Assembly (NCBI GenBank): GCA_021521415.1
Contig: JAIQDT010000674.1
Location: 310,001 to 374,000 of the forward strand
DNA length: 64,000 nt
Direction: 5' to 3'
Origin: Bidens hawaiensis
Lineage: Eukaryota; Streptophyta; Magnoliopsida; Asterales; Asteraceae
Part shown: positions 1 to 64,000 of the stretch, one piece after another
How the letters are laid out: the number at the start of each line of letters is the position of its first letter
Position numbering within the stretch: position 1 is the stretch's first letter
Translations under genes and position numbers: made by a program
Notes under the pieces: generated by a model
What the model was told of the DNA's origin: nothing
What the model saw: the letters and a program-made list of their open reading frames with translations, nothing else
Databases searched by the model: none

Positions 1-202
1 AGAGGATGACTCTCTGGTGTGACTCATAGTGGGACGAAAACTCGAGTGGGCTTAGGGTTTGAACTGATAATCTTTGTACAAGACCGAACTCAAATCTTTC
101 ATTGGCAATATTCAACCAAAACTTTTCTGGTTATCCTTTTTTTTTCCAATGTTATTTTCTGGACAGTCTATGTGAAATCATTTTTGTCTTAGTCGAATTT
201 CA
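1..202. other. unclassified spacer
   Basis: No gene is supported. The 62-codon reading frame starting at 102 has no recognisable domain and overlaps a Helitron terminus, so I treat it as chance. Confidence 0.5.
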
Positions 203-245
203 TCTACCTATACTAATAAAAGAAAATAATGAAGATGACGTGTCA
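203..245 (+). mobile_element. Helitron 5' terminus
   Basis: The sequence TCTACCTATACTAATAAAAG begins at 203 directly after an A. This is the usual start of plant Helitrons (A|TC insertion, then an AT-rich TACTAATAAA block). It closely resembles the 5' end of the complete minus-strand Helitron that ends at 54863 (TCTACCTATTCTAATAAAG). I could not find a matching hairpin plus CTRR 3' end, so the extent of this copy is unknown. Confidence 0.6.
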
Positions 246-892
246 GATCCATATTCTTTCTTGGCTAAATTTTCCCGCTCAAATTCCTAATATATATTTA
301 TAGACATTTTAAGAACTTTCCATATTATAAATAAAGATTATATATTCTAAAATTGGATAATTCCTTATAAAACAAATAACTTGGACAATTCCTTATAAAA
401 CAAATAACGTTTAACGCAATTTACATGTGAAAATATAAACCTAAAATTGGAATTGAAATATTTAACCAATTTCAGTTTAATTTATAATATATAATAATGT
501 CATGCATAATAATATAAAAAAATGTACCAACAATAATAATAATATATGATTTCTTACATTACGTGTACATTTAAAAATTAAATCATTTTTCTTAATATTT
601 TAATTTTTTTTAAATATTTATATTTTGTAACATAACAACTAAAACATGAATACAAATATATTATCTAATTTAAAAAATATTTTCATATGTAAAAGCAGAT
701 TTACATAAAAAAAAGAATTTTAGGGATTTGTGGCATTAATAGCTGATCAACCCAATATTTATTTAATATAACAAAATTTGAATTGTTTCTAAAAATTCTA
801 TTTAGTTTTTTTATTTGTTTCAAATAATTTATTGTATTAATTTGCACATTGACAAATTCCATGTAATACATTAGATCTAAAGATTGTTTTAA
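246..892. other. AT-rich sequence with a 28-bp tandem duplication
   Basis: Very AT-rich, with no coding signal. A unit of about 28 bp (TTGGAYAATTCCTTATAAAA followed by CAAATAAC) occurs twice at about 353-412. It may be the body of the Helitron that starts at 203. Confidence 0.5.
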
Positions 893-1255
893 TTATATAT
901 ATATATAGAGAGAGAGAGAGAGGTGAGATCAAATGAAAACTCTTCCTAAAAAGAAACTTAAAAACTCTTAAAGAATTATTTTTAACCTTTTTTAAAAAAT
1001 TCTTTTGAAGCTTCTTGTTTTTCCATTATTCTTATATGTGGATGGAATCGTTGGACGTTGCCGGATTGTTGAACGGTAATGGTGAAGGTGGACGGAATCG
1101 ATGGGAGCAGCGGTGGAACGAAAACCGGCTCGCCGTTGTTGTTGCTCGCTATTCTGATTGGAGAACCCTAGATTGCTAGGTGAAATCGACGTTCCACAGC
1201 CTCGCGTATGTAATGTACGATAAAGGATTATTGTATTGGATCCTTTATCTATCAA
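893..1255. repeat. TA/GA microsatellite-bounded segment
   Basis: A (TA)n then (GA)n tract leads into TGAGATCAAATGAAAACTC, the kind of terminus seen in the neighbouring MITEs. The segment ends at a second (TA)n tract near 1257. Its centre is unusually GC-rich. I do not see a convincing matching terminal inverted repeat. The minus-strand frame across it has no recognisable domain. Confidence 0.35.
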
Positions 1256-1278
1256 TCTATATATATATATATATATAT

Positions 1279-1522
1279 GGATAGGTTATTGTAAAAAGAC
1301 AATGTTTTCTAGAAATAGTAAGAATATTTATGGGCTGTTAGATTAGGGGATCCAAGGGTTGAGATTTAAAATTACCAAAAACCGACATAATTTTCTAGAA
1401 TTACTCTTTCAGCTTTATAACCGACATAGTTTCCTAAAATTGTTCTTTAACCATAATTTATAATGCCACATGTCAAAAAATTATTGGTTCTTAGGAAACT
1501 CTTTATTGTTATTTGAACCCTT

Positions 1523-1525
<3 letters not shown>
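1279..1525. mobile_element. probable MITE between TA microsatellites
   Basis: About 247 bp bounded by (AT)n on both sides, beginning GGATAGGTTATTG and ending in the complement of GAAAAGGGTTCAAATAACAA. The inverted similarity of the ends is weak. The call rests mostly on the same microsatellite setting as the two clearer MITEs that follow. Confidence 0.4.
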
Positions 1526-1554
<29 letters not shown>

Positions 1555-1556
<2 letters not shown>

Positions 1557-1891
1557 GAGATTTCAAATGAGAACCCCTTTGAGTTTTAAGAACTCGAAAG
1601 AACTCAACGTAACGATTTTTTTTTTCGAATTTTTTTACACATGCGTAATATATGTAGGTTACATATACGTAAAAATATTACATAATTTTTTACGCACCGA
1701 GTTGACTTTTTACCCATGTGTAACGGACGTAAAAGTTTGTGCAATCCTTTACATATTTATTCTCTCTCCTACTTTGACTTTTTGGTCAGATTTAATTTCA
1801 ACCACATATTTCAATCCATTTAATTAAATGTGTGGCCAAGAATTGATCTTAAGTTCTTAAAACTCAACATGGTTCTCAAAATATCCCTCCC
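1555..1891 (+). mobile_element. TA-flanked foldback MITE (copy 1)
   Basis: The ends form an imperfect terminal inverted repeat: GGGAGATTTCAAATGAGAACC at the left against GGTTCTCAAAATATCCCTCCC at the right. Both sides lie in (TA)n, so a TA or microsatellite target duplication is likely. A reverse-complement copy of the whole element lies at 51415-51741, which confirms the boundaries. Superfamily is uncertain; a TA target would fit Tc1/mariner-type MITEs. It has no coding capacity. Confidence 0.8.
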
Positions 1892-1924
1892 ATATATATA
1901 TATATATATATATTTATTTATATA

Positions 1925-2246
1925 GGGTAAGGTTAAAATAAAAACCCACTTGAGTTGTGAAAACCCGCAAAAACCCTATGTAACATCGTTTTTTTTTACA
2001 TGCAATATATGTTGTAACATTTAATACAAAATATCAAAACATCAAAAAAAATTGTTTTGCTATTTTTATTATTTTTACTAATTTTTATATATGTTTTCAG
2101 GAGAGAGAAAAAGTTATATCTATATTTACATTTTTATTCACTTTAATTGTGGATCACAAGATTTAAACATTAATTAAAAACATGTAGTTGAGAATGAGTT
2201 TCTAGAGTTTTCACAACTCAAGTAAGTTTTCATTTTATACTTAGCC
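1925..2246. mobile_element. TA-flanked MITE with ~40-bp inverted ends
   Basis: The left end GGGTAAGGTTAAAATAAAAA and the reverse complement of the right end (GGCTAAGTATAAAATGAAAA) pair over roughly 42 bp, including a shared ACTTGAGTTGTGAAAAC block. (TA)n flanks both sides. Non-coding. Confidence 0.75.
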
Positions 2247-2259
2247 TATATATATATCA

Positions 2260-3445
2260 AAAAGCGGTAAACACCCATCTTTCACTAGTCATTGTATTTA
2301 AGGCTTAACGAGTTGTAATATAAGCTTCGATGGTTGTACATTTGAATATCATGCTTCGATATCCTCTCTGTTTCTTCTTAGCTCATCTTCTTATGTCAAT
2401 GGCCTATCTCTCTCTGTTATTGTCTCCGACCTCCGACGGCTCACATTGCCTCACCATGGATATCGGTTTTCCTCACCCAATCTGGACGTTGGGCGTTGGT
2501 TTTGATTACACCCCTTTCACCATATTTTGGGTGAATATAATGTGTGCTTTGGTTTTGAACTGTCATGATTTTACACCACGTTCTTTGCATGTATTTCTTT
2601 TAAAGAGAAACAAAGGGAAAGCGGGAGTGCCTTGCCTCTATTCTGACTAACGTTAGATGCAGTGCACATGAGGTGTTCGATGAAATTCACTATATATGTC
2701 AGTTTGGGTGTTCGGTGCACATGCGGCTGTGATCACATAAGGTGTTCATACTTCGCAGATTCAATTTTTCTTTCATACATCAATTGGTCTTTACTTTTTT
2801 ATGTATAGCACCGATTGATGATGACTCGGAATCGCCCTCAGAAAACGAGCAGGAAAGAAAAGGTGTGTTAATATAATCGACGATTTTGTTATTTTATTTT
2901 ATTAGTTATTCCCCTTTTGTGTTAATTTAGTGAATATTGATTGTGTATGCAATAATGATTTTGTTCTTCATTGACTGGTTATCTAGACCATTGTCGTTTG
3001 TGGTTTACTTATCTTTGGTTGTTCGTTGGCTTTTTGAACATGGTAATTACATGTGTTTCTCCACTAAATTATTTATTAGAGTTTTCGGTTTGATAATTTA
3101 TATGTTATCTAATTCTTACACGATATGTTCAGTAGGGTTGAAGATGGCTTTGGGAATTTCTTGATTGATTATCAAACTTCTAATAGAACAGTATATCTTC
3201 CTCAGTTTCTTACATCAAGTATTTAATTTTTAAGAATGGGAAAACTATGTTATTTATGTACTATTATTATTGATATCATTTTGTAGTGTGATAAGCTAAA
3301 AGAGCATGACACTTTTGTATGGGAAAGTCCTGCATCAGTAATTAACAAACCCAAATACACTATTGGGATGTTATCAGATCCATACAGATCCATCTGCAGC
3401 TCCCCAAATACACTATTGGGATGTTATCAGATCCACCTGCAGCTC
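2260..3445. other. unclassified, possibly gene-fragment sequence
   Basis: A 106-codon frame (2330-2650, plus) has a hydrophobic start but no recognised domain. The stretch at 2660-2750 (the GTGTTCGATGAAAT and TTCGGTGCAC words) resembles sequence at 11045-11130 inside the Helitron at 7521-12533, suggesting shared Helitron-type content. An imperfect duplication of about 60 bp (CCAAATACACTATTGGGATG, two copies) lies at 3351-3440. Confidence 0.4.
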
Positions 3446-5042
3446 TGTAACGCCCATAAATAAACGAAAAATTTTACATCTATTTTTTTTTTCAAAACGA
3501 TTTAAACTACAACAAAGTCAAAATATCTTAACGTTCTTACATAACATAGTAAATATATTAACAAAATGCGGAAGCAACAGAGACGAATCTTATGTTCGGT
3601 TCGCATCACAACTTGATCTCCTTCTGCCTGGTCATGAGAGTTTAGTTACCTAATTAATGCAACAACAAAACGTTTAGTAATTTTATAAACGAGTCATCGA
3701 CTCCGAAGTATAAAATAGTAAATCTATAAAGTTCGCTTGTCGCGTAGCGCGATGGATTTTTATTTTTTTTTATTTGGAACCAAGCCATCACATAGCATGA
3801 CAAGTTCTTGTTTTTCTTTCCATTCTTAATTTCGGTTACTAACCCCAATTATTTGGCCTGTTAAGGCATTTTCGTCATTAACGAATTCTCTTAATCTCTT
3901 AAAGAGTTATCTTAATTCTTTCAATCATAACACACTTTATGATTGGTAAATAATCCCACCTCGGCTTCTATGATTCATGGTCGTATATGCCTTGGTTTAA
4001 AATTTTGATGTCAGTCCAAGGCCATATATACCATAGAGGACCCGTTTAATTCATTCTTGTGATATCCATCACCTATGAATGAACCCGATGCTATAGTCCA
4101 ATTCCCCATGGTCATAGCCATGTTGTTTTACTTAGGGTATCACCTTCGCCGTTATGACTCCATGAGTCATTTACGCCCTGGTTTCAACAAGCCCTTTGTT
4201 TTAACTCCTTTTTAAGTTCATTGTTCATTGTTTAAACTTACTCCACATTTCAATATTAAGCATTATGTCAAGATAACTACATTGGCATATAATTTAACAT
4301 AAATAAACGCGCTAACTAGCCATGTACCTTAAAGTTTTCCTTTTAGCTTTGTGTCCCTTTGGTTCGATCTTTTAGGTTGCCACTTGAGTTGCCTACTATT
4401 TACAACCAGGTTATACATTAGGATCACTTCCTTCTTTTTTTTATACCTTTTTCATTAACATACCTATATTTACCCAAGGAGATCATATCCGTCCCCTTAT
4501 GGCATGTTTGACATTAAACTTCTCATTCAAGCATTTCATCAAACACCTTATAGGCGTGAAAAAGTTATCATTCGTAGGAAAATTTTTATAACTTTTTACC
4601 ATTCATATAATCTTAGTTTTATTCAAACTCACAACAATCAGTTTTCATATAAACCCAAATCCAAAATAACCTAATACACTATCTTTTGTTCATAAAATTG
4701 GGGTTCTTCACCATATGGTTAGAACTCACCTCATAGAAGATTTGGACATTAACCAACAAATGATTTGTGCCAAATAATTCACAATTTCAACACTTATAAC
4801 TATTTTAAGCATACATGTACTATCATATGATCACAGACCCTTTGCTAATTGTAAGCATTCTACTTGTCCCCTTTTACTAAAGTTAGCATATTTGATTATT
4901 AAGATATACCTTATGATCACCAAGTTGAGATGATCACAACCCTACTCACATGTAAGGCTTTATCACCTAATTTGCCTATCAACTTGAGGAATTTGAAGAG
5001 CAAGGGTTTCTCCCCTCTTGTTCTTCTCCCTGATGATCGAAC
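3446..5042 (-). mobile_element. possible LTR (start recognised, end not found)
   Basis: TGTAACGCCCATAAATAAAC at 3446, followed about 120 bp later by a GCGGAAGCAACAG block, resembles one terminus of many plant LTRs of the TGTAACGCCC...GCGGAAGC kind. I found no matching terminus or target duplication, so the right-hand limit is arbitrary. Confidence 0.35.
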
Positions 5043-5046
5043 ATAC

Positions 5047-5072
5047 GTGTGTGTGTGTGTGTGTGTGTGTGT
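5047..5072. repeat. (TG)n microsatellite
   Basis: About 13 consecutive GT units. Confidence 0.9.
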
Positions 5073-5202
5073 TTTAATCCATTTTATAATTTACAGGTTT
5101 TAGTTTGATTTTCAACGTGTTTTAGCCCCTATAATTTAGTTAGTATTTAAAATACAACCTTTAACCTGTTTTATCACATTTTGTAGTTAACTAGGTTAAC
5201 TG

Positions 5203-5342
5203 CTTGGCTTTCTAGCTCTGTTTGGCTTGCTAGGTCTGCTCGGCTTGCTAGGCCTACTTGGCTTGCTAGGTCTGTTTATCTTGCTAGGTCTGCTTGGCTT
5301 GCTAGGCCTGCTTGACTTTCCAGGTCTGTTTGGCTTGCTAGG
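5203..5342. repeat. ~20-bp minisatellite
   Basis: Six to seven imperfect copies of a unit like GGCTTGCTAGGTCTGCTT, ending exactly where the LTR at 5343 begins. The LTR element appears to have inserted into, or truncated, this array. Confidence 0.8.
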
Positions 5343-5768
5343 TGATGTGCTGAAAGCAGTCTATAAAAACTTAACCTAACCTAGATATTCTAGTTTTAAA
5401 TTTATAAACCTATACTCTCCTAATGCTAGACCACTAGACAAGCAAGTGTACCTATCAACTGTGGTAAAGCCTAATGAAGTCCAGGATATCAAAACCAAAG
5501 GACACTAGCGACGCCTAAACTATACTCTAACTAATAACTTAAATAAAAAGATTTAATTGATTTTTATGTTTTTTTAATTAACTTTAAACTAAAGAATACT
5601 TAAACTAACACTAACACTGACATTAACAGACTTTTAACTCAATTATCTAGACGAACTCAAATATAGGAGAAACACTACCTAGGTTTAGAATCCTACTTGT
5701 GAACCTAGGATCTCTCTCGGCTATGGTAACTATGATGGAACCAAGATCTTAAAAGACGACACCCTTAG

Positions 5769-6038
5769 TGTAACACCCTAGGCAAATCCCACAACGGCCG
5801 TGGACAGGAGAGATCTTTGGTTCATAAGTAAATGTCCTACCTCTTAAATCACCAACGCGTTTTGGGCTTAATGGTAGTGGACGAGAGGAGAGCTCCACAG
5901 TTAAGCGTGCTTAGGTGGGAGTAGTAGCAGGATGGGTGACCTCCTAGGAAGTCTCCACCTGGGCAACCAAAAACAAATCCGTGAGCTCTTCGTGGGCAAA
6001 GCGGACAATATTGGTGGTGCGAGGGGCCGGATGTTACA
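5769..6038 (+). mobile_element. Cassandra 5' LTR with 5S rRNA-like promoter
   Basis: Contains a 5S rRNA-like block at about 5882-5962 (CAGTTAAGCGTGCTT then GGATGGGTGACCTCC). These are the A-box and C-box regions of the 5S gene internal promoter used by TFIIIA and RNA polymerase III. The 5' third of 5S rRNA is not clearly kept. Confidence 0.93.
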
Positions 6039-6208
6039 AGTGGTATCAGAGCCACTCCTGTGCCGTTTGGGATGGTGGGGCAAACCTCATCAGAGACAGT
6101 GGGTCCCCGAGGGTATCGCGAGGTACACCTTAGGCGAATCCCACATCCTGGATTGGATGGTGGGGCAAACCTCATCGAGGACGATGAGTCCAAAGGGGGG
6201 GGGGTGTT

Positions 6209-6478
6209 TGTAACACCCTAGGCAAATCCCACATCGGCCGTGGACAGGAGAGATCTTTGGTTCATAAGTAAATGTCCTGCCTCTTAAATCACCAACGCGT
6301 TTTGGGCTTAATGGTAGTGGATGAGAGGAGAGCTCCACAGTTAAGCGTGCTTAGGTGGGAATAGTAGCAGGATGGGTGACCTCCTGGGAAGTCTCCACCT
6401 AGGCAACCAAAAACAAATCCGTGAGCTCTTCGTTGGCAAAGCGGACAATATTGGTGGTGCGAGGGGCCGGATGTTACA
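6209..6478 (+). mobile_element. Cassandra 3' LTR
   Basis: Same length as the 5' LTR with only a handful of substitutions (for example GTCCTACC versus GTCCTGCC, and CTCCTAGG versus CTCCTGGG). The 5S-derived A- and C-box words are retained. Confidence 0.93.
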
Positions 6479-8241
6479 CTTAGACAACCTAGTGGATCCC
6501 TGATCATTCTTCGGGTGTGACCTAAAAGGAAACCCTAAAGAGCATGTAAACTACGGTTGGTTAGATTACCTCTTAGTCTCTCCAACAATACTAAAGTACC
6601 CTAAAAGACAGATTACCTGTCAGTCTCACTATCTCAATACATCATAAAGTATAAGGGGTAACCTAAGAACAACTGATAAGACACGGAATTACAATGAAAA
6701 TAGGGAAATCTAGGAAACCTCATGTCAGAGCGTTCTAGCCTAAACACCTAATCCCAAGGACAACTCGACTATCTATTGCCTCTCAGTCTCTAGATAGGTA
6801 GAATATAAAGCCCTAACAAATCACCAATTAATGTTTCTATGGATTACTATGTCTAGCAAAACCATAAAATAATCACAAACACACATAAAGCGCCTAAATA
6901 TGAGTCTATAACTGAAAGACTTGCAAAAAGACACATACAGAACAAAGATCAATAATAAATCAAAATTATATATGCAAACCATCAAATCAATTGTAAAAAG
7001 ATTCTTTACTTTAGTATTATCCAACATTAGAAACCATAAACCAATAAAAATCCTCAAATCACAAAGTAGTCATAAAAAACCGAGGGGGTTTAGCCAACAA
7101 CCGTACTCAAGAGTAAAACATAATAGTTAGGTTCAAACACGGAATTCATAATGAAAATAATAAATTCAAACCAGAAACTAGTGTTATGAACGAGTAGGTG
7201 TTGAGCCCCAGAATTATGTGCAGCTGTTAAAACTCATTTTTTATAACTGTCGTGGTACCCTGCTAAAATCTCCTCTTCCTTAAACATAAATATGTTGCAG
7301 ACCTCCTTGCTGTTGTGTGTAGGTTTTTTTTTCTTTTTATTCCCTAGTCCGTCAACGATGTCCTGAGTATGGTGGACTTGCACAAAAACAGCCCAAAATC
7401 AATTTTGCTATTAATCGAAGCCCAATTGGTTGACATGGTAGCTAATCCATCTAATCTTGTTGTATTCCCAGATCACACCTGATTAAATAAATGTTGCATA
7501 ACTAAATGCTCACCTACTTATTATACTATATATTAATTTTGAACTTTGTTGATAAGATTGGTGCATTTGGTATTGTACATGATGCTTTAAAGGTTGCGAC
7601 TATTGCTTTAAAAGTTGTAAGTATTGCACTGTCTTTTGTACTTATTCATATGGCTTACACATGTCTTGATACTTTAGACCTGTCTCACCACATTTACATA
7701 TGTTCCCTGCCAACATTTTATTGACAACGGTCTTTCTGTATCTTCATGCTATGCCATCCTCTTCCACGATGCACTCTCTCTTTCTCTCTCTCTCTCTCTT
7801 GGTCTTAACCGGCGACAAAGCCTCTGCCACCATCGTCATCGTAGGTGCTGCTGTGTTGAACCACCACCATCGTTATCATTATCATCGTCAGCATTAGTTC
7901 CACCCTTTTCAACAGCCATCGCTATCATTTGTGACGTACAGATTGTTCAAACACACGTGGCACTATTAAGTGACCATAATGTCATTAATTCGTTTAAAAC
8001 CAAGTACACAAGTTCAAGTAAACAATTACAACCAATTCAATGATAGACATTTATTACAATTTATTGATTATTTTGATAACCTAAAAACTAGTGTCTTCCT
8101 TTATGTCATCCTCTAATCACCGCACCTGTAGCATGCATATAAAATAAAGTCAACTACAAGTAGTTGGTGAGAATCAACACATTTTGTCATAATACATAAA
8201 AAGTATACAATTCTATGAACCGTGTAATCAACGCAAGTAAA

Positions 8242-8405
8242 GTCCTTTCCAATTGGTAACAACCAACATACTCGGGATATCGCACAACACACGCAAGGTC
8301 CTTTCCAGTTGAGGCCGATCAACGTACTCGGATAGCACGACGCACATAAGGTCCTTTCCAGTTGGGACAACCAGCGTACTCGGATAATAGCACAACGCAC
8401 ATAAG
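8242..8405. repeat. three ~55-bp tandem units
   Basis: GTCCTTTCCARTTG recurs at 8242, 8298 and 8351, each followed by a variant of ACTCGGATA...CACAACGCAC. The units lie inside the Helitron and account for the minus-strand frames there. Confidence 0.75.
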
Positions 8406-9112
8406 CAAGTAAACACAAGTCCATAATACGAATTGTAGTTTGAATAAGTAGTAATAGAAATCGTTTAAATAGGATATGCATACTACCCCCAAAATGTAAA
8501 ACGTTTAAAAAAAAAGAGGTGTGAAAAACTCACCTTTGCAATTGAAGCGAAAAGACTAAGAATAAATGAATGCGTCAAAAAACCCAAAGCAAACGATCCA
8601 ACCGAACTATAATAAATACAGCTTTAACGACTAAACGAACGATGTATTAGAGTTAAGTGTTGCGTAAATTACCTTAATTGGTATTTTATTGCTGTTTCTA
8701 TTAATTTTAAGGCTTGTATTAGGGTTAATATTGCACGAAGAGGTTAAATTTAAAATAAATACTTAAACGAAGAAGTTATGAAGTTTACATATTCAACGGT
8801 CTTTAATGTATACAATTCGAATTTTATATTTAAAGGTTCAACGATAAGATTTTTAACAAACTAAAGTTTACGCTTAATATTAACATCCATTTTTAGTTTA
8901 TGGTTTACGATAATGAAGGTTGGGTTTTTAAGTGTAAAAAAATAAATTATATTTTATATTTAATTTATAAAAATTTTATTTAGTTTAAAAATAGTTTAGT
9001 AGATTTATTATGATTTTTAATAGATTAAGATAATTAATAAATGAATAAATGGATGGCTGAAATAATTTAAAAAAAATATGTTGTCAGACATAGGTTTCAA
9101 ACCCGGTTATTT

Positions 9113-9204
9113 ACATTTAAATCAGAACATGTTAACCAATTGCTCTAGAGACTAAAGCATTTAAATCAAAACATGTTAACCAATTGCTCTAGAGACTATT
9201 CGTT
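9113..9204. repeat. 46-bp tandem duplication
   Basis: Two near-identical copies of a unit containing CATGTTAACCAATTGCTCTA, at about 9113 and 9159. The first copy is preceded by GGTTTCAAACCCGG, reminiscent of a decayed tRNA-type B box on the minus strand. Confidence 0.7.
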
Positions 9205-9289
9205 ATGATCATGTTTTCAATTACTTAAATACATTAACATTTCATAATATATTGATTATATATAACAAAAAGTATGTTTAAAAGCCGTA

Positions 9290-9352
9290 TGACCCGGGTT
9301 TCGAACCCAGGTCTTGGGTGCAACAAAGCCATAGACTAACCAGTTGGTCTAA
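9290..9352 (-). other. tRNA-like remnant (A/B-box type)
   Basis: Read on the minus strand, a TGGTTAGTCTATGG stretch followed about 25 bp later by GGGTTCGAAACCCGGG resembles the A and B boxes of an RNA polymerase III promoter. It does not fold as a complete tRNA and has no sensible anticodon arm that I can see. A SINE head or tRNA pseudogene is likely. Confidence 0.35.
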
Positions 9353-10510
9353 CAATTCTATTCAAGGTAGTGTGAATCCATTATTTATAAACAAACATTT
9401 CAATTAATCTTCTTCATTTGAAAACCCTAGCAATCTGATTTCTTTAATCTCATCCATGTATGGTTAGATTATGTTGGGGGGTTTTGTTATACGAGTGTAA
9501 GCGATTAAAAACCCTAAGCCAATTATCTGGAATAGTTGTTAATTGATGTCGAACAAGAACCTTGCCGGAATTGATTGTGACGAAGAATTTATAATAGCTA
9601 CGGTGTATTTCAGTGTGATTGAACGATATGAGCAAGTTTAAGCTGTACAATATCACTTATTGAGCCGTTGGATGATTAATTGTCGTAATTACGTGTTATG
9701 ATTTTTTATCCGGACGTTAGGGATTAATTCGGCCATTATTCCATGTTAATGCTTGTTATTATAGCCGATTAATGATAAACGTTAGTGGAGATGGACGTTG
9801 GGTTAATTAAAACTCGTTAATTTTGGCGTTTTGGGTTTGTTTTAATGTCACCGGAAAAATTCCATCGTCGCCGGCGGGTTCCGCTGGAAAAACGGGGCTC
9901 GGGGAAGAGGGTGGGGGGCCTGGGTATTATTTAGGTTATTATATTATTATTATTTTAAACCATATTTATATAAAGGTCCCTCTAGTTTAGTTTCTTTTTA
10001 AACATGTATTAAAGTTATAGTTACAATTCTAACCCTTTAAAGAATTAAATGTTATGAATGAACCTTCTAATATTTTATTATATTTAGATATTTATGAAAC
10101 AGGCCCGTGAAGCTCGAGCATCGATTATAACTTGTCGGAGTCTCGTCAATCATTTAAAAATAATAGAAAATGAACGAATAATATAGTTGAATCATCGAGA
10201 ATGAATTTATTAATGGATCTTAAATGAAATACATCGAAACGACCCAATGGGTCGGGTTAACGAAAACAAATCCGAATTCAAATACAAAAACAAAATTGAA
10301 GAATGTCACATCATTTCACCGTCTTCAACCACCACCATCTGAAAAACCCTAGGTGGTGTGCTGAAGGCAGGGTCCGGTGGTTGATGGTGTTGTGGCGGTG
10401 GTGTTGGAGACGATAGTAAAAGGGTGGGCGATGTGGTTGACCTACTGTTGTCGGGTTTCTGTTTGGAAACCCTAGGCGACGGTGGTGTTTATCAGTCTGT
10501 TGTTCCATCT

Positions 10511-10645
10511 GTCACTAAGTGGCGGTAGTTTGGTGGCCATGAAAACCCCTAATTGTAGACACCCTGGAATTGATTTTGTTTTATATATGATCATTGAGTT
10601 TCCAAACAATGTCACTAAGTGGCGGTAGTTTGGTGGCCATGAAGC
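10511..10645. repeat. ~100-bp spaced duplication
   Basis: A 33-bp block (GTCACTAAGTGGCGGTAGTT and following) occurs at 10511 and 10611. Nothing coding is recognised nearby. Confidence 0.7.
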
Positions 10646-12839
10646 TGATCAATGAGTTTTGTGCTTGGCTCTATTGTTTCTTCCCGTTCTCTTTTCCATT
10701 TGTGGTCTTTATGTGGCCGCCGCTGAGGTAATGACGGTTTTCTGAGCTTCGGCATGGCGTGCAGCTATTTTTAACCTTTTTATCTGTGTTTGTACTTTCC
10801 TTAAACGTCTTTGTTTGGACTTTGGAGGTATGTACACATTTAGTTCATGGACTGTAGTCGATTGCTTTATGGCTGTGATGATACTTCACTTTTTGGTGTG
10901 GCTACGTATGTTGCAGCCATTATGCGGTCTTTAGCCTCATGTAGACAGTGAATTTACATTATTTATGTTTTCAAGAACTTATATTATGTTGGCAATGAAT
11001 TATTATAGCACATGGAATATTTTGCTAACAACGTGTGATGTGTTTTCATGATGTGTTCGATGAAATGCGCCTCTGCCTGTTCGGGTTTAGAAAGGTTGTG
11101 ACGGTTTTCTCAGCCTAGGTACGGTGCACGTCACTGACTTTTGAATTCAAAATTTTTTTATGCTTTTGAGTGGGAGTCAATAGTTATTGATCAATGTTTG
11201 GTTGTTCTTGGTTTCTTATTTAATCAACTATAGATGAGGCTCTCACAATTGACATTCATTGTTGCTTTAGCATCTGGACTTGCAGCCACTTTCATCCACA
11301 TCACTGGTGATTCTGAGCTAAGTAAGTTTCGTTTTTGTCTCTCTTAGTTTCATCAAAAATTATTTAAATTTGTATTTTGATTTAATGTTGTAGATGCTAA
11401 TGTGAGTAGGTAGGACAACAAACATTTCCGATGAAGAACTCTAAGCGTTGCAAAGTGGATTTCAGAAGTGTGTGGTGAGTTCTCATGTAATTTTTATAAG
11501 CATATTTTTTATAAAAGATAGTTACCTGTATGCTCCGACTAATTTTGCTGTAAATGTTTATCTATTTATTAGTTAAGGAAATAGAATTATTCGAAACTGA
11601 TAGAACATGTACAAATGTACGTATAGGTTGCAAATAGATAGAATTAGAACTATAAATGTGGGGTTTCTGTGTGATTTTTACAAAACATAAAATCATCTAT
11701 GCATTATGATAATAGTTATGATTTATGAACTAGGGAAATATAACTATTTGAAACTTGAAGAACATGTACTTTGTGATTTTAAAGGCATAACGCTTTACAT
11801 GTTGTAAGTTAAATAGAATTGAATGTAAAGCTTTAATTCTAAAAGGATAAATTAGATGGTTAGAAGCGTATGTAGTAACTATTATAAGAGCGGTAGTGTG
11901 TTCTTGCTTTTATGATTTATTGTCCTTGCTTTTTTCAAATTGGTTCAGCTGGCAAATGGATGTTTCAGCTACAAGCTATCAGCAGACTGCAAAATTACAC
12001 TACAATTTCCCATTAACACCATCCCTAAATGGGTAGGTTTTTTTAAGATTAGATTCTTATATGTTTTTATCAGCAGTTGTATGAGTTACTTTAATAAGAT
12101 TGAGCTATTGTTGTTGTAGGTGGTCCGGTAACTGTGGTCCAGTGCGACTTTACTATTAGTTGTTTACCCGAAACATGTATGTTTTTCCTTCTTTTGTCGT
12201 GTTTAGACTATGACCCTCCGTTATTTAGAACAAGGCGGCTTCCTACTTCCCTTTCAGGTATGTTCAACCAAAATTTCAAATTATTTGGTTGTTATCATAA
12301 CAAGCATATAAATCACCGGTCTAATGTGTTTTGGTGCCTTATGTTGATACTGCTTCAGGTGACATTTATTACTAGCCTCTTTAAAGAATCATTAGGAAAG
12401 ATTGGTAGGCATTGGACATTTTAAATAGAGCTAAAAGTCCTAGAGATTTCGTTCTTTGTGTTTCTGTAACGTAAAATTATATTTTTTTCCCAGCTTTACA
12501 CCCCAGTCGCAACGCGACGGGTCTAAATACTAGTTATGAATATAATAATCATATGACATTACACATGCATTTGACGTTAGTATCCAACAATTGAATTGAT
12601 CATTTATTACAATATTTAATTTGAACATTAATTCTCATTCTTCTAATTCTTTACGTATAGTCTTTCTTTCTTTTTAAAACTCATATAAATCACCATTTAA
12701 TTAACAACCAACTCTTACAATTATTAAACACGACTATAAACCAACTAAGTACCAATTTACGTGAATTTGTAAAAAAATTGTCTAAAAATAATGTTCAATA
12801 TGCATGCTATCTTATGTATAGTTACGAGCATATCAAACA

Positions 12840-13270
12840 TTCCCACACTTGAACTTTTTTCATCCCTGAAAAATATATTTTGTTATGGAATCAGAATTCG
12901 AAACTGATCTTTAAAACATATAGGTTATCTTTTAAGTACATATCAAAGCAAAAACCGTGATTATCGATATTGTTGTCCCTATCAAGCCCCCAATCATATT
13001 TTAACGATAAGTTTCAGTGATATCAATAAATACATGGGTCTCACATCTAAAAAGTTACAGATCAGCTTATCCCATCTCAAGCATAATCAAGACAATTTAA
13101 AATTGGGTTGAAACAGGCCGGTTCAACGTATCACCGTAAGCTAAAAACTCTTTAACGGTAAGAAGAAAATGCACTTTGATGGAACTTAGATGGATGAAAG
13201 GTCAAGTGAGGTCGTACAAGCAATACCTAAACCTAAAACTATATTTAGTAGATTTCGCCCAGCATTGTTT
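12840..13270 (-). other. 3' internal region with purine tract, conserved in a second element
   Basis: On the minus strand this ends in AAGTGTGGGAA immediately before the 3' LTR, the expected polypurine tract position. The whole ~430-bp block is clearly homologous, in reverse orientation, to 60965-61395, which ends in AAGTGTGGGGA. No open frame spans it, so it looks like a conserved non-coding 3' region of a retroelement lineage. Confidence 0.7.
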
Positions 13271-14490
13271 CACCGAGCTGCAACCCAGTATATGACGGTC
13301 ACAGGCCTCCACCCTTAGTATTTCTTAAAATGTTTATTGACAAAAAGCCTCGAACCCCAATAGTGTATCCTCAGAGTTACCATCCCCTTGGTAACATGTA
13401 AACTCTCGGCCCCGTCTAGTATGTGTCTTTTGGCATCTTTTTCTAATTTCTGGATGCTCATTCGCATCTTTTGCGGCACTTTTTGAAACCTTTGTAATAC
13501 TAATTAATTTTTTTTTTCTTTTTCCCTTTGTTTTTTCTTTTTGTTTGTTTTTTTTTTGTGCACTTAGACATCTTTTATCCTAAAATATATAGCTATTTTC
13601 TAAGCTCGTATAAAAAATTGACATGACAGGGCGCCACCACTTGTTATTTACTTTCATAAAACTAAGTGGTGTACTAATTTTAAGTGCATTTAATTCTCAC
13701 CACCTCAAGATAGTCAAATTGTTGTAATACTTCTTATGCCCTGTCGAATTTTAGCTTCACTACCCCCCCCCCTCAAGATGAGAACCAACAAGGTTTCTGA
13801 TTATTAGGTATATTAATAATAAGCAAGGTAAACTTTTCAAAGCTAGTTGGGTCTACTGACATATTCCAAGCTAAATGCGCTATCTTTTATTTAATCTCAT
13901 ATATAATAATAGTTTTGAAAAATCAATCTTAAATTTTTCTATCATTTTTGATTATTTTGCTATCAAAATTTAAATTTTCGGGACTTTTTTTTCTCAAAAT
14001 TTTGCAAATTTTTATGTTTTTTTATGAATATTTTATTTGTATTTTTCTCTTAAATCAAAACGTCCATTCCCCATCCCCACACTTAAATTTCATATTGTTC
14101 TCAATATGAGACAAGGAAAGACACGAATAAAGCAAAAAAGAAAAATAAAGTGGAACAGACTCCCTTGGTAAATGTATCTGTGAAAGTGTACAGTGAATCA
14201 TGTTCCTTGCCCTCCAATTCGAACGCGATCAACAAATGCTGCAATAACGTAATCTCCCACGAACAAAAGCGGCAATCCTAAAGCAACTAGCATCCCCGTA
14301 GTTGTTAAAAACCATAGCTTAGCAACCATCTCATAGAAAACTTTGGAACAACTTGCAATCAAGAGAGAAACACCCAGCAAAAGAAAGAAATAAAAATAAA
14401 AATAAAAAGAAAAGAAAAGATATTACGGGGTTGCCTCCTGGGAAACGCTAAGTTTACAGAAGAGTCTTTAGCTAGACTCGCTCCTAAAAC
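13271..14490 (-). other. non-coding internal region of the LTR element
   Basis: AT-rich, with T-runs near 13500-13560. No reading frame with a recognised domain. It lies between the purine tract region and the degenerate gag-like frames. Confidence 0.5.
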
Positions 14491-14491
14491 C

Positions 14492-15592
14492 TCAATCAGG
14501 AGGCTTCTCCTTTATCCTTTTCCCATCTGTGCTCCTCAACACTCTTTTCTTACACATGGTCAGGAAGAAACCCATGTCAAAACTCTCGTGGACCCAATGA
14601 TATGAATTCAAGTTGGTCCACCAACTCTTAAATTTCCCGAAATCGAAATTTATGATATGCAGGTATTCATCCCTACATAATGAGTCGGTGAAGTTATGTG
14701 GGTATGAAAAATTACGACGCATAATTCGATCCCTGAGCCTCGGTATCCTTTCTCTTCTAGCCAATTTTCCAAACCTTGACACGTCCCGAATGGAGATTGA
14801 GTACGGTTCGTGTTTTGGTTTATCATATTCGATGTGTAATGTCAAAGGAACTGAATCACTTACATCCTCACAGCTCTCCTCACAAGGCTCCTTCTCGATC
14901 CCCACACTTGGCTCGTTATATATTAAATCTTCAAGGCGCTTTATATCACCAAGTGGGTTACACTCATCTTCTTCACAACACGGAGTGGGCAAATTTAATA
15001 ACTCGTCACCAAATTCCAGCTCCGATGAAGGAATGTGATCCTCCTCCATGCCGTTTTCCAACACCTCATCACCCTCTTCAATTTCAACCACGGTGTTATT
15101 AAGCAACTCTACTACCTCTATCTCCTCATCACCCTAAAGATCATCATCAACAGGTTCTGATCCATAGTACCTAGGCGTGGAATACTGATGTGTTGAATTA
15201 ACTTCTTGTTGAACCGAATGTGGGACTTGTTCATCAATTATCGTCTCCGATTCTGACTCTAACTGAAGATCTTTGTTGTTCATCATAAACTCCGAGTCTG
15301 AAACTACATGTATTATCGCACCTGTGGCAATTTGAATTGCAATCAAGTTTCCTTCTGTATCATAAAAGGAAATATTTTACGGTTTCAGGATCGCCTTGAT
15401 ATGATCCATTATAGCTTGAATTTCCCGATTTCTTTCTTCCCTCGTTGCTCTCATCCGTTCAAGTAATTCTTCTCGTGTTTCATATCACTGCATCTGTGAA
15501 TACGGTTAGCATCGTAATCCATGGAGTACCCCGATGAATTTGGACAACGTATAGTGAAATGGGGTCCTCCACATATCTCACACATGATATAA
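14492..15592 (-). pseudogene. degenerate gag-like frames with zinc knuckle
   Basis: Read from high to low coordinates, about 15590-15550 encodes MCEICGGPHFTIRCP, a CX2CX4HX4C zinc knuckle typical of retroelement Gag, followed by SGYSMDYDANRIH. In-frame stops then break the frame. A 70-codon and a 204-codon frame (15346-15134 and 15106-14492) follow. The longer one has acidic stretches near its start and ends in a basic KKRVLRSTDGKRIKEKPP tail. No matrix/capsid or pol domain can be recognised. It sits just downstream of the primer site, as gag should. I infer a decayed structural gene of a non-autonomous element; the 204-codon part could instead be lineage-specific accessory sequence. Confidence 0.6.
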
Positions 15593-15699
15593 GACAGAAA
15601 TATAAGACTCGCTAAAAAAACTCACAAGACAAACCACAAAGAGCACAGAAAGTTATGGATTCACAAGACACAAATAAACCAATAATAAAAATAATAACA

Positions 15700-15735
<36 letters not shown>
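15700..15735. repeat. (AT)n microsatellite
   Basis: Eighteen or so TA units inside the 5' internal region of the LTR element. Confidence 0.9.
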
Positions 15736-15739
<4 letters not shown>

Positions 15740-15863
15740 CAAATACTAGACACACTAAAAAGACTCCCTAAGACCTACCAGACACTGAAAACTAAACACA
15801 CAAATAAGACCAAGTAATCAATTAAGTATATCAATCAAAGCTAGTTTCGCTATCGCCTAAGTA

Positions 15864-15881
15864 TCCACAGCAACGGCGCCA
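15864..15881 (-). promoter_or_regulatory. primer-binding site, tRNA-Asp type
   Basis: On the minus strand TGGCGCCGTTGCTGTGG begins a few bases after the LTR end (CACATCA). TGGCGCCGTTGC is complementary to the 3' end of plant tRNA-Asp, the usual primer of Athila/Tat-type elements. It fixes the element orientation. Confidence 0.85.
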
Positions 15882-16295
15882 AAAACTTGATGTGCTGAAA
15901 GCAGTCTATAAAAACTTAGCCTAACCTAGACATTCTGGTTTTAAATTTATAAACCTAGTCTCTCCTAATGCTAGACCAATAGACAGGCAAGTGTGCCTAT
16001 CAACTATAATAAAGCCTAATGAAGTCCGGGATATCGAACCCAAAGGACACTAGAGACGCCTAAACTAGACTCTGACTAATAACTTAAATAAATAAATTTA
16101 ATTGATTTTTGTGTTTTTTTTTAACTTTAAACTAAAGAATACTTAAACTAAAACTGACACTGACACTAACAGACTTTTAACTCGATTATCTAGACGAACT
16201 CAAAGATAAGAGAAGCACTACCTAGGTTTAGAATCCTACTTGTGAATCTAGGATCTCTCTCGGCTGTGGAAACTAGATGGAACCGGGATCTTAAA

Positions 16296-17851
16296 TATAA
16301 CAAACCATAATAAAGAATAAACTAATCAAATAAAGAAATGAGAAAGAAAAGAGAAGAAGTAAAAGGAAGAATGAAAAATGTAAAGGAAAATTCCATCCCA
16401 CATTGGTGGAGGGAAGAAAATGGAAGGCTTCCACCATGGTGCAAATAGGATTTCTAACTCTTATCCCACATCGCTAGATTACAAAACTTGTAAGCACTTT
16501 ATAAGGAAGAAAGTTCACATGATAATATTCTTATGTGCCAAATCACACCCAGTAGTCCTATCGGAGGGTGCGAAGCACCCGACGCGCACGGGCTCGGGCG
16601 AAGTGCGATGGGCGCAATGTGGCGCTTTGATGGCGCACTTTGCACTTCACACGTCACAAGCTTCTTCGCGATACGCGAAGATGTGACGTGAAAGCTACGC
16701 AACATTGACACGTGTCACGCCACGTGGCATAGCTAGGGCTGACTCGGCAACCCTACTGCAACTTCGCGATACGCGAAGATTTCCTTCGCGATACGCGAAG
16801 ATGCTCAAATTCAAGCATAAATAGGGCAGCAATCTGGAATTCACAAACTCGTCCCAAAAATCATACCTTCTCTCGTATTTCTTATATATAAGGCTAGTAT
16901 TATACCAAGTAATTGTAACAGTACCTCTCCGATTGAAACGAACTTTTATAACATGAATCCAAAAGCTCTACCTAACCAAGGTATGACATTGTGCTATCGT
17001 GTAAAGTTTCATGTCTTTGTGATTATCGTTATGATTTTGGGTTTATACTAATAGAAATATACTACATTGTGTTTAATCTAGGTGCTTAACACCAGAAGGC
17101 TTGTTAAATATAAACTTGCAAGGTGAGACATTCGAAATTTTTGCATAACTCACATTTGCGTGAGACAATTGATTTTCTAACACTGTCATGATGCTTTTCC
17201 AAAACCATCAAACTCATGACAGATAGTTTAAATATTTTCAAAAGATTTAAACTACATTACAGTGATTAAGTCTCTGTAGACTTACGGGATGGTTACTACT
17301 GGTATTGTGGGGTTTTGTATACAAGGCTTGCCTACTGGGCTATTACACGTTACTTATTGGACAAGTGTTAGCCAATAAGTAATATGACCACAGTCACAGA
17401 TACAGTCGAGTGACAAGTACCTTTCAGTAATTTGTAAGCAGGCAGATGTAAAAACATCTTAATGCTGTAACTGTAAAATGTGTCATTTATAAATGAATGT
17501 ACTCACCAGTATTTCCTGCTGATCAAATATTTTTAAACATGTTTCAGGTGACTTGTTAGAGACAAAGGAATGATGCCTGCGGGCTTCCAGCTTAAATAAG
17601 TGGCTTGTCACCAGAATAAAGAAATGTGTTTTGTAAATTAGGGTTTATCCCTATAAAACTTTTGTTTGTATAAAAATGGGTTTTTATCCCAGTTTATGAA
17701 ATAAGAATTATGGTGTTTTTATAACTCTGATTAATTTTCCTAACTACGGTTCTAATGAAATATTCCGCTGCAAATTATTTTAATAAACATCGATACCACC
17801 ACTCAACGTTCACGGCTCCCCTCCCGGGGTATAGGGGTCGGGGTTGTGACA
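16296..17851. mobile_element. solo LTR with 5-bp target duplication
   Basis: A 1,556-bp insertion absent from the other LTR copy, bounded by TTAAA at 16291-16295 and 17852-17856. Its right end GGGGTTGTGACA is the complement of the common plant LTR start TGTCACAACCCC; the left end reads TATAACAAACC, so one terminal base seems mutated. It has no primer site or coding region, as expected for a solo LTR. A TATA-like GCATAAATAGGG lies near 16815 on the plus strand. Confidence 0.75.
16672..16803. repeat. three palindromes CTTCGCGATACGCGAAG
   Basis: The 17-bp near-perfect palindrome CTTCGCG-ATA-CGCGAAG occurs three times within 132 bp (about 16672, 16765 and 16787), just upstream of the TATA-like box at 16815. 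The spacing and position suggest promoter or hairpin elements of the solo LTR. Confidence 0.85.
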
Positions 17852-18540
17852 TTAAAATACGACACCCTTAGACAACCTAGTGGATCCCTAATCAATCTCC
17901 AGGTGTGACCTAAAAGGAAACCCTAAGGGGCGTGTAAACTACTGGTTGGTTGGATTACCTCCCAATCTCTCCAACAATACTAAAGTACCCTAAAAGACAA
18001 ATTACCTGTCAGTTTCACTATCTCAATACACCCTCAAGTGCAATGGGTAACCTAAGAACAATTGATAAGACACGGAATTACAATGAAACTAGGAAAATCT
18101 AGGAAACCTCCTGTCAGAGCGTTCTAGCCTAAACACCTAATCTCAAGGACAACCCGACTATCTATTGCCTCTCAGTTTCTAGATTGGTAAAATATAAAGC
18201 CCTAACAAATCACCAATCAATGTTCCTATGGATTACTACGTCTAGCAAAACCATATAATAATCACAAACACACAGTAAGCGACCTAAATATGCGTCTATA
18301 ACAGAAAGTCTTGCAACAAGACACATACAGAACAAAGATCAACAATAAATCAAAATTATATATGAAAACACATCAAATCAATTGTAAAAAGATTCTTTAC
18401 TTTAGTATTATCTAACACTAGAAACTATAAACCAATAAAAATCCTCAAATTACAAAGTAGTCATCAAAAACTTAGGGTTTTAGCCAACAAACCGTACTCA
18501 AGAGTAAAACATAATAATTAGGTTCAAACACGGAATTCAT

Positions 18541-19953
18541 ATTAATATTATTATAATATTGATTATAGGAAGCCGTGATTACAAGTTACACAAACTTCGA
18601 ACCGACGTGCTACTGAATATCTACTAAACAGTGAGTTTCATGACCCCACTTTTAAACTGTTTTACGAAATTTTGGGGTGAAAAGCATGTTTGATTACATA
18701 TACATACCTGAAACATGTATTGATGTGAATTATCTAAGTGCTAACACATGAAAGTCCCCACTAACACAGTGATTAACTTTGAGCCGGTGGCTTGTGAATA
18801 GTACTATTGGTTTGACAAACCCAAACGGAGCCGGCATGTGTTGCTGAGACTTTACCCAGTTTGCACATGACCATAATTATACAACACGCTATGTAGTGTT
18901 ATACATAGCTACTTGGGGCATATTTTGGGCGGAAAGGGGGCCACAGTGGTTGATGCATGCAGCACAAATGGTCAAGGCTTCACTGTAGCTTAGCATAATT
19001 ACATCATTTACATATATACATATTTATATCATGATTACAAGTGTTAACTTATGAATATTCATAACTGTTTTCTTGAAACTCGTGAAACTCACCAACTCTA
19101 GAAGTTGGTATCAGAGCCATAGGTTATAAAGGATTAGGTTATCCCTTAGGGTACCTAAAATATAACCGTAGGCTCGATTAACCCTGAGAAATATTTAAAT
19201 AATAATTAAATATTATATACTAATGGATGTCGGGATAAACTTGTTGGGCAAGTGAGTTATTGTGGTCCGGAACATAATAACAGACTTTCTTCTATGAGGG
19301 AATTCGGGGAGAAGTCGCGGAACGTGTGGTTAGGTAAAAATGGCAACATATGTGTATAAAAAGTAATACTGACTACGTGTATATATATATATATATATGT
19401 AACACTCATACGTGCTTATCTGAATCAAGGTGTATAAATACGTATACGTACGATATGGTGGATGACGGTAAATTTTATTATGAATATTATATTAATTTAT
19501 ATTTAGTATTAATTCTAATAACAATTAAAATTAAAATTTTAATAAAACTAATATTATATTCTAATATAATTAATATTAAATTTGGTTTTATTAATTAATC
19601 TTCCCGACGATAGTTAGCCCTAGCAATAGATATTATTCTTATAACTAACCTTTGTGCAGAGTCATGTCAAGGAATAACGACTACGTACCGGAAGAAGAAC
19701 CGGTAATCTCTGCCGAGGAGGAGGACCAGAGGAGGAATCAGAGGAGGATCCAGAGAAGGAGGACCCAGAAGAGGAACCGGAGGAGGATGAGGAAGAGGTG
19801 GAAGAAGAAGTTATTTGTAGAGAGCTACACAGAAATGTAATATATTGTAAATTAGTTTGTGATGCTTCTTTATAAACAATGTGTTGTTACCAGAGGTGTC
19901 TGTTACATTCCCGTTTTACGCTTCCGCATTGTGCTAGTCGGGATGTGACAGAA
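18541..19953 (+). mobile_element. LTR-retrotransposon fragment with tRNA-Met primer site
   Basis: Insertion in the LTR relative to the copy at 7140. It contains TTGGTATCAGAGCC at 19103-19116, an initiator tRNA-Met primer site, preceded by LTR-like sequence. It ends at 19953 with CGGGATGTGACA, complementary to a TGTCACATCCCG LTR start. A 62-codon frame at 19652-19840 is almost entirely Glu/Arg-rich and may be a scrap of gag. The left boundary is not resolved. Confidence 0.6.
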
Positions 19954-20582
19954 GAAATAATAAATTCAAACCTGAAACTAGTGTTATGAACGAGTAGGTG
20001 TTGACCCTAAAATTATGTGTCGTCGTCAAAACTCTTTTTTTATGACTGTCGTGGTCCCCTGCTAAAATCTCCTCTTCCTTATGTTGCAGACCTCCTTGCT
20101 GTTGTGCGTAGGTTTTTTTTTCTTTTTATTCCCTAGCCCGTTAGCGATGTCCTAAGTATGGTGGACTTGCACAAAAAAAGGCCAAAATCAAATTTGCTAT
20201 CTACCGAAGCCTAGATGGTTGACATGGTAGCTTGCCCACGTAATCTTGTTGTATCCCGAGACCACACCTGATTAAATAAATGCATAACTAAATGCTCACC
20301 CACTTATTATAAATATAATAATCATATGACATTACACATGCATTTGACGTTAATATCCAGCAATTGAATTGATCATTTATTACAATATTTAATTTAAACG
20401 ATTCTCATCCTTCTAATTCTTTACGTATAGTCTTTCTTTCTTTTTAAAACTCATTTAAATCACCATTTAATTAACAACCAACTCTTACAATTATTAAACA
20501 CAGTTATAAACCAACTAAGTACCAATTTATGTGAATTTGTAAAAAAATTGTCTAAAAATAATGTTCAATATGCATAATATCT

Positions 20583-21965
20583 ATTTTTTTAAAGGCCAAT
20601 ATTATTAAAACGAAAAGAGAAACCACTTACAAGATGCAAGCAGTTCAAACAGTATAAAGGAAAATAAATAACATCTACAAAGCATATAATCGCTTATACC
20701 AGAAAATTAACAAAATTAAACCTGCTCCACCTTTCCCAATCTAGACATTTTCTTTTGCATTTTTGTTTCACCCATAAGAAGGAGGTTGACTTAATGTCAT
20801 TCACTAATTTTGTCATCACTGAAGGAGCGTTATTAAAAATAACATCATTCCTTGTCAACCATATCATCCAACACGTCATCATCATTATAGATTGAACCGC
20901 ATGACACACTTCTTTACAAATAATATTCTTACTTGGGTAGCCAAGAATCTCTTCCACTGACTCGAAATTAGCTCGTCTAGAAATCTTGACCCAATCATGT
21001 ATTATCGGCCAAATGCCATTAATACCCTTGCAGTTAACAAACAGGTGTTGTGAAGTTTCTACCTCCTCGCCACAAAAAAACACACTTTACGTCACCAACT
21101 GTGAAACCCCGTGTATATAGTGCTACTTTAGTCGCAATGCGATCCAACAACAATCTCCAAATAAAGCAATTAATCTTAATAGGAACCCACTTAAGCCAAA
21201 GTGTGCCATTTTGTACCTGATGATCATCATTGTCTAATTCCCACCTCAATGATTTGACAGAGAAAACCGAGCGTTTGCCATCTATTTCTTGCCACATCCA
21301 ATCATCCGGATCTAATGATATGACAACGGATGAAATAATATTAAAAAAGTTTGCAAATCAGTTTGTAACTGAGCAGATTTAGGCATTTTTTTTCCACCTC
21401 CACTTCCACCTCCTTTCATTTTCTACCCATTCATAGCAATCATCAAGCCACACGTCCTTTTGTTTGTCCAAAGCAAACAATGATGGAAACACCTTATAAA
21501 GCGGTTGTTCACCGGCCCAACAATCAAGCCAAAAGAGTGTTTTATCCCCTTTTTCCACATGTGGTTTAATTCGTTCTAACACTTTTCTTGTCATGTTGTT
21601 TTCATCAGTATTCACCCGATATATATGCTTCCAAACTCCACTTAAAGAAGTCTTTACCGGAATAGCTTCCCACTTGTGTGTCCCTCTATTTATTGCTGTA
21701 ATAACTTTTACCCACAAAGAATTTTTACCGGATTTATAACGATACAACCACTTTGCAAGTTAAGCCGTATTCATAGCTTTTAAACTGTCGACCCCTAATC
21801 CACCATGTTCTTTATCCAATATTATTCTACTCCATGCCACCCAACTTATCTTTTCTTTCTCATCTGACCCTCCCCATAAAAATCGTCTTCGTTTGCTTTC
21901 AAGTTTCTTTAAAACTTTCTCAGGTACTTTAAAGATGGAGAAATAATAAGTACCCAAGCTCCCCA
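20583..21965 (-). pseudogene. 5'-truncated L1-type LINE, zf-RVT end of ORF2
   Basis: Minus-strand frames 21990-21760, 21747-21379, 21297-21034 and 21083-20694 line up as the C-terminal part of a plant LINE polyprotein. Typical words are KRRRFLWGGSDEKEKISWVAW and HGGLGVDSLKAMN (end of the reverse transcriptase region), then WLKWVPIKINCFIWRLLLDR and a C-X2-C...HLFVNC arrangement of the zinc-binding RT-associated domain (zf-RVT). At least two frameshifts and a missing 5' part make it dead. The T-run at 20583-20589 on the plus strand is the trace of its poly(A) tail. It was inserted into the LTR that ends here. Confidence 0.85.
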
Positions 21966-22205
21966 AAACGAAAAGAGAAACCACTTGCAAGATGCAAGCA
22001 GTTCAAACAATATAAAGGAAAATAAGTAACACCTACAAAGCATATAATTGCTTATACCGGAAAATTAACAAAATTAAACCTGCTCACCTTTCCCAATCTA
22101 GACATTTTCCTTTCCTTCTTTGTTTCACCCATAAAAATCATTCACTAATTTTTCACTAAAAATAACATCTTTTCTTGTCAACAATATCATCGTCATCAAC
22201 TATAA
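21966..22205 (-). mobile_element. second, shorter LINE 3' end
   Basis: Sequence from 21966 (AACGAAAAGAGAAACCACTT) repeats the 3' end of the neighbouring LINE (from about 20610) at high similarity but with internal deletions, and in the same orientation. It is either a second 5'-truncated insertion at the same spot or a local duplication. Confidence 0.75.
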
Positions 22206-23248
22206 AACATTTTAGTCTGATAAAATGGTGATTTTGACACCTTTAAGACGCTTAATAGGAGACGCCCTAAAATTTACTGAAATTCACCGGCGGGTGACGT
22301 TACAATTCATCCAGCCGACGTTCAATCCTGCTCTCCGGCAGTCTTAAATTGCAATCAATCGTTAATTGAAAGAGGAACTTTATGGAATCGAGAATTGTAA
22401 CCGTCTATTTTAGGGTTTGCGTAATGAAGCGTTGATGCATATTGAATGGAGACGTTATAAGTGACGTTCCAACTACGTTAACAATCGATTGCCATCAAGT
22501 GCATTCCTAACTAAACTACTCTTTCAATTTCAATTTCATGGACGTAGCAGCCATACCAATCTCTCTACAATTGCTCTTCAATTCAATTGGCATTAATAAT
22601 CTTCAAAGGTAATCGTTTTTGACCTAACTGCAAGCTTCATGTTCGATTTGATTGTTGTTATGTGTTAATTGGTTGATAAATAATCTCATCCAAATAATGA
22701 AATCGTGGCGAATGCTTGGTTTTGTGCAGAAATTATGTATCTGTAACTTCCAACCGTTAAATAGAGACATGGTACATGATTCTTTTTTTCTGTAATCTAT
22801 AACAATGGGTACTAAGTGGATGACATGAGTTGGAATGGTGATGTCATTTTGTTTATTTATTCAATTGCAGTATCTTGACTAAATTATGAGAAGATACTTA
22901 ATTTGTATACTTGGTATGTGAGTTCTGATGGAGGTTTCCAGTTTAACATTTGTGTTTTCTGCTCTCACTATTAATACTCATGAGTCATGACAAGGCATGT
23001 ATCATAAATTATCTTTTACATCTCGAATGGTTGTTTTGTGCTTAGTTTATAGAAACACATAATTGTTTTCATAATAAATGTATAAGCTACTACTATTGCC
23101 CTGCGTTTTTATCTTCAAACAAAGGGTCAAATCATCCATCAAGGTTTTACCGTAATTGTCATCTAGAAATGTAATGTTACCATACCCTAAAAAGCAAGTC
23201 TTAGACTATTAAATGAATGTTTTAGGACTAACTCAAACTCTAATTTTA
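22206..23248 (+). other. exon-like gene-fragment sequence
   Basis: No complete gene. An ATG at 22539 opens a 24-codon exon-like frame (MDVAAIPISLQLLFNSIGIN...) that ends at a consensus donor AAAG|GTAATCG near 22612. Source gene unknown. Together with the fragments at 23249 and 33072-34060 this looks like the interior of a Helitron, but no 5' terminus was found. Confidence 0.4.
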
Positions 23249-23331
23249 GCTGCATTCTGTCTACTGGCGGTTTCGTGATTCAAGGTGGAGATCTTGTTTA
23301 CAGCGACGGGTGAGGAGGAAACGAATCAATA
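23249..23331 (+). pseudogene. cyclophilin-like exon fragment with stop
   Basis: After an acceptor-like TCTAATTTTAG the frame reads GGFVIQGGDLVYSDG, stop, GGNESI. FVIQGGD...GDGTGxESI is the core active-site strand of peptidyl-prolyl cis-trans isomerases of the cyclophilin family. The match is short, and an in-frame TGA replaces the residue before the glycine pair. No other cyclophilin exons are recognised nearby. Best read as a captured, dead exon. Confidence 0.5.
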
Positions 23332-23535
23332 TAATGTTTTCTGATGGAACTCTTAAAATCAGTCAGTCACATGCAGGTTATTTTTAACTTTGAGTTTTGT
23401 ATATTCATTTATTTAAATGTTTAATTGTGTATTTTATTATGTAATCTAAGGTACATTTGTTTTGTATGTATGGTGGCTGGATTCAAATGGCTCACAACTC
23501 TTTATCTCCATTATTATTAAAGACTGTTGGTAAGT

Positions 23536-24493
23536 TGAAGAGGTAGGTCCCAGCAGAGCCCAGTTGGACCCGCAAGACTCACCTTAAACAGGGACGTCTG
23601 CGCAGAGACCAACTGGATCCGCAGGACCAACCATGCTCAGAGACGTGACGTCCTTACGCGCAGTACGCAAGCTGGTCCCGCAGGAAATGCCTCCCAATGG
23701 TGAAGGACTCCGCCTGTCCCCGCAGCCTCGGATACAAGCCATTAGGGAAGGCCACCCGCGCAGCATGGCTACACGCACAAGGCACTTAGCTCTCAATCGT
23801 TCAGTGTCACCTGAAGGAATGAGCCAAGCCGGGAGCAATCCCGCACAGAGGCGGGAGGGGGAATACTCCCGCCCAAATAAGCCAGTCCGTATACTGAAGG
23901 ATCTTTTACTGTACCTGACGAGGTATGGGCAAAAGATCTGATCAGAGATGCGACAGCTCACTGACAGCAGCATGGCAGACAGCACGCCACAGCACTGTGA
24001 CCAATAGCCGCCGCCTACCCACCAACTCCTGCCATACCACGTGCCTAGCCTGTAGTTGGCAGAAGAGGAAGAGTGCACGACACGCCTGCTCTGTGTCAGA
24101 CGCTACCTATCCACCACTCACAGGCAGGGCACGTGCATAGGTTACAGTTGGTAGCGTGTTGGGCCGGCTAAACCCCTTGGAAACCTACCTTCGGCTATAA
24201 ATACCACAAATGGTATGATCATATCTTATCATATTATCATCATATATACCTGATATCTGCTCTAGCAATCTCTTAATATACTTTTATATTTAAAGAGCAA
24301 TCTAGTCTGATTCTCACGCCGGAGGGTGGTCACAAGGAGGAACCCCCCCCCTTCTCAGTGACGAGCTCACGGTGTCTGTTTTGCAGGTTATCAGAAGAAC
24401 CATCTTCCAAGGGTCTAACCCCTCGTGGGAAACATCTCTCCAACCCCCAGGTTACCAGTAACCTGCCCGGGGTCGTGGGTTAGTGTTTCTTCA
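23536..24493 (+). mobile_element. 5' LTR
   Basis: 958 bp. By direct reading it matches the 3' LTR except for one small cluster near the end (GTCGTGGGTTAG here, GTCCGGTTAG there). TATAAATA at 24196-24203 is the likely core promoter for the sense transcript. Frames on both strands inside the LTR are chance shadows that are simply repeated in the 3' LTR. Confidence 0.93.
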
Positions 24494-24510
24494 TTGGCGC
24501 CATCCGTGCA
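24494..24510 (+). promoter_or_regulatory. primer-binding site
   Basis: TTGGCGCCATCCGTGC begins at the base after the LTR. TGGCGCC matches the acceptor end of tRNA-Asp; the following bases do not, so the exact primer tRNA is uncertain. The same site occurs at 62806 in the second family member. Confidence 0.7.
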
Positions 24511-24561
24511 TAAAGCTAGAACTACAATTTTCTCCAGTTTTTTCAAAACTTTATACAAAAG

Positions 24562-26016
24562 ATGGTTAGAGAAATTCCGGTAACCACAACCCCAGCTATT
24601 GGGGGGAATACCGGCAACACAGTTTTTACAAACACTACTCCGGCTACCGAAGCCGGAGCAAGTGAAGTAAATTTTACGAACACTACCCCACTTACTAAAG
24701 CAGGGGCAAGTGCAGTAAATGACCGCCTACTGGGATCCACCGATACCCAGTTTGAAAAACGAAGACTCCCCCGCCAGACTCTCGACGAAGTCAAGGCATG
24801 GGCGGAGGCACGACAAAAGGAATTCCAGGCTGAGTTGAACGAACGCTTGCGTTCCGTGCAACAGGCCGACGAATTCGAATACTGGGAGGATGACTCGGAG
24901 GAATCCGACTCCGACGCGAACCCTCGTCATAAGGCAAAAGGGAAGCGTAAAGAAACGGAAACCCAACCGAAAAGGCATTTTGGACAAGCCTTCAAACCAA
25001 AAAGCATAGATGGAAGTCCACGAGACTTCTCTAAAACGTTCAGACCAAACGTTACAAATGCAGGAACGTCCAAATTTGCAAGGGACATTGCTGAAGCAAT
25101 TGCCCCGAAAAGTGCTAAACAAATGCCTAACATAGGCACATATGACGGCCTATCTGATCCAGACGATCATTTGAACAGGTTCATAGCGGGGGCAACCGTT
25201 AGCAATTGGACGGAACCCACGTGGTGTTACATGTTCCAAATGACGCTGGTGGGGGCTGCTAGGGCTTGGTTTGATCGTTTACCGGTTAACCACATTTACG
25301 ACTGGGCAGACTTCCAGCAGAAGTTTAGCCAACACTTCAGCCAGCAGCGAAAGTATACCGAGGAGCAATGGACAATCCTCAAATGCACACGGGAAGAAGA
25401 TGAATCTTTGCCAAACTTCATCACTCGCTTCAACTCAAAGAAGTTAAGTTTGGGCAATATCAGCGAGGATCTTGTTCGCGCAGCCTTCATCCAGGGCGCG
25501 CAAGACCCAGAGCTTATCCGCACCCTAACGGGTAAAGATGGAATGCCATCCACATGGGATGGCATCATGACAGCAGCCAAACGCTATGCGGAAACGGAGA
25601 AGCAACTGGGTAGAGACCTTCCGCAGAACACAAACCTTTACACCCAGAGGACGAGAGAGGACAACGTCCTCACCGCCCGATTGAACAAAAAACGGAAGCA
25701 AGGCATTTGGCAGTCAAGGGTAAACTTTGACACCTCATCCGGCTTACAGCACCGATTGGGTGAAAGGGATAATGTAAAGCCGCACCGGAACTCCAGATGG
25801 ACGCCACTTACCAAAAGCGTCACTGACATATTTGCTACTGAGGAGCTCCCATGGCCAAAGCCTCCAGTAATCCGGCATCGTCACGATGCTGATCGGAGCA
25901 AGTACTGTGACTATCACAGAACAAAAGGCCACAACACTGAAGAATGCATAGACGTAAAAGACATGGTCGAAACATTCGTCAGAGATGGGACGCTCGCGCA
26001 CCTCGTGGCGAAATAA
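24562..26016 (+). CDS. gag: retroelement Gag polyprotein (capsid and zinc knuckle)
   Basis: 484 codons, ATG at 24562, about 68 bp after the LTR; the upstream sequence has no in-frame alternative. Residues ~1-60 contain Thr/Ala-rich near-repeats (TEAGAS..., TKAGAS...). Residues ~60-185 are charged. From about residue 188 (MPNIGTYDGLSDPDDHLNRF) comes the plant Retrotrans_gag capsid region, including AARAWFDRLP and EDESLPNFITRF. Near residues 449-462 CDYHRTKGHNTEEC is a zinc knuckle of the CX2HX4HX4C variant common in Tat/Ogre-type Gag. The frame is uninterrupted. It should package the element RNA into virus-like particles in the cytoplasm. The usual downstream protease is absent. A near-identical but truncated copy begins at 62871. 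Confidence 0.93.
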   Translation: MVREIPVTTTPAIGGNTGNTVFTNTTPATEAGASEVNFTNTTPLTKAGASAVNDRLLGSTDTQFEKRRLPRQTLDEVKAWAEARQKEFQAELNERLRSVQQADEFEYWEDDSEESDSDANPRHKAKGKRKETETQPKRHFGQAFKPKSIDGSPRDFSKTFRPNVTNAGTSKFARDIAEAIAPKSAKQMPNIGTYDGLSDPDDHLNRFIAGATVSNWTEPTWCYMFQMTLVGAARAWFDRLPVNHIYDWADFQQKFSQHFSQQRKYTEEQWTILKCTREEDESLPNFITRFNSKKLSLGNISEDLVRAAFIQGAQDPELIRTLTGKDGMPSTWDGIMTAAKRYAETEKQLGRDLPQNTNLYTQRTREDNVLTARLNKKRKQGIWQSRVNFDTSSGLQHRLGERDNVKPHRNSRWTPLTKSVTDIFATEELPWPKPPVIRHRHDADRSKYCDYHRTKGHNTEECIDVKDMVETFVRDGTLAHLVAK

Positions 26017-26324
26017 AAGCTAGGCAGGCGAGTGCGTATAGAACCCCAGCTGGGGAAAACACGAACCAATTCCAGCTTCAAAAACGAGACTACATGCTGC
26101 GTAAAGAACGAGATCCCGAACCAGGTGCGTATCGGCTCGATGGCACTCCCATCCCAACATGGAAGGGAGTTCAATTACACAGTTTGCATGTAATCAATTC
26201 CAATTTGTAAAGAGAAGGCCAAGAGCCACTTCTAATGGAAATGATTCTCTTTAAGAATATCGAAGCTGATGATTTTACATTTATACTTTTCTGGACACTA
26301 ATATGCCGGTTTTCACCGCATAAT
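26017..26324 (+). other. post-gag region without protease motif
   Basis: An overlapping 88-codon frame (25944-26210) contains TPIPTWKGVQLHSLHVINSN. I see no aspartic-protease D-T/S-G motif or RT sequence. It may be the stump left where pol was lost. Confidence 0.5.
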
Positions 26325-26738
26325 TACGTGAAGTCATTGCATGGGAAGGCGGTCCTACCCGCACGAACCCAATAACGTGACAAACCTTCACGCAGGTCAG
26401 TTGAAGGGGAAAAAGTTCAGCACCCAAAAATGAAAGTGCCGGTCTATCCGCATGAATCATTAAGGAAACTGAATAATAACCTGTCAACAACCGCGCGTCG
26501 AACGGTTAAAACTATCCAACACTGGTGACGACATTCACATTACGTGAAGTCGTTGCGTGGGAAGGCGGTCTTACCCGCACGAACCCAATAACGTGGCAAA
26601 CCTTCACGCAGGTCAGTTGAAAGAGTTCATCCCATTAAATGAAAGTGCCGGTCTATCCGCATGAATCATGAAAGGAAAATGAACACTAACCTATCGACAA
26701 CCGCGCGTCGAACGGTTCAAAACAAAATTCTTAAAAAG
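26325..26738. repeat. tandem array, ~217-bp unit, two copies
   Basis: Unit begins ACGTGAAGTCRTTGCRTGGG at 26325 and 26542. It contains TACCCGCACGAACCCAATAA, AAGTGCCGGTCTATCCGCAT and CAACCGCGCGTCGAACGGTT. Non-coding. Confidence 0.85.
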
Positions 26739-27340
26739 ATGAGAAAAACCTACACGCAGGTCAGATAAGGGTAAAGTTCTGCCATCCTACTAAGTGCAAG
26801 TGACGGTTCTACCCGCACAATCACGAAAGAGGAAGCAAAACTTCACCTATTATCAACCACGTTCAAAGGTTAACTTATCCTCAAAAGATGAGAAAAACCT
26901 ACACGCAGGTCAGATAAAGGTAAAGTTCTGCCATCCTACTAAGTGCAAGTGACGGTTCTACCCGCACAATCACGAAAGAGGAAGCAAAACTTCACACCTA
27001 TTATCAACCACGTTCAAAGGTTAACTTATCCTCAAAAGATGAGAAACCTACACGCAGGTCAGATAAGGGTAAAGTTCTGCCATCCTACTAAGTGCAAGTG
27101 ACGGTTCTACCCGCACAATCACGAAAGAGGAAGCAAAACTTCACACCTATTATCAACCACGTTCAAAGGTTAACTTATCCTAAAAAAGTAAGAAAAACCA
27201 GCACGCAGGTTAGATAAAAGTTAAAGTTTAGCCATCCTACCAAGTGCAAGTGACGGTTCTACCCGCACAATCACAAAGGAGGAAGCGAAACTTTAACCCA
27301 CTATCAACCACGTTCAAAGGTTCTTATTCTGAACACTTGG
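26739..27340. repeat. tandem array, ~150-bp unit, four copies
   Basis: Units start at about 26739, 26887, 27038 and 27188 (GATGAGAAAAACCTACACGC), each with GTGACGGTTCTACCCGCACA and CAACCACGTTCAAAGGTTA. The fourth copy is the most diverged. The words CACGCAGGT and ACCCGCAC are shared with the adjacent 217-bp unit, so the two unit types are probably related. The array lies between the ends of the convergent gag and antisense gene. Confidence 0.9.
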
Positions 27341-27535
27341 AAAATTGCTAATTTAAACTAAGTATGCAAGTCATAAGTTTATAAAGCAAGGAACCCAAAG
27401 AAGGAAATAACAGTCTTATACGCAAAAAGATTAATATTTCAATGATGTATTACAACAGTGGCCGGGTAACTACCCGCCTAAAAGAAATCTATACAAAGCT
27501 AAGTCTATCCTAGCGGTGGGAAGAGATCTTCAGGA

Positions 27536-30514
27536 TCAGGCTTCAGGGCCACCTCCGCTTGGACCAGCACCGTCTGAGCGTGGCTGCCCAAGGAAAGCCT
27601 TAAGGATGTTTAGCCCATCATCAGCAGCAGCAGCCTCATTCACCTTCTCCACCACTGGATGCGGGAAGGCAGCGTACTGGTTCACAGCTTGGTCATAAGC
27701 AGCTTCAGTATTAACATTGAATAAAGGGAAGTTGGAGGGCGGAAAGCCTCTCTCAGCAAACCCTAGACCAAGCAGGAAGCCAGTCTTCTCCCCATCCTCA
27801 TGAGAAGCGTTGAGGGCTGCGCTCATCGCATCGTCATAAGAGGTCTCTGAAAGGACCCGACGCGCAACCTACAAAAGAATACAAGTTAGAACATTTTCTA
27901 ATTACGAGCGGAAAGCGTAAAGAAAAAGATAAAGATACCTGAGGCAACGCTTCTCGAAGCAGCCATTGGAGGGTAGCTTGACTTTCTTTGTAAGCACGTT
28001 CGGCTCCGTTTTTATCAAGGTTGGCAAGTTGAACTTCCTTGGCGGCAGCCTCTTCGACGCTTTTGAGTTTCCTTTCAGTGCGGTCAAGCACCCCCCTCTG
28101 GTCAAGGATCTCCTGCAGCTTCTTGGCATCTTCCATTGCCAAGGCGTCATGAGCATGCTGAAGAGCCTTTAATTTGCATTTAAGCTGCTCATTCTCTTCG
28201 CGAAGCGGCTCAACAACAGCTTCAGCCTTGGCAGCCCTCTCAGTTGAGTTTCGCGCAGTCTCCTTGGCCAGCCGAAGCTGTTCATTCACAGCTTGGGCAG
28301 CCTTGGAGCGGGCCTCGAGTCGCGCCTGGACTTCAACCTCGAGGGCCTTGAATGCCTTCTCCTTCTCGGCTGCGGCAGCGGCCAACTGCCGGTTCTCCTC
28401 CCGAAGAGCCCGCGCTTCAGATACATCTTTGGCGCGAGCTGCTTTTAACTTGTCGTTTTCACGACAAAGCAGCTCGACGCGGGGCTGCGTCCGGGCCTGG
28501 AGAACCCGAAGCTCATTGGTTAGCCTACCCTCTTGGTAGCTAGCCATGGCTTCCCCCAACGCACCATGAGGAGCAGCGTGGCGAGCCCAGTCCACGCACT
28601 CCACAGGGGTACGAAGGGTTGTTCCTCGGCGTATGTTCCATCTTGGAACATACACTTCATTGGAATCCGACACTGCAAAAGAAACAAAGGCAGTTAGGAA
28701 AAGATGATAAAAATATATAAGGGAAAAAGAACCCTACGTACCTGTAGGGTCAATAACAGGCCGATAACCGCCAAACCCATCACCTGAACCTAAAGGAAAT
28801 CCATCCAACAGGTCAGGCAGACGGGAAGGTGGCGTAGATCGGCGGGAAGCCCGGCGCGTACCTGATGGTCCGGCCGTCGGTGCCGGTGGCGCAGGTATAG
28901 TGGCAGCCGCCGTGGTAGCCATTGTTGGCGCCGTCTCCTCAGCAACAGTAACCGCCGGCTCCGTGAAAGATGCTGTAAAAATTGCACTCACGGCCGGCGG
29001 AGACACCTTCTCAGCTGGAACAGCCTCAGGAAGGCTGGAACCAGCGGAAGCAAGCGTAGACGCCTGGGTCGACGCCTCGGGAAGGCTGACCGAGCCTACC
29101 GTCATTGGCGGGGGAATACTTACTCCAACTCCACCCTGGAATGCGTCAACATCCACACCTGCACAAGCAAAAGTGTTAGAAATTTATTTGAAACAACAAA
29201 TCTAGACAAGAATTATGGGGGTACTTACGGGGTTTCTTGAGCTTGAACGCACGGACGAGCGGGGGCGAACCCGATGGAGCCGGCCTCTTGACACCGGTAA
29301 CCGTCGTCGTCGCTGCCTCCCCGGAGGTAACACCTGCAGCCTCCGGAGCGGTGGTCTCCTCACCACCGGGCTTCCCCGCCACCTCTGCATTATCTGACTC
29401 CGAGTCAGATAGGACTACCGGGTCGGCCGTAGAGGCCACATTCTCCTTGCCCTTCCCGACGGCAGCCTTTTTCTTCCGCACCAGTGGAGGACCTTCTGCG
29501 GATTCCTCAGAAGAAGAAATGTCATGAACTCCAGCAGCAGGCACAGCATTGAGAGGTTCAGGGTAGAAGATAGGCTTACCTGGCCGTCGGTGGCTCAGGA
29601 TCTCTTGGCCTGGCGGGTAAACCTCCACGAACCGACCCGCGGTCTGCTCTAAGATGGGCAACTCGTTCTCGTCCAGAGCACGAGTACCCATCCGCGCGGG
29701 ACCATCTTCCTCCCGCGGGTTCAGGAGCGACTGAAGATCGTTCCCCTCTGAAATCAACAAGAAAGTTAGTAAAAATCGAAGTCAGCAAAATGAAACAAGA
29801 CGTACCATAAGGGACAGAGTTCGAACCATATTCAAGGACGATCGGAACCTTATCCGCATTTGCCGCCTTCCACACCCGGCTCATCCCCAACATCACCATC
29901 GCCGACTCCGGAAAACGGAAAACCGGGGACTGGACCCGGGAAATCTTCGAGAACCATTCCGCCTCCTCGTAGTTGAGGGCGGGAAGGTTCGGAAGCGCCT
30001 GGCCATTCTTGAACTTCATGGCGATGGGGATGGCGCGAGCGGATATGAAGAAGAACTCTCTTCTCCATGAGCGAAGACTCCGCTCGGTGGTACAAATCTT
30101 TAAACCCTTGATACGGGTTGTAAGAGTGTACCACCCTTGGATGCACCTCCATGTATAGAAGGTCATCAGGCGATCAACGAGGGGCTCAAGGCCCAGTATC
30201 CGGCACACCCACTCAAAGTGCCGGACCTTGGCAATGGCCATGGGGTGCACCTCTGTCAGGTGCACACCGTGCCTCTCTAGGACACGGTACACAAACTTTG
30301 TCAACGGAAACCTAAGGTTCCCGTAGACAAAGAATGCAGCATAAACCCCGATCTTGCCACTAGGGGCATCGTACACAGTATGGTGGGGTTCAGGAAACTC
30401 AGGCTCGAGAGACTCGAGCATGAACTTCCTGATGATATACTGGTACAGATCGACAGGAAGAGAGCACTGGCATTCGCCAGCAGTCTTCTGGTCATCAGCA
30501 TCATGAGAAGACAT
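27536..30514 (-). CDS. antisense five-exon gene inside the retroelement
   Basis: Predicted exons on the minus strand: 30514-29806, 29747-29229, 29158-28742, 28672-27939, 27868-27536. Introns of 58, 70, 69 and 70 bp have GT-AG ends (donors GGTACGT, GTAAGTAC, GGTACGT, GGTATC; acceptors TTTCAG, TGCAG, TTGCAG, TTGTAG). All phases match, giving 903 codons and a stop. Residues 1-236 (FPLTKFVYRVLERHGVHLTE, HFEWVCRILGL, RSLRSWRREFFF) resemble the plant 'putative gypsy-type transposase' domain (Transposase_28-like). Residues ~240-550 are Ser/Pro/Ala-rich and acidic (ISSSEES, VLSDSESDNAE) with basic clusters (RKKK, KLKKPR) that could act as nuclear signals. Residues ~600-770 form a long coiled coil (ARALREENRQLAAAAAEKEK). 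The last exon is Ala/Gly-rich. Function is unknown; no enzymatic motif is seen. Confidence 0.8.
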
Positions 30515-30636
30515 GGTGGAAGAAAGACGAAAAGAGATTTCAGGGTAATGCTTTACTGAACAGAAAAATTCGCCGGAAATTACTTGAGAAGAAGAGATGA
30601 AAGTGGAAAGTGTGAATTGCAAATAACCCTCTCCCC

Positions 30637-30645
30637 CTTTATATA
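30637..30645 (-). promoter_or_regulatory. TATA box of the antisense gene
   Basis: TATATAAAG on the minus strand, followed by a pyrimidine/purine-rich leader and the ATG at 30514, about 125 bp downstream. A start site near 30610 would give a ~95-nt 5' UTR. It indicates the antisense gene has its own promoter rather than relying on the LTR. Confidence 0.65.
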
Positions 30646-30984
30646 GTAATCGCAATTAATGCGGTGAATTTAATGCGGAGGAGAGAGAAATCAAATGTGC
30701 AATGAAACTATGACACGTGGCAAAAAGCAAGCTGGCAACAGCTGTTGAAAGGACGTGTGCCAGTAATTTCGCGGCCACGCGCCCGAAAAATCGCTCCCAC
30801 GCGCCTGAAAAAGCGACTGGAATGACCATGTTCTGTCACGTCACCATAACTTCCTGCACGTCCTGACACAGTCAGAAGAAACCGTCGCACGACGTTTCAG
30901 AGGTTTATCTTTTCACCAACTCTTCGAATTTCAAAATTCAAAATTCGAAAGTATTAAAAAGTAAGCGGGAAAATACCCCTTACC

Positions 30985-31375
30985 CCTTGGCAAGCAAGTA
31001 ACCGTAAGACGGATGCGGGTACAGTGTAAAGGCAAAACCCTTCACATACCTAGCACCCGCAGGGAATTGAAGCCAAATAAACCTTGGCAAACAAGTAACC
31101 GTAAGCCGGCTGCGGGTACAGTGTTAAGGCAAAACCCTTCACATACCTAGCACCTGCAGGGAATTGAAGCCAAGAACCTTGGTGAACAAGTAACCGTAAG
31201 ACGGATGCGGGTACAGTGTTAAGGCAAAACCCTTCACATACCTAGCACCCGCAGGGAATTGACGCCAGGAATACCTTGAGAGTAAAGTAACCGTAAGACG
31301 AGCGCAGGTACAGTGTTAAGGCAAAAACCCTTCACATACCTAGCGCTCCGCTGGGAATTGAAACCAAGAAGGATC
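30985..31375. repeat. tandem array, ~95-bp unit, four copies
   Basis: Units begin near 30985, 31082, 31177 and 31274. Each carries AAGTAACCGTAAGACGGATG-like sequence, GGGTACAGTGT, AAACCCTTCACATACCTAGC and CAGGGAATTGA. The array is upstream of the antisense promoter and just inside the 3' LTR, and the unit differs from the arrays at 26325-27340. Confidence 0.9.
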
Positions 31376-31754
31376 TTCTGGGCAATGCTTGCGGAAACGG
31401 AAATAGCATCCCCGCATAGCGGGAACATCGAGAACTACGTTGTTTGAAGCTCCAGGATGGAATTGGTGGTCTTAACATAATTGATCACTATGTTCAGAAC
31501 TACCAAAACCTCATGGAAAATACATACAACTGGGACTCAATGCTCCTGACTTGCGAGGAGGTTACAGACCTACCCGCATCATACCCAAAGACCAAGCAGG
31601 AAACTCGGGCATTTCTGCAAGTGACAAGGACTTCCGCGGAAAGAATCCCCATGGAAAACCTTACAAAACCCTTTTCAAAACCCCTTGCTTAAAGTCCAAA
31701 AGTTCACCTCACTTCATTAAACACTCATGAGAAGAACATTGGACTGGGGGGACT
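31376..31754 (+). other. 3' internal region and polypurine-like tract
   Basis: An 82-codon frame (31444-31692) has no recognised domain; LPASYPKTKQETRAFLQVTR could be a scrap of coding sequence. The region ends GGACTGGGGGGACT directly before the 3' LTR, the expected position of the plus-strand primer tract. Confidence 0.55.
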
Positions 31755-32710
31755 TGAAGAGGTAGGTCCCAGCAGAGCCCAGTTGGACCCGCAAGACTCA
31801 CCTTAAACAGGGACGTCTGCGCAGAGACCAACTGGATCCGCAGGACCAACCATGCTCAGAGACGTGACGTCCTTACGCGCAGTACGCAAGCTGGTCCCGC
31901 AGGAAATGCCTCCCAATGGTGAAGGACTCCGCCTGTCCCCGCAGCCTCGGATACAAGCCATTAGGGAAGGCCACCCGCGCAGCATGGCTACACGCACAAG
32001 GCACTTAGCTCTCAATCGTTCAGTGTCACCTGAAGGAATGAGCCAAGCCGGGAGCAATCCCGCACAGAGGCGGGAGGGGGAATACTCCCGCCCAAATAAG
32101 CCAGTCCGTATACTGAAGGATCTTTTACTGTACCTGACGAGGTATGGGCAAAAGATCTGATCAGAGATGCGACAGCTCACTGACAGCAGCATGGCAGACA
32201 GCACGCCACAGCACTGTGACCAATAGCCGCCGCCTACCCACCAACTCCTGCCATACCACGTGCCTAGCCTGTAGTTGGCAGAAGAGGAAGAGTGCACGAC
32301 ACGCCTGCTCTGTGTCAGACGCTACCTATCCACCACTCACAGGCAGGGCACGTGCATAGGTTACAGTTGGTAGCGTGTTGGGCCGGCTAAACCCCTTGGA
32401 AACCTACCTTCGGCTATAAATACCACAAATGGTATGATCATATCTTATCATATTATCATCATATATACCTGATATCTGCTCTAGCAATCTCTTAATATAC
32501 TTTTATATTTAAAGAGCAATCTAGTCTGATTCTCACGCCGGAGGGTGGTCACAAGGAGGAACCCCCCCCCTTCTCAGTGACGAGCTCACGGTGTCTGTTT
32601 TGCAGGTTATCAGAAGAACCATCTTCCAAGGGTCTAACCCCTCGTGGGAAACATCTCTCCAACCCCCAGGTTACCAGTAACCTGCCCGGGGTCCGGTTAG
32701 TGTTTCTTCA
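31755..32710 (+). mobile_element. 3' LTR
   Basis: 956 bp, essentially identical to the 5' LTR. The second family member (62783-62800) also has the GTCCGGTTAG form, so the change lies in the 5' LTR. Confidence 0.93.
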
Positions 32711-34157
32711 TAAGTTTTAGGGCAAAATGGTCCAACTTTAAAGCCAAAAATGTTATATTTGCTTTAAGGGTAAAATGGCCCAAAGATAAGGCTACAAATG
32801 TTATATTTTATTTACTTTAATGGTAAAATAGCCCTAAGTTAAGGCCAAAACTGTTATATTAGTGGCTCACAACTCTTTATCTCCACCGTTAAAGGTTACT
32901 GGTAAGTTTTAATAGCAAAATGGTCCAATTTTAACGCTAAAAATTATATATTTGCTTTAAGGGTAAAATAGTCCAAAGTTAAGCCCAAAACTGTTATAAT
33001 ATGATTACCTCTATTCAGGTTTTGAGTTGCAGTTTTGTGAGTAAGTTTGTGTGAATTGCCCTTTGTTTTAGATGGGTAAAGATTCTGAACATATTGTTGA
33101 TTACACTACTCCTTGTTATTGTGAAAAGAATGACACTATAGTTTGGTCAATTTACATGCCTACAGTTTTCATCATATGTTGTGTTTCCATACTTGATAAC
33201 CCATTTCTCTATATAATGATTACAGTTTGTTTATTTGTAGGCACTTCTCGAGTACGAAATACATAAGGTCCAGATTGGTGAGCTTGCATTCCCTCTTGCA
33301 ACTGTCTTCCCAGAGGCCCATATTCTTGAAAATGAGGTTTGCTGATAGAATTTTCAGTTTTTATATATGATTACTGTGTTTGAGTCAATTCATATCTATT
33401 TATTATGCATATACCACAGGGCACACATATTTGATTTTATAAATGGCTTGTGCAGGCAAACGGTCATCAAACCCCAGGTTCAGGATCGGGACCAGGTAGG
33501 GCACGGAGGGACGCTGCAGCTCGAGCCATGCAGGGTTAGCATGCTCAACGTCTTTTAGGCTTTGGTGGGTTAGCGAACCAATCACGAAATACTTAACACC
33601 ATAATTAAGAGGCTTGTAAATGAAGCGAATGAACACAAATAGAGCATGTTGGTTTTCATTCGTTTAACTTTAAACGAACAAATGATTGAACACGCACATT
33701 TAAACAAACGAGATTTTCTAGATCTGTTTTGTGTTTGGATTTTGGGAAATTTTGTTGTCTGTTAATGCGTTAATGGTGTGATTTAAATTTAATGAAAGGG
33801 TAGTGTTTTTGTTTTTGCAAATATAAGTTGGAGTGTTGTGATCTTGTTATGGATGATTAAAAAATATTTAGTGGAGTGACCTTTATTAGTATTAAATGAT
33901 TAAAACGAATATCTTTAAAATATAAAGAAGTGAACAATGCGGCAAACCCGAACCCGAGACCCGTTTTTTCGCATTATTGGTCAATTATTTCTTGTGTTCT
34001 AGATTGAAACAAAGACATTTTTTTTTGTTTTTGATTGCAGCTGTAAGTTGAAGACATGGCTGAAGGATAGTGGATATTTTGCAGCTATATCCTTCACTGC
34101 ATATTTTGAACTTTCAAGTTGATGGTTCTTGTTTTTCTTACTGAATTACTGATTTGT
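32711..34157 (+). other. exon-like fragments in non-genic DNA
   Basis: The TGGCTCACAACTCTTTATCTCC...GGTAAGTTTTA...AAAATGGTCCAA unit of about 195 bp is present in two copies. One is split by the retroelement (23489-23535 plus 32711-32860) and the second is at 32863. Frames such as 33072-33266 and the block at 33241-33340 (ALLEYEIHKVQIGELAFPLA) look like exons of an unidentified gene, with no continuous gene model. Confidence 0.4.
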
Positions 34158-34620
34158 TATGCTAATTTACTGCTTAGCAGTAACTTGGGCACGCAACTCG
34201 ACTATTCTTGTTTCTCAAACTGCTTGCAAGATGAATTTATTATTATTAATCATTTGAGTTTTTTTGCTATCACTAGAACAAGTCTTGTCTCTCAAATTAT
34301 CTCACTTGCATAAGGAGGATATTGCTGTTGTTGCAGGCGCACGTATAGTTGCAATAATCCAGGTTAGTCACAACTCACAGTCATATTTATTATGCTAATT
34401 TACTGCTTAGCAGTAACTTGGGCACGCAACTCGACTATTCTTGTTTCTCAAACTGCTTGCAAGATGAATTTATTATTATTAATCATTTGAGTTTTTTCGC
34501 TATCAATAGAACAAGTCTTGTCTCTCAAATTATCTCACTTGCATAAGGAGGATATTGCTGTTGTTGCAGGCGCACGTATAGTTGCAATAATCCAGGTTAG
34601 TCACAACTCACAGTCATATT
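34158..34620. repeat. 233-bp tandem duplication
   Basis: The unit from TATGCTAATTTACTGCTTAG to CACAACTCACAGTCATAT occurs at 34158 and 34391 with only a couple of base differences, so it is recent. It includes an exon-like boundary TTGTTGCAG|GCGCACGTATAG in both copies. Confidence 0.9.
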
Positions 34621-35642
34621 AGTTCATATTATGGTAATTGAAACATCAAGATTACACCCAACATATTTTAATTTATTATTAAAGTTGATTAACTTGCATA
34701 CTAGATTATCAATGAGAATCACCAAAAATCCACTGCAGCCTAACACGCCCCAAAATCGGGCTAATCAACAACCTTCACAACCAACTTTGTTGCATTCGCT
34801 TCAGTAAGGGAAACGAAGGCTGGGTTGTGCAAATCCCAGAGTGGACTGCACAGCTCCTGTCGGATGATTCCAAACAAGTTAAAACAGGTACGCTCATGGG
34901 CCCGGATAAGCTCGTGGTGCTTTTGGAAAACTGCCCGAGTGAAACTGATAAATTACCAGGTAAATAGGCTGACTTTGACAGTTGACCAATAGTCAAAGTA
35001 CTAGCATCTTGGCTGTGTTAACTTTATTTATGGATTTGTTAGTTTTTTTGTACTAAGTTGCAGGTGTTTGTTTCTTCCGGCATTCAGCCTCTTCAGAATA
35101 TGGCTTTACTTATGAGTTGAAACTTGTATTACATTTTGACCAGCCTTGTTTTGCCATTATTCTCTTATCTCAATTTTGACCATGTTTAAATTTAACAGAA
35201 TTATATTGGGGATTTCAAAAATAATATTGTATTGTTTGGAAATAGGCTTTTGGCAATTGTTTACAATTATGTTTACACACTAAGTGCTCAATTAAGCATT
35301 TCTTTTTTTGTGTTCTTTTTATATTTTACATTTCTAAAATAGAACACGAATTTGTATAACATACACCATTTCTAAATTCTAAAAACAAATATCTTGACGG
35401 GTCAATTTCCGAGCCGTCAAACCTTAGTCCCCTACCTAGAAAGATTGAAATATATAACCAGCTCCAACTTTGTGTACATCAGCGTCAAGACCATCTAAGG
35501 GATGACCCGTTAACGAGAAAGATAACAAACGACATTTTAAAGTTAATGGTATGTACATAAAAGCCCCTTGGAACCATAACAAACCGAACCGTTGCAAACT
35601 AAATTTGCGTTGCGTCCCAGTAGCAACGCGTGGGCTCTCTCA
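34621..35642. other. unclassified sequence upstream of a Helitron end
   Basis: No gene supported. The 73-codon minus frame at 34775-34996 has no recognised domain. Probably Helitron interior. Confidence 0.35.
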
Positions 35643-35646
35643 CTAG
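35605..35646 (+). mobile_element. Helitron 3' terminus
   Basis: GCGTTGC...GCAACGC hairpin followed by GTGGGCTCTCTCACTAG and then T: a hairpin plus CTAG end at 35643-35646. The 5' end of this copy was not identified. It plausibly covers the gene-fragment region split by the retroelement. Confidence 0.75.
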
Positions 35647-35704
35647 TTACACGTAAAACATGTTAGGAGGACAAAATGGTAATTGTCAAACTTTAACGTG
35701 ATAC

Positions 35705-35971
35705 ATGTCGGCGACGTTACATTGTACTTGTTACCCTTCCATCCTTAATTCAATTGAATTCATTATCAAACGCTTCAAATTCAAATTTCACAAATACCCA
35801 CAACTCAATTTCTTCTCTCAAGCTCCTCCTTTTCGCGACGCATCCTCCAAGCAATTGCGTTTTCCTATTCCACCGTGGATTGCGTTTCTGAATCGGGTTT
35901 TAAAACTACCTATGCCATTGGACTCGCTTACGGTTGAGGAATTGAAGATTGCTGTTGTAGTTTCAAATTAA
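35705..35971 (+). pseudogene. 88-codon exon-like frame, source unknown
   Basis: ATG at 35705 opens MSATLHCTCYPSILNSIEF...PIPPWIAFLNRVLKLPMP, stop at 35969. The Ser/aromatic- and basic-rich N-terminus could be an organelle-targeting peptide and the first exon of a captured gene. I recognise no domain, and no continuing exon was found. Confidence 0.4.
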
Positions 35972-36309
35972 AGTTCAGTCAAGGTACAAATAGGTATGCT
36001 TTCATCATATCAAGTTTTATTTAGGTTAAATTTGTTGGATTTTGTTATTGTCTCTAATCAGACGAATATTATGTTTTTTCCATGCCCACAAATCTGTTTG
36101 CAAAACTTAATAAGAATAATGATATGTTAGTTCACATAATTTTGTGCAGTGAGTTGTTAGTTCCATATATCATTTAAACTATCACAAGTAAAGTTTGAAC
36201 TTTCAACTACTTAAGAATTCAAATACAAGTTACAGCTTAAATTTCGGTGAAAAGTTCCTAACTTAAAGTTGGGAGTTGGGACATAAACGAATTAAAAGAA
36301 TCATTGATG

Positions 36310-36725
36310 GTAGTAAACGAAGCAAACGAACACGAACGGGGCATGTTCGTGTTCGTTCATTTAACTTTAACCGAACAAACGGGAGAAACACAAACAATTA
36401 AATGAACAGGGGTTAAAGCCAAAAACTGAATAAACTCAAACCGATACCGAACCAAATATAATCAAGACCGAAACCGAACTGAAACCAGAACACAGAAACC
36501 AAACCTAAACAACACTGAACTGAAACCAAAAGTCGAATAAAATCAAATCGAACCAAAGCAAAACGAAACTAAAAAACGATACTAAACCGAGACTATACAT
36601 TGAAACCGAACCGAGACTAAAATTCCAACTCCAAAAAACTAAACAAATTGAAACCGACCTGAAACAAAACCAACAACCAAAAAAATTGGACCAAAAGGAA
36701 ACCAAAAAAAACCAAAAAAACTTAC
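36310..36725. repeat. GAAACC/AACCGA-rich low-complexity tract
   Basis: About 400 bp dominated by ACCGAAACC-like words with few T residues on the plus strand. The minus-strand frame at 36505-36705 is a by-product of this composition. Confidence 0.8.
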
Positions 36726-36948
36726 CAAAATGGTTGTTACCGGTTCTTCACCTATACTTTGACACTGGTCAAACATGAACCAAACCAGTTTTAAACTTGT
36801 CAAAACCTAACCGAACTGGTTATATTGAATCTTGCTAACCGTCCGATGAATACTTTTTTATCTTTGCATAGGCAGGTCTTACTTATTCTAATATCGTCTT
36901 CGGTTATTAAAGCACCACTTGAATGAGCTGGCCGATATTGTGGAGCTA

Positions 36949-37365
36949 AGTTAGGACATGTCTTTGCTTCACCTCAACAGCAACAAATTCTCAGCCACAA
37001 TCCCAACCACCTTAAAAGACCTTTTTGCCCTCACCGAACTTGACCTCAGTAATAACCTGTTTTCAGGATCATTTCCTATCACCACCTTACAAATCCCAAG
37101 TCTTGTCTATTTAGACCTCAGATTCAAATCTTTTTTCAGGACCCGATCTTGTGTTTAATGAAAATCTTGATGCAAGTTTGCTTAATAACAACAATTTTGA
37201 TGGTGAAATCCCACTAAGTTTAGCAAATTCACCACCTTCAGTTATTAATTCAGCCAATAATAAGCTTAAAGGTGATATCCCATATAGCTTTCTTATTTAC
37301 TTTAAAATAGTCATGATGCATATATATCAAATCTTGCAGTTCAAACTGATTCCTCCCGGATAGAA
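36949..37365 (+). pseudogene. LRR-extensin-like (LRX) gene fragment
   Basis: Two overlapping frames (36958-37158 and 37151-37363) encode plant leucine-rich repeats: LHLNSNKFSATIPTTLKDL, LTELDLSNNLFSGSFPITTL, LVYLDLRF, then FNENLDASLLNNNNFDGEIP and VINSANNKLKGDIPYSF. The order and the FNENLDA.LNNNNFDGEIP motif match the N-terminal LRR domain of LRX/pollen-extensin-like cell-wall proteins. A frameshift separates the halves and both ends are missing. It lies between Helitron 3' termini at 35646 and 40659, so Helitron capture is likely. Confidence 0.75.
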
Positions 37366-38468
37366 AAACAAAAGCGGATATTTCTCTGGCTGACCTGTTT
37401 GCACTGCCACTTTCAGTGTTTGGTGTTGGGCTGCTGCTTTCATTAAAATCGGACGCTGCATGCTTTTTCAGGGCTCTTTACTTCACGCCTTCATCAGTAG
37501 AGAAACTTTAGGTAATGCATACATCTTCCAACTTCACAATTTGGATGATTTTATTATTTAATAGAAAAGTTCTATTTATTCACCATTTGAGTTAATGGGA
37601 TTATAATGTTTGGTTTTAATTGTTATTTGATGGTTAATTTTCTCTTTGTAGAGCCATGCATGGAGCCACCATTCATTTGTCTTTTTTTTTAAATAATATC
37701 GCACTACCCTCTTGTTTTGTGGTGAGTTATTATAGAATAACTAAGAGCATGTGCCAGTACATTAAACATGCTACTAAGATCTTTATAGCCCCATGATCCA
37801 ACGTTTACTTGACTTTCTTTAATTACTCTGCTTGCATCATATTGCGCCTAGCTTAGCAACTTGCATTGGGCACTTGACATTTAAGTGGATTAAAACCAAA
37901 AAGTCCGTTGTCAGTGGATGTTGAATTCAACCTTTGAGACCTCTACTGTAGGGGCCTGAACTACCCCGGCCAGAGCCCGCCTAAGCTCAAGCTTGACATT
38001 CTTAAATAAGGGACTTGTTTAAAGCACCATTTCTAAAGCTTGAGCTCAGCTCATATAGTCATATGTAATTTTCAAGCTCGATCACGGTTATGCTCAACGG
38101 TATTTCAGAAGGTTTTACTATGTTAGTTAAATTGCTCTTTGCAGTTTGACCTTATAAAAAATTCAAACTTACAAAATCAGTTTTAACGGGTCAAACGGTC
38201 ATTATTGTTATACTTATGGGTAATGGGTATATCGTGTACTTTTCCTTCATACACAGCCTTAATTGTAACCTGGATTAATGCATGGTTTAACGCCTTTTAA
38301 ATTGTTATAGGCCAAAGCTATAAATGGAAATCCAACTGTGGGAGATTATTCCTTCGCTAAGCATAACAAGGTACATGCCCAACAGCCAGTACTAATATAG
38401 TCCTAAGAATTTCCATTTCCAATACATTAAACCACATGAATATACACAAGGTAAAATATTTATTAGAT
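37366..38468. other. unclassified sequence with one exon-like block
   Basis: 37369-37512 can be read as KADISLADLFALPLSVFGVG...SSVEKL then stop, a short hydrophobic exon of unknown origin. The rest is AT-rich and non-coding. Confidence 0.35.
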
Positions 38469-38485
38469 AGTTATATACTAAGCAG

Positions 38486-38877
38486 ACGCCCTGCTTGCGG
38501 TGCACCCATATTATGTATGTATGTGTGAACCCTCGGGTGGGCAAAAGTGAAATTGCACTAATGTTGACGTTATTTTACTAATCTCGTGAAAATAACGTTA
38601 AAAGTGGCTGACGGTTAATCAGGCATCATGTGGTGGCGTTGATAGCCGAAAGACAAGGTTACACGCACCAATCGGCCGGTGTCCTGGTGGTTGAGTGTTA
38701 TGTGCCTTATGTCCAAGGCTTGATGCAAAACTACTATCGAGCCGGGGGTCTCACCGAAAGCAGCCTCTCTATTCCTATGGGGTTGAGGTAAAGCTGTCTA
38801 CATCTTACCCTCCTCAGACCCTACCATAGCTTTGCTATTGGTGGGATTTACTGAGTACGATAATGATGATGATGATG
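38486..38877 (+). mobile_element. SINE-like element with 17-bp target duplication
   Basis: Flanked by perfect AGTTATATACTAAGCAG at 38469-38485 and 38878-38894. The 3' part (GCAGCCTCTCTATTCCTATG, CTTACCCTCCTCAGACCCTA, TTGCTATTGGTGGGATTTAC) is the conserved end of the plant TS/SINE-like family. It finishes in a (GAT)n tail, as non-LTR elements do. The TGGTGGTTGAGTG region near 38687 may be the A box. At 392 bp it is longer than the usual ~200 bp, so the 5' half may be extra sequence. Confidence 0.85.
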
Positions 38878-38894
38878 AGTTATATACTAAGCAG

Positions 38895-40615
38895 TTAATG
38901 TGGAAAAATATCAAATATCGGTTATCGCATTGAGATATCGGTAATTTAAAATCATGTAAAATCATAAACATAGCAATTAACACTAATAATTCAGTATAGT
39001 CTCACATCATTAACAAATTAACCTTTTGCAAATTGCAGAACACTAACAATCGTAGCAAGTGAGAATTGATTAAGACTTAAAACAATAACATTAAACACTA
39101 AAAGTTGATAATTAAGACTTAAAACACTGATATCGGGAATATCGGTGATATATCGGTCAAATATTAGCCCAATATCTGTCAATATCGTTGATATTATCGG
39201 TACCGATATTTTGAACCGATATTCTGACTTGTATATCTTCAACGGACCAATAACCGATATATCACTGATATATCGGTGATATCGTTTGCATAGGTTATAT
39301 ACTTATATGATGAATATTGATTCAGTTTTGTATGATTACTATTTCTTTATATTGCCTTGTAGAATTTTAAAGATATGGATGCTTCAACTGTTTTTGGGTT
39401 TGCCTCAAGTTTTGGCTCAGTGCAGAAGCATTTAATTGATACAAGTATGGCACAACAAACTCAAGGATGTTAATAAAAATATGTAACATAGTTACCTTTC
39501 AGGATAAAAGTTAAACAGTGTAATGAAGATGAAAATTAATCAAGTCTTGGTCAACCACTTGTTGAACCATACAGCTACTGCTTTTAACAATCAAATTTCA
39601 ATTCTGAGTTCCTCAACAAAGGTTAGTTTTTCCTATGATGCAGTCTTATTTTGAAATGTTGGAAAATTGTGGTTTGCATGGAAATAAAAAAGCCGATCCA
39701 TAACAGAAAAACCTGAACCAAAACAAACCTAAACAAAAGGTGACACTTTGGATTCCGGTTACTCAGAATTTTGGGTTATGCTCTTGTTTTACATGGTGCG
39801 GTTTGACTTTTAAACGTCAAAATTCAGTTTATAGTTTAAATCGGTCATGTTTTGAATGGGCAGTTTGACTTTTTTTATGTCAACTAATGACAAACTCTTA
39901 AACGGTGGTTAATTACGACCAACTAAAATCAAAATTAATTTTATTGGTAACTTTGACATTCTGAACCCGGGATATTTGAACATACCCTGTTTTTGCTTGC
40001 TTTAGTTTTTGGGTTCAAAATTTGTTTAGCATGTTTGCTGCCTTGTTCTTTCGTTCATCATATGTATCTATTTTTGCTTCTTGATCAATTGTTGTTAATT
40101 TCCTTATGTAACTTTTTGCCAACACATATTTTATCTTATTATCTTAACTATCAATTATAAGCAGTATTCTACTGCGCAAATTAGAATATCTGTGTGTTTT
40201 AGGGGAAGTATTCCCATGTAGCTGCACTTTTATGGGTCATATGTTTAACATGTGCAGTTTGACTTCTAAAAGTTAATTTATATAATTCTTAGTTTTATGG
40301 TTTTCGCAATCTGTATGACAATTTTTCATTTGAAGTTACGAATATTTGACCACAAGTATCACTTTCCGGTTAACTCTCATTTAAAGTTGTGAATTGATGC
40401 ATACTTTATTAGTAATTACTAAATTAGTATAAAACCAAATACCCTACCAAGTTTGGGACAACTTTTGTGTATCCAAACTCCAAAGCATCCAGATAGCTCA
40501 AGATAATCATAGATACATTATTGCCCCACAACTATTTTATATCTATATGCACAAAATCGAAAAAGACCATGTAAAATCGACCGTAGCAATCATGAACTAA
40601 GCAGTTATAGACCGA
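38895..40615. other. unclassified sequence
   Basis: Contains an imperfect ATATCGGTGATATATCGGT-type cluster at 38920-39290 and one exon-like block near 39372-39450. No gene supported. Confidence 0.4.
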
Positions 40616-40659
40616 ATTCCCGTTGCGTCCCTGCCGCAACGCGCGGGCTCTCCTACTGG
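40616..40659 (+). mobile_element. Helitron 3' terminus
   Basis: CGTTGCG...CGCAACG hairpin at about 40621-40641, then CGGGCTCTCCTACTGG and T. The end is CTGG, which fits CTRR. Same family as the terminus at 35646 by hairpin and GGGCTCTC sequence. The 5' end was not found. Confidence 0.7.
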
Positions 40660-40726
40660 TGTATTTTTATGAGCATATCACTAGGCCTTATTGGCTTGCT
40701 TACGAGGGGTAGTAGAAACCTTAATT

Positions 40727-40732
<6 letters not shown>

Positions 40733-40761
<29 letters not shown>
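40733..40761. repeat. (TA)n microsatellite
   Basis: About 14 TA units, followed by TTTCGGGGCGTTACA, which resembles the end of a TGTAACGCCCC-type LTR and may be a residual LTR border. Confidence 0.85.
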
Positions 40762-40764
<3 letters not shown>

Positions 40765-42039
40765 CGGGGCGTTACAAGCTCTCACTGTTAGCTTAGAATT
40801 TTAATCGTAATTTTTATAGACCATTTAATGTCTTAATGTTAGAGAAGGTCCAGGTTGAGAAAATTGACGATTGAGGACTTTGTGAGGTATATGTGATTTG
40901 ATTGAATTCCAAATTGTTTTTGAAAGTGATGATTTAATAATTATGTACATTTAGGTTTGAGATCATTTTGAATTATATATCAATAATACTTATTTATAAA
41001 TTTCAAGTAAGAAAAAGATTTAAAAAAACATATCTCCATTCTGGCCCAACTCGATTTGTTTGAAAGATTCATTTTAACCATAACCCGCATTGGCCTGTTA
41101 CACAATGCACGTGACCAGCCCATTTTGCCACCTTTAATGTGTAGCTTTTTAATTTCAGGCAGTAATAATGAAACGATGGTCTTTTCTGGAAGCTCTGGTC
41201 TTGGGTATCAAACAACCAACTGAAGACACGCAATTAGTAATCCTTGCTGCTGGGGATAAGGTTAGTTTTAGGTTAGTTCTAGGGTCAATCAAACGGTCTA
41301 GGGTTATTCATGTGAAATGTTTGGGTCTGTAAAAGAACTATTACAACTGATTGGTTTTGCTAAATGCACAAGTAAACCAAAACATTTTCTTTAGAGGTTG
41401 ACCTGACCCAATCTGTTCAGTTTGTCAAACTAACATATTTTACAAACCTATACTCATTGATCTAATTATGAAACATCTTCTTTATCAGTTTCAAAAATAA
41501 TATTTGTCTTAACATTATCAAAGTCGCCAAGTCACTAACATGTTTAACCTTGGCGACTTTAGAGTTTAGAGGAAAGAGTGGACTAGAAGAACTGAGAAGA
41601 CAAGGTTGAACATTCTAACTTCTAAGTTGGTGATTGTCTAACTTTATGCCTAAATTATGATTTGGTTAGTGATTTTATAATAAAGTTTGATTCTTTCATG
41701 CTTAATATTAGAATACAAAAAAGTTTGCTTTCAACTGTGGTAATTTGATTGATCCTTTTGAAGTGGCATGTTAGAAGTCAAATCAGGTCGCAACACAAAA
41801 TTATACAAGGCCTGTGCTCGGAAGGTTACTTAAAGTGATACACTTTAATTATCAGCAGGAATGGTGGTTTTGGATATTGTATGCAATGAGGGAAAAGCTT
41901 TGGAGTGATTGTTTTGGATATTGCATGCAATGGGGAAAAAGCCTTAGTTGTGCATATTTATTTTGCTCATTCGTTCTCAGTTCTTTGTCTATCTTCTCTC
42001 TAATATTCTATATTTGGTGCTCGTAGTATAAAATCATCT
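40762..42039. other. unclassified sequence with exon-like block
   Basis: 41158-41262 reads AVIMKRWSFLEALVLGIKQP... after an acceptor-like TTTCAG and ends at a donor-like AAG|GTTAG. Source gene not recognised. Otherwise non-coding. Confidence 0.35.
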
Positions 42040-42073
42040 AAAACCCGCGCAAAGCACAGGTTTTAAATACTAG
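42040..42073 (+). mobile_element. Helitron 3' terminus
   Basis: AAAACC...GGTTTT imperfect hairpin, then AAATACTAG and T. The AAATACTAG end is shared with the Helitron ending at 12533. The extent to the left is unresolved. Confidence 0.65.
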
Positions 42074-42417
42074 TTTGTAATTAATTATATCTATATTTTT
42101 TTTCCTTCTTTAATTTAGTGGTGTATGAATACAATTTATAAATTTACCAGAAACACTTCTTTCCGTTCGTGAATGAATTAACAAAATAAGAATGTATTAC
42201 AGGGGTTCTTAATAGAATCGGTTTTGCTATTCGGGTTGTGACGGAGCTTACAGCCTGTTTACCGTCACTTTATTCTAATCGGTTTAATTATCCATTAGTT
42301 AAAAGAAACTTTTAACTTCATTCATTCATATCAAATAAGAATATCATACGTGTTGTTCAAGCACTAATCACACGGACCCATTATTTTCAATATTCAAATA
42401 ATAATATGATTAATACT
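42074..42417. other. 3' flank of the decarboxylase gene
   Basis: No coding signal. AATAAT-type words on the minus strand just beyond 42418 could serve as polyadenylation signals. Confidence 0.4.
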
Positions 42418-43951
42418 TTACTTGCAACTTAAAGGTTCATGCTCGTTCACCATGGTATTTGCCACATCCTTTATCACCTCCCAAGCACTAATCACATGGC
42501 GTTCTTCTGTGAGTGTGCTTCCCACCACAAACCTCAACATATAAGTCCCACCAACCGCGGTGTGAGTCAAGTAAACTCGCCCCGTCGAGTTGACTCGCTC
42601 AAGTAGCTTTTTGTTAAGCAAGTCAGTATACCCGGAGTCAAACCCGTTGAACTGTTTTAACCGAAAACACACCAAGGAAAACTGTCGTGGCACAACAACC
42701 TCAAACTTCACATCCAACTTCACTAGCTGTTCAAAGGTTATCGCCATCTGGACATCTGACCGAATGTGATTTTGTAAATTTTCAACACCGTAACTACGTA
42801 GGATGAACCATAAACGTAGAGACTTGAACCTTCGAGCCGTCCCGATTTGCCAATCCTTGTAACTCACCACCGAGTTTGACTCGCTATGCTCGTTTTTTAA
42901 GTACTCGGGATTGGTTCGCATCACATTCACAATCAAATTAGGGTTTTTTCACCCATAAACAACAACACTCCGCGTAACTGAGTAGCCATTTATGCGGACT
43001 CAAACTCAGTGAATCAACTTTCTCAACTCCATCAAGATAATGTCTATACTCCGGACATATGCATGCGTTTCCCCCATAAGCCGCGTCCACATGAACCCAC
43101 ATATTATACTTATTTGCCACGTCAACAAGTGCGTTAACGGGGTCCACTGCGGTCGTGGAGGTGGTCCCAATTGTAAGGCATAGAAAAAGCGGAACCAGCC
43201 CTTGTTCCATGTCAGCGTCAATGACTTTTCGAAGGGTTTTAGGATCAAGAGAAAACCCATTCTCCAAACATGTCGGTACCGACCGAATATTCTTTGGATC
43301 AATACCGGCTAGCTTGCATACTTTCTTGAACATAACATGAGTTTGATCTGACCCGTACACTACTAACTTTCCAATATGCTCGACTCCAATAGTATTAAGT
43401 ACATGATCACGAGCTGCAACTAGGGTGCACAAAGTCGACTCACTTGTGGTGGATTGCAAAACCCCGCCACCCGAACCCGAAAACATGAAGCTTTTTGGGA
43501 GACGAAGCATAACCGCCAGCCAATCCATCACCACCATCTCAAGCTCAGTTGCAGCCGTTGAAGCAACCCAATTGAACCCGACCGCATTAAAACACGTGCA
43601 CAACATTTCGCCAATGAATGTGGCCGAGCTCACGGAAGCAGGAAAGTATGCAAAAAAGTTTGGGCTTAGCCAATGTGTCATCCCAGGGATAATATCCTTT
43701 TGGACATCTTTTAGGATCGTGTCGAATGATTCGGGTGTGTCGGGTGGGGTTTGGGGCAAGCGGTTTTTGAGGTAACCGGGTTGAACTTGGCTAAGAACCG
43801 GGTAGTTTTCGATATTATTGTAGTAATCAGCGATGAAATCGACCGCTTTGTGGGCTTTGGCGCGAAAGTTTTCGGGATTGAGGTGGTTGAAGCCTTTGGC
43901 ATAATCGGATAATTGTGGGAATGTGATAAAGTCGGAAGGAGGGCTTCCCAT
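42418..43951 (-). pseudogene. TYDC: tyrosine/aromatic L-amino-acid decarboxylase, one-base frameshift
   Basis: PLP-dependent group II decarboxylase (tyrosine/DOPA decarboxylase type), making tyramine or related amines in the cytosol. Intronless, as plant TYDC genes usually are. ATG at 43951. The first frame (337 codons) holds the N-terminal [19 protein letters not shown] motif, the [12 protein letters not shown] loop, [16 protein letters not shown] and SPHKWLL with the PLP-binding lysine at residue 321. It then ends at a TAA because an A6 run (42944-42949, T6 on the plus strand) puts the frame out by one. The rest continues in the next frame (RTNPEYL..., YKDWQIGTARRFKSLRLW) to a normal C-terminus. 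Allowing for one extra base the length is about 510 residues, normal for the family. Tyr in NPEYL, 29 residues after the lysine, is the catalytic-loop tyrosine of true decarboxylases (Phe in aldehyde synthases). It is a pseudogene unless the extra A is a sequencing error. Confidence 0.9.
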
Positions 43952-44028
43952 TTTGCGGGTGTGAACTGAACAAAAGGTTAGACGTAAGCGATTTAGGATA
44001 TAGACAAAGTAAGGTGAAGAGTGGTTAT

Positions 44029-44040
44029 CTATTTATAAAT
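44029..44040 (-). promoter_or_regulatory. TATA box of the decarboxylase gene
   Basis: TTTATAAATAGA on the minus strand, about 80 bp upstream of the ATG at 43951. A start site near 44000 would leave a ~50-nt leader. A hAT MITE lies only about 180 bp further upstream. Confidence 0.65.
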
Positions 44041-44216
44041 GGCAATGGCGGTTCTTGTTGTGTAGGCGGTTTGGAAGGTTACTACTGTTTATGGTTGTGT
44101 ATATGGTTGTTAGTCTCTAATCAGTTAGGTGAGTATTGAATGCCAAACGGGATTAGCATATTCGCATACGGATCGCAAAAGCATGTTTCTACTAAAGGCA
44201 CATCGTCAACGTAAGC

Positions 44217-44729
44217 TAGGGGTACAAGCGAGCCGAGCTGTTTGTGAGTTACTCGAGGCTGGCTCGTTAAAAACCTCGAATGAGCCGAGCCTAATAGAAG
44301 TTAACGGCGTTATACTTTTTACCAAATTTCAAACTAATGTTATAGGGTTTTTGATCGGGATGCGGATACAAGTCGATTGTGTAAAACTTAGCTCGAAGCG
44401 TTGATCCAAACGGCTTGATTTTTGTTAATTGTAAGTTCAAAGACTTGAATTGAAGCATTGTTTCGTCTTTTTAGAGCGTCGATTCGAACTAAGTTTTACA
44501 TTAATCGACTCGTATTCTCGTTCCTATCAAAAGCCTTAAAACATTAGCTTGAAATTAATTTATAAATGATAAATGAGCCAAGCCCGAGCTGAGCTCAGGT
44601 TTGAAAATCTACTCACGAGCCGAGCTCGGGCTTTGGAAATAGAGCCCGAAATGAGCCGAGATCGAGCTCGAGCTCTGTGTAAGTTAAGCGAGCCGAGCTC
44701 GGGCTCGGCTTGACTCGTTTGCACCCTTA
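44217..44729. mobile_element. hAT-type MITE, GAGCCGAG-rich
   Basis: 513 bp. Ends TAGGGGTACAAGCGAG and the complement of TAAGGGTGCAAACGAG; 8-bp target duplication ACGTAAGC/GCGTAAGC (7 of 8). TAGGG-type ends and an 8-bp duplication indicate the hAT superfamily. The interior is rich in GAGCCGAGC/GCTCGGCT words. It lies upstream of the decarboxylase promoter. Confidence 0.85.
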
Positions 44730-45118
44730 GCGTAAGCTTCATGACTTTCTTTATGAAAGATTATGAGTTTGGCTCTCGCTTGAAGTAATTTGTTCTGGAT
44801 TGAGTATGTGATCTATTTTCGCAGTTGTGGGTTTCCTAATGAGGTTAGTAGGTCGGGTCACCATGTGATGTTCTTCGGGCGAAAGAGTACGTGATCCCTT
44901 TCCCAAGGTAATCTTGGGTGTCCGAGCCTTTGTTATTAAAAAATAAATGTTTCTCGTTATCGGGCGTCCTAACAATCATGTTTCTTATTTGGTTGTTAAA
45001 AGATAGCTAGCACTACTGGCGTATTAGACATTTACATCTCATCCTTTATCCGCAACTCTATTCTTAATTTTGTGAGAAAATGAGAAAAGTAACACACAAA
45101 ACACCTCTCTATCTCATT

Positions 45119-45394
45119 TAGGGCTGTCCACGAGTCGAGCCCGAGTCGAGCCAGGGTAGTTTTGAGCTCAGGCTCAAAATTAAACGAGGCAACTTAGCTA
45201 GGCTCTAGCTCGATTTTGAAGTTAAATGAGCTTAAGATCAAGCCATGACTCGAGCCGAGCCTGGGTCAATTTTGGCTCGGTTACAAAAAAAAAAATCCAA
45301 ATCAGCTCAGGATATTTCAAAACAACTTTTATAGCTAGTTTTATTCGAGTTTTTATCGAGCGAGCCATGAGCCCGAGCTTTGTGAACAACCCTA
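45119..45394. mobile_element. hAT-type MITE, short variant
   Basis: 276 bp. Ends TAGGGCTGTCCACGAG and the complement of TAGGGTTGTTCACAAAG; target duplication ATCTCATT/ATCTCATC (7 of 8). It contains GAGTCGAGCC-type words like its neighbour but with different termini, so it is a related family. Confidence 0.85.
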
Positions 45395-45402
45395 ATCTCA
45401 TC

Positions 45403-45891
45403 CTCAATGCCCATTCATATCACCTATATTTTTATGGAAAAACAACTAATCCTGTAAATTAATTTCTCACTAATTACTAATTCACTATTTATCTCCGATC
45501 TTTCTTTTAATAATCTTTGTGGGTGAATATGAGTGAAGAAAGAGAAAAATAAAATAATAAAAAGAAGAATAAATAAGTATTATTTAATTAAATACAACTA
45601 AATATTGAAAATAAAATGTTTGAACAGTAGGAAAAATGAGTTTTTTTATCAGGTATGAAAATGTATTTTTCGCATTTTAGACACAGTTAAACATATGAAA
45701 CGGTTACTAAAATCCTAAGTAGTTTTATTGTGTTCTATATTGTGGAGCTTCGCAATGAATAACCAATCCGCATTCAAAGCGAAGCTAAGATGAATAAAAT
45801 ATCGATGCTCGAAGTTGGTGTTTTGCATGTTAAAGTTGTAAAATTTTTTAACAAATAAAGTGGAGGAAGTGGGAACTTACCCCATTGGAGG
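45403..45891. other. unclassified AT-rich spacer
   Basis: No coding or repeat signal recognised. Confidence 0.5.
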
Positions 45892-45896
45892 GTTTA

Positions 45897-47484
45897 TGTA
45901 AGGCCCCGAACCCGAAAATCTTAATTAACGTTAGATTTATTCATAAACATAGTCTAAACATCAAAGTTAATTCAAACTTTAGCGGAATAACATTCTTACA
46001 TAAAATATTTCAAAAAATAACTTGTCTTTAGTATTTAAACATAACATAAGCAATTCATTTCTTCTTCTTCGGAGGCCTGCTGATCTTCTAATAGCCTTCT
46101 GTACTCCTCAAGCTAGTTATTGTTACCTATTTGTTTCCGTACACACTAAAAATCAGCTATGCTAAGCAAATTCAAGGGTAGGTCACAAGTTATTCATACA
46201 CAAACATTCTTCACATTCGTATCATAAGATACTATTTTACCACATAACTTTCACCGACATTCTTACTTTCTTTCTACGTTCTACATTCTTTGTTCTTCGC
46301 AAATATTATAGGGCTTGCACCATAATTCTTCACAAGTATTAGAAGGGTCAAACCCTCATTCTCTACAAGTATTTCCAAGGTTTGTTCCCCGATTCTTCGC
46401 AAGTATTATAAGGGCTCGCTCCATAATTCTTCGCAAGTATTTTTAGTTCTTGCTCCTCGATTTAATGTAAGTATTATAAGGCTTGTTCTCTAATTCTTCA
46501 CAAGTAATTCCTGGGCTCTCTCCCCAGTTCTTAACATACATGCATGCATGCATGCATACATAATAATTAAACACATTCACACTATACAATTGTAATTAAA
46601 GGTATGTATAACACATTCTTCACTTACGAGTATGTGCACTAGCCTAAAATATTAATTAAAGGAAAGAGGCTAGAAACTCATTTAGATATGGTTGCATTCT
46701 GAGTTAATAGTAATCCCCTTCTTTAGCTTGGCACGACTAATTGTTATTACACAAGTAACAATATTACTCATTAATCTACTACAAGTAGCTTAGCTTCACG
46801 AACCCTAGTTCGCACTATAAAATCTGACTCGCTTTACAAAATCTAACCTGCTATGGATAGTCCGATTCGCTTTACAAAATTCAATTTGCATTACAAATCC
46901 AAATCAAAAATAGGTTTTGCTATTCAGATCCGTGGCAAAATGCGAAATCTGTTTGCGATATGAATAAAATGATTTGCGAATGAAAATAGACGAATCAGAT
47001 ATAGACTTCGTTTAGTATACTAACTATTGCAAATATAAGCCAACTGCGCAAGATATATCTAGTTTTAAAGTTTGCTTTCAAGATCTAAATCTTACTTTAA
47101 GGGTCTTTAAGGATGGAATCTTTACCAGTTCGGGCTTGAAATGGTAGATATAATGAAGCAGGTTTCACAAATCTTTTTAGTCTACCTTGGATCTATGCTT
47201 GGATATAACCAGATCTTCGATCTGACACGAAAAACTTTCTAGGATTTCTAGAGCTTAAGTGTGTGCGTTAGGGTGAATAATGGTGGATGTTAGGGTTTAA
47301 GGATTCTTAGGTGGTAGTTAAACTACCTTAGACCCATGGACTTAAGCACATAATACCACTCAAATCCATTCTTTATTTAAGGCCACGATTCATTAATTAT
47401 TTAATTAATTAAATAACTAACAAAACCAAGCATAAAACAATAACAACTCTTTATTTATTATTTTTCAAAATTTTGGATGTTACG
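45897..47484. mobile_element. probable solo LTR
   Basis: 1,588 bp beginning TGTAAGGCCCCGAAC and ending GGATGTTACG (CA to CG change at the last base). Flanks GTTTA/ATTTA agree in 4 of 5 bases. No primer site or coding region. The left part (CCCGAA...TTTAGCGGAATAACATTC) has the organisation of LTRs in the TGTAACGCCCC...GCGGAA group. Confidence 0.6.
46290..46525. repeat. ~40-bp minisatellite
   Basis: Six or so diverged copies of a unit like ATTCTTCGCAAGTATTATAA followed by GGGCTTGCTCC, inside the solo LTR. A (GCAT)n stretch follows at 46540-46560. Confidence 0.75.
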
Positions 47485-47624
47485 ATTTATAAGGAGGGGC
47501 ACTCCTCACTTGGTGTTCCCTTTAAAAGAGTCGCACTCAAGTGAAAACCTTAAAGGGTCACCCTTTTCTCGCACACGAGCTATCGCAACGCATCTGATCT
47601 CCTTGGCGGATCAACCGTCGTGTG

Positions 47625-48153
47625 TAGGGGTGCAAATGAGCCGAGCTACTCGCGAGCTACTCAAGATTGGCTCGTTAAAAAGCTCGATCGAGCCGAGCTT
47701 CATCGAGCCCGAGCCTGAGCTTGAACCTAAAAATAAGCTCGTTTAATAAACGAGCCCGAGCTCGAGCTTCGCTTATCGAGCTCAAGCCGGCTTGCGAACC
47801 TAAACAAGCCTGTTATTTATATAATTTTTTAAAATATATATTAAGAATTATTAATTAATATATATAATGTTATGAAAATATAAATAAAAATAACTAAATA
47901 ATATATATTATTTTATACATAAAGTTATAATAGAAAAAATATATAAAAATATTATATAAAAAAGAGTTGATATATAGCAAACGAGTCGAGCCCGAGCCGA
48001 GCTCGAGCTTGAAAATCTACCCACGAGCCAAGCTCGAGCTTTGAAAATAAAGCTCAAAACGAGCCGAGCTCGAACTCGAGCTCTATGTAAGCTAAACGAG
48101 CCGAGCTCGAGCCAAGTCGAGCTCAGGCTCGTCTCGGTTCGTTTGCACCCCTA
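47625..48153. mobile_element. hAT-type MITE, GAGCCGAG-rich, perfect TSD
   Basis: 529 bp with ends TAGGGGTGCAAATGAGCCGA and the complement of TAGGGGTGCAAACGAACCGA. Perfect 8-bp duplication GTCGTGTG at 47617-47624 and 48154-48161. Same family as 44217-44729. It has an AT-rich middle and GAGCTCGAGC palindromic words near both ends; no transposase. Confidence 0.93.
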
Positions 48154-48161
48154 GTCGTGTG

Positions 48162-48882
48162 CCAGGTTATGGCGTTACACTTGGCGGACTAGGTTGAGAT
48201 GGCGTGCAAATGGTAACCAACAACGTACTGCAATGCATGAGGCAGACCAGAATGCGCACATATGTCCGCAACTCCTTGTGTGGGGCACGCTTGATGTGTT
48301 TAGACAATGGCGGCTGGAATGTGTGGCGTGCCCACTTGGTCAGGGCTTATAAGTGGAACAGATGTAACAAACTGTTACATTACAACGAAAATTGAAAATT
48401 TACTAGAAAATTTTTTGAAAATTATTCTTTTACATGAATTGAAAATTGAAACAGAATTAACGAACTGTTACATGCAAAACAATAACAGTTTAATACATCT
48501 GCTTAAATTTTTAATTAGTGTTAAAAAAATTCATATGCATTATATGTAGATTAAATTTACTAGAATAATTTTAAGGATTCTTTTTTTACACGAATCGAAA
48601 ATTGAACTAAAATTTTTGAAAATTCTTCATTTACATGAATAAAAACCCCTTCATTTAACTAAAATCCCTTCCATTTTATAAAACTTAGTTTTCAGCCTTG
48701 TCAGATCCTTCTCGTGCATTTAGCCGATTTAATTCTTCGATTATTGTTTCTTTTAAATGAAAGTCTTGCATTAATCTCAATAAGGTTGTAGCTACATATT
48801 TTATTGTATATGTTTTTAGTTGAAAAACATGCAGAATAAAATATGTACCAAACATAGTCATTTTTATAGTATAGCAACGTAG
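48162..48882. other. unclassified spacer
   Basis: Short plus frames at 48204-48395 and 48307-48549 show no domain. A diverged word pair (ACTAGAAAATTTTTTGAAAA / TTACATGAATTGAAAATTGA) is repeated at 48400-48640. Confidence 0.4.
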
Positions 48883-48899
48883 TTGTTGTACTTGTTTTT

Positions 48900-49914
48900 T
48901 TTTGAAACGACCAACTAAGTAACGCCGGGTATTCCGTACGCGGCCCTCATTGGTTAAAGGTAGCCCGAGCCGGCCACGAGTCCAGACGGACGGAGCCCTA
49001 GCGGTCCACCTATTGAGGGATTCCCGGATAAAACCCGACCTCCACGCCCGCCAAACGGCACGACAGAGAGAAACCGGTAAAACCGGGTGAGATCAGGACT
49101 CGAACCCTGGCAAGCCAGGGTCATCCCTCATATCTCTAGGGGTGAGCAAGATAAGGATCAGACCCTTGAAACCCATTTACCCGACTCGTAAAACCCTTAA
49201 TTAGACCCGAATATATAATATAGGTCGGGTAAAGGTATTTAAATTTCACCTTAAAGGGTAAAAGGGTTTCAAGGGTCCGACCCTTTTTCAAACCCTTTAC
49301 CCGTTTACTAGTTTCTAGATAGCTAGATATACATCAGATTCGTGATTAATCTGAAAAAATGTAGGAGAGGTTTGTATTTTATATTGATTCATCATAAATT
49401 TCCCAACTACTAAGAAAAATAAAAATAAAAGGCCACAATACTGATTGGAAACATACATATATTAAAATTACTGAATTGTTCTCTACATGTAATTTGTGAA
49501 TGTGAATATTATTTGCATCGGTTCAAATGGTTGATAAACTTTCGAAGTTAGAGTTTACTATATTATTAAATGAAAGTATAATTGTTCTAGGATTTATATA
49601 TTAAAGTCATATATGATATACGCAACTAGTAAATGCAGAAAATGAGTTGTGATTACTGCTTTAAAGAGTAAAGGGTTGGACCATTGAAACCCTTATTTAT
49701 ACCCGACCCTTTTATTGTTTGGAGGGTAGGGTCTCGGGTCTACATTTCTTCCTAAAAGGATAAAAGGTCCGGGTAGGGTATTAGGTAAAAGGGTAGGGTC
49801 TTACCCTTTGAACAGTCCTACATATCTCCCATATAAATTGGTGATAGTGAGGTTTGATCCCCTTACCTCTCACTAGTAAAATGAGTGCTCTACTGTTGAA
49901 CCACATCCAATTTA
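48900..49914 (-). mobile_element. SINE, interrupted by a hAT MITE
   Basis: On the minus strand it starts near 49912 with a tRNA-like head: TGGTTCAACAGTAGAGCAC (A box) and GGGGATCAAACCTC (B box). It ends at 48900 in an A-run (T9 on the plus strand). Near-perfect 17-bp target duplication TTGTTGTACTTGTTTTT / TTGTTGTGCTTGTTTTT at 48883-48899 and 49915-49931. Without the nested MITE (49137-49820 and one 8-bp duplication) it is about 320 bp. Confidence 0.8.
49137..49820. mobile_element. hAT-type MITE nested in the SINE
   Basis: 684 bp. Ends TAGGGGTGAGCAAG and the complement of TAGGACTGTTCAAAGG; perfect 8-bp duplication CATATCTC at 49129-49136 and 49821-49828. The interior repeats AGGGTCGGACCCTT/GGGTAAAAGGGT-like words. 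No transposase. Confidence 0.9.
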
Positions 49915-49931
49915 TTGTTGTGCTTGTTTTT

Positions 49932-50635
49932 AGTTAAAGAAATGCCATAACAGAAAATAATCTCTAGCTATTTGTGTGCAAAAGATAAATCATTCAATTA
50001 CTTTTAATGTTACAATGTTATATATTTAGTATTTCTTACAAGTTACCTTGTTATATTATCATCGACCAATATGGTCATAATTGATCATACTTGTTATATA
50101 ACTTAGGGGGTGTTTGGGATTCTTTATTTTTGCCTCCTAATGGCTTTTAACTTATTAAAAAGTTAAAAAAGTGTTTGGGTTTGCTTAATAATAATATGTG
50201 AGAGGAAAGTTTCACAAGTCAAAAGGTTGTAACTTATAACCAGAGACGGATTTAGAGCTTGGCTACGGTGGGCTGATGCCCACCGTCCGTCGGCCGTAGT
50301 GCCATGTTTGCATGTTCAAATTATTAGTATTTAACAAGTCAATAATTGGTAAGTGCTAACCGTCAATATTATGCTTCTTGAACATCTAAAGTTAGAAAAG
50401 AAGAAGGAAGACATAGTATTTATGAGTTTGCCATTGGAGGCGACTCTATGCTATGAATATCAAACTTCAAAGATCAGACTAAAAGAAGTGAAGTAACTTT
50501 ATACTCTTATAGTGACATATGTGCCAATGTGTTACATTCTACATTTAATTTTTTTAAATTGATTTAGAGAGAAGGGAAAATAGGCGAGTGGCTACAAACA
50601 ATTTATCCATTACTTTTCTTAAATATATATTTCCT
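49932..50635. other. unclassified spacer
   Basis: GGGGGTGTTTGGGATTC near 50106 resembles a transposon end, but I found no partner. Nothing coding. Confidence 0.4.
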
Positions 50636-50638
50636 TAA

Positions 50639-51245
50639 GGGTCTGTTTGGTATAAGGTAATGGAATGAATAAAGGAATGGAATGAACAAAGGAATGAAAT
50701 GGATCATTACCATTCCATTGTCTTGTTTGATCACCATATAGGAATGAAATTAATCATCACTTTATATTATTTTGTTTAAATAGTAAACTACACACACATA
50801 CGATTTTCATCAATTAATAGAGAAGAAATAACATAACAGTGATATAATAATATAAATAAAATTATAATTTTATAATAATAATAATAATCGTTATATACTT
50901 ATATATTATAATAGAAAAGTAACATCAATTACAAAATAATAATTATAATAATGATAATAGCTATATTGTAATAGAAAAAATAATATTAATAGTAACATAA
51001 TAATTATAATATTAATTATTATTGTTGTTGTTGTTGTTGTTTGTGACTTTTTTTCATTCCATTCCTTGAAGGAATGAAAAAACACCTTATCTTAAGGAAT
51101 GAAAAAACCTATAAATGGAAACAATTGTATTATTTTGGAATAATGATCGATTTCATTGATACATGACAACCAAACATTTTTAATTCCATTCATTTGGAAT
51201 CATATATTTCATTCCAACCTCTATTCATTTATACCAAGCACTACC
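50639..51245. mobile_element. Tourist-like (PIF/Harbinger) MITE
   Basis: 607 bp. Ends GGGTCTGTTTGGTATAAGG and the complement of GGTAGTGCTTGGTATAAA; 3-bp duplication TAA at 50636-50638 and 51246-51248. A TWA target and GGG..GTTTGGT ends fit the PIF/Harbinger superfamily. Subterminal regions are full of GGAATGAAAT words in opposite orientations; the middle is AT-rich. Confidence 0.8.
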
Positions 51246-51414
51246 TAAGTGATTTTTTTGTTTACTCTATGCTTAGTTAAAGTAAATACATATTTTCTTT
51301 ACCGGATATTATCGGAACATAGAACAATTTAAACTTTCAATTACTAAATTTACTTATAGAATTTATTATTTTAATTAATAACATTTCAAATACATATATA
51401 TATATATATATATA

Positions 51415-51739
51415 GGGGAGAGATATTTTGAGAACCATGTTGAATTTTAAGAATTTAAGAACTTCATTCTAGGCCACACATTTAATTAAATGGATTGGAA
51501 TATGTGGTTGAGATTAAATCTAGCAAAAAAGTCAAAGTAAGAGAGAGAATAAATATGTAAGTGGTTACACTAACTTTTACGTCCGTTACACATGTGTAAA
51601 AAGTCGACTCGGTGCGTACAAAATTCTGTAATTTTCTTACGTGTATGTAACTTACATATATTACGCATGTGTAAAAAAAATCGTTACACTGAGTTCTTTC
51701 GAGTTCTTAAAACTCAAAAAGGTTCTTAATTGAAATCTC

Positions 51740-51741
<2 letters not shown>
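51415..51741 (-). mobile_element. TA-flanked foldback MITE (copy 2)
   Basis: Reverse-complement copy of 1555-1891, including its conserved inner words (TACACATGTGTAAAAAGT, ACGCATGTGTAAAAAAA) and both terminal inverted repeats. Again bounded by (TA)n on each side. Confidence 0.85.
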
Positions 51742-51780
<39 letters not shown>

Positions 51781-52137
51781 GTGTTAAAATAAAATACTAA
51801 TACTAATATAAAGCATGAAGAAGCAGTTATATAATTGATGCATATTAATGAAAGAAGAACACTTGATTTTAAAGAGTGGTGTGTAAAAATATTAATTTAC
51901 CTCTTGTGCGTCCTGAAAGTTTATTTTGTTCTGAACCTTCAAAATAATTGGTCGGTCCTGTTATCTATGACCCAAACTATTTTTCACCCAATCCATTTTG
52001 TGCCCACCCTAGAAAAATTCCTCGATCCGTTTTTTCAATAAATCATAAGAAGGTAAAAATATGGAATCGCAAACACCATTCATCTTTAAGTTTGTATTAG
52101 ATCATCTCAATTTGTATTATATTTTTGATTAGTTTTT
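51742..52137. other. unclassified spacer
   Basis: Starts with a (TA)n run. The 68-codon frame at 51835-52041 (VHPIHFVPTL-like tail) shows no domain. Confidence 0.4.
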
Positions 52138-52427
52138 ATCAATGTTGTTGAGACCGGATCGGAACGACCAGTCTGATCGGGATTCGGTCAACCGACCGGT
52201 CCAGTTCTATATAGATCGTCAGGCTTCCAGAAAACCAGCCGATTCGAACCGTTCACCGGTCTGACTCGGAAACCAAACCGGTTAATTATGAATTTTTTTT
52301 TAAATTCCTTTTTTCAGCCTTAATCGTCGTTTTAGGGAGAAAAGCTGTTATGGGGGTCCAACCGGTTGAACCGGTGAACCAGTTACCCGTCCGGTTCATT
52401 GTCCGATATGGTTATTAAAACATTGAT
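52138..52427. mobile_element. foldback MITE rich in CCGGTT/AACCGG
   Basis: About 290 bp with imperfect inverted ends (CAATGTTGTTGAGACCGGAT against CAATGTTTTAATAACCATAT) and internal AACCGGTTGAACCGGTGAAC-type words. Target duplication not resolved. Confidence 0.5.
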
Positions 52428-53120
52428 TTTTGTATTATTTCCAGTATTTTGTTTGTCCATATCTTGAAGACATGTAGTAATGAATACGATAAACATATGC
52501 AGGTGATCGGTATAGGATAATAGACACTTTTCATCCCATATTCATCTTTTTACTAAAATTAGAATAAATATAGTTGGCATTCTTATTTTGGTTCATTCGA
52601 CAGATATGTTTCGAGTAAAAAACATTATACCTAAATAATTAAGAATTTTAGACTACTCATCAACGTTAACCAATAGCTTAGATTATATCGATTGTCTAAA
52701 ATAATTCAGAGTATGAGTAAAAAAACATTAGACCTAAATAATAAAGAATCTTTACTTGTAACCTAGTGGTTGAATATCTGGGTTTTTCAATGGAGATCAA
52801 AGTTAGATCCTTACCCGAGTCATTTTTTATGGATTATGACAATAAATGATTTGAGCAAGGCCTTGCGAGGTTGCCAGTTTGAATCGCGAGCCCACCTGGG
52901 TTTTCGTCTCATTGTGTGTTACGCTAAAGAGTTCTTTTCTTTTGGTGGCACAACGATTGTCAGGTGCAAGCCGGCAGTGTGGTTTCCTGGGGGAACGTCC
53001 AAGCCAAACTCTGAAAGCTAGTGTGAGCCCAGTTAAAACAACATAGTCTGACCAGAGTATGTCTACTCATTTAAAATTGCCGTCTAAACATCTCGTCACT
53101 ATATCTGACATTCTCGGGAG
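52428..53120. other. spacer with tRNA-like repeat
   Basis: CCTAGTGGTTGAATATCTGG (52760) and GGTTGCCAGTTTGAATCGC (52867) resemble pol III A and B boxes of a decayed SINE on the plus strand, but they are too far apart for an intact head. No gene. Confidence 0.35.
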
Positions 53121-53302
53121 TGTTATAAATATATTAATATTATGGTTGCCAGCACCTAGTATAGATTAGAATCTTCCATAAGTTTTCATCTCCTATAAAT
53201 ATTCCATTGTTTCTTATTGTATTATACACACCTTATTAATGAAATACTTTCTTTCTCCCTTCCTCTCTCGTATTATTGTGCTATGAGGCTAACTTTATAA
53301 CG
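53121..53302 (+). mobile_element. possible short Copia-type solo LTR
   Basis: TGTTATAAA at 53121 and TTTATAACG at 53302 are inverted ends. Between them are a TATA box (CCTATAAATATTCC at about 53191), a TTAATGAAAT polyadenylation-like word and a pyrimidine-rich stretch, the usual order in small Copia LTRs. No target duplication seen. Confidence 0.4.
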
Positions 53303-53578
53303 ATCACCTATTAAATGACCGTATTCAGTTTCAGACTTTAAAAGCAACACTCGATCTTCTTATTTTTGGATGCAAACTTTTAGCTTTACCGATATAAACT
53401 TGGATTCCAATTTCTACAACTTTTGTGAGACTACAAAAAAAAAAAGGTTCGAGATTCGTATGATGATAATCATTGTTTTAATTCTTATCAATTTTATAAA
53501 AACTTATGAAATATTAGTGTGTAAAATATATAGTTTAGAGTGGTATTTATATGAGGATAAATATGGTATATGTTAATA
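53303..53578. other. unclassified spacer
   Basis: The 68-codon frame at 53370-53576 is Ile/Lys-rich with no domain. Confidence 0.4.
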
Positions 53579-54863
53579 TTAGTTTTAGAGCCCGTGTCAC
53601 ACACGGGATAATTCAAATTATAAAATTATAAATAAAAAAAATAATTACATAGCGTATATGAAAAAAATGTATTACATCTGTGCTTGTATCTATACAATGT
53701 GTACATAAATTGATTTTATTTATATCACAAAATGATTTTTTTTAAATAAACTTAATAAAAAAAATGTCCGTGCAAAAACGTACCCGAGAATGCTTCTTTC
53801 TATTGAAAAATTCATTCACGGTGCCATATATGTATAATTGAAAGACTTTTGGTTATGAACCAATTTCGGAAATAAAGCTTCTCATACGATAGTAGTTCTA
53901 ACCACTCAGCCTAAATACAAAAGGAGCGTTATATATTTATCAATTTACCACCCATCAAAGGAAAGTAGAACATTAAATTATAACAATGGGTATTCTTCAA
54001 GAGCTATGTTTTTCTGAGCTACACCATGAAAAAATTTTTGATAAGTTTTAAGGGCTCGACTTTGTCATAATGACAACATAAAAAATAACATGTTAACCCA
54101 TTCAATTTTGTGAATATTCATTTGAGCATACTTTTGCATGACATGCTTCTCATATAACGTTCTGATCACCATTGAAGGAAAAATTAATGTTGACATTAAT
54201 ATTTCAAATTTGATAAAAGTTAGAAGCATTGATAGGCATGGGGGTGGCACGTCGAAAGTGTTCACAATCTTTTCTTATATTTTAATAGTTGATGGAAAAA
54301 TAGTTAGTTTGCCAAATCCCAAACCTTTTGATTATTTCAAAAAATGCTCTTAAAAATAAATTTGAAACCGGCCGAATCATGTTTAAACTTTTAACTTTCA
54401 TACTTTTGACATTTTAAAGTTAACACTTTGAACCTATAACAAATTTGACGATAAATCTATTTGCATTCTCAAACTTTTAAAAATACTCAAAATTTTCATA
54501 TTTGACCCGTTACAAATTTTAACCTAAATGCAGTTAATTTGTACCAAACAATTTATTTACCAACTTTTAACCCATAAAATCAAATTTAAGTTCTACAAAA
54601 AACCCGAAACAAATTTCATTTGAGAAACATGATTTGTTGTTGATTTTTGAAATTCACCAAGTATTTTAAAATATATAGTAAAATAATATTTATATTTATA
54701 AAAATATATAGATATTATATAAATATAGTGTAAAAGGAAAACAAATCATTATTGGTTTATTACATATATTAGGGTATATTAGTTTTAGAGGAAAAAAAAT
54801 TGTAAAAATTAACCAAAACATGACAAATGTTCACATTTATTTTACTTTATTAGAATAGGTAGA
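53579..54863 (-). mobile_element. complete short non-autonomous Helitron
   Basis: 1,285 bp. On the minus strand it starts TCTACCTATTCTAATAAAG at 54863 and ends with hairpin CCCGTGT-GTG-ACACGGG followed by CTCTAAAACTAA at 53579. Flanks are A (53578) and T (54864), the expected AT host site with no target duplication. No Rep/helicase; interior AT-rich and non-coding. Confidence 0.85.
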
Positions 54864-55627
54864 TTTTTTTTTGAGACTTGGAGGGGTAGGGGTACCTCTA
54901 TGGCCCTAATGTGAAAGAAAAATTAATTTTGATGTTCAAGCCTATATATGGTATCGGGGCCCTTATCATTTTGAGAACAACGTGGCTTGACTTTTTAATA
55001 CAAATCTAAGCTCACCATTAAAATTAAGGGAAAAAAAATCTTAAATTGGTGGGTCTGACAAATAAATTAAACAGTTAAAACAGCAACACTTAACCATAAT
55101 GCTGACTGCCCAGTTCGATATTTCTTCGACACCAGCATCCACGTGTCGGACATCAGCCAACAGCCTTAAAAAATCTCCTGCTACACTGTAAGTTCTTTTA
55201 AAGTTAGAGTTATAATATATTTGAAATTACTCTTAATATTGTTGTTTAGGTTAAATTGTTTACAGACAATGAAGCCTGTAAGTCCAGTCTATTGTTTACG
55301 AAATAGTATTGGAAGAAACCGGATCATGTTTAAAACCGGTTTGGAGACACGAATGTTCAACCCAATCATACCGGTTTGGAATTGAAACCGTTTTAGGACA
55401 AAAAAACTAGTTTTTTTGGCATGTTTGTCTAATCAAGTCACGTCCAAACTAGTTTGAGGGAACGAGACCACGGACCGACGGGCTAGGTCTTGAAACAAAC
55501 CGATTTGAGTTGCTGCTGGGTCGGGTTGGAAATATGTTCTTTATTCCTAAACCGTTTTTTAACATGTATAGGTTAGAAGGGCATATAAGTTCACACACAC
55601 AATCATTTCATTCTTCTTAACTAATTC
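54864..55627. other. unclassified spacer
   Basis: ACCGGTTTGGA-type words at 55318-55420 suggest a decayed repeat. No gene. Confidence 0.4.
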
Positions 55628-55983
55628 GGGTTCGTGAAACCCCATGAAGATTTCCTATGTATGAGTGTTAGGGGTGTTAGTTTATGGAAAGTACCCGATA
55701 AGCGCCCTCAAGGAAACCAACTGGTGCCCTAACACCCTTATCGGTTTAATGTTATTTTATAATCATTTGTGTGTTTTTACATGATCCAGTTTTAACAAAC
55801 CCATGGGGTTCGTGAAACCCCATGAAGATTTCCTATGTATGAGTGTTAGGGGTGTTAGTTTATGGAAAGTACCCGATAAGCGCCCTCAAGGAAACCAACT
55901 GGTGCCCTAACACCCTTATCGGTTTAATGTTATTTTATAATCATTTGTGTGTTTTTACATGATCCAGTTTTAACAAACCCATG
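55628..55983. repeat. 178-bp tandem duplication
   Basis: Two practically identical units from GGGTTCGTGAAACCCCATGA (55628 and 55806). Each contains a small fold-back GTGTTAGGGGTGTTAG...GTGCCCTAACACCC. The identity points to a recent duplication. Confidence 0.93.
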
Positions 55984-56077
55984 TATATTACCCGTATTCA
56001 AAATTCTTGTATGTGACTATGACTTCTCCCTGAGCAATGACACTGCTAGCAGCATTACATGCAGCAAAGTCGGGTTC

Positions 56078-56341
56078 AGGGCCGTCTCCAAGAATTGATA
56101 TGCCTCGGTCGAGTCGAAATAAAAAGCCCATAGACCCTAACAAGTAACGGAATAATATAAGCAAAAACAATTTTAGGCCTTATGTAAATGGTTTTTTGTT
56201 TGGTTTAAACAATTAAATTTTTAAATAGGCTTGGTAAACTTTTTATATAAAAATAAACTTAAAAATGTCTCAAGTGAGACTAAAACCTACAACTTTTGGT
56301 TGGGAGCCATACCCCTTTGACACTAGACCAAGCTGGTTATT
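56078..56341 (-). mobile_element. tRNA-headed repeat (inverted partner 1)
   Basis: Minus-strand head at 56341: CAGCTTGGTCTAGTGTCAAA and TGTAGGTTTTAGTCTCACTTG resemble A- and B-box regions, followed by CACTTGAGACATTTTTAAG. It extends to CAGGGCCGTCTCC at 56078. A SINE is likely. Confidence 0.45.
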
Positions 56342-56399
56342 ATATAATTAGGGTAAAACATTAAATATACATATTTTTTTTCATAAAAATAAATAGATA

Positions 56400-56590
56400 A
56401 AAAAATTGTGTCCGCAAAAATTAAGTGCCCTGGCCAGTTGCCCACGTTGCCCTATGCGGGAGCCGGCCCCTGGTTGGGTTGCTCGCGGAACCTCATGCCC
56501 ACGTGAACACGGGGTTCACGCATTACCAGGGCCGGCCCTTGGGGGTGGCAGGGTGGTCGACGGTCATAGGCCCAACACCCCACTATGCCC
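56400..56590. other. GC-rich island with GGCCGGCC words
   Basis: Conspicuously GC-rich compared with its surroundings and lying between two inverted tRNA-headed repeats. It contains AGGGCCGGCCCTTGG. The two overlapping plus frames have no domain; this is more likely repeat sequence than a gene. Confidence 0.5.
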
Positions 56591-56662
56591 GAATTTTTTT
56601 TTTGAAAAAAATTATATGTATTTTAAAAAAAAAACAATATGTATATTTAATGTTTAAACATG

Positions 56663-56860
56663 AATACATAACCACTAGCTTGGTCTAGTGGTAAATGGGT
56701 ATTGCTCACAACAAAGAGGGGTTGTGGGTTCTAACCTCACTTGAGACATTCTTAATTCTTTTTTTATACAAAAGTTTTTTACACAACCCAAATTATAATC
56801 AAGTAAACCCATATAAAAATTAAACTGTTTAAACCCAACAAAATACTCATTTTACTTAAA
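56663..56860 (+). mobile_element. tRNA-headed repeat (inverted partner 2)
   Basis: Plus-strand AGCTTGGTCTAGTGGTAAA (A box) and TGTGGGTTCTAACCTCAC (B box), then CACTTGAGACATTCTTAAT. It matches the minus-strand repeat ending at 56341, so the two stand head to head across the GC-rich island. Confidence 0.5.
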
Positions 56861-57759
56861 ATCTAAAAATTTTTTTGTCTTTGACTCAAAAGTTTTTTGG
56901 CTTTCTTGGAACCCGCCTTAGGCATCACCATACGAGGAGAAAAGTCCACACTATTCAATCTTGTCATAGTTACTTCCACAACTACTCCTACCGACAACCT
57001 ACTCCCATGTTGCAGCCCATTTACACATAAAAACCTGATATGTATAATCAAGTTTTTTAAATGCATATGAAATTCTTGACATTTTATAATAATAATAAAC
57101 CGATACGTTTTAATTTTTATAAATAAATTTTCAGAATAAACGATTTGTAAATTAAAGTTAACAGAAAGTCAGAAAAATTTGAGGTGTGCATGCTATTATA
57201 ACTTGGTAACTTGGTTAGTAAACGGAGTTAACTCCATTAGTTAAGACTTTTATCGCGAAGTAACTTGTTAGAGGATTGTTTGTTTGATTTTTGATACAAA
57301 CAAAACTATTCAATTCGAGTTCTTCGTTAAATAAACATTATAATTATAAAACTATTATGTGTAAGAAGATGAAAAAAAAAAACCGGGATCAAACAGCGTG
57401 TTCTTGAATCAATATCACTTATATGCTAGTGGAAATCACATATAAAAAACCGAGATCTCAGATCTTGTTTATATTTGTATTATTTGCTTAAAGTAGTAAG
57501 TAAAGAAATGGTGAAAGGATAAGGTTAGAGACACAAAGAAGGATTTTGCAGAAGGTTAAGTTGTGCATGTACATGCTTCACCTTTAATAGGTAAAGTTAT
57601 GCCATGCTTCTGCTTCCATTCTATTATAACCGGCCTAATGGGCTATTATTACAAGGCCTCAGGCCCAAACGTACAAGCAAGACAAACGAAAGCCAACATA
57701 ATACATTGTGAAATAAACGAACAGATACAATAGACTTAAATTAACAAAATGGGCTCTAC
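56861..57759. other. unclassified spacer
   Basis: The 67-codon minus frame at 56863-57066 has no domain. Nothing else recognised. Confidence 0.4.
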
Positions 57760-60600
57760 AATCTCCCTCTAGTCTTTTAGTATTTGTTGTAGCTTCCGTC
57801 TTCAATCAGTCTCATACACAAGGCATCCATCACCTCCTAGTTGATCCTCAACAAGACAACAAACTAACTTGTTGAAAGTCTCAACTATAAGATCTATGTT
57901 TTCCTTTCCAGGATCACCGAGTGTGTGCATGGGAGACTTTTACAACTTCATCAAATCCTCCTTGCTGAGACCCATCAATTCATGCTCATCAAATACACAA
58001 AGAGGGTGCATGGACTTGCAGCGAATCACTGCCTTGCTCGTTTCATTGTCAAAATCCCAACAGATGAAGTCATGAAGAGTGTTAGGCGGAAATGGTTCTC
58101 CATGATATATGACCTACTCATCTTTAGGCATCTTGTATCTCCACGCATTTCTTCCCTTCCCCATGACAGGATCAATCTCAGTCGGATGCTTGCAAGTTCT
58201 CCTCTTATTAAGCTTGAAGTTAGAGTAATCATCCTTTGATTATCTATGCAAATGTCACTTGAACCAACCTTCTAACCTCTTCTCACCTAATCCATCACCA
58301 GCTGCTCTTCTAAAGTAGTTCATGTCAAGTTCAGACAGCGTAGCATTTCAGTGTAATGCATGTAAGTGATGTCTCCATTTCCTCGTCTGATGACCCAAGA
58401 ATCGCTGTCAGCATACTATTTGCAGTATAGGATGAGAGAGTTGCCATGATAAGGGTAGTTCCTGCAACGCATACTGCCACGTTTAGTAACGCAATGCCAC
58501 TTCTTCTTTCTTGGCTTTGGCACTTGAGTATCATCAGCAACAGAAGGAACTATGACTTCTGGTTCTGGTGTATCAGGATCTGGAGAATAATTGAGGTAAT
58601 CATCCTCATAGTTGAAGTCAGGCATCGGTTCCTTTGACTGCACTTCAGTACCTGCCAAAGAATCAACATTAAAGATAGATTGAAAGTCTTGGTCAAGCTC
58701 TGCATCCTGTTCTCTTATTTTCTTGGTGGCACCCGCCGTAAACCGATCATCACGGGGCCTATCATCATGTGGAGCCGTCTGGTTACCACAACCATTTCCA
58801 CCACTAACTCCATCACTGCCATCACCTCCATTATTTCCATTATTATTGTCATCATCACCATCAGAGTCATCATCGTCATCTGACTCGTCCTCATCATCAC
58901 CAACTTATCCTTTTTCTTTCTCTTGATTATCACTATCACTATCATCACCATCACCAGTATCATGAGCACCAGCACCAGAACTACCAACAATTGTGCCTAC
59001 AATAGCACCATCACCATCAACACCGGAACCACCAGCGCCACTACCATCACCACCACTTATCATAGGGCCAGCCACAACAGGCTGCCTCTTCGTCGTCGTC
59101 TTCTTCTTCTTCTTCTTCTTCTTCTTCTTCATCAGAATTCACCCAACTCCCAAAAACTGTCTTTAACAGCCTTTTCAAATCATCAATGTCCATATCAATC
59201 ATTTCCATTATTTCAGAGGCGGTCTTGTATTTCTAGCAAGATCTTTATTCAACTTGATCTGAAGTTCGTTCAGCCTTTTCTGACTCTCATTCTCTGCCTT
59301 CAACATGTCAATCTCAGACCTGAGCTGGGCAATCTCGGTCCTTAAAAATGCATCAGCATTGGTTGAGAACCCAAGATTTTTTTCCAAATAGGTAACCCTC
59401 AACTCTAGTCTCTCAATTTCAGCAGATCGTTCGATGACAGACAATGATTGATCGTTGAGTAGTATCTGCTGACTGTCCAATCGAGACTGGAGGGTAGCAA
59501 CCTGTGCCTCCAGCCTAGCAATCTTGGCTACACTATCATCCCTCTCCTTCTCCAACTTCTCCACTCTTTCTCTATCAGCCACCCTTTCTTTCTCAACCTC
59601 CTCCATTTTCTCCTTCATCTTCTTACTAAAGTCACACATGACCTTTTCCTATTTCGCCCTTTTTGCATTTTATTCTTACAATTATGAAGGACATGATCTG
59701 TGAACACTGGAGACTTTCTGTATTTACCACCTGACAAAGGGTTTGGAGTTAGGACATATGGTCAGGTGGTGTGCTTGAATAGGTAGGTTGGGTGGTAGAT
59801 TGGATAGGCACGTTATGGTTTGGGTTTGGTAGGAGGTTTGAATCAGGTTGTGTAGTAGTAGGTATAGGAATGGTGAGCCGTAAAGACATTGGTGAGGAAG
59901 TAAATGTGGAGGTCCAGAAGGTTGTGGTTTTTAGTGGTGAGATGATACTTATGGATGGGGACCTAAGTGGAAAGGTTTTTAGGTTGGTCAGAAATGGGTG
60001 GCAAGTATAGAGATGAGATTGTGGGTTGATCGGGTGAGAATGATTTGTTGAAGGGTGTGGTTTCTATGGGAGAGGATTGGTGTTGTGGAGAGGATGGTGG
60101 GCTAGGTTTAGGTGAGTTATGTAGTTTAAGCTTGGAAGGTTTTGTTGGTTTACATTTGGGTTTAGGTTGAGGTATGTGAACTTCTTTACCCTTTATTGCT
60201 TCAATATGACGCGCTATGGTTTTGGGTGAGGCTTGGTGTGGGTCTTGGTGGGTGGCTTTAGGTGAGGGTGTAGTGGTCTCTGTCACAGTGTGAGTGGTAA
60301 GCTTTATTACCAAGGAAGGGGCCTTCTTGGAGTCCCCAACCTTCTTCAAACGCTTAAATGGTTGTTCTTGTTCTTCTTCATCTTCCTTCTGACGGGAAGA
60401 ACCACCAGCATAAGGCTTCCTAGTAGCCTTCCTTTTCTTCCTTTCTGCCTTGACACCCCTTGTTACCGGCTTTCGAACCACAGCTTATGTCTTCGTCTCA
60501 GTCTCCTCATCGTCGACTTAGCACTATGCTCATCACTCTCATCTTCCTCATCCACAGAGTCGATCTCCTCAAACAACCCGAACTTATCTCCAGAAACATT
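57760..60600 (-). pseudogene. broken coding region of a retroelement-associated protein
   Basis: Minus-strand frames read from high to low: 60481-59963 (basic, Lys/Pro/Ser-rich, KAERKKRKATRKPYAGGSSR), 59639-59208 (143 codons of coiled coil, EKMEEVEKERVADRERVEKL), a Gly/Asp-rich stretch with GAT/CAC codon repeats (59132-58720), 58658-58416, and 58240-57760. The last part can be read as PFPPNTLHDFICWDFDNETS...VIRCKSMHPLCVFDEHELMG with two in-frame stops. I recognise the style (basic and low-complexity parts, coiled coil, conserved C-terminal block) as that of repeat-borne plant proteins but cannot name the family. Frameshifts and stops make it non-functional. An LTR-like end lies just beyond at 60617. 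Confidence 0.5.
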
Positions 60601-60616
60601 TCCTCTGAATTGATAT

Positions 60617-60955
60617 TGATGTGCTAAAAGTAGTTTAATAATTATTAACTAATTTAACTTAAAATATACATTAAATAATACTCTAGACTCTCTAAAACTA
60701 CTAATCGGCAGGTGAACCGATTGACTCTAGTAAAGCTAAGTAAGTCCGGATATCGAACCCACGAGACTCTTTCAATTACGTAAATTAACTAATTAGACTC
60801 GAGTAACTGACACGACTATTTAATTATTATTGGGGGGGGGGGGGGGTTACTAAAAACTTAAATTAAACTAATTAAGAAAAATAAGTAAAACAAACAAAAG
60901 ACAATTTGTTTGATTTAAATCAGATGATGATTAAAAACCACCTAGGCTAGAATCC
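60617..60955 (-). mobile_element. LTR fragment related to 5343/15888
   Basis: TGATGTGCTAAAAGTAGT and the following words (TAAGTCCGGATATCGAACCC, CACCTAGGCTAGAATCC) align with the start of the LTRs at 5343 and 15888 in the same orientation, but are diverged. No primer site follows on the minus strand. A G-run interrupts it at 60832-60847. Confidence 0.6.
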
Positions 60956-61395
60956 AGAAATATTGTTTTAGGTTTAGGCATGGCTTATACGACCTCATTT
61001 GACCTTTTATCCATCTAAATTCCACCTAAGTGCAAATTCTTCTTAACATTGAAGGGTTCTTAGTTTACAGTGATAGGTTGAACTAGTCTACTTCAGCCTG
61101 CTTTAAATTGCCTTGATTATGCTTGAGATGGGGGTAAGAAGATCTATGACTCTTTAGGTGTGAGACCCATAGGTTTATTGATATCACTTGAACTTAATAG
61201 TTAAGTATGATGGGGGCTTGATTGGCCGATGGTTGGGTTTAAGTGGACAACAATACCGGCAATTGCGATTTTTGCATTTATCCGTGCTTAAAAGATAGTC
61301 TATATGTTTTGAATACTAGTTTCTGGTTATGATTCTATTGCAAAAATACATTTTCAAGGACGAAAATGGTTTAAGTGTGGGGATATTTGATATGG
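60956..61395 (+). other. conserved 3' internal block of an LTR element
   Basis: Homologous to the reverse complement of 12840-13270 over about 430 bp (shared words TTGATTATGCTTGAGATGGG, GTGAGACCCAT, GGGGGCTTGAT). It ends in the purine tract AAGTGTGGGGA, after which a new LTR appears to start (TTTGATATGGGC). Orientation is opposite to the adjoining LTR fragment, so this is a rearranged or nested junction. Confidence 0.65.
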
Positions 61396-61828
61396 GCTAA
61401 ATAATATATAAATACTGTAACTAATTACCTACAATTTTGAGTAGCTTTTGGGTAGTTTTTATTTAATTATATTCCGTCTCGGTTCATATTTAAACTTTAA
61501 AGGTTTCAAAAGAAACGAGTTAAAATGAAGTACTTTTACTAAACTTGAGACTAACAGATAAATACTCGATTAAACTTAATTTACTACTGCTACTATTAAT
61601 ATTATTAATCTCACCGAAGTTAGTTTTAATATAATGCACCATCTAATTTTAAATGTACTCAACGTGACTTAAATATAAAAGTAATCCTACTTTAGTCTTT
61701 TATTAAAATAATAAACAGTAACATGACTCCATTCATATTTGCAGTTGGAAAACGAAAAGAATATCTACCAAGAATTAAAAAAAAGATTCATATGGCTAAG
61801 AGTTGAATTTAAGTATCACGTGGGCCGC
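61396..61828 (+). mobile_element. start of an LTR, interrupted by the next element
   Basis: AT-rich sequence following the purine tract; presumed 3' LTR of the remnant above. The retroelement at 61829 is inserted here. No coding signal. Confidence 0.4.
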
Positions 61829-62805
61829 TGAAGAGGTAGGTCCCAGCAGAGCCCGGTTGGACCCGCAAGACTCACCTTAAACAGGGACGTCTGCGCAGAG
61901 ACCAACTGGATCCGCAGGACCAACCATGCTCAGAGACGTGACGTCCTTACGCGCAGTACGCAAGCTGGTCCCGCAGGAAAAGCCTCCCAATGGTGAAGGA
62001 CTCCGCCTGTCCCCGCAGCCTCGGATACAAGCCATTAGGGAAGGCCACCCGCGCAGCATGGCTACACGCACAAGGCACTTAGCTCTCGATCATTCAGTGT
62101 CACCTGAAGGAATGAGCAAAGCCGGGAGCAATCCCGCACAGAGGCGGGAGGGGGAATACTCCCGCCCAAATAAGCCAGTCTGTATACTGAAGGATCTTTT
62201 ACTGTACCTGACAAGGTATGGGCGAAAGATCTGATCAGAGATACGACAGCTCACTGATACAGTATGGCGAGCAGCATGCTCCTGTACTGTATCACTATTA
62301 GCCGCTGCCTACTCACCAACTACTGTCATACCACGTGCGTAGCCGGCAGTTGGTGGAAAGGGAATAGTATACAGCAGGCCTGGTCACTATCAGCCGCTGC
62401 CTACCCACCAACTACCAGCAAGGCACGTGCGTAGGCTACTGTTGATGAACAGGAACACTGTTGCAGCTGGCCATACCTCCTTGGAAACCTACCTTCGGCT
62501 ATAAATACCCCAAATGGTATGATCATCTAAACACATTACATTATCTTATATCATCAGAATATACCTGATATCTGCTCTAGCAATCTCTTAATATACTTTT
62601 ATATTTAAAGAGCAATCTAGTCTGATTCTCACGCCGGAGGGTGGTCACAAGGAGGAACCCCCCCCTTCTCAGTGACGAGCTCACGGTGTCTGTTTTGCAG
62701 GTTATCAGAAGAACCATCTTCCAAGGGTCTAACCCCTCGTGGGAAACATCTATCTAACCCCCAGGTTACCAGTAATCTGTCCGGGGTCCGGTTAGTGTTT
62801 CTTCA
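61829..62805 (+). mobile_element. 5' LTR of a second copy of the gag/antisense retroelement family
   Basis: 977 bp, TGAAGAGG...TTCTTCA, strongly similar to the LTR at 23536 except for a diverged stretch at about 62250-62460. It keeps the TATAAATA promoter word near 62502. The flank before it is GCCGC; the other end is outside the window. Confidence 0.92.
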
Positions 62806-62822
62806 TTGGCGCCATCCGTGCA
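62806..62822 (+). promoter_or_regulatory. primer-binding site of the second copy
   Basis: TTGGCGCCATCCGTGC immediately after the LTR, identical to that at 24494. Confidence 0.75.
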
Positions 62823-62870
62823 TAAAGCTAGAACTACAATTTTCTCCAGTTTTTTCAAACTTCTACAAAG

Positions 62871-64000
62871 ATGGTTAGAGAAATTCCGGTAACCACAACC
62901 CCAGCTACTGGGGGGAATACCGGCAACACAGTTTTTACGAACACTACCCCGGCTACCGAAGCCGGGGCAAGTGAAGTAAATTTTACGAACACTACCCCAC
63001 TTACCAAAGCTGGGGCAAGTGCAGTAAATGATCGCCTACTGGGATCCACCGATACCCAGTTTGAGAAACGAAGACTCCCCCGCCAGACTCTCGATGAAAT
63101 TAAGGCATGGGCGGAGGCACGACAAAAGGAATTCCAGGCTGAGTTGGACGAACGCTTGCGTTCCGTGCAACAGGCCGACGAATTCGAATACTGTGAGGAT
63201 GGCTCGGAGGAATCCGACTCCGACGCGAACCCTCGCCATAGGGCAAAAGGGAAGCGTAAGGAAACGGAATCCCAACCGAAAAGGCATTTTGGACAAGCCT
63301 TCAAACCAAAAAGCACAGGTGGAAGTCCACGAGACTTCTCCAAAACGTTCAGACCAAACGTTGCAAATGCAGGAACGTCCAAGTTTGCAAGGGACATTGC
63401 GGAAGCAATCGCCCCAAAGAGTGCCAAACAAATGCCTAACATAGGCACATATGACGGTTTATCTGATCCAGACGATCATTTGAACAGGTTCATAGCGGGG
63501 GCAACCGTCAGCAATTGGACGGAACCCACGTGGTGTTACATGTTCCAAATGACGCTTGTTGGGGCTGCTAGAGCTTGGTTTGATCGTCTACCGGTCAACC
63601 ACATCTACGACTGGGCAGACTTCCAACAGAAGTTTAGCCAACACTTCAGCCAGCAACGGAAGTATACCGAGGAGCAATGGACAATCCTCAAATGCATACG
63701 AGAGGAAGATGAATCTCTGCCAAACTTCATCACTCGCTTCAACTCAAAGAAGCTAAGTTTGGGCAATATCAGCGAAGATCTTGTTCGCGCTGCCTTCATC
63801 CAGGGCGCACATGACCCAGAGCTCATCCGCACCCTAACGGGTAAAGATGGCATGCCATCCACATGGGATGGCATCATGACAGCAGCAAAACGCTATGCGG
63901 AAACGGAGAAGCAACTGGGTAAAGATCTCCCACAGAGCACAAACCTCTACACCCAGAGGACGAGAGAGGACAACGTCCTCACAGCCCGACTAAATAAAAA
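62871..64000 (+). CDS. gag: Gag polyprotein of the second copy, cut by the window end
   Basis: ATG at 62871, 65 bp after the LTR, opens a frame that stays open to the last base (376 codons seen). It matches the 484-codon Gag at 24562 nearly codon for codon: MPNIGTYDGLSDPDDHLNRF, AARAWFDRLP and the capsid region are present, and the zinc knuckle would lie beyond the window. Visible changes are mostly silent or conservative (EYCEDGSEESD here, EYWEDDSEESD there), suggesting that purifying selection has acted on gag in this family. There are no stops or frameshifts in the visible part. Confidence 0.92.
   Translation, partial: MVREIPVTTTPATGGNTGNTVFTNTTPATEAGASEVNFTNTTPLTKAGASAVNDRLLGSTDTQFEKRRLPRQTLDEIKAWAEARQKEFQAELDERLRSVQQADEFEYCEDGSEESDSDANPRHRAKGKRKETESQPKRHFGQAFKPKSTGGSPRDFSKTFRPNVANAGTSKFARDIAEAIAPKSAKQMPNIGTYDGLSDPDDHLNRFIAGATVSNWTEPTWCYMFQMTLVGAARAWFDRLPVNHIYDWADFQQKFSQHFSQQRKYTEEQWTILKCIREEDESLPNFITRFNSKKLSLGNISEDLVRAAFIQGAHDPELIRTLTGKDGMPSTWDGIMTAAKRYAETEKQLGKDLPQSTNLYTQRTREDNVLTARLNK

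What the first reader, a model, noticed from the sequence alone, without database searches (positions are those of the whole stretch)
23536..32710. Young LTR retroelement in which pol is replaced by an antisense multi-exon gene
The element has LTRs, target duplication, primer site and an intact gag, but no pol. Instead it carries a large spliced gene on the opposite strand, convergent with gag. Antisense ORFs near the 3' LTR are known in some Ty3 elements of the Tat lineage, but a complete five-exon antisense gene with its own TATA box in a pol-less, gag-only element is unusual. Keeping introns through an RNA-mediated cycle is only possible because the gene is antisense to the packaged RNA. 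The unit could be a stable carrier system for a gene.
Basis: partly seen in the sequence, partly recalled or inferred. Interest (0 to 1): 0.88.

Follow-up and report, generated by a model that had tools for sequence, protein, structure and literature searches.

The report
Pol-less retrotransposon with spliced antisense gene
This is a plant mobile element that has lost its copying enzymes but still keeps a five-exon gene on its opposite strand; the gene is inherited from pol-bearing relatives, looks maintained by selection, and appears to have been exchanged between full-length and defective elements.

Summary
Window 23536-32710 is a young LTR element (LTRs 958/956 bp, 1 mismatch; TSD TAAGT) with an intact gag, no pol, and a 903-aa, five-exon gene on the opposite strand. 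It is not a one-off. A second copy starts at 61829, and a 31-nt LTR-PBS junction occurs 2,618 times in the genome. Six of six copies sampled from that list share the layout; four of six keep the spliced frame. In 13 elements 52 of 52 introns are GT-AG, and A-versus-B dN/dS is 0.205.

"Pol replaced by a gene" is wrong. One pol-bearing relative (P), with the same PBS and PPT, carries the same antisense gene with the same four introns downstream of pol. So pol was deleted and the gene is older. It weakly matches Transposase_28, whose antisense ORF is a known Retand hallmark. In gag, P is about 79% identical to the pol-less copies, but in the antisense gene P and copy B are 95.7% identical and pair in the tree, which implies recombination.

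What I did not find in the held library is the conserved splicing and its upkeep in an RT-less family, which RT-seeded surveys would miss. No RNA evidence was available.

The parts
23531..23535 (.). target site duplication, left copy (TAAGT)
23536..24493 (+). 5' LTR, 958 bp
24495..24509 (+). primer binding site position (TGGCGCCATCCGTGC; tRNA not identified)
   Evidence: sequence; the same in 10 of 10 fetched copies L041-L050, six of which had been picked by this sequence
24562..26016 (+). gag, 484 aa, Retrotrans_gag (PF03732)
26010..26133 (+). scar of the pol deletion: 124 bp here where relative P has about 3.8 kb with pol
   Evidence: BLAST breakpoints
26134..26252 (+). stretch matching sequence downstream of the integrase ORF in P (85.8%)
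26323..27322 (.). repeat arrays (about 216-bp x2, then 149-bp x3.9)
27536..27868 (-). antisense gene exon 5 and stop
27939..28672 (-). antisense gene exon 4 (charged; coiled coil is my reading, not computed)
28742..29158 (-). antisense gene exon 3 (low-complexity linker by eye)
29229..29747 (-). antisense gene exon 2; ends in a basic KR..KLKKPR stretch
29806..30514 (-). antisense gene exon 1 with ATG; Transposase_28-like stretch (PF04195, below the gathering score)
30638..30645 (-). TATATAAA, 131 bp upstream of the antisense ATG; present in 6 of 6 copies looked at (A, B, L041-L044)
30985..31367 (.). 97-bp tandem array, about 4 copies
31743..31754 (+). polypurine tract ACTGGGGGGACT
   Evidence: sequence; found in 9 of 10 fetched copies L041-L050, not in L048
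31755..32710 (+). 3' LTR, 956 bp
32711..32715 (.). target site duplication, right copy (TAAGT)
61829..64000 (+). second copy (B) of the same family, cut by the window end; it continues to L010:627 with TSD GCCGC

Best explanation
The element belongs to a large non-autonomous family of Tat/Retand-type Ty3 retrotransposons that lost pol by an internal deletion but kept gag and the lineage's antisense Transposase_28-like gene. The sense genomic RNA runs from LTR to LTR, is packaged, and is reverse transcribed and integrated in trans by a pol-bearing relative such as P, which shares its LTR ends, PBS and PPT (inferred). The antisense gene has its own promoter and is spliced from four introns (inferred from conservation). 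Because its transcript is the opposite strand, splicing never touches the packaged RNA, so introns persist (inferred). Its product has an N-terminal Transposase_28-like domain, a flexible linker with basic stretches and a charged C-terminal half. It probably acts as an element-encoded nuclear regulator or accessory protein rather than as cargo (inferred). Selection keeps it even in lineages without pol (shown by dN/dS), and it moves between pol-less and pol-bearing families by template switching in mixed particles (mosaicism shown for one P copy; route inferred).
For: Copies: 2,618 exact LTR-PBS 31-mers, reversed-pattern control 0; 150 scored exon-1 matches, listed as full length, 100% identical and without stops, the best of 25,149 first-look candidates. 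Six copies from the 31-mer list: 6 of 6 same layout without pol, 4 of 6 intact spliced frame. A, B and four copies from the exon-1 list: 6 of 6 intact spliced frames. Splice sites: 52 of 52 introns GT-AG in 13 elements; intron lengths vary off multiples of 3 while exon length differences in intact copies are multiples of 3. Selection: 15 of 15 pairs among the six intact A, B, L045, L047, L049, L050 have dN/dS 0.197-0.278; per exon A-B 0.12, 0.32, 0.58, 0.14, 0.13. Relative P: gag, RVT_1, RNase H, RVT_3, rve, same antisense gene, LTRs with 3 mismatches, TSD ATGGT. Mosaic: gag sites A=B but not P 232, B=P but not A 41, A=P but not B 33; antisense gene B=P but not A 388, A=B but not P 63, A=P but not B 50; P pairs with B at support 1.000 in the antisense tree.
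Against: No RNA data, so transcription, splicing and translation are untested. The PF04195 match of A is below Pfam's gathering score (22.5 vs 26.2 bits, E 1.4e-4). The structure model was useless (pLDDT 33), so nothing here supports DNA binding. Two of six copies from the 31-mer list (L046, L048) and two of 28 placed partial loci (L027, L035, the latter also with a non-canonical lifted splice site) have frameshifts. Among very similar copies dN/dS in exons 2-3 is 0.80 at dS 0.015, as expected after insertion or for a loose linker, so selection is clear only between lineages. Splice sites were placed by alignment to A. The mosaic rests on one P copy. Helper use by P is inferred; other RT-bearing elements share the LTR-end/PBS 20-mer (L056-L059). 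No search for spliced (processed) copies was answered.
Confidence: 0.85

Rival explanations
1. Host gene captured in antisense and carried by a pol-less vector.
For: Own TATA, five exons and selection on the frame look like a cellular gene.
Against: The same gene with the same four introns sits downstream of pol in relative P, and it has a (weak) match to the Retand-associated Transposase_28 family (PMC11963269 states that no similarity to TRP28 was found outside TEs).
Confidence: 0.05
2. The antisense frame is kept mainly because it is selected in pol-bearing elements and borrowed by recombination, and because many copies are young; the protein does nothing for the pol-less family itself. (Not exclusive of the mosaic part of the best explanation.)
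For: Many copies are nearly identical and the module is mosaic with P.
Against: Pol-less copies that differ from each other by dS 0.17-0.46 keep the frame with dN/dS about 0.2, and gag, in which P is only about 79% identical, is kept too (A-B dN/dS 0.08). Antisense identity of the pol-less copies to P ranges from 84.0 to 95.7%, so they are not all recent imports from P's lineage.
Confidence: 0.2
3. The antisense unit works mainly as an RNA (dsRNA or siRNA regulation of the sense transcript), the protein being secondary.
For: Convergent sense and antisense transcription is implied by the layout; PMC7264820 raises this possibility.
Against: Constraint is on codons: third positions carry most changes in exons 1, 4 and 5, which an RNA-only role does not predict.
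Confidence: 0.1

Closest known systems
Retand-lineage Ty3 retrotransposons with antisense TRP28 ORF (Vicient 2025, PMC11963269; parts 1-3 of 5 of the text and term passages read)
   Same: Antisense Transposase_28 ORF between coding region and 3' LTR, tandem arrays, LTR size in the reported range; some members are non-autonomous.
   Different: That survey was seeded with RT, so RT-less elements could not appear; ORFs were taken from ORF Finder and the term 'intron' does not occur in the text.
Maize Cinful/Zeon (RLG00001; PMC8547701, passages)
   Same: Gag-only members that need pol from others; Cinful-1 is placed in Retand in PMC6317226 (passage).
   Different: There GAG and POL are split between members; here the one pol-bearing relative read in full, P, has both gag and pol.
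TR-GAG elements (PMC9784723, passages)
   Same: Two LTRs around a gag-only sense coding region.
   Different: TR-GAGs are described there with one ORF; this one also carries an intron-bearing antisense gene under selection.
Maize Grande gene23 (via PMC7264820, parts 1-2 of 3 read; the original paper is not held)
   Same: Antisense accessory gene with its own promoter, nuclear protein, according to that review.
   Different: Homology to the gene here was not tested; whether gene23 has introns was not seen.

Membership tests
Retand (Tat) lineage | RT phylogeny places it in Retand | not tested
   A has no RT; P's RT was not placed in a tree with named references
Retand (Tat) lineage | second RNase H (aRH) between RH and integrase (also true of Ogre, PMC6317226) | tested here: met
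   in relative P only: RVT_1 and RNase H (L055), then RVT_3 and rve (L064); not testable in A; that RVT_3 stands for aRH is my reading
Retand (Tat) lineage | antisense ORF with Transposase_28 before the 3' LTR | tested here: inconclusive
   PF04195 E 1.4e-4, 22.5 bits against a gathering score of 26.2; position and strand fit
Retand (Tat) lineage | long region with tandem arrays before the 3' LTR (arrays in about half of the surveyed elements); 5-bp TSD | tested here: met
   arrays in A; 5-bp TSD in A, B, L041-L044, L049, L050 and P, the nine whose both ends were read
TR-GAG | two LTRs and only a GAG ORF inside | tested here: not met
   gag and LTRs present, pol absent, but a second, antisense gene is present
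Cinful/Zeon-type split pair | GAG and POL on different members, fewer than 1% with both | tested here: inconclusive
   relative P has both gag and pol, which speaks against it; proportions genome-wide were not counted

The most novel reading that the evidence does not exclude
A parasite-helper pair of retrotransposon families held together by a shared, spliced, antisense accessory gene. The pol-less family keeps the gene under selection because its protein acts on the element itself (for example to help its RNA, or to keep it from silencing). The gene circulates between helper and parasite as an exchangeable module, and antisense placement is what lets an RNA-replicated element keep a multi-exon gene for long periods.
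Probability: 0.4. Interest if true: 0.8.

Novelty: new variant of a known kind. Interest (0 to 1): 0.55.

Why it matters
The role of the antisense gene is called unknown in the two papers read most fully, and one of them asks that antisense and spliced transcripts be looked for. A pol-less family that keeps this gene in several lineages separates the gene's use from reverse transcriptase and integrase. The exact exon model makes RNA-seq and localisation tests straightforward. The mosaic pattern is a genomic record that pol-bearing and pol-less elements have exchanged sequence.

Tried and rejected
Host gene capture or replacement of pol: rejected after relative P was found. A protein search with the 903-aa product (database of about 5.8 billion proteins; 7,994 candidates scored) returned nothing at E 1e-3; so did the PDB with exon 1 and NCBIfam with exon 1 and gag. 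How well plants are covered by the first was not checked. A single-sequence structure model failed (pLDDT 33), so no fold search was run. A degenerate YVDDM-type pattern (motif recalled) gave 0 matches, control also 0; L056 reads YMDDFVIKS, so the motif probably did not fit, but whether such degenerate patterns are searched fully was not checked. The TGGTATCAGAGC search (250 sites) was not relevant. The searches for exon 3-exon 4 spliced (processed) copies and for the unspliced comparator did not complete. The species was not identified.
Full report
Element A (23536-32710) has two LTRs with a single mismatch and two gap columns, a 5-bp TSD, a PBS position, a PPT and an intact 484-aa gag. With a substitution rate recalled from rice (1.3e-8 per site per year) one mismatch in about 956 sites means tens of thousands of years, a rough figure only. 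The longest sense ORF between gag and the 3' LTR is 145 aa, opposite the antisense exons. The antisense gene reads as five exons and 903 codons with four AT-rich GT-AG introns.

It is a family, not an oddity. Copy B begins in the same window at 61829 and has TSD GCCGC and LTRs of 977 and 976 bp with 4 mismatches and one gap. Exon 1 searched against the whole 3.47-Gb genome gave 150 scored matches out of 25,149 first-look candidates, listed as full length without stops; these are the best ones by design. A 31-nt LTR-PBS junction occurs 2,618 times, with 0 for the reversed control; a 20-nt core occurs 13,263 times. Six copies taken from the 31-mer list, not selected on the antisense gene, align to A along their length and are all pol-less with the same layout; L045-L048 were cut in the 3' LTR by the fetched range. 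Four of the six keep the spliced antisense frame; L046 and L048 have frameshifts. L049 (1 LTR mismatch) and L050 (10 mismatches) have TSDs CATGG and GCGGG. Four copies chosen from the exon-1 list (L041-L044) have TSDs, 0, 0, 0 and 1 LTR mismatches, and the antisense frame intact in 4 of 4, with dN/dS against A of 0.21-0.32. In L043 the first gag frame ends at 350 aa while the antisense gene is intact, and L044 has a different gag start. Of 30 partial loci, exons 1-3 could be placed in 28: 26 were intact with canonical sites, two were frameshifted (L027; L035, also with one non-canonical lifted site), and two could not be placed in full (L016, L025). Three of the 30 (L011, L014, L017) are the same places as L041, L042 and L043.

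The intron model is supported by comparison, not by RNA. In 13 elements (A, B, P, L041-L050) 52 of 52 introns, placed by alignment to A, begin with GT and end with AG, although A and B introns differ at 49 of 256 aligned sites. Intron lengths vary (57-62, 62-74, 69-79 and 68-73 bp in these 13), while exon length differences in intact copies are multiples of three. The TATATAAA box is present in 6 of 6 copies examined. A-B dN/dS is 0.205 for the whole gene and 0.08 for gag (NG86). By exon it is 0.123, 0.322, 0.581, 0.144 and 0.132. All 15 pairs among A, B, L045, L047, L049 and L050 lie between 0.197 and 0.278; L046 and L048 were left out because their frames are broken. Among 32 intact sequences, which include the three duplicated places, exons 2-3 give a ratio of mean dN to mean dS of 0.80 at a dS of 0.015 when B is left out and 0.57 with it. 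That is a result against a simple picture; at such short distances it says little about long-term selection.

Where the gene comes from was settled by looking at LTR-PBS sites that lack the 31-mer. At ten of them I read the stretch 2.2-3.8 kb downstream of the PBS. Three show the antisense exons (L051, L053, L054), one the 3' end of a similar element (L052), five an RT-like sense frame (L055-L059; in L056 broken into two frames) and one neither (L060); Pfam found RVT_1 in the four tested, L055 and L057-L059. The element around L055, called P, has LTRs of 1019 and 1023 bp with 3 mismatches, TSD ATGGT, the same PBS and PPT, and a gag 75% identical in protein to that of A. It also has RT and RNase H, RVT_3 and integrase, and then repeats and the antisense gene with 914 codons and introns of 60, 73, 73 and 72 bp. 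The ORF coordinates of the three pieces are consistent with one open gag-pol frame (arithmetic, not a joined sequence). A matches P up to the end of gag and again 3.8 kb further on in P but only 124 bp further on in A. So pol was lost by deletion and the antisense gene was already there. This rests on one P copy read in full.

The two halves of these elements have different histories. Between P and B the LTR-gag half is about 73-75% identical but the repeat-plus-antisense half 92.6%. Between A and B it is the other way: 92.5% and 85.2%. In a three-way site count gag has 232 sites with A=B but not P, 41 with B=P but not A and 33 with A=P but not B; the antisense gene has 63, 388 and 50. In the gag tree (unrooted, 13 sequences) P is on a branch of 0.235 that joins beside L046, L048 and L050, and its identity to every pol-less copy is 78.4-79.7%. 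In the antisense tree it pairs with B at support 1.000. Recombination between pol-bearing and pol-less elements is the plain reading. Copy-choice during reverse transcription of two RNAs in one particle is the usual route (established retroviral and retrotransposon biology), and it would fit P-type elements having mobilised the pol-less family; direction and helper identity are inferred.

Compared with what is known: in Vicient 2025 all but two of the 63 Retand clusters shown encode an antisense Transposase_28 domain, and it is called a characteristic of the lineage (PMC11963269). Neumann 2019 found Transposase_28 in 23% of Retand elements (PMC6317226, section read), with extra ORFs of at least 250 codons predicted by getorf (passage). 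Gag-only members that depend on others are known as TR-GAG (PMC9784723, passages) and as Zeon with Cinful (PMC8547701, passages). The parts that I did not find in the held library are the conserved multi-exon structure of the Transposase_28 gene and its maintenance in an RT-less family (searches; most subscription papers, including the Grande gene23 paper, are not held). Recombination between members of an LTR retrotransposon family is known (PMC5668417, search listing and abstract start only).

Verdict: a new variant of a known kind.

Noticed in passing
window 42421-44032, minus strand: Two overlapping frames that together cover a pyridoxal-dependent decarboxylase (PF00282, E 7.9e-83 and 1e-22); the frame changes between them, so the gene may be interrupted or a pseudogene.
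   Followed up: no
L043 (full-length copy): First gag frame ends at 350 aa while the antisense gene is intact: gag and antisense gene can decay independently.
   Followed up: partly
L061, L058, L062 (C3:413700-424300): A second pol-bearing family with the same LTR-end/PBS 20-mer; its gag is about 36% identical to A's over 351 columns, and an antisense stretch has 31% identity over 90 columns to the exon-1 region.
   Followed up: partly
window 55628-55983: A 178-bp unit in perfect tandem duplicate (100% matches).
   Followed up: no
window 34152-34620: A 233-bp unit in tandem duplicate (98% matches).
   Followed up: no
window 32708-33001: Element A inserted into a locally repeated AT-rich unit whose neighbouring copy shows the empty site.
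   Followed up: yes
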